This document shows positions 1 to 37,572 of a DNA stretch of 37,572 nt, in pieces. The notes beneath the pieces were generated by a model. It did no database searches. It saw only the letters and a program-made list of their open reading frames with translations, and was not told where the DNA came from. The position numbers and the translations under genes are program-made. Every line of letters starts with the position of its first letter. Positions within the stretch are counted from its first letter, which is position 1. The stretch comes from Hymenobacter sp. (GTDB taxonomy: Bacteria; Bacteroidota; Bacteroidia; Cytophagales; Hymenobacteraceae): contig JANXOE010000199.1 of the NCBI GenBank assembly GCA_025353745.1, positions 1 to 37,572 on the forward strand, in the 5' to 3' direction.

Positions 1-489
1 CGCGCCAAGCAGCTGCTGCACCGCCTGAACGTGACGGAATACCTGATTACGGACGCCGCCCGCGGGGTTTTGGCGGAGCTGGTGCCGCACGCCGGCCAGA
101 ATTTTTACGTCGAGCCGCCGTTTCATTGCGACTACGGCAGCAACATTCGCTGCGGCGACAACGTGTATTTCAACGTGAACTGCGTGGTGCTGGACGTGGC
201 GCAAATCACGATTGGCAGCAACGTCATGTTCGGGCCCGGCGTGCAGCTGCTGGCCGCCACGCACCCGCTCGACGCCGCGGTGCGCCGCACCCTGGAGCTG
301 GGCCGGCCCATCGCCATCGGCGATGACTGCTGGCTGGGCGGCGGGGCCGTCGTGTGCCCCGGCGTCACCATCGGGGCCGGCTGCGTCATCGGGGCCGGGG
401 CGGTGGTCACGAAGGACGTGCCGCCGTATTCGCTGGCGGTGGGCAACCCGGCCCGGGTAATCAGGAACTTAGCGGCCGAGCAGGCCTAA
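1..489 (+). CDS. Sugar O-acetyltransferase, left-handed beta-helix family (5' end outside window)
   Basis: The reading frame is open from base 1, so the true start lies upstream and only the last 162 residues are present. The visible part has the hexapeptide-repeat pattern of left-handed beta-helix acyltransferases such as maltose and NodL acetyltransferases (repeats like IGSNVMFGPGV, IGDDCWLGGGAVV, IGAGCVIGAGAVV), and ends with the family's closing motif YSLAVGNPARVIR. The His in AATHPLD fits the catalytic base. The enzyme would move acetyl from acetyl-CoA to a sugar hydroxyl. About 25-30 N-terminal residues are probably missing compared with the usual length near 190. It is convergent with rfaE1, with only nine bases between the stop codons. 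The exact sugar substrate cannot be read from the sequence; a role in surface glycan decoration is inference from the neighbours. Confidence 0.88.
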   Translation, partial: RAKQLLHRLNVTEYLITDAARGVLAELVPHAGQNFYVEPPFHCDYGSNIRCGDNVYFNVNCVVLDVAQITIGSNVMFGPGVQLLAATHPLDAAVRRTLELGRPIAIGDDCWLGGGAVVCPGVTIGAGCVIGAGAVVTKDVPPYSLAVGNPARVIRNLAAEQA

Positions 490-491
490 AA

Positions 492-510
492 GCCGGGGCT
501 AAATCCCGGC
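492..510. terminator. Small hairpin between convergent genes
   Basis: GCCGGG at 492-497 pairs with CCCGGC at 505-510 around a 7-base loop. It overlaps the rfaE1 stop codon and lies just after the acetyltransferase stop. There is no clear T-tract, so the terminator function is inferred from its position. Confidence 0.4.
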
Positions 511-1494
511 CTCCTGCGCTTCGGCCAGCAGCCGCTGCTTTTCGATGGGCACCACGCCCACCTGCTCGCACACCAGCCCGCCGCCCAGGTTGGCCAGCGC
601 GGCGGTGAAAGCCGCCGGCTGCCGCAGGGCCACGCACAGCGCGGCGATGCTGATGACGGTATCGCCGGCGCCGGAAACGTCGGAAATGGTGCGCAAGTGG
701 GCCGGCAGGTAGGTTTTGTGGTCGGCTTGCTGGGCAAACACGCCGTGCTCGGAAAGCGTCACCAGCACGATTTCGGGCGATAGCTCCTCGCGCAGGCGGG
801 CCACGGCGGCTTCGAAGCCCGGGCGGTCGGCGTCGGGGTCGCCGAATTCCAGCTTCAGGCCCTCGCGCAGCTCTTTCAGGTTGGGCTTGAAGAGGGTGCA
901 GTGGCGGTAGGCGAGGAAATTCTTCTTCTTGGGGTCGACCACCGTGGGGATGCCGCGCTGCCGGGCCCGGGCAATGCAGGCGGCGATGATTTCCTCGCGC
1001 AGCACGCCCTTGTCGTAATCCTCAAAAATCACCACGTCGGCGCGGGCCAGCAGGTCGTCGTAGGCCCCGAGCAGCTGGGCGGTTTCGTCGGCGTTGAGGT
1101 CGGTTTCCACCTCCGAGTCGATGCGCAGCAGCTGCTGGCCCTGGGCCAGGATGCGCTGCTTGACGGTGGTGGGCCGGTGGGCGCTGCGCACGAGGCCGTC
1201 GGCGGGCAGGCCGTGCCCGTGCAGCAGGGCCAGCAGCTGGTCGCCGCCGGCGTCGTCGCCGATCACGGCGCACAGCAGCGCGGTGGCCCCCAGGGCCTGC
1301 ACGTTCAGGGCTACGTTGGCGGCCCCGCCCAGGCGCTGCTCGGTGCGCTGCACGTGCACCACGGGCACGGGCGCCTCGGGCGAGAGGCGCGCGGCGCGGC
1401 CCCACACGTAGGCGTCCACCATCACGTCGCCGACGATGAGGACGTTGAGCTTATTGAAATCGACAAATAGTTGGGAAAGCGAATCGGCAGGCAT
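499..1494 (-). CDS. rfaE1: D-glycero-beta-D-manno-heptose-7-phosphate kinase (PfkB family)
   Basis: This 331-residue PfkB-type sugar kinase would phosphorylate D-glycero-D-manno-heptose 7-phosphate at O-1 in ADP-heptose synthesis for the lipopolysaccharide core. The N-terminal substrate motif RLGGAANVALN lies near residues 54-64 and the signature DVSGAGDT near 272-279, with Asp278 as expected catalytic base. VVDPKKKNFLAYR and FKPNLKEL are also typical of the HldE kinase domain. The cytidylyl/adenylyltransferase half of E. coli HldE is absent, so a separate rfaE2 would be needed elsewhere. The ATG at 1494 is chosen because the homology starts soon after it and a TACCTTTG element (1517-1524) lies 22 bases upstream. 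The frame stays open further upstream, but that stretch has no kinase homology and runs antisense to the intergenic region and the aminotransferase. Confidence 0.88.
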   Translation of the reverse strand: MPADSLSQLFVDFNKLNVLIVGDVMVDAYVWGRAARLSPEAPVPVVHVQRTEQRLGGAANVALNVQALGATALLCAVIGDDAGGDQLLALLHGHGLPADGLVRSAHRPTTVKQRILAQGQQLLRIDSEVETDLNADETAQLLGAYDDLLARADVVIFEDYDKGVLREEIIAACIARARQRGIPTVVDPKKKNFLAYRHCTLFKPNLKELREGLKLEFGDPDADRPGFEAAVARLREELSPEIVLVTLSEHGVFAQQADHKTYLPAHLRTISDVSGAGDTVISIAALCVALRQPAAFTAALANLGGGLVCEQVGVVPIEKQRLLAEAQEAGI

Positions 1495-1516
1495 TGCGGC
1501 AATAAAATGGGGGCCC

Positions 1517-1524
1517 CAAAGGTA
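1517..1524 (-). promoter_or_regulatory. TAnnTTTG promoter element of rfaE1
   Basis: The minus strand reads TACCTTTG, the Bacteroidota -7 consensus, 22 bases before the rfaE1 ATG. A GC-rich hairpin (CTGCCGGC at 1532-1539 with GCCGGCAG at 1547-1554) sits just upstream. I see no convincing -33 TTG. Confidence 0.55.
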
Positions 1525-1603
1525 AAGCCCACTGCCGGCGCCGGGGGCCGGCAGCGGGCTTTGCAGTCCGCCTCGCCGAACAGTCGCTGCCCGATGTATC
1601 GAC

Positions 1604-1639
1604 AAAACGAAGCGAGCGGCGCGAAGCCAGCGCTTCGCG
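1604..1639 (-). terminator. Terminator of the aminotransferase gene
   Basis: CGCGAAGC (1620-1627) and GCTTCGCG (1632-1639) form a perfect 8-bp stem with a CAGC loop, 10 bases beyond the aminotransferase stop. On the minus strand a TTTT run (1604-1607) follows about a dozen bases later. The T-tract is short and displaced. Confidence 0.5.
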
Positions 1640-1648
1640 GCCCGGCGC

Positions 1649-2863
1649 TTACAGCTTGGCCAGGCTCCTTTTGATGCGTTGAAACGCCTCCACCAGCTTG
1701 TCGTCGGCGGCGGCGGTGCTGAAGCGCATGCACTGCGGGGCCCCGAAGGCATCGCCCGACACGGCGGCCACGTGCGCGTCGCTGAGCAGGTAAAGCGCCA
1801 AATCGGATGCGTTGCGGATGACCTGCCCGTCGGGCGCGGTGCGGCCAAAAAAGGCCGATACGTCGGGAAACACGTAGAACGCGCCGCTCGGCGTGGGCGT
1901 GACCAAGCCCGGAATGTCCTGGGCAATGGCCAGCACCAGGTCGCGGCGGCGGCGGTAGGCGGCCACCATTTCTTCGGCGCTGCCGTGGCCGCCGCGCAGG
2001 GCCGCGGCGCCGGCTTTTTGGGCGATGGAGCAGGTGCCGGAGGTGATCTGGCCCTGGAGCTTGTCGCAGGCGGCGGCAATGTCGGCGCGGGCGGCGAGGT
2101 AGCCCAGGCGCCAGCCCGTCATGGCGTAGCCTTTCGAAAAGCCGTTGACGGTGATGACGCGGTCCTTGATTTCCGCGAAGCGCGCCAGGCTGTAGTGCTC
2201 GCCCACGAAGTTGATGTACTCGTAAATCTCGTCGGCCAGGGCGTATACGTGCGGGTGGCGGGCCAGCACCGCGGCAATCTCGCCCAGCTCCTCCTTGCTG
2301 AAGACGGCCCCCGTGGGGTTGCACGGCGACGAATACAGGATGAGCTTGGTGCGGGGCGTGATGGCGGCTTCGAGCTGCGCGGCCGTGGCCTTGTAGTCGT
2401 TTTCGAGGGCCCCCACCAGCGGCACGGGCACGCCTTCGGCCAGCTTCACCATTTCCTCGTAGCTCACCCAATAGGGCGAGAATACGATGACCTCGTCGCC
2501 GGGGTTCACCAGGCTGAGCAGGGCGTTGGCGAGGGCCTGCTTGGCGCCGGTGCTCACCACGATGTTGTTGGGCTGGTAGCTTAAATCGTTTTCCTTCAGC
2601 AGCTTGCCGCAGATGGCCTGGCGCAGCTCCAGCGTGCCGGGCACCGGCGTGTAAAAGGTAAAGCCGTCGTCGATGGCTTTTTTGGCGGCGTCCTTGATGT
2701 ACTGCGGGGTCTGAAAATCGGGCTCGCCGAAGCTCAGGCTGATGACGTCGACGCCCTGCGCGGCCAGCTCGCGGGCTTTTTTGGCCATGGCAATGGTGGC
2801 CGATTCCGTCAGGGCCAGCAGGCGGTTGGAGAGCGGCGACGCGGGGGCAAGCACTTCGGACAT
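1649..2863 (-). CDS. Pyridoxal-phosphate aminotransferase, class I/II (aspartate aminotransferase-like)
   Basis: This 404-residue fold-type I PLP enzyme most resembles the AspC-like (Ib) aspartate aminotransferases, which move amino groups between aspartate and 2-oxoglutarate. Visible landmarks are FGEPDFQTP near 45-53, NPTG (182-185), the cofactor-ring motif ADEIYEY (Asp211, Tyr214) and the Schiff-base lysine in GFSKGYAMTGWRLGY (Lys244). The length is normal. An in-frame ATG exists eight codons upstream (2887), but a TACCTTTG element at 2890-2897 would place transcription start close to or inside that codon, so the ATG at 2863 (MSEVLAP) is preferred. It lies between the LPS heptose kinase and the GT2 gene on the same strand but has its own promoter and terminator. 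The exact amino-acid specificity cannot be assigned from sequence alone. Confidence 0.9.
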   Translation of the reverse strand: MSEVLAPASPLSNRLLALTESATIAMAKKARELAAQGVDVISLSFGEPDFQTPQYIKDAAKKAIDDGFTFYTPVPGTLELRQAICGKLLKENDLSYQPNNIVVSTGAKQALANALLSLVNPGDEVIVFSPYWVSYEEMVKLAEGVPVPLVGALENDYKATAAQLEAAITPRTKLILYSSPCNPTGAVFSKEELGEIAAVLARHPHVYALADEIYEYINFVGEHYSLARFAEIKDRVITVNGFSKGYAMTGWRLGYLAARADIAAACDKLQGQITSGTCSIAQKAGAAALRGGHGSAEEMVAAYRRRRDLVLAIAQDIPGLVTPTPSGAFYVFPDVSAFFGRTAPDGQVIRNASDLALYLLSDAHVAAVSGDAFGAPQCMRFSTAAADDKLVEAFQRIKRSLAKL

Positions 2864-2889
2864 AGCGGACAGCAGAAAGTTGGGCACAG

Positions 2890-2897
2890 CAAAGGTA
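2890..2897 (-). promoter_or_regulatory. TAnnTTTG promoter element of the aminotransferase
   Basis: The minus strand reads TACCTTTG. It ends 26 bases before the ATG at 2863 and only two bases before the alternative ATG at 2887, which helps decide the start. No clear TTG is present at -33. Confidence 0.55.
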
Positions 2898-2929
2898 TTG
2901 GCAGAACCGGGCCCGGCCCGCCGCCGGCC

Positions 2930-4948
2930 TTATTTTTCCGGGGCGCTGGGGCCCCCGGCTTCGCCCAGCTGCCGCCAGCAGCGCCACAAAATACCCAAAT
3001 CCTGCGCCGGCGCATAGTCTTTGGCGTACAGCAGCTCCAGGTGCTGCCGGGCGCCTTCGCCGAGGGGCGCGGCGGCGGCGGCGGGCGAGAGCACGGCGCG
3101 CCGGGCCGGGGGCCGGCCGGGCGTGTGGCGCAGGCCCACCCAGGTAGCACGGCCCAGCAGCACGGCCCCGGCGTTGCGCAAAAATTCCTGCTTATCCGCC
3201 TGAAACCAGATGACGACGGGCCCCAGCACCAGCAGCGCGGCGGCGCTCAGCACGTCGAGCAGGCGCTTGGCGCGCGCGGGGCCCGGTTGGTGCAGGTTCA
3301 GCAGAACGCTGGGGGCGTAATAGTCGCCGGGCGCGTCTTTGCGGCTGCTGCCGATGATGCACGCGCTGTCATCGGGCAGGATTTTGTAGGCCACCAGCGG
3401 CGCGGCGGGCAGGGCCCGCATCAGGTCGATGATTTGGCTGACGGGCAAGTCGCGGCCGCAAAAAATCAATTCGTCCAGGGCGTACCGGCGCACCAAATCC
3501 GGCAGCTCGCGCAGCCCGCCCAGCCGTTCGGCCGGCGCTTGGCGGGACGGGCAAACTAATGAGCGAGGTTCCGGCCCGGGCCCGGTGCCGGGGCCCACCC
3601 CCACGTATCCGACCACGCGGGCAGCCACCCCGGCGGCGGCGAGCAGCTGGCCCACGCGCTGGCTTTCCGCGGCCGAGCCCACGACGGCGATTTTTTTCCG
3701 GGGCCGTTCGCTCAGGCGCAGGTTTTTGTATTTTACAAAGTGGGTGGCCAGCTGCCGGCCCACCAGGGCCGCCAGCGCCCAGGCCCCGCCCAACACGATG
3801 AGCGCCTTAGAGAACCGCCAGGCATCGAGGAAATTCGACAGTGCCGAAATCAGCACCGTGCCGATGAGGACGCCCCGCGCCAGGCGCGCCGTTTGCACGG
3901 GGCGGTCGTAGCCGCCGCTCAGGTACGCCGCCGCCAGCCACACGGCAATATAGGCGGGCACGGCCACTTGCATGTACTGCGCCGGATAGGGCCCCGCCAC
4001 GTATTTGCCAGCCTTTTCCCAGTAATTTTTCAAGAAAAACATGCCGGTGTAAATCAGGCCGGCGTCGAGCAGTACCGGCGCGGCGCGGCGGGCCAGGCGC
4101 TCCATTACGGCCGCGCCGGCCCGCAGCCAAATGGCCGCGCTAATCAGCAGGGATAGCAGGCCAGCGGGCCCCGGCGCGAGGTGCTTACGGGCAAAAATCA
4201 CCATCGCCCGGTAGAACACGAACACGTAATTCACGCTCGTACGCCGGGTGCTTTCGCCCTTGTAATGGATGATGCGGGCCCCGGGGAAATAGTAATTTTT
4301 CCAGCCGCTCTGCGTGAGGCGGTACGAAAGGTCGATGTCCTCGCCGTACATGAAGTAATCCTCGTCGAGCAGCCCTACCTGATCGAGCGCGGCCCGGCGC
4401 AGCAGCATGAAGGCCCCGCTGAGCACGTCGATTTCGTGGGTCTGCTCTTCGTCCAGAAAGCCCAGGTGGTAGCGGCCGAAGGTGCGCGATTTGGGCAGCA
4501 GCCGGCTCAGGCCCAGCATTTTGTAGAGGGCCACGGCGGGCGTGGGCAGCCCGCGCTTGCTTTCGGGCAGGAAGCGGCCCTGGCCGTCGAACATTTGCAC
4601 GCCCAGCCCTCCGCAGGCGGGGTGGGCGTCCAGGAAGGTGCAGCAGGCCCGGAAGGCGTTTTCCTCCACCACCGTGTCGGGGTTGAGCAGCAGCTGGTAC
4701 TGGCCGGTGGCGCGGCGCAGGGCCTGGTTGTTGGCGCGGCTGAAGCCCGGGTTGTCGGGGTTCGCAATGAGGATGACCTCCGGGAACCGGGCCCGCACCA
4801 TGGCCACCGAATTGTCGGCCGAGTTGTTATCGACCACGAACACCTCGACCGGTTCGCCCAGCACTTCCGCCGCACGCTGCACCGAGAGCAGCGCCTGCTC
4901 CAGAAAATAGCAGACGTTGTAGCTGACGACGACGACGGAGAGCTTCAC
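2930..4948 (-). CDS. Family 2 glycosyltransferase fused to a membrane and degenerate sugar-transferase-like module
   Basis: This 672-residue protein has three parts. Residues 1-240 are a GT2 (GT-A fold) domain with the start MKLSVVVVSYN, the nucleotide-binding region DNNSADNS (40-47), a metal-binding NPDT (90-92 region) and the acidic EDIDLSYR near 203-210. Residues about 263-400 contain several hydrophobic segments. Residues about 418-520 look like the Rossmann-type CoA-binding domain (KKIAVVGSAAE) found before polyprenyl-phosphate sugar transferases. Residues 560-625 (AKRLLDVLSAAALLVLGP, then VLLGRATWVGLR) resemble a shortened bacterial sugar transferase, but I cannot find the Arg-rich loop or the catalytic Asp-Glu pair, so it is probably inactive for phosphoglycosyl transfer. 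The likely role is polysaccharide assembly at the inner membrane. The ATG fits the domain start exactly and a good promoter lies upstream. Confidence 0.82.
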   Translation of the reverse strand: MKLSVVVVSYNVCYFLEQALLSVQRAAEVLGEPVEVFVVDNNSADNSVAMVRARFPEVILIANPDNPGFSRANNQALRRATGQYQLLLNPDTVVEENAFRACCTFLDAHPACGGLGVQMFDGQGRFLPESKRGLPTPAVALYKMLGLSRLLPKSRTFGRYHLGFLDEEQTHEIDVLSGAFMLLRRAALDQVGLLDEDYFMYGEDIDLSYRLTQSGWKNYYFPGARIIHYKGESTRRTSVNYVFVFYRAMVIFARKHLAPGPAGLLSLLISAAIWLRAGAAVMERLARRAAPVLLDAGLIYTGMFFLKNYWEKAGKYVAGPYPAQYMQVAVPAYIAVWLAAAYLSGGYDRPVQTARLARGVLIGTVLISALSNFLDAWRFSKALIVLGGAWALAALVGRQLATHFVKYKNLRLSERPRKKIAVVGSAAESQRVGQLLAAAGVAARVVGYVGVGPGTGPGPEPRSLVCPSRQAPAERLGGLRELPDLVRRYALDELIFCGRDLPVSQIIDLMRALPAAPLVAYKILPDDSACIIGSSRKDAPGDYYAPSVLLNLHQPGPARAKRLLDVLSAAALLVLGPVVIWFQADKQEFLRNAGAVLLGRATWVGLRHTPGRPPARRAVLSPAAAAAPLGEGARQHLELLYAKDYAPAQDLGILWRCWRQLGEAGGPSAPEK

Positions 4949-5012
4949 TTTAAGGCTTTTGGCAGATGGCTTTTATGCGGCCCGCCAGTGGCTGGCTGCC
5001 AAAACCTACCGC

Positions 5013-5042
5013 CAAAGCTAACAGTCAACGGCTATTAAGCAA
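5013..5042 (-). promoter_or_regulatory. Bacteroidota-type promoter of the GT2 gene
   Basis: On the minus strand a TTG (complement of 5040-5042) is followed after exactly 19 bases by TAGCTTTG (complement of 5013-5020). This matches the TTG-N19-TAnnTTTG consensus well. The start codon lies 64 bases downstream. Confidence 0.65.
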
Positions 5043-5045
5043 CTA

Positions 5046-5070
5046 AGCCAATGACTTATAGCTATTGGCT
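5046..5070 (-). terminator. Hairpin downstream of recR
   Basis: AGCCAAT (5046-5052) and ATTGGCT (5064-5070) are perfect inverted arms around an 11-base spacer, about 90 bases past the recR stop. No T-tract follows, so it may instead be an element of the GT2 promoter region. Confidence 0.3.
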
Positions 5071-5161
5071 GATACGCAGCGCACCACCGGCGGCTGAAAC
5101 CGTCCGCCAAAACCAAGGGACAACAGCCGCTCAACCACCGCCAAAGCCTTGAAAGCCAGCC

Positions 5162-5779
5162 CTAAAACCCCACCTGACGCTGGCGGTCCACAATGCTGCG
5201 GCCCAGGGTAATTTCGTCGGCGTACTCCAGCTCGCCGCCCATCGGAATGCCGCGGGCAATGGTGCTGATGTGGACGTTGGGCAGGTCGCGCAGGCGGCGC
5301 GAGAGGTAGAACGCCGTGGTGTCGCCCTCCATCGTGGGGCTGATGGCGAGGATAATTTCGCGCACCTCGGAGCCGTCGGCGGCGGCGCGCTCCACGAGCG
5401 AGTCGACGTGCAAGTCGTTGGGCCCCACGCCTTCGATGGGCGAGATGACGCCGCCCAGCACGTGGTACACGCCGCGGTACTGGCCGGTGTTTTCGATGGC
5501 GATGACGTCGCGCACGTCGGCCACCACGCACACCTGGGCGTGGTCGCGCAGCTTGTTGGCGCAAATGGTGCACTCCTCGGCGTCGGAAATGCTGTGGCAG
5601 GTGCGGCAGTAAGTTATCTCGAACCGCATCTTGGCCAGCGCCTCGGCCAGCGAGGCCGTGGTATCGGTGTCGGCCTTGAGCAGGTGCAGGGCCAGGCGCA
5701 GGGCCGTCTTGCGGCCGATGCCGGGCAGGCGGGCCAGCTCGCCCACAGCGTTTTCAATCAGCTTGGAAGGAAAATCCAT
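5162..5779 (-). CDS. recR: Recombination protein RecR
   Basis: This 205-residue protein matches RecR, which acts with RecF and RecO to load RecA on gapped DNA. The N-terminal helix-hairpin-helix is visible as LARLPGIGRKTALRLALHLL (residues 15-34), followed by a four-cysteine zinc finger (Cys58, Cys61, Cys70, Cys73) and a Toprim domain with VVADVRDVIAIENTGQYRGVYHVLGG and SPTMEGDTTAFYL. The family tail IPMGGELEYADEITLGRSIVDRQ is intact. Length is normal. It lies 109 bases downstream of clpS on the same strand; the gap contains a small hairpin (GGAAAT at 5843-5848 with ATTTCC at 5855-5860), so the two may or may not share a transcript. Confidence 0.97.
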   Translation of the reverse strand: MDFPSKLIENAVGELARLPGIGRKTALRLALHLLKADTDTTASLAEALAKMRFEITYCRTCHSISDAEECTICANKLRDHAQVCVVADVRDVIAIENTGQYRGVYHVLGGVISPIEGVGPNDLHVDSLVERAAADGSEVREIILAISPTMEGDTTAFYLSRRLRDLPNVHISTIARGIPMGGELEYADEITLGRSIVDRQRQVGF

Positions 5780-5888
5780 TCAATTAAGGTGCAGAACGTG
5801 GAAAGGTGCCAGCCGTGAAGATGTTGCCAATGCGGAATTCCAGGAAATCTTAGCATTTCCACCTTCTCACATTCCACCCATCCTCGCA

Positions 5889-6170
5889 TCAAGAAATATC
5901 CGCCGAGATGCCACGGTCGTGAATGGCCGTGCAAAGGGGCTCCAGCTCTTCGTAAGAGCCGTTTTTGACGTTGCATTTGCCTTTGTAGTGGATGAGCAGG
6001 GTGCATTGCTCGGCCTGTTCGGGCTGGTGCTGGCAAACGTCGATCAGGGTTTTGATGACGTGGGCGAAGGTGTTCACCTCGTCGTTGTACACCACGAGGC
6101 TGCGCGGCTCGACGATTTCATCGAGCAGCAATACATCCTCGTCGAACTCAATTTGGGGGCGGGTCGTCAT
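5889..6170 (-). CDS. clpS: ATP-dependent Clp protease adaptor ClpS
   Basis: This 93-residue protein fits ClpS, the adaptor that passes N-degron substrates to the ClpA/ClpC unfoldase. It has a flexible N-terminal tail and the core motif LVVYNDEVNTFAHVIKTLIDVCQH (residues about 25-48), where the conserved Asn-Asp binds the substrate N-terminus. The middle part (CTLLIHYKGKCNVKNGSYEELEP) is divergent from the proteobacterial form but follows the Bacteroidota pattern. A TAAATTTG element sits only four bases before the ATG, so the mRNA may be leaderless. No clpA or clpC gene is adjacent in this window. Confidence 0.9.
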   Translation of the reverse strand: MTTRPQIEFDEDVLLLDEIVEPRSLVVYNDEVNTFAHVIKTLIDVCQHQPEQAEQCTLLIHYKGKCNVKNGSYEELEPLCTAIHDRGISADIS

Positions 6171-6174
6171 GGGG

Positions 6175-6182
6175 CAAATTTA
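6175..6182 (-). promoter_or_regulatory. TAnnTTTG promoter element of clpS, four bases before ATG
   Basis: The minus strand reads TAAATTTG, then CCCC, then ATG. Transcription starting several bases after the element would begin at or near the start codon. No upstream TTG is seen. Confidence 0.55.
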
Positions 6183-6419
6183 CGCGGCGGACCGGGGTTG
6201 GCGGCCTTTATCAACACCTACGGCCGGCAAATCGTTTCTGCCGGCGGCCAGCAAGCGGGCGGGGCGGGCGTAATTTTCGGGCCCCGTCCGCTTTTGTTCG
6301 CGGGGGCAGGTTCGCGGCCGAACGGCGAGCGGCCACCAATTTTTTTGGCCGGGGCCCTCCGCGCAGGGCCCCGGCGCCGCCGGCCCCGCGGCCACGACTC
6401 GCCCTTAATTCCCCGCCCA

Positions 6420-6977
6420 ATGCCCGTTCCGTCCGCCGAATTCAAAAAAGTCCTCAAGCGCCTCGGCGAAAGCGAAAAAGAAGCGTTGCTGCTGCGCGCC
6501 GTGCGCCGCGACGCCGAGCTGTACGAAACCTTCCGCTTCGAGCTGCTGGCCGACGTGACGCTGGCCCAGATCCAGGAAGAATCGGCCGACCGCGTCCACG
6601 CCCTGTTCAACCTGTCCGTGAGCGGGCGCCTGCTCAACCGCAGCCTCGTGAAGGCCCTGCGCGCCAGCGTGCAGGAAGCCGCCCGTGCCCGCCGCGTCAC
6701 CAAAAGCAAGCAGCTCGAAATCGACTTGCTGGTGTACACGCTGCGGCTTTGCCTCGACCATTACTCGGGGCAGTTCGACAGCGGGTACGACGGCTTCTAC
6801 CGGGCCGTGGCGCGGCTGGCGGCGCGCCTCCCGGGCCTTATCCTCAAGCACCTGCACGAAGATTTATGGGTCGAATACAAGCCCGATTTAGACGATGTGC
6901 TCAAAGATTTGCACCGGCGCAAGAAAAGCCAGGAATTGAGCTTTGAGCTGCCGCGCGAGCTGGTGCTGCCGGATTAG
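6420..6977 (+). CDS. Conserved-looking helical protein of unknown function
   Basis: I do not recognise this 185-residue protein. It has no signal peptide or membrane segment and is rich in Leu, Arg, Glu and Ala, which suggests an all-alpha cytoplasmic protein. Notable stretches are EFKKVLKRLGESEKEALLLRA near the start, a basic segment ARARRVTKSKQLEIDLLVYTLRLCLDHYSGQFDSGYDGFY (about 92-130) and LHEDLWVEYKPDLDDVLKDLHRRKK near the end. The frame is open well upstream, but composition changes and the region before 6420 carries the clpS promoter, so the ATG at 6420 is the best start. It is divergent from clpS with 249 bases between. It could be a regulator-like scaffold, but nothing in the sequence proves a function. 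Confidence 0.7.
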   Translation: MPVPSAEFKKVLKRLGESEKEALLLRAVRRDAELYETFRFELLADVTLAQIQEESADRVHALFNLSVSGRLLNRSLVKALRASVQEAARARRVTKSKQLEIDLLVYTLRLCLDHYSGQFDSGYDGFYRAVARLAARLPGLILKHLHEDLWVEYKPDLDDVLKDLHRRKKSQELSFELPRELVLPD

Positions 6978-6982
6978 TTTTG
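6975..6982 (+). promoter_or_regulatory. Possible TAnnTTTG element for the lipoprotein gene
   Basis: TAGTTTTG overlaps the stop codon of the preceding gene and lies 46 bases before the ATG at 7029. No -33 TTG is evident. Confidence 0.3.
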
Positions 6983-7028
6983 TGGGTTCCACTTTTTCAC
7001 CTTTCGCTCATTACCCATCATTACCCGC

Positions 7029-7751
7029 ATGAAACAACGTTTTACTTTAGGATGCGCGGCCGGTATCGGTGCGCTGCTGCTCTCCACGGGGTGCGCCGGC
7101 TCCTATACCCCCATCCGGCCCAACCGCATCGCTACCTACCAGGCTTCGGCGGCCAACGCACCGGTCGATTTTGGCTACCAGTTCGACGCCCTGCGGCTGC
7201 ACGGCCACAACAAGAAGTACCTGAAAAAAGAAATCAAAAAAGGCTACCACGTGGCCGCCGTGCGCGTCACCAACCACTCGGGCCGGGAGCTGAATTTCTC
7301 GCGCGACCTGAGCCTGGTGTACGGCGACCGGCCCATTACGCCCGTTGCCAGCGGAACGGCGGCGCAGGATATGAAGCAGGGCGTGGCCATCTACCTGCTG
7401 TACCTGCTGCTGAACGTCACCCTCACGACCTCTACTTCCACCAACGGCTACACCACCAGCGCTAACAACACGTTTCTGCCCACGGGGCCCTTCATCGCCG
7501 GCGGCAACATGCTCGGGGCCGGCTTAGCCAACGACAATATGCGCAAGGAGTTCGCAACCTTCGACTTGACCAACCGCGTCATCAAGCCCGGCGAAACCGT
7601 GTACGGCATCCTAAGCCTGCGCGAAACGACGGTGGCCCCCATGCGCCTCGAATTGCGCCCCGGCATTGAGTCGATGTACACGCCGGGGCCCGCGCCGGGG
7701 CCCGCCCCCATGCCAACCCCACCGGCCGCCGCCCCCCAGCGCAACGATTAA
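7029..7751 (+). CDS. Predicted lipoprotein of unknown function
   Basis: This 240-residue protein starts with a basic n-region (MKQR), a short hydrophobic stretch and a lipobox-like LLSTGC with Cys22, so it is probably lipidated and exported. The mature part has a beta-rich look with HVAAVRVTNHSGRELNFSRD (about 75-95), which resembles domains that describe surface-exposed proteins with a conserved Asn-His-Ser turn, then a hydrophobic stretch around GVAIYLLYLLLNVTLTTSTST (about 118-138) and a Pro-rich tail (PGPAPGPAPMPTPPAA). The hydrophobic middle could be a membrane segment or a hairpin. I do not recognise the family. A strong bidirectional terminator follows directly. Confidence 0.7.
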   Translation: MKQRFTLGCAAGIGALLLSTGCAGSYTPIRPNRIATYQASAANAPVDFGYQFDALRLHGHNKKYLKKEIKKGYHVAAVRVTNHSGRELNFSRDLSLVYGDRPITPVASGTAAQDMKQGVAIYLLYLLLNVTLTTSTSTNGYTTSANNTFLPTGPFIAGGNMLGAGLANDNMRKEFATFDLTNRVIKPGETVYGILSLRETTVAPMRLELRPGIESMYTPGPAPGPAPMPTPPAAAPQRND

Positions 7752-7769
7752 GCCATTGGAAGCAAACAA

Positions 7770-7803
7770 AAAAAGCCCCGCCAATTCATTGGCGGGGCTT
7801 TTT
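7770..7803. terminator. Strong bidirectional terminator
   Basis: A perfect 15-bp stem (7770-7784 with 7789-7803) has a TTCA loop, a GCCCCGCC core and A/T runs on both sides. It lies between the lipoprotein gene on plus and yceI on minus and would serve both. Confidence 0.9.
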
Positions 7804-7824
7804 ACATTCAAACGCAGGCCGCGA

Positions 7825-8460
7825 TTATTGCTTGGCGAGCACGTTGAAGTCGAGCGTGAACTCGTCGTTGATGGCTTTGTCGCCGATGCTGTCGAAGAAC
7901 GACTTAGAGCCGTACTTCAGGCCAAACTTGGTGCGGTCGATGGTGACCTTACCGGTGGCGGCGGCCACCCCGTTTTTCACGCCCACTTTGGCGGGGAACG
8001 TGATGCGGTTGGTAACGCCTTTGATGGTCATGTCGCCGGCGATGGTGGCGTTGTTGGCGGTAGCAGCGGCTCCTTTGATGGGGGTCACGCTCACGATTTT
8101 GAAGGTGGCGGTGGGATTTTTCTCCGCGCCAAAGAAGTCGTCGCTGCTCATGTGGCCCACAAACTTGCCTTGCGACTCGGCGTCCGGAATGTTAGTAGGT
8201 TTGATGGTTTTCATGTCCACGGTGACGGTACCGCCCACCACCGCGTCCTTTTTCACGAGCAGATCGCCGCCCGTGAACTGGATGGTGCCGGTGTGGCCGT
8301 GGGTTACGGCTTTGCCTTCCCAGCCCAGGGTGCTCAGCTGGGGCTGCAGCTTGTAGGTAGCCACGCCTTTGGGAGCAACGGCCGTCGTTTGGGCGTAAGC
8401 GGCCGGGGCGGCGCTCAGGGCAGCCATGGCTAGCAGGGCGGGAAACAGAATTTTTTTCAT
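7825..8460 (-). CDS. YceI family periplasmic lipid-binding-like protein
   Basis: This 211-residue protein has a clear Sec signal peptide (MKKILFPALLAMAALSAAPAAYAQ, cleavage after residues 22-24) and a complete YceI domain. Family landmarks are LGWEGKAVTHGHTGTIQF, a VTVDMKTIKPTNI strand, GHMSSDDFFGAEKNPTATF and DRTKFGLKYGSKSFFDSIGD. YceI proteins form a lipocalin-like barrel that binds isoprenoid-type lipids such as polyprenyl chains; the physiological substrate here is unknown. It follows marR on the same strand with 74 bases between, an arrangement common in Bacteroidota, so it is probably regulated by or co-transcribed with that repressor. A TACCTTTT string just upstream could also allow independent transcription. 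Confidence 0.93.
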   Translation of the reverse strand: MKKILFPALLAMAALSAAPAAYAQTTAVAPKGVATYKLQPQLSTLGWEGKAVTHGHTGTIQFTGGDLLVKKDAVVGGTVTVDMKTIKPTNIPDAESQGKFVGHMSSDDFFGAEKNPTATFKIVSVTPIKGAAATANNATIAGDMTIKGVTNRITFPAKVGVKNGVAAATGKVTIDRTKFGLKYGSKSFFDSIGDKAINDEFTLDFNVLAKQ

Positions 8461-8534
8461 GTTGGAAAAAAGGTAAATAAAAAGGGTAAGGGGATATCGC
8501 CGGCAGGCGGCGGGAAAAACAAATGGGGAAGCGG

Positions 8535-8990
8535 CTAGCCGCGCACTTTGTCGAGCAGATCGCTGAGCTGGTGCATTTCGCCAGCGGAAAGGTTACCCAT
8601 GCCAAGGCGGGCCGGGCTCATAACTCCTTCATCCTCGATGCGGCCCAGCAATTCCAGGCCTTTCTCGGTGATGCGGATGTCAACGGCCCGGCGGTTGGCC
8701 GGGCACACACGGCGGGTCACGAACTGTTTCTCTTCGAGGCGGTCCACGATGCGCGAGGCGTTGCTGGTCTTGTCCAGCATCCGATCGATGAGCAAGGCCA
8801 CGGTAGCCGGCAGCGGGTGCTGCCCGCGCAGGATGCGCAACACGTTGAATTGCGGCAGCGTGAGGCCAAACGGCTTGAAGGCCGCCGCTTGCTGCACCTC
8901 CAGCCAGCCGGCGGTGTATATCAAGTTGATGTAAGTTTTTTGATAGTCGTCGCGGAACACGGGCTGCTTGATTTCGTCTTCGATACGCAT
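8535..8990 (-). CDS. MarR family transcriptional regulator
   Basis: This 151-residue protein fits the MarR family of dimeric winged-helix repressors. The central part shows the helix-turn-helix and wing: LTLPQFNVLRILRGQHP (about 44-60), then LLIDRMLDKTSNASRIVDRLEEKQFVTRRVCPANRRAVDIRITEKG (about 67-112), with the conserved Asp-Arg-Arg pattern of the wing. The ATG at 8990 (MRIEDEI) is chosen because the frame upstream of it overlaps the promoter. Its promoter contains two or three palindromes that would suit autoregulation. Likely targets are itself, yceI downstream and perhaps the divergent gene at 9143. The ligand is unknown. Confidence 0.93.
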   Translation of the reverse strand: MRIEDEIKQPVFRDDYQKTYINLIYTAGWLEVQQAAAFKPFGLTLPQFNVLRILRGQHPLPATVALLIDRMLDKTSNASRIVDRLEEKQFVTRRVCPANRRAVDIRITEKGLELLGRIEDEGVMSPARLGMGNLSAGEMHQLSDLLDKVRG

Positions 8991-9012
8991 GGGTAGAATA
9001 CGATTGGAACTA

Positions 9013-9044
9013 CAAATATAATGTACATACATTTAATGTTGCAA
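9013..9044 (-). promoter_or_regulatory. marR promoter (TTG-N21-TATATTTG)
   Basis: On the minus strand a TTG (complement of 9042-9044) and TATATTTG (complement of 9013-9020) are 21 bases apart, a good Bacteroidota promoter 22 bases before the marR ATG. The spacer and the TTG are covered by palindromes. Confidence 0.65.
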
Positions 9045-9047
9045 CAT
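9020..9047. promoter_or_regulatory. Candidate MarR operator (nested palindromes)
   Basis: Three inverted repeats are packed here: AATGTA-CA-TACATT (9020-9033), ACATT-T-AATGT (9029-9039) and the perfect 12-mer ATGTTGCAACAT (9036-9047). They cover the spacer and the -33 TTG of the marR promoter, where a bound repressor would block RNA polymerase. The repressor link is inference from position. Confidence 0.5.
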
Positions 9048-9142
9048 CGTTCCGGGGTATTTAAACTATTTTTACTGGCGGGGCCCCACCAAACTCGGCC
9101 GTTAGCCGTATTATCGTCTTTTGCACCTTATTGCTTACCCTT

Positions 9143-9712
9143 ATGAAGCGCTTTATTTTTTTAATGGGGGCCTCGGCGGCCCTGGCGGCCCCGCGCGGGG
9201 CCACCGCTCAGCAGGGCGGCTACCCCGTGCAAACCACGGCCCAAACGCAATTCGTGTACCAAAACGGGGCCGTGGTGCGGCGCGAGGGCCCCCAGACGAC
9301 GGCCCTCACCCAGAACGTGCGCCTGGCCAACGGCACCAAGATCAACTACAAGAGCGGCATCGTGGAATTTCCGGGCGGCAAGCTGACGACGCTGCGCGAA
9401 GGCGACTTTGTGCGCCCCGACGGTGGCCTGGTGTTCGCCACGCCGGGCGCCGCTGCCGCGGCCCGCGGCGACAGCTCGGTGCCCGCCAGCGCGGCGTTCG
9501 TCACCTACACCCTGCCCGCCCCGGCCAAGCCCGGCGAAGCCCAGGCCCAAACCGACGCCCTTCAGCTGCGCCTGCGCCTCTTGGAGCGCAAGGTGGAGTT
9601 GCTCAACAGCAAAATTGCCCTTTTGAGCCAAAAACGCACCACCCGGCCCGATACCCGCCAAATCGACCTCGACCTCACGGCCCTGGACGCCCAGCTTCGG
9701 GCCGATAAGTAG
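9143..9712 (+). CDS. Secreted DUF6799-like protein with C-terminal coiled coil
   Basis: This 189-residue protein has a signal peptide (MKRFIFLMGASAALAAPRGATAQ). The central part, with VRLANGTKINYKSGIVEFPGGKLTTLREGDFVRPDGGLVF, has the repeated 'G-x-x-V...G...L.EGD.V..DG' style of DUF6799 proteins common in Hymenobacter and relatives. The last third (TDALQLRLRLLERKVELLNSKIALLSQK) is a strong heptad-like helix. The function is unknown. The ATG at 9143 gives a perfect signal peptide; an upstream TTG is less likely. It is divergent from marR across 152 bases and could be under its control. Confidence 0.7.
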   Translation: MKRFIFLMGASAALAAPRGATAQQGGYPVQTTAQTQFVYQNGAVVRREGPQTTALTQNVRLANGTKINYKSGIVEFPGGKLTTLREGDFVRPDGGLVFATPGAAAAARGDSSVPASAAFVTYTLPAPAKPGEAQAQTDALQLRLRLLERKVELLNSKIALLSQKRTTRPDTRQIDLDLTALDAQLRADK

Positions 9713-9775
9713 GGCCCCGGGGCGGCCGGGGCCCTCACCGATTTCGGAGCGGGCCCCGGCCGCCGCCAAGGCGGA

Positions 9776-10780
9776 CTAAACCAGCGCCAGGGCCCCGTTT
9801 TCCTCGCGCACCAGGCCGAACGGCTCATCTTTAACGATGAGGAAGCCGTCGAGGTCGTGCACGTCGGCCAACGCACTGATTTGCAAGGCAGCAGCAATAC
9901 CCAGACTGGTTTCGACCATGCAGCCCAGCATGGGGCGCAGGCCGCGGGCACGGGTGCGGCGCAGCAGCTCGATGCCGCGCCGGAAACCGCCGGCCTTCAT
10001 CAACTTCACGTTTACGCCGTGGAACTGCTGGGCGATGGCGTCGAAGTCGGCCGTGTCGGTCACCGACTCGTCGGCCAGCAGCGGCACGCCGGTGCGGGGG
10101 CGCAGGTAGCGGTAGTCGGCGGCGCAGGCAGCGGGCAAGGGCTGCTCGAGCAGGGCCATGCACAGGCCCGGCACGGCGCGGGCCTGCTCCAGGAACCGCA
10201 GCAGGCCGTCGGCGTCGGCCCAGGCCTCGTTGCCGTCCACGAGCAGGGCGTGGCCGGGCAGCACCCGCGCCACCTCGCGCAGCAGGTCGAGTCCGCTGGC
10301 GGCGTCTACCTTCACCTTCAACAGCTTAAACCGCCCGGCCCGCTGCCCGGCCAGGAAGGCGGCCACCCCGGCGGGCGGCATAATGGGCAGCGTGAACGCT
10401 GTGGGCACGGCCGCGGCGGGTGGCGGCACGCCCAGCCACCGCCACACCGGCTGCCCGGCGCGGGCGGCCAGCCACTGCACCAGCGCGGCCTCCAGGGCAA
10501 AACCCAGGGCGTGGGCCACGGGGTGGGCGGCGCGCAGCGCGTCGAGGTCGTCGAGGGTTTCGACGCTCCCCAGGCCAGCGGCCACCAAGCCGGCGAACTG
10601 CTGCTGGAGCAGGGCCGGCGACTCGGCGTAGCGCACGTTGGGGGCCGCCTCGCCCCGGCCGGTGTGGCCGGCCCCGGACGCCTGCACCACGAGGTTGGTT
10701 TTAACAGTAGACGCGTTGCGGGAGATTTTCCAGACGAAGCGCAGCGGCAATTCGAGGGCGGTAAGGGTCCAGGTGGGCAT
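9776..10780 (-). CDS. Dipeptide (L-Ala-D/L-Glu) epimerase, enolase superfamily
   Basis: This 334-residue protein fits the L-Ala-D/L-Glu epimerases of the mandelate racemase-like enolase superfamily, which recycle muropeptide dipeptides released from peptidoglycan. All catalytic landmarks are visible: the KVKV lysines (155, 157), metal ligands Asp182 (VDGNEAW), Glu212 (LLEQPL) and Asp237 (LLADES), and the opposite lysine Lys262 (KLMKAGG). The C-terminal DLDGF motif matches the Asp-x-Asp that binds the dipeptide ammonium group in known epimerases. The ATG at 10780 starts directly at the capping domain. The related o-succinylbenzoate synthase is a less likely alternative. It is divergent from the symporter gene. 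Confidence 0.88.
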   Translation of the reverse strand: MPTWTLTALELPLRFVWKISRNASTVKTNLVVQASGAGHTGRGEAAPNVRYAESPALLQQQFAGLVAAGLGSVETLDDLDALRAAHPVAHALGFALEAALVQWLAARAGQPVWRWLGVPPPAAAVPTAFTLPIMPPAGVAAFLAGQRAGRFKLLKVKVDAASGLDLLREVARVLPGHALLVDGNEAWADADGLLRFLEQARAVPGLCMALLEQPLPAACAADYRYLRPRTGVPLLADESVTDTADFDAIAQQFHGVNVKLMKAGGFRRGIELLRRTRARGLRPMLGCMVETSLGIAAALQISALADVHDLDGFLIVKDEPFGLVREENGALALV

Positions 10781-10938
10781 GAGCGAAGCAAGGGGCACGG
10801 CGGCGCGAAGATGCAGCGAAAACACGGCCCCGGGCCAGTGGGCAACCGGCGCGAAGCGTATGCGGCCGGGGCCCTCGGCTTCCGGCGGGCCGGCCGCCGG
10901 CGCGGGGCCGGGGCACGGGCAAAGGGCGTGCGGCCGGC

Positions 10939-10946
10939 TACCTTTG
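10939..10946 (+). promoter_or_regulatory. TAnnTTTG promoter element of the symporter gene
   Basis: TACCTTTG lies 50 bases before the ATG at 10997. No -33 TTG is visible in the GC-rich upstream sequence. Confidence 0.5.
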
Positions 10947-10996
10947 CCCGGCCTGTGGTTTCTTCATGCGGGCTACATTTATTTTCGTCGTTGCCC

Positions 10997-12409
10997 ATGA
11001 AGCTTTCGCGCGCTGCCGTATCCGCCCTGGTTTTGCTGCTGCTGGCCGTTTTGCTCACCGTTTTGGCGCAGAGCGGCCGGGTAGCGCTGCCGCCCGCCGT
11101 GCCCGTGGCCGCCCGCTGGGCGGCACTGGGGGCCCTGGCGCTGGCCGTGGCGCCGCACCGCGCCCTCACCCTCTGGATTGTGCTGAGCATGCTGGTGGGC
11201 ATCGAAGTGGGGCACGACGCCCCGGCGGCGGCCCTGCACCTGAAGGTGCTCAGCGACGCGTTTTTGCGGCTGGTGAAGACCATCATCGCGCCGCTGGTGT
11301 TCGCCACCCTGGTGGTGGGCATCGCGGGCCACGCCAACCTCAAGCAGGTGGGGCGCATGGGCCTGAAGGCGCTGGTGTACTTCGAGGTCGTGACCACGTT
11401 CGCCCTGTTCATCGGCCTGGCCGCCATCAACTTAACCAAGGCCGGGGTGGGCATTAAGCACGTGGCCATTGCTGACAAGGCCGACGCGCTGGCCGCGGCC
11501 GTGCCCCAAACCGCGGCCGACATCATCCTGCACATCTTCCCCGAAAACATCGCCAAATCGGTGGCCGAGGGGCAGGTGCTGCAAGTGGTGGTGTTCGCCA
11601 TCATCTTCGCCATCGGCCTGGCCCTCACCCCCGAGCGGCCCCGGCGCGTGATGCTCGACTTCTGCGAAAGCCTGTCGGAGGTGATGTTCAAGTTCACCAA
11701 CGTGGTGATGTACTTCGCGCCGCTGGGCGTGGGCGGGGCCCTGGCCTACACGGTGGGCAAGCTGGGCTTCGCGCCGCTGCTGAACGCCTTGCAGCTGCTG
11801 CTCACGCTCTACGGGGCCCTCGTGGCCTTCGTGCTGCTGGTGCTGCTGCCGGTGGCCCTGCTCATGCGCATCCCGCTGCGGCGCTTTGTGGCGGCGGTGG
11901 CCGAGCCGGTGAGCATCGCTTTCGCCACCACGAGCAGCGAGGCGGCGCTGCCGCGCGCCATGGAAGCCATGGAAAGCATCGGGGTGCCGCGCCGCATCGT
12001 GGCCTTCGTGATGCCGACGGGCTACTCGTTCAACCTCGACGGCACCACGCTCTACCTCTCGCTGGCGGCCGTGTTTGTGGCGCAGGCGGCGGGGGTGCCG
12101 CTCTCGTTCGGGCAGCAGCTGCTGATGGTGTTCACGCTGATGCTCACCAGCAAAGGCGTGGCCGGGGTGCCCCGCGCCTCGCTCGTGATTTTGCTGGCCA
12201 CGGTGGCCTCGTTTGGGCTGCCGGCTTGGCCGGTGTTCATCATCCTGGGCATCGACGCGCTGATGGACATGGCCCGCACCGCCGTGAACGTGCTCGGCAA
12301 CTGCCTGGCCAGCGCCGTGGTGGCCCGCTGGGAAGGCGAGTTCATCGACGACTACCAGGGCCCCGACCCCGCCGCGCTGCCCGAAGCCGGGCCCGCCGCC
12401 GCCCACTAG
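10997..12409 (+). CDS. Dicarboxylate/amino acid:cation symporter (DAACS, GltP/DctA-like)
   Basis: This 470-residue inner-membrane carrier matches the DAACS family that imports C4-dicarboxylates, glutamate or aspartate with Na+ or H+. Signature pieces are LVKTIIAPLVFATLVVGIAG near residue 95, the serine-rich loop ATTSSEAALP near 313-322, the substrate/ion motif MPTGYSFNLDGTTLY near 338-352, LTSKGVAGVPRAS and the final DMARTAVNVLGN, whose Asp and Arg select the substrate. The start ATG follows a promoter-like TACCTTTG. An N-terminal extension of about 40 residues with two hydrophobic stretches is longer than in E. coli GltP. Substrate preference (dicarboxylate or amino acid) cannot be fixed; the epimerase next door makes glutamate-related import an attractive guess only. 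Confidence 0.93.
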   Translation: MKLSRAAVSALVLLLLAVLLTVLAQSGRVALPPAVPVAARWAALGALALAVAPHRALTLWIVLSMLVGIEVGHDAPAAALHLKVLSDAFLRLVKTIIAPLVFATLVVGIAGHANLKQVGRMGLKALVYFEVVTTFALFIGLAAINLTKAGVGIKHVAIADKADALAAAVPQTAADIILHIFPENIAKSVAEGQVLQVVVFAIIFAIGLALTPERPRRVMLDFCESLSEVMFKFTNVVMYFAPLGVGGALAYTVGKLGFAPLLNALQLLLTLYGALVAFVLLVLLPVALLMRIPLRRFVAAVAEPVSIAFATTSSEAALPRAMEAMESIGVPRRIVAFVMPTGYSFNLDGTTLYLSLAAVFVAQAAGVPLSFGQQLLMVFTLMLTSKGVAGVPRASLVILLATVASFGLPAWPVFIILGIDALMDMARTAVNVLGNCLASAVVARWEGEFIDDYQGPDPAALPEAGPAAAH

Positions 12410-12433
12410 TCGGTAAGTTTAACTTTTACGGCA

Positions 12434-12453
12434 TTGTCGTTTTATAACGACAA
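12434..12453. terminator. Hairpin after the symporter gene
   Basis: TTGTCGTT (12434-12441) and AACGACAA (12446-12453) form a perfect 8-bp stem with a 4-base loop, 24 bases past the stop. A second inverted repeat (CTTTAT at 12468-12473, ATAAAG at 12480-12485) follows in the AT-rich intergenic region. Confidence 0.5.
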
Positions 12454-12558
12454 AATACTACCTTGTGCTTTATTAAATCATAAAGTGCAATAGTAGCTGC
12501 TATATGGTTATTTAGGGTTGCCATTGAGCCGTTCTTCTACACTTTCCAATAATTGGTT

Positions 12559-13215
12559 ATGAAATCAAAATTGTATTTTATTTATATTATCTTGTTAATT
12601 TCTGGCTTAATATCCGGCAGCTGTCGCTCTGCCAAGGTGCCGCTGGCGGCCACGCCTTCTGCCCCGCTCCAAAAGCGGCTGCCCGCGGTGGAGCTATCCA
12701 CCGACCCGGGGCCCCTGGCCGCCAGCGACGGCTTTTTGCCCGACGAGCCCTTGCGCCTGCTCCGCAGCGAGATGCAAAACAACGTGGCCGACCCCACCGA
12801 CTCGGCCACCTACGGCTACGCGCGCCTGGTGGTGACCCACGCCCGCGCGCACCGCCTGCAACGGGGCTTCCAGGCCGTGCAAATGGTGCTGCTGCTCACC
12901 CCCACCCTGCTGGGCATGCCCCTCGAAACCTACCAAACCGACGTGACGGCCGAGCTGCAGGTGTCCGACGCGCAAGGCCGGCTGCTGGGCACCTACGCCG
13001 GCACCGGCACCGGCCGCGCCCAGGTGGCCATGTACTACGGCTACGCCCAGAACACGGCCCCCCGCCTGGCCGATGTGCTGGCCCTGCGCGGGGCGCTGGC
13101 CCGCATCCGCCCCCAGCTCGACACGGCCGCCGCCCGCTTGCGGCCCCTGCTGCTGGCCCGCGGCCCCGTCGATAACCCCACGCTGCCCGCCCCGGCCGGC
13201 CGCGCCCGCCGCTAG
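12559..13215 (+). CDS. Predicted lipoprotein of unknown function with AT-rich start
   Basis: This 218-residue protein begins with a very hydrophobic leader (MKSKLYFIYIILLISGLISG) ending at Cys22, an atypical lipobox (SGSC), so lipidation is likely but not certain. The mature part includes YGYARLVVTHARAHRLQRGFQAVQMVLLLTPTLLGMP (about 96-130), which has a hydrophobic stretch, and TDVTAELQVSDAQGRLLGTYAGTGTGRA, a beta-rich pattern seen in proteins that hold a small glycine-zipper or DUF-type fold. I do not recognise the family. The first 70 bases are strongly AT-rich compared with the rest of the gene. The ATG at 12559 is preferred over an in-frame TTG six bases upstream; the palindrome CCAATAATTGG (12546-12556) ends two bases before it. 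Confidence 0.65.
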   Translation: MKSKLYFIYIILLISGLISGSCRSAKVPLAATPSAPLQKRLPAVELSTDPGPLAASDGFLPDEPLRLLRSEMQNNVADPTDSATYGYARLVVTHARAHRLQRGFQAVQMVLLLTPTLLGMPLETYQTDVTAELQVSDAQGRLLGTYAGTGTGRAQVAMYYGYAQNTAPRLADVLALRGALARIRPQLDTAAARLRPLLLARGPVDNPTLPAPAGRARR

Positions 13216-13223
13216 GCCGGCCG

Positions 13224-13231
13224 TATCTTTG
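13224..13231 (+). promoter_or_regulatory. TAnnTTTG element four bases before ATG
   Basis: TATCTTTG is followed by GGGC and then the ATG at 13236, inside the short gap after the preceding lipoprotein gene. It would give a leaderless or nearly leaderless mRNA. Confidence 0.5.
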
Positions 13232-13235
13232 GGGC

Positions 13236-13880
13236 ATGAGGGGGTTGTTTCGATTTTTGCTGTTCCCGGGCCTGGGGGCCCTGTTGTTGGCCGGCTGCTG
13301 CGCCAACAATGCGTGCAACTGCCAGGACGAGCGGGCCGATGCGTTTTACTTGCGGTTCAACACCCGCGACCCGGGCAAATTCGATCCGAAGGCGGAGCTC
13401 GACACCGTGCTGGTGAAGCGCTTTGCCTTGCAGATGAACGCCAAAGGCCAACCCGTGCTCCTCAAAACCAAAACCATCGACACCTATACGAAGTACGCCG
13501 ACTCGCTCAACGCCGCGGGCAGCTTCGATTTGGTCACCATCGTCCGGGCCACTGCTTTGCAGCCCGACACCCTCGTGCTGAACAACAATTTCCCCTTTGC
13601 GCAGTCGGGCGCCCGCAAGCTCAACACGTACCTGTACCGCATCGAAGTGCGCAACGATTCGCTCCCCAGGCAGCCTTTAAAAAACAAGCCGCGGCGCTAC
13701 GAGCTGAAAGACATTGCGCTGAAAGGTGAATTTAGCGGCGACGGCTGCTGCACCTGCTACCGCAACACCCAGAAAACGGCCACCTTGGCCAAGCTACCGC
13801 TCCTGTCGGGCCAGGTTGCGCTGGCCGTCAACGCCACCGAAACCGACCAGAAGCCGGTGTACACCGTCATCCCCAAGTAG
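13236..13880 (+). CDS. Cysteine-rich predicted lipoprotein of unknown function
   Basis: This 214-residue protein has a good lipobox (LLLAGC, Cys21). Directly after it comes a cysteine cluster (CCANNACNC, four Cys within nine residues) and near the C-terminal third a second cluster (DGCCTCYRN). The mature protein otherwise looks beta-rich, with DAFYLRFNTRDPGKFDPKAELDTVLVKRF and ARKLNTYLYRIEVRNDS. The two Cys clusters could form disulfides at the cell surface or bind a metal; this is inference. I do not recognise the family beyond a lineage-specific lipoprotein. It starts 20 bases after the preceding lipoprotein gene but has its own promoter-like element. Confidence 0.68.
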   Translation: MRGLFRFLLFPGLGALLLAGCCANNACNCQDERADAFYLRFNTRDPGKFDPKAELDTVLVKRFALQMNAKGQPVLLKTKTIDTYTKYADSLNAAGSFDLVTIVRATALQPDTLVLNNNFPFAQSGARKLNTYLYRIEVRNDSLPRQPLKNKPRRYELKDIALKGEFSGDGCCTCYRNTQKTATLAKLPLLSGQVALAVNATETDQKPVYTVIPK

Positions 13881-13959
13881 CGGGCCCGAACCGCCGGCCG
13901 GACGCGCCGCGTATACCAGGGCCCCGCGCTGCTTTATATAATTATATTATTCCGCCGCC

Positions 13960-16347
13960 ATGCCGACTTCTGCCCTTGATGCCGCTGCGGCGGTTCCCTT
14001 TGCCCCCGCCGAGGGCCCCGGGCCCTCGGGCCCCCAACAGGAGCCGGGGCCCTCGGCGTTTCCGTTTGCCACGGCCCTGAGCCTGGAGCCGCTGCTGGCG
14101 TATTGGCGGGCCCGCGAAACCGACCCCAACCCCGGCCTGGCCCTGCTGGCCCGGTCCATTGCCCGGCAGGTGGCGCGCGCCCCGGAGCTGCGCGGCCCCC
14201 TGGCCGACACCGTCCTGCTCGACCGGGAATGCAACTTATTGGAAACGATCATGTTGGCTGTGTTCCCAACGGCGGCGGTGGGCACTTCGATCAGCGGGGC
14301 CATTGCGCCGTTCCAGCGCATGAGCTTCTACCACACGCCGCGCTTCGCCGAAGTGCTGCTGAACAAGGAGCGCGCCATCAAGCAGCCCCTCAACCTGAAC
14401 CAGGCCCGCACAGAGGAATTCATGACCCGGATGGCCTACCAGCTCGTGCTGCACCGGATGTACGGCGTGGAGCTGCCCGCCGCGGGGGCCATCATCTTCA
14501 CCGTGCCCGACTACGACATTGGCCTGTACCGGCACTACGGAGTGGGCATCGATTCGTCGTTTGTGCAGGTGCGGGCGGTGGGCCCGCTGCCCGTGCTCAC
14601 CCCCGACCAGCTCGAACAGCTCGGGCACCAGCGCCACAACCTGGCCCTGTGGCGCGAGCTGCTGCCGCCCGAGCACTTCGTGCTCGAAGGCTTCAACGTG
14701 CTCCAGCTCGTGGACGTGACGGACCAGGAAATCCTTTCGGAGCTGAAGTACGACCTGCTGGAGCGCGACGTGCTGCAGGCCGCCGACCGCCTGGAGCAGA
14801 TCCAGGAGAAGCTGCGGGTGCTGTTTGCGCGGCCGGCCCTGCAGCTCGGCATCGCGGCCTACGACGAGAAGAAAAAGGCGTTCGTGGACTTCGGGCGCAA
14901 GATCAACCACAGCTTCCTCACCAAGCAGGTGCAGCACAGCCGGCGCGACAGCGGCTTCCGCCAGATTTACGACCGGCTGCTGCGCGAGCGCCGCCCGCTG
15001 GTGCTCTCCGACGTGGAGCGGGCCGACATTCCGGCCGATTTGCGCGAGCAGGTGCTCGACCTGGGCATTCAATCGGCCATTCTGGTGCTGCTGCCCTACG
15101 GCGGCGACACGGTGGGCCTGCTGGAGCTGGGCTCGCCCAACGCCGGCGACCTCGACGAGTTCGACCTGGAGAAGGTGGCGCAGTTCGTGCCCCTGTTTGC
15201 GGTGGCGGTGAAGCGCAACGCCGAAGACCTGCAAACCCGCATCCAGGCCGTGATGCAGGAGCAGTTCACGCCCATCCACCCCACCATGGAATGGCGCTTC
15301 ACCGACGCGGCCCGCAACCTGCTGGCCCGGCAGGACGAAGGCCAGCGCGGGGCCGCCATGGAGGACATCGTGTTCGAAGACGTGTACCCGCTGCACGGCT
15401 CCTGCGACATCCGCGGCAGCAGCACGGCCCGCAACGAGGCCATCCAGGGCGACCTCGTCGAGCACCTCACCCTGGCCCACCGGGTGCTGAAAAAGGCGTC
15501 GAGCTTCCGGCAGCTGCCCATTCTGGACGAGCTCAAGTTTTACATCGGCAAGAACCTGCGCCGCCTGCGCCTGGGCATCACCAGCGGCGACGAGCTGAGC
15601 ATTTACGAGTCGCTGCGGCGGGAGGTGGAGCCGCTGTTCGAGTACCTGGCCCAGCACACGCCCGAGCTGCGGCCGGTCATCACGGCGTATTGGGCCAACA
15701 TCGACCCGCGCCTGGGCATTCTTTACAAGCGCCGCCAAGCGTTCGAGCAGAGCGTGACGGCCATCAACGACGCCGTGGGGGCCTTCCTCGACGAGGAAGA
15801 AGCCAAGGCCCAGGGCATGTTTCCGCACTACTTCCAGCGCTTCAAAAGCGACGGCGTGGAGTTCAACATCTACGTGGGCGAGTCGCTGGTGCGGGACAAG
15901 CCGTTCGACCTGGTGTTCCTCAAAAACCTGCGCCTGTGGCAGCTGCTGACGATGGTGGAAATCACGCGGCGCACCCACGCGCTGGCCCCCACCCTGCCCG
16001 TGCTGCTGGAAACCACCCAGCTCATCTACATCCACGGCCAGTCGCTGAGCATTCGCTTCCGGCAGGACGAGCGGCAGTTCGACGTGGACGGGGCCTATAA
16101 CATCCGCTACGAAATCATCAAGAAGCGCATCGACAAGGCCACCGTGCTCGGCACCGGCGAGCGCCTCACCCAGCCCGGCCGCCTGGCCCTGGTGTACGCC
16201 CAAACCCGCGAGGCCACCGAATACCTCGAATACATCGACTACCTCCAGGACCGCGGCCTGCTGGAGCCCGGCGTGGAAGAATTGGAATTAGAGGAATTGC
16301 AAGGCGTGAAAGGCCTCCTGGCCCTGCGCGTGCAGGTAAAGATTTGA
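13960..16347 (+). CDS. Large GAF domain-containing protein of unknown role
   Basis: This 795-residue cytoplasmic protein (no signal peptide or membrane segments) begins with a Pro/Ala/Gly-rich tail of about 40 residues. The middle, about residues 270-430, has a GAF-like pattern (DLLERDVLQAADRLEQIQEKLRVLFARPALQLGIAAYD, later DLGIQSAILVLLPYGGDTVGLLELGSPNAGDLDEFDLEKVAQFVPLFAVAVKRN). I find no histidine kinase, GGDEF, EAL or DNA-binding output domain; the remaining flanks look helical. It resembles single large GAF proteins seen in Cytophagales that lack a known output. A sensor of small ligands acting through protein contacts is plausible but unproven. An AT-rich island with a 12-base palindrome (13936-13947) lies 12 bases before the start. 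Confidence 0.75.
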   Translation: MPTSALDAAAAVPFAPAEGPGPSGPQQEPGPSAFPFATALSLEPLLAYWRARETDPNPGLALLARSIARQVARAPELRGPLADTVLLDRECNLLETIMLAVFPTAAVGTSISGAIAPFQRMSFYHTPRFAEVLLNKERAIKQPLNLNQARTEEFMTRMAYQLVLHRMYGVELPAAGAIIFTVPDYDIGLYRHYGVGIDSSFVQVRAVGPLPVLTPDQLEQLGHQRHNLALWRELLPPEHFVLEGFNVLQLVDVTDQEILSELKYDLLERDVLQAADRLEQIQEKLRVLFARPALQLGIAAYDEKKKAFVDFGRKINHSFLTKQVQHSRRDSGFRQIYDRLLRERRPLVLSDVERADIPADLREQVLDLGIQSAILVLLPYGGDTVGLLELGSPNAGDLDEFDLEKVAQFVPLFAVAVKRNAEDLQTRIQAVMQEQFTPIHPTMEWRFTDAARNLLARQDEGQRGAAMEDIVFEDVYPLHGSCDIRGSSTARNEAIQGDLVEHLTLAHRVLKKASSFRQLPILDELKFYIGKNLRRLRLGITSGDELSIYESLRREVEPLFEYLAQHTPELRPVITAYWANIDPRLGILYKRRQAFEQSVTAINDAVGAFLDEEEAKAQGMFPHYFQRFKSDGVEFNIYVGESLVRDKPFDLVFLKNLRLWQLLTMVEITRRTHALAPTLPVLLETTQLIYIHGQSLSIRFRQDERQFDVDGAYNIRYEIIKKRIDKATVLGTGERLTQPGRLALVYAQTREATEYLEYIDYLQDRGLLEPGVEELELEELQGVKGLLALRVQVKI

Positions 16348-16461
16348 AAGAATGTGGAAATGAGGGCCCCCGCTTTTGATTTCACTTTTCCGCATTGAAG
16401 CCGTTCAGGAAGTTTCCGAAACAACCCGAAACGTGCTGATCGTCTTCATTTTCGCATTCAA

Positions 16462-17130
16462 TCACATCAATTTCTCTTCTTGCCAGAACAGCCGCAGGCC
16501 GGTGCGCAGCAGCACCAGCCACGCGGCCCCGCCGGCGAAGCCGGCCAGCACGTCGGTCGGGTAGTGCACGTGCAGGTACACGCGGCTCAGGCCGACGAGC
16601 ACCGCAAAGCCCACCAGCGCGGCGGCCGCGCCCCAGCGCCCGGTGTGCTGCACCACCAGCCAGGCCAGGCAGCCGTAGTAGGCCATGCTCATCATGGCGT
16701 GGCCGCTGGGAAAGCTCAGGCCGTACTGGTAGATGAGGGCCGTCGCCGGCCGGGGCCGGTGCACCCAGGCCTTCAGCAACTCGTTCAGGGCCAGGCCGCC
16801 GCCCATGGCCAGCAGCAGTTCCACGGCGTAGCGGCCCAGGCCCCGGCGCTTGAGCAGCAGCGGCACCAGCAGGCTGGCCGGCACAAAAAACATCACCGAC
16901 CCGAAAAACGTGAGCCGGAACACCCACCACGTCAGCCAGGGGGCGGCGGCCCGCAGCCGGTCCATTTGCGCGAAGCCCCAGTTGTCGAACACCGCCGAGT
17001 GCTGGCCAAACACTTCCCGCGTGAGGTAAAAAAACAGCCCGAACGCCAGCACGAATATCGCCACGCCCGCCACGGCCTCGGCGGTGAGCACCCCGGCCAG
17101 GGCCGCCAGGCGCGCTTGAAAACGGTTCAT
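16462..17130 (-). CDS. PAP2 superfamily membrane phosphatase
   Basis: This 222-residue inner-membrane protein carries all three PAP2 motifs: KAWVHRPRP, PSGH (in SFPSGHAMMS) and SRVYLHVHYPTDVLAG with its conserved Arg and His. About five to six hydrophobic segments surround them. Members dephosphorylate lipid phosphates such as phosphatidic acid or undecaprenyl diphosphate on the outer side of the membrane; the substrate here is not clear. The ATG at 17130 (MNRFQ) is preferred over an in-frame ATG 21 codons upstream, because the extension has no homology and would overlap the region just after the tRNA terminator. It is convergent with the GAF gene across 114 bases in which I see no convincing terminator. 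Confidence 0.92.
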   Translation of the reverse strand: MNRFQARLAALAGVLTAEAVAGVAIFVLAFGLFFYLTREVFGQHSAVFDNWGFAQMDRLRAAAPWLTWWVFRLTFFGSVMFFVPASLLVPLLLKRRGLGRYAVELLLAMGGGLALNELLKAWVHRPRPATALIYQYGLSFPSGHAMMSMAYYGCLAWLVVQHTGRWGAAAALVGFAVLVGLSRVYLHVHYPTDVLAGFAGGAAWLVLLRTGLRLFWQEEKLM

Positions 17131-17191
17131 GGGCACGCAAATAGGAAGTGCAAGAAAAACCCGGGGCCCGCCAAAAACCGCGCCGCGCCAC

Positions 17192-17221
17192 AAAAAAAGG
17201 CCAACCCTCGCGGATTGGCCT
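17192..17221 (-). terminator. Terminator of tRNA-Leu
   Basis: On the minus strand AGGCCAA pairs with TTGGCCT (arms 17198-17204 and 17215-17221) and is followed by a run of seven T. It lies 10 bases after the tRNA 3' end. Confidence 0.85.
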
Positions 17222-17230
17222 CATTCTACG

Positions 17231-17312
17231 TGCGCTCGGGGAGACTCGAACTCCCACACCTTGCGGAACTGCCGCCTGAAGACAGCGCGTCTACCAATTT
17301 CGCCACAAGCGC
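17231..17312 (-). tRNA. tRNA-Leu(CAG)
   Basis: The minus strand folds as an 82-nt class II tRNA. The acceptor stem is GCGCTTG with CGAGCGC, discriminator A; the D-loop contains AATTGGTAGACGC; the anticodon stem is CTGTC with GGCAG around loop TTCAGGC, giving anticodon CAG; a long variable arm (TTCCGCAAGG) and the T-loop TTCGAGT follow. CCA is not encoded. A promoter (17363-17394) and a terminator (17192-17221) frame it. Confidence 0.93.
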
Positions 17313-17362
17313 AGCGGTACCGCAGCAGCCAACTTCCCAGGGGAGATTGCCGTTTGGTGACG

Positions 17363-17394
17363 CAAAGGTAAGCGGCCGGCGCGGCGCGGCGCAA
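17363..17394 (-). promoter_or_regulatory. Promoter of tRNA-Leu (TTG-N21-TACCTTTG)
   Basis: On the minus strand a TTG (complement of 17392-17394) lies 21 bases before TACCTTTG (complement of 17363-17370), which is 50 bases upstream of the tRNA 5' end. A Bacteroidota-type promoter in front of a stable RNA supports the consensus used elsewhere here. Confidence 0.65.
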
Positions 17395-17482
17395 GCCGCG
17401 GGGCTTTTTTTTCGTTGAAAGGGGCCGGCCGCGCCGGGGGCAGGTTGTTTTTCAGGCGGTTGAAGCCACACATTTTTTCAAT

Positions 17483-18178
17483 TTGAGTCAAATTTCTTCC
17501 GATTCGCGCCCCGCCCCGCGCCTCAGCGGCAACTTCGACCGGGTGGCGTGGTGCTACGACGCGCTGGCCGGGCTGGTGTTTGGCGGCAGCCTGCGGCAGG
17601 CGCAGCGGGCGGCGCTGGCCGGCCTGCCCGCCGGGGCCCCCCACGTATTGATTTTGGGCGGCGGCACCGGCTGGGTGCTGGCCGAGGTGCTGCGCCGCCG
17701 CCCCCGCGCCGCCGTGCTCTACCTCGAAGCTTCGGGCCCGATGCTGGCGCGGGCCGTGGCCCACCTGCGCCGCACGGCCCCGGGCGCGGCCGGGCAGGTC
17801 GAGTTCCGGCAGGGCACCGAAGCGGCGCTGGGGCCGGGCGAGCGGTTCGATGCGCTCGTCACGTTTTTTGTACTCGACTGCTTTCCCCCGGCTGCGCTGG
17901 GGCCCGCGCTGGCCCGGCTGGCGGCGGCCCGGCGCCCGGCCGCCCCGTGGCTGCTGGCCGATTTCAGACGGCCCCGGCGCGGCTGGCAGCGGGCGCTGCT
18001 GGGGGCCATGTACCGGTTTTTTGGGGCGGTAGCGGCCGTGCGGGCCCGGCAGATGCCCGACCTGCACGCGGCGCTGGCCGGGCTGGGGCTGCGCCCGATG
18101 CGGCAAGCGTTTTTCTTCGGCGGGGCCGTGGAAGGCACGGTGTTCGGACCGGCCGGGCCGGGCGATGCGCTGGAATAA
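17483..18178 (+). CDS. Class I SAM-dependent methyltransferase
   Basis: This 231-residue protein has the Rossmann-type methyltransferase start: NFDRVAWCYDALAGLVFGGSLRQAQ (about 17-41), motif I VLILGGGTGWVLAEVL (about 55-70) and the acidic strand YLEASGPMLARA that binds the SAM ribose. The C-terminal half is divergent, so the substrate cannot be named. The best start is TTG at 17483, because no ATG occurs before motif I and upstream codons leave the homology; a start a little upstream remains possible. It is strongly GC-rich and encodes many Ala, Arg and Gly residues like its neighbours. Confidence 0.83.
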   Translation: MSQISSDSRPAPRLSGNFDRVAWCYDALAGLVFGGSLRQAQRAALAGLPAGAPHVLILGGGTGWVLAEVLRRRPRAAVLYLEASGPMLARAVAHLRRTAPGAAGQVEFRQGTEAALGPGERFDALVTFFVLDCFPPAALGPALARLAAARRPAAPWLLADFRRPRRGWQRALLGAMYRFFGAVAAVRARQMPDLHAALAGLGLRPMRQAFFFGGAVEGTVFGPAGPGDALE

Positions 18179-18201
18179 ACAGGGCCGTTTATTTGCATAC
18201 A

Positions 18202-18235
18202 TTTGGGGACTCAACAGCGGAAAATGCTAATTTTG
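18202..18235 (+). promoter_or_regulatory. Candidate promoter of the M61 peptidase gene
   Basis: TTTG (18202-18205) and TAATTTTG (18228-18235) are separated by 22 bases, within the range of Bacteroidota promoters. It lies in an AT-richer 146-base gap, 89 bases before the ATG. Confidence 0.45.
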
Positions 18236-18324
18236 GTGTTCGCGCACGAGGCGCAGCGCGGTTTAATCCTCGCTTTTATACCAAAATTTCTTTCTTCGCT
18301 CACGTTCTTTTTTACCGTCCTGCT

Positions 18325-20397
18325 ATGAAGCATTTTACACCTTTACTGGCCCTGGTCTGGTGCGTTGGCCTCGGCCCAACGGGGCTGCGGGCCCAGTCCC
18401 AAGCCCCACGCCCGGCCGCCAAGCCCATCGCGAAGCCCGCCCTAAAGTTCATCGCGAAGCCCGCCGCAAAACCTGCCGCGAAGGTGCTGCCGAAAAAGGC
18501 CCTGACGCCCGTGCTGGTCCCGAAGCCCGCCCCAAAACCTGCCTCCGTGGCCCCCAAGGCCGCTACCTCAGCTCCGCCGCCGGCCCCGGGCCCTACCCCG
18601 GCAGTAGCACCAGTGGGGCCAGCGGTGCGCTACACGATAGCGTTCCCCAACGCCGTGCACCACGAGGCGCGAATCACGGCCACGTTTTCGGGGCTGCCGG
18701 CGGGGCCGTTGCGGGTGCGCATGGCCCGCAGCTCGCCGGGGCGCTACGCGCAGCACGACTTCATCAAAAATGTGTATTATGTGGTGGCCACCGACGGCGC
18801 CGACCACCCGCTGCCCACCGCCCGGCCCGACGCCTACGGCTGGGACGTGACGCCCGGCCCCGACGGCCAGGTGGTGTTCAACTACACCCTTTACGGCGAC
18901 CGCAGCGACGGCACTTACGCGGGCATCGATCAGCAGCACGCCCACCTCAACGTGCCGGCCACCTTCTGCTACGCGCTGGGGTTGGAAAACCGCCCCGCCC
19001 AGGTGCGGTTCGACGCGCCGGCGAGTTGGAAAATTGCCACCCAGCTGCGGCCCGGGGCCGATAAGAACACGTTTACGGCCCCCAACCTGGCCTATTTCAT
19101 GGACAGCCCGGTGCTGCTGGGGGCCTCGCAGGTGCGCACCTGGCCCGAGGGCGACCAAACCCTGGAGCTGGCCGCCGTTTACCAAGGCACCGTGCCCGAC
19201 CTCGACGCCTACGCCAAGAGCGTCCAGCAAGTGGTGAAGGAGGAAAAAGCCATTTTTGGTGCGCTGCCGACCTTCGACTTCGGGCACTACACCTTCCTGG
19301 CCGACTACCTCAGCCAGACCACGTCCGACGGCATGGAACACCGCAACTCGACCTCCCTCACGGCCCCGCGCGGCCTCCGCGGCGAGGACGCCCTGGCCAA
19401 CCTGCGCACGGTGGCACACGAGTTTTTTCACGCCTGGAACGTGAAGCGCCTGCGGCCCAAAGACCTGGAGCCCTTCGATTTCCAGCGCACCAACACGAGC
19501 GCCGCGCTGTGGCTGGCCGAGGGTTTCACGCAATACTACGGCGAGCTGGCCCTGCGCCGCGCCAAATTTTACGACGACGAGCAGTTTTTTGAAAAAATCG
19601 GGGGCTGGGTGAACGCGCGCCTCAACAGCCCCGGGGCCCGCTACGCCTCGGCCGTCGACATGAGCCGCCAGGCTGTGTTCACCGACGCCGCGGTGAGCAT
19701 CGACCCCACCAACGAGGCCAACACCTACCTCAGCTACTACACCCAGGGCGCGGGCCTGGCCTTGGTGCTCGACTTGCAGCTGCGCCAGCACCACCGCACC
19801 AGCCTCGACAAGTACATGCAGGCGCTGTGGCAGCAATTTGGCCAGCAGCAGGCCAACTACGCCCCGGCGCGCCCCTACACCCTGCCCGACTTGCAGCGCG
19901 TGCTGGGCGAGGTAAGCCACGACACGGTGTTCGCGGGCCGCTTTTTTCGGCAGTACGTGTACGGCCGCGAGCAGCCGCGCTTCACCGAAACCCTGCTGAC
20001 GGCGGGCCTGGCCGTGGTGCCCACCCACGCGCTGGGGGCCGCCCTGCCCCGGCAGGTGGAGTTCGACGCCCAGAGCCGCTGCCTGGTGGCCGTGAACACG
20101 CTCATCGGCTCGGGCCTCTACAAGGCCGGTATTGACCGCGGCGACCAGTTGGTGATGCTCGATGGCAAGGCCCTGAAAAGCCCCGCCGACCTCGACGACG
20201 TGCTCCACCACCACTCGCCCAACGACTTGGTGATGACACAGGTGCGCACCCGCGGCGGCGTTGACCGCACCATGCAGCTGGTGCTCACCGAAGACCCCAA
20301 CGTGCAAATTCAGCCGGTGGAAACGGTGCAGAAAATGACCCTCAGCCCGGCCCAAAAATCCCTGCGCGATGCCTGGCTCGCCAGCCAGGCCAAGTAG
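18325..20397 (+). CDS. M61 family metallopeptidase (glycyl aminopeptidase-like) with PDZ domain and K/A/P-rich linker
   Basis: This 690-residue exported peptidase has a signal peptide (MKHFTPLLALVWCVGLGPTGLRAQ), then a roughly 80-residue Lys-Ala-Pro-rich linker (repeats such as AKPIAKPALK and KPAAKPAAK). The M61 N-terminal beta domain follows, then the zinc site HEFFHAWN (His365, Glu366, His369) and the third ligand Glu399 in WLAEGFTQYY. A C-terminal PDZ domain (about 570-660) contains GSGLYKAGIDRGDQLVMLDGKAL. M61 enzymes cleave N-terminal Gly or Ala from peptides. The linker is unusual for the family and may bind the cell surface or act as a flexible spacer. A terminator follows the stop. 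Confidence 0.93.
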   Translation: MKHFTPLLALVWCVGLGPTGLRAQSQAPRPAAKPIAKPALKFIAKPAAKPAAKVLPKKALTPVLVPKPAPKPASVAPKAATSAPPPAPGPTPAVAPVGPAVRYTIAFPNAVHHEARITATFSGLPAGPLRVRMARSSPGRYAQHDFIKNVYYVVATDGADHPLPTARPDAYGWDVTPGPDGQVVFNYTLYGDRSDGTYAGIDQQHAHLNVPATFCYALGLENRPAQVRFDAPASWKIATQLRPGADKNTFTAPNLAYFMDSPVLLGASQVRTWPEGDQTLELAAVYQGTVPDLDAYAKSVQQVVKEEKAIFGALPTFDFGHYTFLADYLSQTTSDGMEHRNSTSLTAPRGLRGEDALANLRTVAHEFFHAWNVKRLRPKDLEPFDFQRTNTSAALWLAEGFTQYYGELALRRAKFYDDEQFFEKIGGWVNARLNSPGARYASAVDMSRQAVFTDAAVSIDPTNEANTYLSYYTQGAGLALVLDLQLRQHHRTSLDKYMQALWQQFGQQQANYAPARPYTLPDLQRVLGEVSHDTVFAGRFFRQYVYGREQPRFTETLLTAGLAVVPTHALGAALPRQVEFDAQSRCLVAVNTLIGSGLYKAGIDRGDQLVMLDGKALKSPADLDDVLHHHSPNDLVMTQVRTRGGVDRTMQLVLTEDPNVQIQPVETVQKMTLSPAQKSLRDAWLASQAK

Positions 20398-20418
20398 GCG
20401 CCCGGTATTTTTTAGCTG

Positions 20419-20455
20419 AAAACGGCCCGACTGCCCCGCGCGGCCGGGCCGTTTT
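20419..20455 (+). terminator. Terminator of the M61 peptidase gene
   Basis: AAAACGGCCCG (20419-20429) and CGGGCCGTTTT (20445-20455) form a perfect 11-bp stem with a 15-base loop, ending in T4, 22 bases after the stop codon. Confidence 0.85.
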
Positions 20456-20458
20456 GTG

Positions 20459-20466
20459 TAAGTTTG
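20459..20466 (+). promoter_or_regulatory. TAnnTTTG element three bases before ATG
   Basis: TAAGTTTG is followed by GCC and then the ATG at 20470. It starts four bases after the terminator stem of the previous gene. Confidence 0.5.
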
Positions 20467-20469
20467 GCC

Positions 20470-21480
20470 ATGGCCCCCGTTTCGTACCTCACCAATCCCG
20501 CGCTGCCGACCGTGCGCCCCGGCTATCGGGGCAACAAGCTGTTCGGCAACGAGTTCGCCAACGGCGAAGACTTGTTCGAGCCCAGCTTCGCCACGGTGCT
20601 GAAGTGGCAGCTCACCGCCAACCCGCAGAAGGCAGAAAAAAAGCGCGACGCCTGGGCCCCGGCCGTGGTGGACTGCGCGGGGGCCCTTGCGGCGGCCGAC
20701 GACGTGCTGATCTGGCTGGGCCACTCCAGCTTTGTGCTGCGCGCGGCGGGCCGCACGCTGCTCTTCGACCCGGTGCTGTTCAGCTCGGTGGGGCTGCGGC
20801 GGCGCCACCCCCTGCCCTGCCGGCCCGAAGCCTTGGTCGGCATCGACTACCTGTTGCTCTCGCACGGCCACCGCGACCACCTCGACGAGCCCTCCCTCCG
20901 GCTGCTGGCCCGGCAAAACCCGGCCATGCAGGTGCTGTCGTCGCTGAAAATGGCGCCGCTGCTGCACGGCATGGCCCCCGGCCTGGCCGTGCAGGAAGCC
21001 GGCTGGTGGCAGCAGTACGACCTGGGCCCCGGCGCGCCGCTCGAAATCTACTACCTGCCGGCCAGCCACTGGCACCGCCGCGGCCTGCTCGACCTGAACC
21101 GGGTGCTCTGGGGCAGCTTTCTGATTAAAACCGCCGACAAGCTCCTTTACTTCGCCGGCGATACGGCCTACGGCGACCATTTCGAGCAGATCGAGCGCCG
21201 CTTCGGGCCCCTCGACGTGGTGCTGATGCCCATCGGGGCCTACAAGCCGGCCTTCATGATGGCCAAAAGCCACGTCAACCCCCACGAAGCCGCCAAAGCC
21301 GCCAACGTGCTGCGCGCCGGCCACCTGGTGCCCATGCACTACGGCACCTTCAATTTGTCCGACGAGCCGGCCTCCGAGCCGCTGCGGCAGCTGACCGAAA
21401 TCGCGGCCGGGGGCCTGCTGCGCGGCGCGCTGCACGCCCCCGCCGTGGGCGAGGCCCTGCCCTGGGCCGCGTGGGAGTAG
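20470..21480 (+). CDS. MBL-fold metallohydrolase (NAPE-PLD/UlaG-like)
   Basis: This 336-residue protein has the metallo-beta-lactamase fold. The first conserved strand reads IWLGHSSFVLRAAGRTLLFDPVL (about 81-103), the metal site LSHGHRDHLD (His132, His134, Asp136, His137), then GDTAYGDHF and the late HYGTF. This set is typical of the beta-lactamase-like subgroup that includes N-acyl-phosphatidylethanolamine phospholipase D and UlaG, so a phosphodiesterase or lactonase role is likely; the substrate is unknown. There is no signal peptide. The ATG at 20470 is preferred over an in-frame TTG two codons earlier, which lies inside the TAAGTTTG element. Confidence 0.9.
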   Translation: MAPVSYLTNPALPTVRPGYRGNKLFGNEFANGEDLFEPSFATVLKWQLTANPQKAEKKRDAWAPAVVDCAGALAAADDVLIWLGHSSFVLRAAGRTLLFDPVLFSSVGLRRRHPLPCRPEALVGIDYLLLSHGHRDHLDEPSLRLLARQNPAMQVLSSLKMAPLLHGMAPGLAVQEAGWWQQYDLGPGAPLEIYYLPASHWHRRGLLDLNRVLWGSFLIKTADKLLYFAGDTAYGDHFEQIERRFGPLDVVLMPIGAYKPAFMMAKSHVNPHEAAKAANVLRAGHLVPMHYGTFNLSDEPASEPLRQLTEIAAGGLLRGALHAPAVGEALPWAAWE

Positions 21481-21494
21481 CAGGCCGGGGGCCC

Positions 21495-21502
21495 TACCTT
21501 TG
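21495..21502 (+). promoter_or_regulatory. TAnnTTTG element six bases before ATG
   Basis: TACCTTTG lies six bases before the ATG at 21509 and 14 bases after the stop codon of the MBL gene. It would start transcription at or very near the start codon. Confidence 0.5.
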
Positions 21503-21508
21503 CCGCAT

Positions 21509-23011
21509 ATGTCCCCTACCCTTGTTTTAAGCCTGATTGCGGGCTATTTCGCCGTGTTGGTCGTCATCGCGGTGCTCACCTCGCGCAAGGCCACGAGCGA
21601 GAGCTTTTTCGTGGCCAACCGCAACGCGCCGTGGTACATGGTGGCGTTTGCCATGATCGGCACCTCGCTCTCGGGCGTCACGTTCATCTCGGTGCCGGGC
21701 AACGTGTACGGCAAAAGCTGGAGCTACCTGGCCGTGGTGCTGGGCTACGTGGCCGGCTACGTGGTGATTGGCACCGTGCTGCTGCCGCTCTACTACCGCT
21801 TGCAGCTGGTGTCGATTTATACGTACCTGGAGCAGCGCTTTGGCTACTGGAGCTACAAAACCGGGGCCCTGTTCTTCCTCATTTCCAGGGCCCTGGGCTC
21901 GGGGCTGCGGCTGTATTTGGTGGCGGGCGTGCTGCAGCTGGCGGTGTTCGACGCCATGGGCGTGCCGTTTGCCGTCACGGTGATGGTCAGCATCCTGTTC
22001 ATCTACCTCTACACGTTCCGCGGGGGCCTGAAAACCATCCTCTGGACCGACACGTTCCAGACGCTGGCCATGCTCAGCTGCGTGGCCCTGAGCATCTACT
22101 TCATCTCGTCGGAGCTGCACCTGGGCTTCAAGCAGCTCGTGGGCACGGTGCGCGGCAGCAGCATGTCGCGGGTGTACTTCGGCGGCTTCGGCGACGACAA
22201 GTTCTTCTGGAAGCAGTTCGCCTCGGGCATGTTCATCACCATCGTGATGACCGGCCTCGACCAGGACCTGATGCAAAAAAACCTGAGCTGCCGCAGCCTC
22301 GCCGACGCCCAGAAAAACCTGTTTTGGTTCACGCCCGTGATCGTGGGCGTCAACGTGCTCTTCCTCACCCTGGGCGTGCTGCTCTACCAATACGCCGCCG
22401 CCAAGGGCCTGCACCTGAGCGAATTGCCGCAGCTGCTCAAGCCCAACCACAGCCTCGACACCGACCTCGTGTTTCCGTACCTGGCCACCACGCAGTTCAC
22501 GCTGCTGGCGGGCATCGTCTTCATTCTGGGCCTCATCGCCATCACCTACGCCTCCGCCGATTCGGCCCTGACGGCCCTCACCACGTCGTTTTGTGTCGAT
22601 TTTCTCAACATTAAGCAATACCCCGAAGCCCGGCAGACGCGCCTGCGCCAGCTCACGCACCTGGGCTGGTCGGTGGCGCTGATCGGCATCATCCTCGCCT
22701 TCCGCGTCCTCAACAACCAGAGCCTGATCGACGCCGTGTTCAAAACCGCCGGCTACACCTACGGCCCCCTGCTGGGGCTGTTTGCCTTCGGAATTTTCAC
22801 GCGGCGCAGCCTGCGCGACGGCCTCGTGCTGCCCGTGTGCGTGGGCGGCGTGCTGCTCACGCTGCTCATCGTCACGCACTCAGTAGAGTGGCTGAACGGC
22901 TACAAGTTCGGGTTCGAAATCCTGCTTCTGAACGGGGCCCTGGTGTCAACCGGGTTGTTTGCGATTTCGCGCCCCGCCGCGCTAAACCCCGTGCCCGTGC
23001 CCGCGGTTTAG
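21509..23011 (+). CDS. Sodium:solute symporter (SSS family)
   Basis: This 500-residue inner-membrane protein has about 13 hydrophobic segments and SSS landmarks: FFVANRNAPWYMVAFAMIGTSLSGVTFISVPG (about 35-66) in the first helices, where the conserved Ser/Thr bind Na+, then GLKTILWTDTFQ, QDLMQKNLSC and ITYASADSALTALTTSFCVDF (about 350-370). It would import a solute such as a sugar, carboxylate or amino acid with Na+. Which one cannot be read from the sequence. The ATG at 21509 is chosen because an upstream in-frame TTG falls inside the TACCTTTG element. It is downstream of the MBL hydrolase on the same strand with 28 bases between, so the two may be co-regulated. Confidence 0.92.
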   Translation: MSPTLVLSLIAGYFAVLVVIAVLTSRKATSESFFVANRNAPWYMVAFAMIGTSLSGVTFISVPGNVYGKSWSYLAVVLGYVAGYVVIGTVLLPLYYRLQLVSIYTYLEQRFGYWSYKTGALFFLISRALGSGLRLYLVAGVLQLAVFDAMGVPFAVTVMVSILFIYLYTFRGGLKTILWTDTFQTLAMLSCVALSIYFISSELHLGFKQLVGTVRGSSMSRVYFGGFGDDKFFWKQFASGMFITIVMTGLDQDLMQKNLSCRSLADAQKNLFWFTPVIVGVNVLFLTLGVLLYQYAAAKGLHLSELPQLLKPNHSLDTDLVFPYLATTQFTLLAGIVFILGLIAITYASADSALTALTTSFCVDFLNIKQYPEARQTRLRQLTHLGWSVALIGIILAFRVLNNQSLIDAVFKTAGYTYGPLLGLFAFGIFTRRSLRDGLVLPVCVGGVLLTLLIVTHSVEWLNGYKFGFEILLLNGALVSTGLFAISRPAALNPVPVPAV

Positions 23012-23058
23012 CTGGGGGCCCCGAGCGCTTGCTTGCGAAGCCTGCTAATGTTCTGTTA

Positions 23059-23520
23059 ATGAAAAGCTCACTGTTTCTGTTGCTCCTTGCCGGCCCGGCG
23101 GCCCTGGCGCAAACGGCGCCCGCGCCGGCTGCCCCGGGGCCGGTGGTGCTGCGCCCCGGCCACATGCGGGCCCAGGCCCGCGGCGGGGCCCCCAACCGGC
23201 CCGACATGGCCCCGCAGTACCCGGGAGGGCCCCCGGCGCTGGGCGCTTTTTTTCAGGAAAACCTAAAATATCCCGAGGCCGCCCGCGTCAAAGCACTCAC
23301 GGGTAACGTGCTGCTGAACGCCACCGTGGGGGCCGACGGCCGCCTCAGCGGCTTTAAAGTGGCCCAGTCGCTCTCGCCCGCGTGCGACGCCGAGGCCCTG
23401 CGGGTGGCGGCGCTGCTGCCGCCCTGGCAGCCGGCCACCCGCCGGGGCGTGCCGCTGGCGGTGGCCATCCAGCTGCCGGTGCCGTTCGGCAACGCCGCGC
23501 TGCTGAAGGTCTTGAAGTAG
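23059..23520 (+). CDS. Secreted TonB C-terminal-domain protein
   Basis: This 153-residue protein has a cleavable signal peptide (MKSSLFLLLLAGPAALAQ), a Pro/Ala/Gly-rich linker and a C-terminal TonB-like domain (about 65-150) with LKYPEAARVKALTGNVLLNATVGADGRLSGFKVAQSLSPACDAEALRV and LLPPWQPATRRGVPLAVAIQLPVPF. Classic TonB proteins keep an N-terminal membrane anchor and work with ExbB and ExbD; here the leader looks cleavable and no anchor remains, so this is probably a free periplasmic TonB-domain protein as often found in Bacteroidota. No exbB or exbD gene is near. The start ATG at 23059 gives the best leader. Confidence 0.83.
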   Translation: MKSSLFLLLLAGPAALAQTAPAPAAPGPVVLRPGHMRAQARGGAPNRPDMAPQYPGGPPALGAFFQENLKYPEAARVKALTGNVLLNATVGADGRLSGFKVAQSLSPACDAEALRVAALLPPWQPATRRGVPLAVAIQLPVPFGNAALLKVLK

Positions 23521-23593
23521 GCCCCCGCGGCCGCTGTTTCTTCTCATCATTTACTCATCTCAACGGCGCACCCCAATTCCTGCGCCAGCAGCT

Positions 23594-25429
<1,836 letters not shown>

Positions 25430-25445
25430 GCTGCAGTTCTTCCAC

Positions 25446-25660
25446 ACTGGCCCCCAAACTGGCGCGAGTTTAGCGCAGCGCAACTCGTGCCGGCCATGAT
25501 GTGGAGGCTGTGCCTCCACTGCCGCAACGCGGCAAGCGGCCGTTGCACTCGTCCAACCGGAACCGTTCTATGCGAGGCGCAGCCTCGCCCGAAGCCGGGC
25601 ACGAGTTACGCTCCCTGCGGTCGCTAAACTCGCGCCAGCAGCGGGCCAGTTTGGGGGCCG
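25446..25660. repeat. Nested inverted-repeat intergenic element (REP/BIME-like)
   Basis: The gap between the ABC exporter and the DUF2911 gene (25430-25779) holds no convincing gene but is densely palindromic. Outer arms: 25449-25462 with 25646-25659 (14 bp, perfect). Next: CTGGCGCGAGTTTAGCG (25459-25475) with its perfect complement at 25622-25638 (17 bp). Next: AACTCGTGCC (25482-25491) with 25598-25607. Inside are three perfect short hairpins, GTGGAGGC/GCCTCCAC (25501-25519), TGCCGC/GCGGCA (25520-25534) and GCGAGGC/GCCTCGC (25572-25588). Each half can also fold alone through CGAGTT...AACTCG, as in paired REP sequences. The rest of the gap holds a terminator (25706-25748). Whether it is a mobile non-autonomous repeat, a structured RNA or both cannot be decided here. 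Confidence 0.8.
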
Positions 25661-25705
25661 GCAATGGGCTCATTATTTGGCCGGATGCAAATGTTTGGCT
25701 GTCCC

Positions 25706-25748
25706 AAAACTACAAAACCCGCGCCCCCAGCGCGGGTTTTGTAGTTTT
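25706..25748. terminator. Very strong terminator with 19-bp perfect stem
   Basis: Arms at 25706-25724 and 25730-25748 are perfectly complementary over 19 bp with a 5-base loop, GC-rich inside and A/T-rich outside. It ends 31 bases before the DUF2911 start codon, leaving little room for a promoter after it. Confidence 0.85.
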
Positions 25749-25779
25749 AGGGCCTCAACCCAACCCATTTTCCTTTTCG

Positions 25780-26664
25780 ATGAAGCACTCCCTGCTTACT
25801 TTCTCCGCCGCGGCTGCCACGGCCGCAACGCTGCTGGCCGCGCCCGCGGCTCAGGCTCAAATCAATACCCCGCAACCCAGCCCCAAAAGCACCGTGATGC
25901 AGCGCGTGGGCCTCACCGATGTAACCGTTGCGTACTCGCGGCCGGGCGTGAAAAACCGCGTCGTTTTTGGTACCCTGGTGCCTTACGGCAAGCGCTGGCG
26001 CACGGGCGCCAACGCCACCACGAGCATTAAATTCTCGGACGACGTGACCATTGAGGGGAAAAAGGTGCCGGCCGGTGAGTACGGCATCTACACCATCCCG
26101 AACGCCGCGGAGTGGACCGTGGTGCTCAACAAAAGCCTCAAGCAAGGCGCGGAAGTGGACGGCTTCAAGGACGACCAGGACGTGGCCCGCTTCACCATCA
26201 AGCCCTACAAGCTGCCGGCCAAGGTGGAAACCTTCACCATCGACTTCGCCGACCTGACCCCGGCCACCGCCAACGTGGAGCTGAGCTGGGCCCTGACGGG
26301 CGTGAAATTCAAAATCGCGGCCGACGTGGACAGCAAAATCGCGGCTCAGATCGACGAGAAAATCACCAAAGCTGCCGCGCCCGCGCCCGCCGATCTCGCC
26401 TCGGCCGCCGTGTATTACAACGATAGCAACAAGGACCTGAAGCAGGCCCTGGCCTGGATTCAGAAAGCCAACGTTGCCGAGCCCACCAAGTTCTGGAACC
26501 TGAACACGGAAGCCAAAATCCGCCTGAAAATGAAGGATTACAAAGGGGCCATCGCGGCCGCTGAGGCATCCAAAAAAGCTGCCCTGGCCGCCACCCCGCC
26601 CAACGGCGAGTACGTGAAAATGGACGAGCAGCTGATGGCCGAGGCCAAGAAAATGGGCAAATAG
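25780..26664 (+). CDS. Secreted DUF2911 protein
   Basis: This 294-residue protein has a signal peptide (MKHSLLTFSAAAATAATLLAAPAAQAQ) and a DUF2911 domain with the family pattern SPKSTVMQRVGLTDVTVAYSRPGVKNRVVFGTLVPYGKRWRTGANATTSIKFSDDVTIEGKKVPAGEYGIYTIPN (about 32-106). The C-terminal third (DLKQALAWIQKANVAEPTKFWNLNTEAKIRLKMKDYKGAIAAAEAS) looks like one or two TPR-type helical hairpins. DUF2911 proteins are common in Bacteroidota; their function is unknown. The reading frame is open far upstream through the repeat element, but the ATG at 25780 is the real start because the signal peptide begins there and the repeat and terminator are non-coding. Confidence 0.88.
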   Translation: MKHSLLTFSAAAATAATLLAAPAAQAQINTPQPSPKSTVMQRVGLTDVTVAYSRPGVKNRVVFGTLVPYGKRWRTGANATTSIKFSDDVTIEGKKVPAGEYGIYTIPNAAEWTVVLNKSLKQGAEVDGFKDDQDVARFTIKPYKLPAKVETFTIDFADLTPATANVELSWALTGVKFKIAADVDSKIAAQIDEKITKAAAPAPADLASAAVYYNDSNKDLKQALAWIQKANVAEPTKFWNLNTEAKIRLKMKDYKGAIAAAEASKKAALAATPPNGEYVKMDEQLMAEAKKMGK

Positions 26665-26732
26665 GCCCGTAGCAGCTGATTTGGCCGTCGCACTCCGCCC
26701 TAAAAGTCATCTTCATCCCTCTTACTTAGTCC

Positions 26733-27494
26733 ATGGACTCCCCCACCGAACCCACCCCCGCCGGGGCCCTCACCCTGGAGCAGGAAAAGCAAGTAGCTGC
26801 CGCCGCCGCCCTGCGGTGGGTGCGCGACGGCATGCTCCTGGGCCTGGGCACGGGCAGCACCTCGGCGCAGTTTATTGTACAATTGGGGGCGGCGGTGCGG
26901 GGCGGCTTGCGGGTGCAGGGCACGGCCACGTCGGTGGGCAGCGAGGCGCTGGCGCGGCAGGTGGGCATTCCGCTGGTGGAGCCCCGGCGCGGCCTGCGCT
27001 TCGACCTGGCCGTGGACGGTGCCGACGAGCTGGACGCCCAGCTGCGCCTGATCAAAGGCGGCGGCGGGGCCCTGCTGCGCGAAAAAGTCCTGGAAACGGC
27101 CTCCGACTACCTGCTCGTGGTGGCCGACTCGTCGAAGCTGGTGCCGCGGCTGGGGCGGTTTCCGCTGCCGCTGGAGGTGGTGCCGTTTGCCCTGCCCTGG
27201 GTGCTCGACGCGCTGGGGGCCCTGGGCGGCGCGCCGGTGGTGCGCATGGCGCAGGACGACCCGACGGCCACTTATTTTTCCGACCAGAAAAACCTGTTGG
27301 TGGACTGCCACTTCGGGCAGATTGCCGACCCGGAAAAGCTGGCCGCCCAGCTCAAAACCATCCCCGGCATCGTGGAGCACGGCTTGTTTCTGGGTCTGGC
27401 CAAGGCCGCCATCGTGGTGCGCAACGGCGAGGCCCTGGTGCTGCGCCCGGGCGAGGAAGCCCGGCCCGCGGCGGCGTTTGCCGCACTGCCGTAG
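26733..27494 (+). CDS. rpiA: Ribose-5-phosphate isomerase A
   Basis: This 253-residue protein fits RpiA, which interconverts ribulose-5-phosphate and ribose-5-phosphate in the non-oxidative pentose phosphate pathway. Motifs are GLGTGSTSAQFI (about 36-47), the active-site FDLAVDGADELD (about 90-101) with catalytic Asp residues, and LIKGGGGALLREK with the catalytic Glu and Lys. An N-terminal tail of about 20 residues (MDSPTEPTPAGALTLEQEKQ) is a little longer than in E. coli RpiA. It faces the gnd-zwf-pgl operon across a perfect inverted repeat, so both halves of the pathway share one terminator region. Confidence 0.95.
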   Translation: MDSPTEPTPAGALTLEQEKQVAAAAALRWVRDGMLLGLGTGSTSAQFIVQLGAAVRGGLRVQGTATSVGSEALARQVGIPLVEPRRGLRFDLAVDGADELDAQLRLIKGGGGALLREKVLETASDYLLVVADSSKLVPRLGRFPLPLEVVPFALPWVLDALGALGGAPVVRMAQDDPTATYFSDQKNLLVDCHFGQIADPEKLAAQLKTIPGIVEHGLFLGLAKAAIVVRNGEALVLRPGEEARPAAAFAALP

Positions 27495-27499
27495 CGCAA

Positions 27500-27570
27500 A
27501 CGGCCCCTGCCAAAGGAAAAGGGAGCCTTGCCAGTGCGGCAAGGCTCCCTTTTCCTTTGGCAGGGGCCGT
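27500..27570. terminator. Bidirectional terminator with a perfect 33-bp stem
   Basis: Arms 27500-27532 and 27538-27570 are complementary at every one of 33 positions around the loop AGTGC. It fills almost the whole 76-base gap between the rpiA and pgl stop codons. Inner runs AAAAGGGAGCC and GGCTCCCTTTT give each strand a T-run inside the arm. Confidence 0.88.
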
Positions 27571-28311
27571 CTATTTCAGCTTGTTGGCCGCGGCTTCGTC
27601 CAGAAACCAGTGCACGTTGCCGGCGGCCGGGGCGATGAGCTGCGCCGGGTAGCGGTCCACGTCGCGCGGCAACTCCAGGATCTGCTGCACGGCGGCGGCC
27701 TTGCCGGCCCCGTACACCAGAAAGGCCGTGGCCCGCGCCTGGTTGAGCAGCGGGGCCGTGAAGGTGATGCGGAACACCTGCTGCTCGGGCAGCCACACCT
27801 CCTTCACGCCCACGGTGGGGTCGTGCAACACGGGCGTGTGCGGGAAAAGCGAAGCCGTGTGGGCGTTGTCGCCCAGGCCCAGCAGCACGAGGTCGAAATT
27901 CGCCTCGTGCTCCCCGAAAAACTCCTCGACGGCCACGCCGTACTGCGCCGCTGCCTCGGCCGGGGCCAGGGCCGTGTCGACGGCGAAAACCTGCGCCGGA
28001 CGGATGCCCAACGGGTCGAACAGCGCCGTTTTGGCCATTAAGTAATTGCTGTCGGGCGACGTGTGGGGCACGTTGCGCTCGTCGCCGAAAAAAAAGCACC
28101 CCCGCTCCCACGCCACCCGGGCGCGGTAGGCGGGCGTGGCCAGCAGCTCGTAGAGCTTTTTGGGCGAGCTGCCGCCCGACAGCGCCACGGCGAAGCGCCC
28201 GCGCGCGGCCACCGCCGCGGCGGCGGTGGCCACGAAAAAGTCGGCCAGGGCCCCCAGCACTTCGTTTTCGGACGGGAAAATGTGCAGCGACGGCGGGCTA
28301 TTTTTTGCCAT
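27571..28311 (-). CDS. pgl: 6-phosphogluconolactonase
   Basis: This 246-residue protein fits the DevB/SOL-type 6-phosphogluconolactonase, which opens 6-phosphogluconolactone in the oxidative pentose phosphate branch. Motifs include FAVALSGGSSPKKLYELLA near 40-58, the active-site block FFFGDERNVPHTSPDSNYLMAK (about 73-94) and LVLLGLGDNAHTASLFPHTP (about 141-160), where the family's usual Asp-Gly-His appears as Asn-Ala-His. This variant occurs in Bacteroidota and keeps the catalytic His. The gene is the last of the operon gnd-zwf-pgl; its start overlaps the end of zwf by 14 bases, which suggests translational coupling. Confidence 0.94.
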   Translation of the reverse strand: MAKNSPPSLHIFPSENEVLGALADFFVATAAAAVAARGRFAVALSGGSSPKKLYELLATPAYRARVAWERGCFFFGDERNVPHTSPDSNYLMAKTALFDPLGIRPAQVFAVDTALAPAEAAAQYGVAVEEFFGEHEANFDLVLLGLGDNAHTASLFPHTPVLHDPTVGVKEVWLPEQQVFRITFTAPLLNQARATAFLVYGAGKAAAVQQILELPRDVDRYPAQLIAPAAGNVHWFLDEAAANKLK

Positions 28312-29812
28312 TGAGCGGGAGCGTAAACCAGTGAAAGCCGTCTTTGGCCACGAGCGCCTCGGCCGTTTCGGGGCCCCACGAGTCGGCCGAATAGTTGGGA
28401 AGATTTTGGCTGGTGCGGGTTTGCCAGGAGTTGAGGATGGGCATCACCAAATCCCAGGCTTCCTCCACCTGGTCGCCGCGCATGAACAGCGTCTGGTCGC
28501 CGAGCATCACGTCGAGCAACAACGTTTCGTAGGCCTCGGGGGCCTCGCTCACGTAGGTGCCCTTGTAGTCGAACACCATGTCCACGGTGTTGAGCATCAT
28601 GTCCACGCCGGGGCGCTTGGCCTGCACTTGCAGGCGGATGCTCATCTCGGGCTGGATGCTGATCACGAGCCGGTTCTGCCGCATCGTCTCCGCCGTTTCG
28701 GGCGAGAAGATGAAGTGCGGCACGTCCTTGAACTGGATGGTGATGACCGACGCCGAGCGGTGCAGGCGCTTGCCGGTGCGCAGGTAGAACGGCACCCCCT
28801 GCCAGCGCCAGTTGTCGACGAAGAACTTCACCGCCGCGAAGGTTTCGGTGTTCGAGTGCGGGTCGGCCCCCGGCTCCTCGCGGTAGCCGGGCACCTGCTG
28901 CCCTTCGAGCCAGCCGGGGCCGTACTGGCCGCGCACGGCCATGTCGCGCACGTTTTCGGGCGTGAAGCGGCGCATGGCCCGCAGCACGTCCACCTTGCGG
29001 TCGCGCACTTCTTCGGCGCTGAAGCTCACCGGCGGCTCCATGGCCACGATGCACAGCAGCTGGAGCAAGTGGTTCTGGATCATGTCGCGCAGGGCCCCGG
29101 CGCCGTCGTAGTAGCCCGTGCGCTCGCCCACGCCGAGCTGCTCGGTCACCGAAATCTGCACGTGCTCGATGTTGTTGCGGTTCCAGAGCGGCTCCATGAT
29201 GGCGTTCGCGAAGCGGAAGGCCATGATGTTCTGCACCGTTTCCTTGCCCAGGTAGTGGTCGATGCGGTAAATCTGCTTCTCCTGGAAAATCTCCCCCAGC
29301 AGCTGGTTGAGCTGCTTCGCCGATTCGAGGTCGTGCCCGAAGGGCTTCTCAATCACGATGCGGGTACAGGTGGGGTCGGCGGTGAGGCCGGCTTCGGCCA
29401 GGTTTTTGGCGATGATGGGGAAGAAATTGGGGGCCACCGCCAGGTAGTAGATGACGTTGGCCTTTGCGCCCCACTCCTTTTCCAGCGCCTTGATGCGCTT
29501 GCCGAACTCCCGGTAAGTTTTGGGGTCCTGCACGTCGGCGGCCTGGTAGTAGATGTTCGGCGCAAAGCCTTGCCACTGGCCGTCGGTGGCTTTGCCGCTG
29601 CGCGAAAAGTGGTTGACGTCGGCGAGCATCCGCCCCCGAAATTCATCGTCGGAAAGCGTCGTGCGGCCCGTGCCGATGAGGGCAAATTGGTTGGGCAGCC
29701 AGTTTTCGAGGAATAAATTGTAGAGGGCCGGGGCCAGCTTGCGGGCGTTCAGGTCGCCGGTGCCGCCGAAGATGACGAAGACGGTTGGCTGGGATTTCAA
29801 AAGCGCGTTCAT
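28298..29812 (-). CDS. zwf: Glucose-6-phosphate 1-dehydrogenase
   Basis: This 504-residue protein fits G6PD, which oxidises glucose-6-phosphate to 6-phosphogluconolactone with NADP+ and commits carbon to the pentose phosphate pathway. It has the dinucleotide-binding start VIFGGTGDLNARKLAPALYNL (about 13-33), EKPFGHDLESA and the active-site signature RIDHYLGKE (183-191). Length is normal. The ATG at 29812 overlaps the gnd stop codon as ATGA. The frame is open far upstream inside gnd, but the homology begins at this ATG. The gene order gnd-zwf-pgl with overlaps is a classic oxidative pentose phosphate operon. Confidence 0.96.
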   Translation of the reverse strand: MNALLKSQPTVFVIFGGTGDLNARKLAPALYNLFLENWLPNQFALIGTGRTTLSDDEFRGRMLADVNHFSRSGKATDGQWQGFAPNIYYQAADVQDPKTYREFGKRIKALEKEWGAKANVIYYLAVAPNFFPIIAKNLAEAGLTADPTCTRIVIEKPFGHDLESAKQLNQLLGEIFQEKQIYRIDHYLGKETVQNIMAFRFANAIMEPLWNRNNIEHVQISVTEQLGVGERTGYYDGAGALRDMIQNHLLQLLCIVAMEPPVSFSAEEVRDRKVDVLRAMRRFTPENVRDMAVRGQYGPGWLEGQQVPGYREEPGADPHSNTETFAAVKFFVDNWRWQGVPFYLRTGKRLHRSASVITIQFKDVPHFIFSPETAETMRQNRLVISIQPEMSIRLQVQAKRPGVDMMLNTVDMVFDYKGTYVSEAPEAYETLLLDVMLGDQTLFMRGDQVEEAWDLVMPILNSWQTRTSQNLPNYSADSWGPETAEALVAKDGFHWFTLPLNGKK

Positions 29813-31317
29813 GACGATTGCTTGGTGTTGGGAACGGGGGAAGTGGCCGGCGCCTGGTTGGCCTGGGGCCCCGCGGGGGCTTCCGCCTTGGCGCGCAGCC
29901 CCGTCCACTGGGTATGGAAAACGCCTTCCTGGCCGATCAATTCGTAGGTGTGGGCCCCGAAGTAGTCGCGTTGCGCCTGGATGAGGTTGGAAGGCAGCCG
30001 GGCCGTGCGGTAGGCGTCGAAGTAGCCCAGCGCGCTGGTGTAGGCCGGCACGGCGAGGCCGGCCGTGACGGCGGCGGCCACCACGGTGCGCATGCCCGGC
30101 GCGGCTTCGAGCACCAGCTTTTGCACCGCGCCGTCGAGCAGCAGGTGGGCCAGGCTCTGGTCGTTTTGGTAAGCGTTGAAGATGTCGTTCAGGAACGTGG
30201 ACCGGATGATGCAGCCGCCGCGCCAGATTTTGGCGATGTCGGCCAGCTGCAAGTCGTACTTGTACTCCTCCGACGCCTTGGCCAGCATGTGCATGCCCTG
30301 GGCGTAGGCCATGATCATGCTGAAGTAGAACGCCTGCTCCAGGCTGCCCAGGAAGGCTTCGCGGTCGGCGGCCGCCAGCGGGGCGCCGGGGGCCGGGTAC
30401 AGGCCGGCCAGCTGCTCGCGCAGGGCCTTGTACTTGGAAAGGTCGCGCATCGACACGGCCGCGTCGACGGTGGGCAGCGGGGCCTGCAAGTCCATGGCCA
30501 CCTGCGACGTCCACTTGCCGGTGCCCTTGGCGCGGGCCTCGTCCTTGATGTCGTCGAGCAGCAAATGGTCGGTGCCGGGCGCGTTAAAAGCGAAAATGTC
30601 CTTCGTAATGTCGAGCAGGAAAGATTGCAGCCGGCCCTCGTTCCACTGGGTGAACACCCGGCCGATGGCCGCGTTGTCCATGTTCAAGCCGTTTTTGAGG
30701 ACGCCGTAGGTTTCGGCAATCAGCTCCATCAGGCCGTACTCGATGCCGTTGTGCACCATTTTCACGAAGTGGCCGGCCGCGCCGGGGCCCATGTAGGCCA
30801 CGCAGGGCACGCCGTCGACCTTCGCCGCAATGGCCTCGAACACCGGCTGCATCACTTTGTAGGCGTCGCGGTCGCCGCCGGGCATCATGCTGGGGCCGAA
30901 GCGGGCGCCTTCCTCCCCGCCCGATACGCCCATGCCGAAGAAGTGCAGGCCGGCCGCGCCCAGGGCCTTGGCGCGGCGCTCGGTGTCGGCAAAGTAGGAA
31001 TTGCCGCCGTCGATGAGGATGTCGCCGGGGCTGAGCAGGGGCTGCATCTCGGCAATCACGCTGTCGACGATGGCCCCGGCGGGCACCAGCAGCATGATGG
31101 CGCGGGGCGTGCTGATGCTCTGCACAAAGGCTTGGGGGTCGGCGAAGCCCTGCACGGGCTTGCCCTGGCCTTCCTGGGCCAGCAGCTCAATCTGCTTGGC
31201 GTTCTTGTCGTAGCCGGCCACGGCAAACCCGTGGTCGGCCATATTCAGCAGCAAGTTGCGGCCCATCGTGCCGAGGCCAATCATGCCAAAGGCGAACTGC
31301 GTGGAGTTGGAGCTCAT
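29809..31317 (-). CDS. gnd: 6-phosphogluconate dehydrogenase, decarboxylating
   Basis: This 502-residue protein oxidatively decarboxylates 6-phosphogluconate to ribulose-5-phosphate, making NADPH. It has the Rossmann motif GMIGLGTMGRNLLLNMADHG near residues 10-30, LLVPAG, GVSGGEEGARFGPS, the catalytic region GPGAAGHFVKMVHNGIEYG with Lys and Asn, and the late IWRGGCIIRS. The C-terminal tail (APAGPQANQAPATSPVPNTKQSS) is an extra low-complexity Pro/Ala/Gln segment of about 25 residues. The ATG at 31317 (MSSNSTQ) starts just before the fold. It overlaps zwf by four bases. A GC-rich hairpin with one mismatch (31394-31404 with 31413-31423) lies upstream; I see no perfect TAnnTTTG, only TTTCTTTG around 31363-31370. 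Confidence 0.96.
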   Translation of the reverse strand: MSSNSTQFAFGMIGLGTMGRNLLLNMADHGFAVAGYDKNAKQIELLAQEGQGKPVQGFADPQAFVQSISTPRAIMLLVPAGAIVDSVIAEMQPLLSPGDILIDGGNSYFADTERRAKALGAAGLHFFGMGVSGGEEGARFGPSMMPGGDRDAYKVMQPVFEAIAAKVDGVPCVAYMGPGAAGHFVKMVHNGIEYGLMELIAETYGVLKNGLNMDNAAIGRVFTQWNEGRLQSFLLDITKDIFAFNAPGTDHLLLDDIKDEARAKGTGKWTSQVAMDLQAPLPTVDAAVSMRDLSKYKALREQLAGLYPAPGAPLAAADREAFLGSLEQAFYFSMIMAYAQGMHMLAKASEEYKYDLQLADIAKIWRGGCIIRSTFLNDIFNAYQNDQSLAHLLLDGAVQKLVLEAAPGMRTVVAAAVTAGLAVPAYTSALGYFDAYRTARLPSNLIQAQRDYFGAHTYELIGQEGVFHTQWTGLRAKAEAPAGPQANQAPATSPVPNTKQSS

Positions 31318-31442
31318 TAGTATTTGCGGGTTGGGGTGAATGCCCGGGCGACCGGGCAGCAAAGAAAGAAAAGAAGTACCGGGCTATACGCAGCCCGCCC
31401 GCGGTGGGACGCCCGCGGACGGGTGCATTCAGCTACTACAAA

Positions 31443-31470
31443 AAAGCCCCGCAACAGTTTGCGGGGCTTT
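31443..31470. terminator. Terminator of the CocE-type hydrolase gene
   Basis: AAAGCCCCGCAA (31443-31454) and TTGCGGGGCTTT (31459-31470) form a perfect 12-bp stem with a 4-base loop. On the minus strand a T-run follows, 11 bases past the hydrolase stop codon. Confidence 0.88.
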
Positions 31471-31481
31471 CCAGGGAAACG

Positions 31482-33446
31482 CTACGGCAGCACTTTCAGC
31501 ACGAGCTGCGAGGCTTGGGCCGGCGTGTGGTAGAGCCGGTGCGTGGCGCTTTGGAAGTCGCTGGCGTCGGCCTCGAAAATGTTGGGCACGTACTTCTGCG
31601 GGTTGCGGTCGACGAGCGGGAACCACGTGCTCTGCACCTGCACCATCAGGCGGTGGCCTTTTTTGAAGGTGTGCATCAGGTCCTGCACCGTGAAGGGCAC
31701 CGCCGTCACCTGGCCCGCCACGAAGGGCTCGGGCTGGCTGAAGCTGTTGCGGAACCGGCCGCGCATCACCTCCGAGCGCACCATTTGCTGGTAGCCGCCG
31801 AGGTGCACGCCGGGCGCGGTGCGCGGGTTGTCGGGCGTGTCGTCGGGGTACACGTCGATGATTTTCACCACCCAATCGGCGTCGGTGCCGGTGGTGGCCA
31901 CTTGCAGCAGCGCCTTGATGGGGCCGGCCAGGGTCAGGTCTTCGGCGAGCACCCCGGTTTGGTAGGTGAGCACGTCGGGGCGGCGGCTGGCGAAGCGCTG
32001 GTCGTCGGTCATGTACTCGCGGGTCATGCCTTCCACAATGGCCTCGGTGAAGGGCACGGGGTGGGCCGGGTCGCTCACAAACTGGTCGAAGTCGAAGTTA
32101 ACGTCGCCGCGGCGGCGCTCGTTGGCGCCGTCGGTGGGCGGGCTGAAGGCCAGGGCCCCCGCCTGGCGGAAGTAGAGCACCTTGTCCTGGGCCTGCTTGG
32201 GCGGCCAGGCGTCGAAGGTGCGCCAGCGGTTGTTGCCGCCCTCAAACACGGTGGCTTCGGGCAGGGCGGCGGCGGCCGTGGGCTTGTCGTCTTTCAGGTA
32301 CGCCTTGAAGAACCGCGCCTCGATGTTCTCCTGGAACCAGCGCGAGGGCGAGGGGCCGTAGGCCACGTTGCCCACCATCTCGCCGGTGCTGCCCGCCCAG
32401 CCGCCGTGCACCCAGGGCCCCATCACGAGGCGGTTGGGCAGGCCGGGGTTTTGCTGCTCGATGCTCCGGTACGTGTTGAGGGCCCCGAACAGGTCCTCGG
32501 CGTCGTTGAAGCCGCCCACCGTGAGCACGGCGGCTTTCAGGCCGTGCAGGCGGGGGCGCGGGTTGCGGGCCTGCCAGAAGGCGTCGTAGTTGGGGTGCTG
32601 GGTGAGGTCGTTCCAGTGCTTGATCTTGCCCTTGAACACCTGCTCGTTCAGGTTTTTCAGCGGGCCCAGGCGGTAGTAGAAGTCGTAGCTGTCGGGCGTG
32701 CCCATCGCGGGGCCGTCGGGGTAGTGGGCCTGCGGCTGCGGCCGGGCCTGGCCAAAACCGCCCCAGAAACCCATCGCCCCGGTCAGGAAATAGGCCCCGT
32801 TGTGGTGGTCATCGTCCCAGAACCAGTCCGTGACCGGCGCCTGCGGGCTCGACGCCTTCAGGGCCGGGTGGCGGCTCAGCAGGCCCACCGTGGTGTAGAA
32901 GCCGGGGTACGAGATGCCCCACTGCCCCACGCGGCCGTTGTTGCGGGGGCCCTTCTTCAGCAGGTACTCGATGGCGTCGAAGGTGTCGGTGCCTTCGTCC
33001 ACATCTTTTTTGGTCGGGTGCTGCTCGGTTGCGGGCCGCACGTCCTCAAACGTGCCCTCCGAGAGGTAGCGCCCGCGCACGTCCTGGATGGCGAAGATGT
33101 AGCCTTCGTGCAGCATCGTGCTGTTCTGGGCGATGCGCAGCCGGTAGCGGCCCGCCCCGTAGGGCCCCGCCGAGTACGGCGTGCGGTTGAGCATGATGGG
33201 GTAGCGCACGCGGTCCGCGTCCTTGGGCGCGTACACCACCGTGTGCAGCTTCGCCCCGTCGCGCATCGGCACCTCGTATTCGGTTTTGGTGTAGTGCTCG
33301 TGGGCGTAGAGCGTGTCGGCAAAGAACCGGGCCTTGAACTGCGCATCGCTCACGCGCTGGGTGTCGGGCGGCAGCGCCAGCGTTTGGGCCCGGGCCCGGG
33401 CGGCCCCCAGGGCCAGCAGCGCGGCCAGGTACAGGTGGTTTTTCAT
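31482..33446 (-). CDS. Secreted CocE/NonD family hydrolase (peptidase S15-like)
   Basis: This 654-residue alpha/beta-hydrolase has a signal peptide (MKNHLYLAALLALGAARARAQ). The catalytic core shows VPMRDGAKLHTVVYAPKD near 59-76, the oxyanion-area NRTPYSAGPYG, and the nucleophile motif GISYPG with Ser179; a late FNDAEDLFGALNTY block carries the likely acid, and MGPWVHGGW the likely His. The C-terminal jelly-roll domain (about 470-650) is typical of X-Pro dipeptidyl-peptidase/CocE enzymes, which also include glutaryl acylases. The natural substrate is unknown. The ATG at 33446 gives a clean signal peptide; an in-frame ATG 11 codons upstream does not. Confidence 0.93.
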   Translation of the reverse strand: MKNHLYLAALLALGAARARAQTLALPPDTQRVSDAQFKARFFADTLYAHEHYTKTEYEVPMRDGAKLHTVVYAPKDADRVRYPIMLNRTPYSAGPYGAGRYRLRIAQNSTMLHEGYIFAIQDVRGRYLSEGTFEDVRPATEQHPTKKDVDEGTDTFDAIEYLLKKGPRNNGRVGQWGISYPGFYTTVGLLSRHPALKASSPQAPVTDWFWDDDHHNGAYFLTGAMGFWGGFGQARPQPQAHYPDGPAMGTPDSYDFYYRLGPLKNLNEQVFKGKIKHWNDLTQHPNYDAFWQARNPRPRLHGLKAAVLTVGGFNDAEDLFGALNTYRSIEQQNPGLPNRLVMGPWVHGGWAGSTGEMVGNVAYGPSPSRWFQENIEARFFKAYLKDDKPTAAAALPEATVFEGGNNRWRTFDAWPPKQAQDKVLYFRQAGALAFSPPTDGANERRRGDVNFDFDQFVSDPAHPVPFTEAIVEGMTREYMTDDQRFASRRPDVLTYQTGVLAEDLTLAGPIKALLQVATTGTDADWVVKIIDVYPDDTPDNPRTAPGVHLGGYQQMVRSEVMRGRFRNSFSQPEPFVAGQVTAVPFTVQDLMHTFKKGHRLMVQVQSTWFPLVDRNPQKYVPNIFEADASDFQSATHRLYHTPAQASQLVLKVLP

Positions 33447-33492
33447 GAAAGAAGCGAAGGGCGGTGGGAAATGGGGCACGCCGGCGCCGGGC

Positions 33493-34875
33493 CTAGTCGG
33501 CGGCCAGGCTGTTGTTCAGCGCAATGATAGCCGCTTTGTACTGCGGCCGGGCAATGATGAACTGAATGTTGACCTTGCGCAGCGCGAAACCGGCGCTCAT
33601 GATGTTGATGCCCTGCGCGGCGAGGGCCCCGGCGGCCTTGGCCAGCAGGCCGGGCCGGTCGATGTTGGAGCCGATGAGGCACACCATGGCCGTGGGCTCC
33701 ACCGTCACTTTTTCGTAGCGGGCTTCGAGCCGCGGCACCAGGTCGTGCTTCAGGTCCTTCTCCCAGATCAGCACCGAGATGCTGTTGGCGCTGGTGGCCT
33801 TGAAGGCGTAGCTCACGCCCAGCTCGAAGAAAATCTGCATGATGCCCAGGTCGAAGCCCGCCGTGCCCACCATCAGCGGGTCGTACACGTCGATCATCAC
33901 CACCTTGTCGGTGCCGGTGATGACCTCCACCCGCGTTTCGGCCGACACGTAGTCCTTGGTAATCAGCGTGCCGGGGTGGGCGGGCTCGAACGTGTTTTTG
34001 ATGCGTAGGTCGATGCCGTTGATCTCGAGCGGCTTCGAGGCCTTCGGGTGGATGGCCTCCATGCCCACGTCGGCGAGCTGGTCGGCCACGTCGTAGTTGG
34101 TGGCCCCCACCGGGCGGCAGTGGCCGGGGCCCACCAGCACCGGGTCGGCCGAGCACAGGTGGTACTCTTTGTGGATGACGGCCTCCCGGGGCCGCAGCGC
34201 CACGGCAATCTTGCTGAACGTCACCTCCGAATACCCGCGGTCGAACTCCCGCATGATGCCCTCCGTGCCCTTGGCGTAGCCGGTGGCGACGCAAATGGTT
34301 TCGTCGAGCTTGATGCCCTTGAACGCGTGGCCGATGCGCTGGTCGATGGTGTAGGGCTTGTTGTCGTGGAAGCCGCTCAAATCGACCAGCGTGGCGTGCA
34401 CGCCCCGGTTTTGCAGGATGTTCACGGAGTTGAACGCCGCGTGCGCCTCGCCGATGGACGCCAGGATCTCGCGGGCCGCCTGCAGGATGTTTTCGCTGCG
34501 CACGTAGCCCGAGGCCAGCACGTTGGTGAGGCTGTCGAGGTAGGCTTGGGCGTCGGCGATGCGCTGCCCGATGAAGGCGTCGGCCACCGCCAGGTCCAGG
34601 CCCAGCGGCGCGTACTGCCGGTTCAGCTCCTTGAGCTGGCCGGCCACCTCGCGCAGGGCCCCGTGGAATTTCTTGAACTCGCTGATGCGGTGGTACACGC
34701 CCGGCGCGCCGGTTTTTTTGTTCTCCAGCAGCCAGTTGGTCACGCCCGCGTAGGCCGACACCACGAAGATGCGGTTGTAGAGCGCGGGGCCCTCGCGCTC
34801 GTAAAAGATGATGTTGGCGAGCACGTCGCCGAAGGCACTCATCGACGTGCCGCCGATTTTTTCTACTGTCAGCAC
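33493..34875 (-). CDS. Aspartate kinase, Ask_Ect-like subgroup, GTG start
   Basis: This 460-residue protein phosphorylates aspartate in the first step to lysine, threonine and methionine. The start VEKIGGTSMS replaces the more usual VxKFGGTS, and REGPALYNRIFVVSAYAGVTNWLLENKKTGAPGVYHR resembles the ectoine-associated aspartate kinases (Ask_Ect) I know from halophiles. The substrate region (ETICVATGYAKGTEG..., with REFDRGYSEVTFSKIA) and two C-terminal ACT-type regulatory units (about 310-460, with IMSAGFALRKVNIQFI) are present. No ectoine genes are in the window. The start codon is GTG at 34875, since no ATG fits before the kinase motif. Allosteric control is likely but its effector cannot be told from the sequence. 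Confidence 0.9.
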   Translation of the reverse strand: MLTVEKIGGTSMSAFGDVLANIIFYEREGPALYNRIFVVSAYAGVTNWLLENKKTGAPGVYHRISEFKKFHGALREVAGQLKELNRQYAPLGLDLAVADAFIGQRIADAQAYLDSLTNVLASGYVRSENILQAAREILASIGEAHAAFNSVNILQNRGVHATLVDLSGFHDNKPYTIDQRIGHAFKGIKLDETICVATGYAKGTEGIMREFDRGYSEVTFSKIAVALRPREAVIHKEYHLCSADPVLVGPGHCRPVGATNYDVADQLADVGMEAIHPKASKPLEINGIDLRIKNTFEPAHPGTLITKDYVSAETRVEVITGTDKVVMIDVYDPLMVGTAGFDLGIMQIFFELGVSYAFKATSANSISVLIWEKDLKHDLVPRLEARYEKVTVEPTAMVCLIGSNIDRPGLLAKAAGALAAQGINIMSAGFALRKVNIQFIIARPQYKAAIIALNNSLAAD

Positions 34876-34930
34876 TCTGTTTAATAGCTGGTATGAGCGG
34901 CGAAATTAGCGGCTGGCCGCCCAACCCGCC

Positions 34931-34959
34931 CGTCGTTCCCCGCGGCGCGCGGAATGACG
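34931..34959. terminator. Hairpin after the PIG-L gene
   Basis: CGTCGTTCC (34931-34939) pairs with GGAATGACG (34951-34959), nine positions with one G-T type pair, three bases past the PIG-L stop. The loop is GC-rich. It may be a terminator or a copy of a short dispersed hairpin repeat. Confidence 0.5.
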
Positions 34960-34962
34960 ATT

Positions 34963-37539
34963 CTACTTGCCCAGCGACACCAGGTTGGCAAGCAGGCGGT
35001 AGGCCCCGGGCACGCCGGCCGGCAGCTCGCGGAACAGGCTCAGGCCGGTGTAGACGTAGTGGCCCTTGCCGTAGTCGGCCACCAGAATGGCGCTTTGCTT
35101 GGGGGTTTCGCCGGGGTCGCTGCTGGCGATGACGGGCGTGTAGTGCGCGTCCCACGCCGACGGGTAGTTCAGGCCCTGCTCCTGCACCCAGCCCTGAAAA
35201 TCTTTCTCGGTGATTTTGTTGGGCGCGTTCAGCAGCGGGTGCTGGGGCTGGAGAAACGTGACGGGGGCCCCTTCCACCGTCACCCGGTCGGTGGACAGCG
35301 TGAGCGGGTAGGGCCCGATCTGGGGCAGCACGGTGCCGCGGCTCACCACGTACTGCACCACCAGGTTGCCGCCGTTCTCCACGTATTTCAGCAGCTCGGG
35401 CTGCTGGGTTTTGAGCTTGTCCACGGTGTTGTAGGCCCGGATGCCGAGCACCACGGCGTCGTAGCGGCGCAGGCGCTCGGCGGTGAGGTCGGTGGCGGGG
35501 TCGAGCAGCGTCACGGTGTAGCCGAGCTGCCGCAGGGCCTCGGGCACTTCGTCGCCGGCCCCCATTAGGTAGCCGATTTGCTGGCCCCGGCGCTGCACGC
35601 TCAGCTTCACCAGCGGCACCGTGGCCTCCGGAAACAGCGTTTGAACGGGGATGTGCGGGTACACGATCTGCTGGATGCCGCGGCTGTAGGCCTGGCCGTC
35701 CACGGTGGCCACGGCGCGCAGCTCGGCCTTGCCCTCGGGGGCCCCCGGGCCGGGGCGCAGGGTGAAGTTCACGGTCTGCTCGTCGTCCTTGTTCTTCAGC
35801 TCAAACGCCGCCGTGGCCGGCTCGGCCTGCCAGCCGGCGGGCACCTGCAAGGCCAGGGCCCCGCGCACCCCGGCCCGGCCGGCCCGCACCGTCACGGGCA
35901 CTTGCTTGGGCTGCGGGTCGGCAAACACGTAGGCGCGGGCGGCGGGGAGGTTCACCAGCACGGCCGGCACCACGGCCAGCGGTTGGTACAGTTCGCCCAG
36001 CACGGGGTCGGTGTGCTTGTACTGGACGGGGATTTCAACCACAAAGGAGGCATTGCCGGCTTGAACAGCAAAGGGCACCGTCACAACTGGCGAATTTTCT
36101 GGTTTGCCCACCAGCAACCGTGCTTGCTCGGCATCAGTCGCAAAACTGGGTAGGCTGTACACGCCGGTGGTACTGGGCTTTTGCAACCAATAAGGCTGTG
36201 AATTCTCCAAGGAAGCCGGCAGGGCTTTTTCTATTTGTTCTTTTTCAGTCTTGGTTGCTACAGTCGCGACAGATGCTGCCATCGATGCCACCGGCAACGA
36301 ATGGGCAGCTGAAACCCGTTGCGTAACCTCTTTGCTCACCGTTATTTTCGAGCCGGCAACCACTGTGGGTTCAGCCGCCAAGGCTTCCACGTAGGTTCCG
36401 GAGCAAGCTTGTATCAACTGGATTGCCTCCCTGGCTTTTTCGCTGACCCAAGCCGTTTCCTGGAGGGCGCGTGGGCCAACGGGTTTGTTCCCGGGGTCAG
36501 GCTTTGCGCTGAGCGGAGGATACACCGTCGTCCCGTCGGCCAAGGATGCGTTCGGCAGGGCCATCAGCGCCTTCAACACGCCCGATAGCCCTGCCGCGCT
36601 CGCCGCCGGATTCCCCGCGTCGTACTTGCGAATCACCTCGTCAATCATTTTGCCCACGGCCGCGCCGCCCGGCACGCGGTTCCAGGTCATGTCCACGCCG
36701 TCGAATAAATCTTTCGTCGCCGGGGCCCCCTTCACGAGTTGAAAATACTCCAGCGCCTCGCCGCGGGTGGCGGCCGCGCCGAAGCCCTGGCTGCGGTGGC
36801 TGGAGCGCGAGCGGGCCGCGATTTCGCCGTAGCTCTGGCCCAGCAGCGGGTTGTAGCCGCCGGCGTCGAGGGCGAGGTAGCCGCTCATGTTTTCGCCGGG
36901 CTTCACGAAGAAGCTGCCCGTGTTCCAGAGCAGGCGCTTGGGCTGCCAGGGCTGCACGTATTTCAATTGCTCGGGGAAGCGCTTGGGGTCGCCGGCGGCG
37001 TCGAAGGCTTCGGCGGCCAGGATGGCGCTGGCCTGGTGGTGGCCGTGGCCGGCGCGCGCATCGGGCGGGAAGCGGGTGATGAGCACGTCGGGCCGCCGCT
37101 GGCGGATGACCCACACCACGTCGGCGAGCACCTGCTCGTGGTCCCAGATGCGCAGGGTTTCCTCGGGCGTCTTGCTGTAGCCGAAGTCGTTGGCGCGGGT
37201 GAAAAACTGCCGGCCGCCGTCGATGCGGCGGGCGGCGAGCAGCTCCTGCGTGCGGATGACGCCGAGCTGCTCGCGCAGCTCGGGGCCGATGAGGTCCTGG
37301 CCGCCGTCGCCGCGGGTGAGGCTCAGGTAGCCGGTTTCGGCGAGGCGGCCGTTGGCGAGGTAGGCGATGAGGCGGGTGTTCTCGTCGTCGGGGTGGGCGG
37401 CGAGGTAAAGCACCGAGCCCAGCACGTTGAGCTTTTTCAGGCCCAACAAAATGTCCGCCGACGAGTACGTTTTGGGGGCCTGGGCAACGAGCGTGAGCGG
37501 CAGCAGCCACAGCAGCAGCGGGCGAAGAAAGCGAAGCAT
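34963..37539 (-). CDS. Secreted PIG-L family deacetylase-like protein with ThuA-like C-terminus
   Basis: This 858-residue exported protein has a signal peptide (MLRFLRPLLLWLLPLTLVAQ) and an N-terminal PIG-L domain with AHPDDE (48-53) and the later zinc-binding GHGHHQAS (about 164-171). PIG-L enzymes remove N-acetyl groups from sugar amides. The middle (about 350-560) looks like beta-sandwich linker domains, and the last third (about 670-858, with RRYDAVVLGIRAYNT and YVENGGNLVVQYV) resembles a ThuA or glutamine-amidotransferase-like fold. The middle part has a visible low-GC patch. The ATG at 37539 is preferred over an upstream TTG. A TACCTTCG near the right edge may be its promoter. Confidence 0.85.
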   Translation of the reverse strand: MLRFLRPLLLWLLPLTLVAQAPKTYSSADILLGLKKLNVLGSVLYLAAHPDDENTRLIAYLANGRLAETGYLSLTRGDGGQDLIGPELREQLGVIRTQELLAARRIDGGRQFFTRANDFGYSKTPEETLRIWDHEQVLADVVWVIRQRRPDVLITRFPPDARAGHGHHQASAILAAEAFDAAGDPKRFPEQLKYVQPWQPKRLLWNTGSFFVKPGENMSGYLALDAGGYNPLLGQSYGEIAARSRSSHRSQGFGAAATRGEALEYFQLVKGAPATKDLFDGVDMTWNRVPGGAAVGKMIDEVIRKYDAGNPAASAAGLSGVLKALMALPNASLADGTTVYPPLSAKPDPGNKPVGPRALQETAWVSEKAREAIQLIQACSGTYVEALAAEPTVVAGSKITVSKEVTQRVSAAHSLPVASMAASVATVATKTEKEQIEKALPASLENSQPYWLQKPSTTGVYSLPSFATDAEQARLLVGKPENSPVVTVPFAVQAGNASFVVEIPVQYKHTDPVLGELYQPLAVVPAVLVNLPAARAYVFADPQPKQVPVTVRAGRAGVRGALALQVPAGWQAEPATAAFELKNKDDEQTVNFTLRPGPGAPEGKAELRAVATVDGQAYSRGIQQIVYPHIPVQTLFPEATVPLVKLSVQRRGQQIGYLMGAGDEVPEALRQLGYTVTLLDPATDLTAERLRRYDAVVLGIRAYNTVDKLKTQQPELLKYVENGGNLVVQYVVSRGTVLPQIGPYPLTLSTDRVTVEGAPVTFLQPQHPLLNAPNKITEKDFQGWVQEQGLNYPSAWDAHYTPVIASSDPGETPKQSAILVADYGKGHYVYTGLSLFRELPAGVPGAYRLLANLVSLGK

Positions 37540-37561
37540 GGAAAGCAAACTGGTTGGGGAG

Positions 37562-37569
37562 CGAAGGTA
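37562..37569 (-). promoter_or_regulatory. Possible imperfect -7 element of the PIG-L gene
   Basis: The minus strand reads TACCTTCG, one base off TAnnTTTG, 22 bases before the ATG at 37539. The window ends before a -33 element could be seen. Confidence 0.3.
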
Positions 37570-37572
37570 CTG

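Follow-up and report, generated by a model that had tools for sequence, protein, structure and literature searches.

The palindromic element between an ABC exporter gene and a DUF2911 gene of a Hymenobacter sp. is very probably one copy of a non-autonomous, REPIN-like Hymenobacter repeat family, here an orphan, which would have been spread in trans by a RAYT of the Bacteroidetes type. The family is built of two inverted REP-like terminal hairpins and three internal hairpins. All positions given below refer to the window, i.e. the whole analysed stretch of 37,572 nucleotides.

The region 25446-25660 was found in the spacer between the ABC exporter gene (23594-25429, Pfam ABC_membrane and ABC_tran) and the DUF2911 gene (25780-26664). 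The element starts 30 bp past the stop codon of the ABC gene, on the potentially transcribed strand. Its core, 25459-25638, is a nested palindrome. It is closed by a perfect 17-bp arm pair (25459-25475/25622-25638) and contains a near-perfect arm pair (25477-25491/25598-25612), hairpin arms at 25501-25508/25512-25519 and additional small hairpins at 25520-25534 and 25572-25588, which were read off the sequence. An outer 14-bp arm pair (25449-25462/25646-25659) is also perfect and lies within an 18-nt pair of 94% complementarity. The nested palindrome and its arm pairs had been described in the first-pass annotation, and all of them were present. In RNA folding the plus strand reached -126.7 kcal/mol (z -6.85) and the minus strand -136.7 kcal/mol (z -7.75), and none of 200 dinucleotide shuffles was equal in either case, so that the element folds far better than shuffled sequence. 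Each half can also be folded by itself via CGAGTT..AACTCG, as had been proposed, and on paper both foldings are possible. The features are listed below; "cells" are those of the alignment of 72 copies.

25459 to 25638, no strand assigned: repeat element proper, 180 bp, CTGGCGCGAGTTTAGC...GCTAAACTCGCGCCAG, from alignments of 10 own-genome copies with flanks and of 72 copies
25461 to 25491, no strand assigned: left terminal REP-like hairpin, GGCGCGAGTT..AACTCGTGCC; helix 1, 98.7% of cells paired, nearly invariant with little covariation
25501 to 25519, no strand assigned: internal hairpin B, GTGGAGGCTGTGCCTCCAC; helix 2, both-side changes in 4 of 8 pairs
25520 to 25534, no strand assigned: internal hairpin C, TGCCGCAACGCGGCA; helix 3, both-side changes in 2 of 6 pairs
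25572 to 25588, no strand assigned: internal hairpin A, GCGAGGCGCAGCCTCGC; helix 4, both-side changes in 4 of 7 pairs
25598 to 25636, no strand assigned: right-hand terminal hairpin, REP-like, GGCACGAGTT..AACTCGCGCC, in inverted orientation to its left counterpart; helix 5, 97.4% of cells paired
25446 to 25457, plus strand: left flank unit ACTGGCCCCCAA, immediately ahead of the ACTGG that belongs to the element itself; tandem match 25446-25463 and flank enrichment
25639 to 25650, minus strand: right flank unit ACTGGCCCGCTG in the minus-strand reading; sequence and flank enrichment
25651 to 25659, minus-strand reading: GGCCCCCAA, outward of the right unit ACTGGCCCGCTG

A separate strong inverted repeat with 22-nt arms (95% complementary) and a 5-nt loop was observed at 25703-25751, before the DUF2911 gene. 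It was not flagged by a simple terminator scan.

The first-pass annotation had asked for copies in the genome and in its relatives, and these were readily found. In the own genome (3.77 Mb in 336 contigs) BLAST returned 29 pieces, comprising approx. 10 near-complete copies (C316, C172, C98, C153, C106, C39, C245, C113, C105 and C242) and partial ones (C98, C53, C81 and C193). At the three sites that were read together with their neighbours (the window, C39 and C98) the element was intergenic. Matches were present in 28 of 58 other genomes, namely 27 of 36 from the same genus and, weakly, G050 from another genus. The exact 15-mer CTGGCGCGAGTTTAG from the element end occurred in 78 of 120 genus genomes, the own genome included, and was absent from 42. 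Its occurrences summed to 647, compared with a single match of the reversed control in all genus genomes. We concluded that a single-copy or chance palindrome can be rejected, since the element is multi-copy in genome and genus and its folding beats that of shuffles.

A scan of named genomes listed, among 80 loci of 116 stretches, Hymenobacter siberiensis, H. artigasi, H. frigidus, H. arizonensis and H. crusticola. Among these 80 loci all those with at least two matches belonged to Hymenobacter/Hymenobacteraceae. The same group made up 57 of the 80. A loose pattern for the hairpin unit matched 55 of these 57 and also 3 of the 23 other listed loci. Carriage by a plasmid or phage was rejected, as searches of a plasmid and a phage collection with the element gave no match in either.

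The ends of the element were sharply defined. The own-genome copies were alike from CTGGCGCGAGTTTAGC to GCTAAACTCGCGCCAG, corresponding to window positions 25459-25638, and dissimilar beyond; in the 10 own-genome copies with flanks as well as in the 72 copies the similarity stopped at both positions. The outer 14-bp arms are thus flanking sequence and are not common to the family. They are accounted for by ACTGGC units in the flanks: ACTGGCCCCCAA on the left and, on the minus strand of the right flank, GGCCCCCAA followed by ACTGGCCCGCTG and then the element end. When 144 flanks of 80 nt, a set that includes many orthologous copies from close genomes, were read towards the element, there were 29 occurrences of ACTGG and four of its complement CCAGT. 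Thirteen of the 29 started 10-11 nt out and five started 20-21 nt out. In the 18 own-genome flanks of 60 nt the corresponding counts were 11 and 0, where shuffles expect 1.2 and none of 2000 was as high. Genome-wide, 9 of the 12 matches to ACTGGC-N2-8-ACTGGC were located at element ends (7 distinct ends), and the reversed control of this pattern gave 8 matches. Phased 8-12-nt ACTGGC units outside the element ends were seen at several copies, including the window, L002, L003, L005 and L007.

Extra bases on the right side had earlier been interpreted as an insertion that occurred after the repeat was formed. These bases are one more ACTGGCC-type unit (25639-25650) of the kind seen at many ends of the family, and an insertion into a finished palindrome is therefore unnecessary. 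We replaced this interpretation by a differing number of flanking ACTGGC units on the two sides.

To follow the structure across the family, 79 full copies were extracted, of which 72 were kept after nested overlaps had been removed. The own copy C153, which has a degenerate right end, was excluded from these 72 and from the flank sets. The five local hairpins were paired in 97.3% of the cells, while slid controls gave 32-44%. Both-side changes were found in 11 pairs and amounted to 89 cells compared with 27.4 in shuffles that take no account of kinship among the copies (0 of 500 as high). The covariation signal stems from the internal hairpins. The terminal arms were almost invariant, partly by construction, because the extraction required conserved terminal arms. 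For the end-to-end palindrome 94.0% of the cells were paired, and both-side changes stayed at shuffle level (7 compared with 6.2; 225 of 500 as high). Further pair types (28 compared with 25.1; 4 of 500) and the covariation score (0.037 compared with 0.034; 16 of 500) were slightly raised. We therefore did not retain the end-to-end palindrome as a conserved structure, and this is to be read as weak support rather than disproof, as the terminal arms hardly vary. Of the competing alternative structures suggested earlier, both can be drawn, but clear covariation was detected for the local hairpins only.

A link to a transposase became visible at places in relatives with closely spaced copies. Four of 12 such places that were fetched enclose the same ORF of approx. 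182 aa, which scored 91.5 bits with NCBIfam NF047646 'REP-associated tyrosine transposase' (cut-off 80) and 30.2 with Pfam Y1_Tnp (PF01797, cut-off 23). No PDB chain matched the RAYT protein at E 0.001. Some match to this protein was present in 57 of 120 genus genomes. Complete RAYT genes at 72-100% identity were grouped as clade I, comprising 14 genes in 13 genomes with Hymenobacter crusticola (L300) as a named example. The element was located 17-51 bp upstream of all 14 genes and also downstream of nine (one of them a partial match), and at the other five BLAST found none. Of the clade-I genes that are incomplete, those of G010 and G036 (the latter truncated where its contig ends) had an adjoining element match, and those of G014 and G075 had none. 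In the oriented pairs the hairpin-A half mostly faces the RAYT gene, with L178 as an exception, and L072 and L171 carry B-type hairpins in both halves (all judged by eye). The median 15-mer count was 6 in the 13 clade-I genomes and 1 in the 107 others (p 5e-5, uncorrected for phylogeny). The association with this RAYT clade is solid. The idea of a REP pair served by a RAYT, put forward in the first-pass annotation, is thus well supported, as the repeat is multi-copy and, in one RAYT clade, adjoins all the complete members that were found. The search for a RAYT-like gene that it had called for succeeded in relatives only; by family or protein search none was detected in the draft genome to which the window belongs, in which a gap is possible, and the family looks orphaned there.

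It is improbable that another enzyme (of an insertion sequence or of some other RAYT clade) spreads the copies and that the clade-I gene merely sits between them. Several copy-rich genomes without a clade-I gene speak for such an enzyme: G029, G109, G064 and G135 have another RAYT, and in G000, G001, G005 and G074 none was detected. The 15-mer was counted 62 times in G135, 39 in G064, 31 in G109, 29 in G029, 24 in G001, 22 in G074, 22 in the own genome and 20 in G005; G134, with 73, has a clade-I fragment only. This alternative is opposed by the same upstream position of the element at each of the complete clade-I genes (14 genes, 13 genomes), and by the other RAYT clades, which lack the element and have repeats of their own. 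Thirty-six further RAYT-like loci at 25-58% identity, part of them outside the genus, were fetched, and of these only the one in G050 had two short weak matches. Different inverted repeats flank most of the other RAYTs checked. Such other clades with their own unrelated inverted repeats were seen in Hymenobacter and related genera at loci L181-L183, L188-L193, L079-L085 and others.

To characterise the clade-I enzymes we aligned the proteins of 13 of the 14 genes, leaving out the second G003 copy, which had the same score. The alignment extends over 182 columns without a stop. The HuH motif, the W and the Y were kept in 11 of 13 proteins; L174 reads NQAH, and in L179 both the tyrosine and the W are missing. 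The dN/dS ratio had a median of 0.06 and a maximum of 0.13 in the 46 of 78 pairs with computable dS, synonymous sites being near saturation. On these figures the clade-I enzymes look kept under purifying selection. Their motifs are NHAH, WQ, YLH[RQ]NP and SS, with 85 residues from HuH to Y and a length of 182. The reference for TnpAREP subclass 2.6 has NH[LIV]H, WQ, YIH[QN]NP and SS, a HuH-to-Y distance of approx. 82 and a length of approx. 179 in the available text of PMC6006769. By motif comparison, membership in subclass 2.6 (RAYT group 5) is probable; NHAH is unlike NH[LIV]H and the rest mostly fits.

For the way in which the family spread we infer the following sequence of steps. The hairpins would fold when their strand is single-stranded, e.g. 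on the lagging-strand template, and the RAYT of the Bacteroidetes type (TnpAREP, a Y1 HUH enzyme), presumably that of clade I, would recognise them. It may then cut the terminal hairpin at its foot, on or close to the conserved CT (A-CT-GGCGCGAG). By single-strand transposition, acting in trans, it would move or copy the unit into new positions, most of them between genes. The consensus foot is (A)CT-GGCGCGAG, in which, among 96 unit contexts, the C was conserved in 91 and the T in 86, and no GT[AG]G tetranucleotide was present at the 5' foot. For the E. coli TnpAREP, cleavage of single-stranded, folded REP next to the hairpin, at a CT, is described (PMC8266576, available text). Against the reading as a RAYT-spread family stand the negative RAYT search in the own draft genome, copy-rich genomes without a complete clade-I gene (up to 62 15-mers, in G135), the foot that is not GTAG, sites mostly shared between close genomes, a differing G029 site that looks like a loss, the failure to obtain an exact empty junction and the loss of catalytic residues in 2 of 13 clade-I proteins.

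Subclass 2.6, which equals group 5 of Bertels, is depicted in the available text of PMC6006769 as mostly from Bacteroidetes, without GT[AG]G repeats and with atypical flanking structures that are copied elsewhere in the genome. The Hymenobacter system resembles it in its Bacteroidetes host, in its enzyme of approx. 180 aa with WQ, Y..NP and SS and in its gene-flanking structures without GT[AG]G that have copies elsewhere. It differs in the NHAH motif and in that the structures are called weak there, whereas those of Hymenobacter are strong, composite and approx. 180 bp long. With the REPINs/BIMEs of Proteobacteria and their group 2/3 RAYTs (PMC8266576, as far as its available text goes) it shares two inverted hairpins, a variable linker, multiple copies, a RAYT flanked by copies and a CT at the foot; unlike them it has no GTAG foot, three extra covarying internal hairpins, another RAYT group and phased ACTGGC units outside the ends. 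In TIRtrons/TIRYTs, according to the available text of PMC3733652, RAYT-like genes are likewise flanked by long non-GTAG inverted repeats, which are dispersed in some species, but each flank in Hymenobacter is a complete multi-hairpin palindrome and not a single inverted-repeat arm. New relative to the REPIN kind are the five-hairpin body, the lack of a GTAG foot and the stuttered ends. The name Hymenobacter was absent from the main text of PMC6006769 and PMC3733652. A literature search, outside of which most subscription journals lie, yielded no paper on Hymenobacter with 'REP-associated tyrosine transposase' or 'REP sequences', and none of those on Hymenobacter with 'palindromic' was about such repeats, as judged by title.

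So far REP cutting has been studied with proteobacterial GTAG-reading enzymes, and the group 5/subclass 2.6 RAYTs of Bacteroidetes have been noted only for their atypical flanking structures, as far as the available text of PMC8266576 and PMC6006769 goes for the former and that of PMC6006769 for the latter. The family described here provides a cognate repeat that is well defined and ends sharply, a covarying structure of five hairpins and a candidate non-GTAG foot. Together with the apparently selected enzymes and the named host H. crusticola it makes a test system for DNA choice by such RAYTs, in which the phased ACTGGC units beyond the element ends could also find an explanation. A speculative and rather doubtful extension is that the RAYTs of this clade mobilise the five-hairpin composite with the non-GTAG foot ACT|GG as their unit, and that an ACTGGC unit of 8-12 nt is added or left behind outside the end whenever a transposition or an abortive strand transfer takes place at a CT. 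If this were true, the stuttered ends would be a countable record of transposase activity per locus.

We regard it as quite improbable that the element is a conserved structured RNA or a 3'-UTR element of the ABC exporter transcript with a regulatory role in mRNA stability or termination. The position 30 bp past the ABC stop codon on the potentially transcribed strand, the very stable fold and the covarying hairpins would suit such a role, but hairpins of single-stranded DNA covary alike, and the copies occur at unrelated loci. A known structured RNA family was rejected, as the Rfam search gave 18 matches up to E 5 and none at the gathering score. Moreover, no full copy was present within approx. 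1.5 kb downstream of the orthologous ABC gene in 23 relatives. In G020 and G005 short matches followed approx. 810 bp on, with a degenerate hairpin-like unit approx. 80 bp past the stop (by eye). In G012 (L225) approx. 1.5 kb separate the ABC exporter-side and DUF2911-side matches, compared with less than 0.3 kb in the window (25429-25780), so that DNA was lost or gained there.

In line with the reading as a RAYT-spread repeat family, the element was absent from syntenic sites in some relatives. The genes flanking C39 are conserved in G012, G074 and G022, and those flanking C98 in G012 and G074, and in each of these the element was absent as read from the alignments. Between G000 and G012 both flanks were syntenic and the element absent at three sites, with one flank only at five more; the spacers at these empty sites were too diverged for the junction, and no exact empty junction was obtained. 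Joined-flank searches were done with G020 in G005, with G000 in 12 genomes and with G029 in G109 and G064. Seven of nine sites were occupied in both G020 and G005; one G020 copy lies in a block that was duplicated together with a gene next to it. Where G020 has its RAYT locus, G005 (L221, approx. 337-372) has kept the flank on the left and a solitary degenerate terminal hairpin, with neither RAYT nor right flank. G029 and G109 shared 11 of 12 sites. At the twelfth the flank matches are 63 bp apart in G109 compared with 260 bp in G029; the more distant G064 appears to carry the element there, which makes loss likelier than gain. No transposition event was seen in these close-genome and syntenic comparisons. 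As sites are mostly shared between close genomes, we concluded that movement is slow or old.

Positions that are mostly stable between close genomes would also be expected of a host-maintained chromosomal site rather than a mobile passenger, bound by gyrase, IHF or another nucleoid protein as described for classical REPs in the available text of PMC6006769. We hold this to be highly improbable as the main explanation, since syntenic loci carry different sets of the element in different species, the 15-mer is missing from 42 of 120 genus genomes and the link with a single RAYT clade would go unaccounted for. As a secondary role it is conceivable. Terminal inverted repeats and multiple copies would likewise be expected of a miniature element belonging to a DDE transposase or to a true IS200/IS605 insertion sequence, but this is scarcely credible, as the linked enzyme passed the cut-off for REP-associated transposases and reached only 22.6 bits (25.5 in a second score) with the IS200-type model NF033573 (cut-off 55), and no target-site duplication was evident by eye in the 10 own-genome copies.

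Three minor observations concern the repeats themselves. In the own genome a half copy directly adjoins a full copy in the same orientation (L003/L010, C98), forming a BIME-like cluster. L029 (C193), also in the own genome, represents a shorter, divergent subfamily whose terminal hairpins are of the GAGGC type. In the spacer equivalent to that of C98, G012 (L215) and G074 (L216) each seem to have a different inverted repeat in the place of the element, as judged by eye in the alignment.
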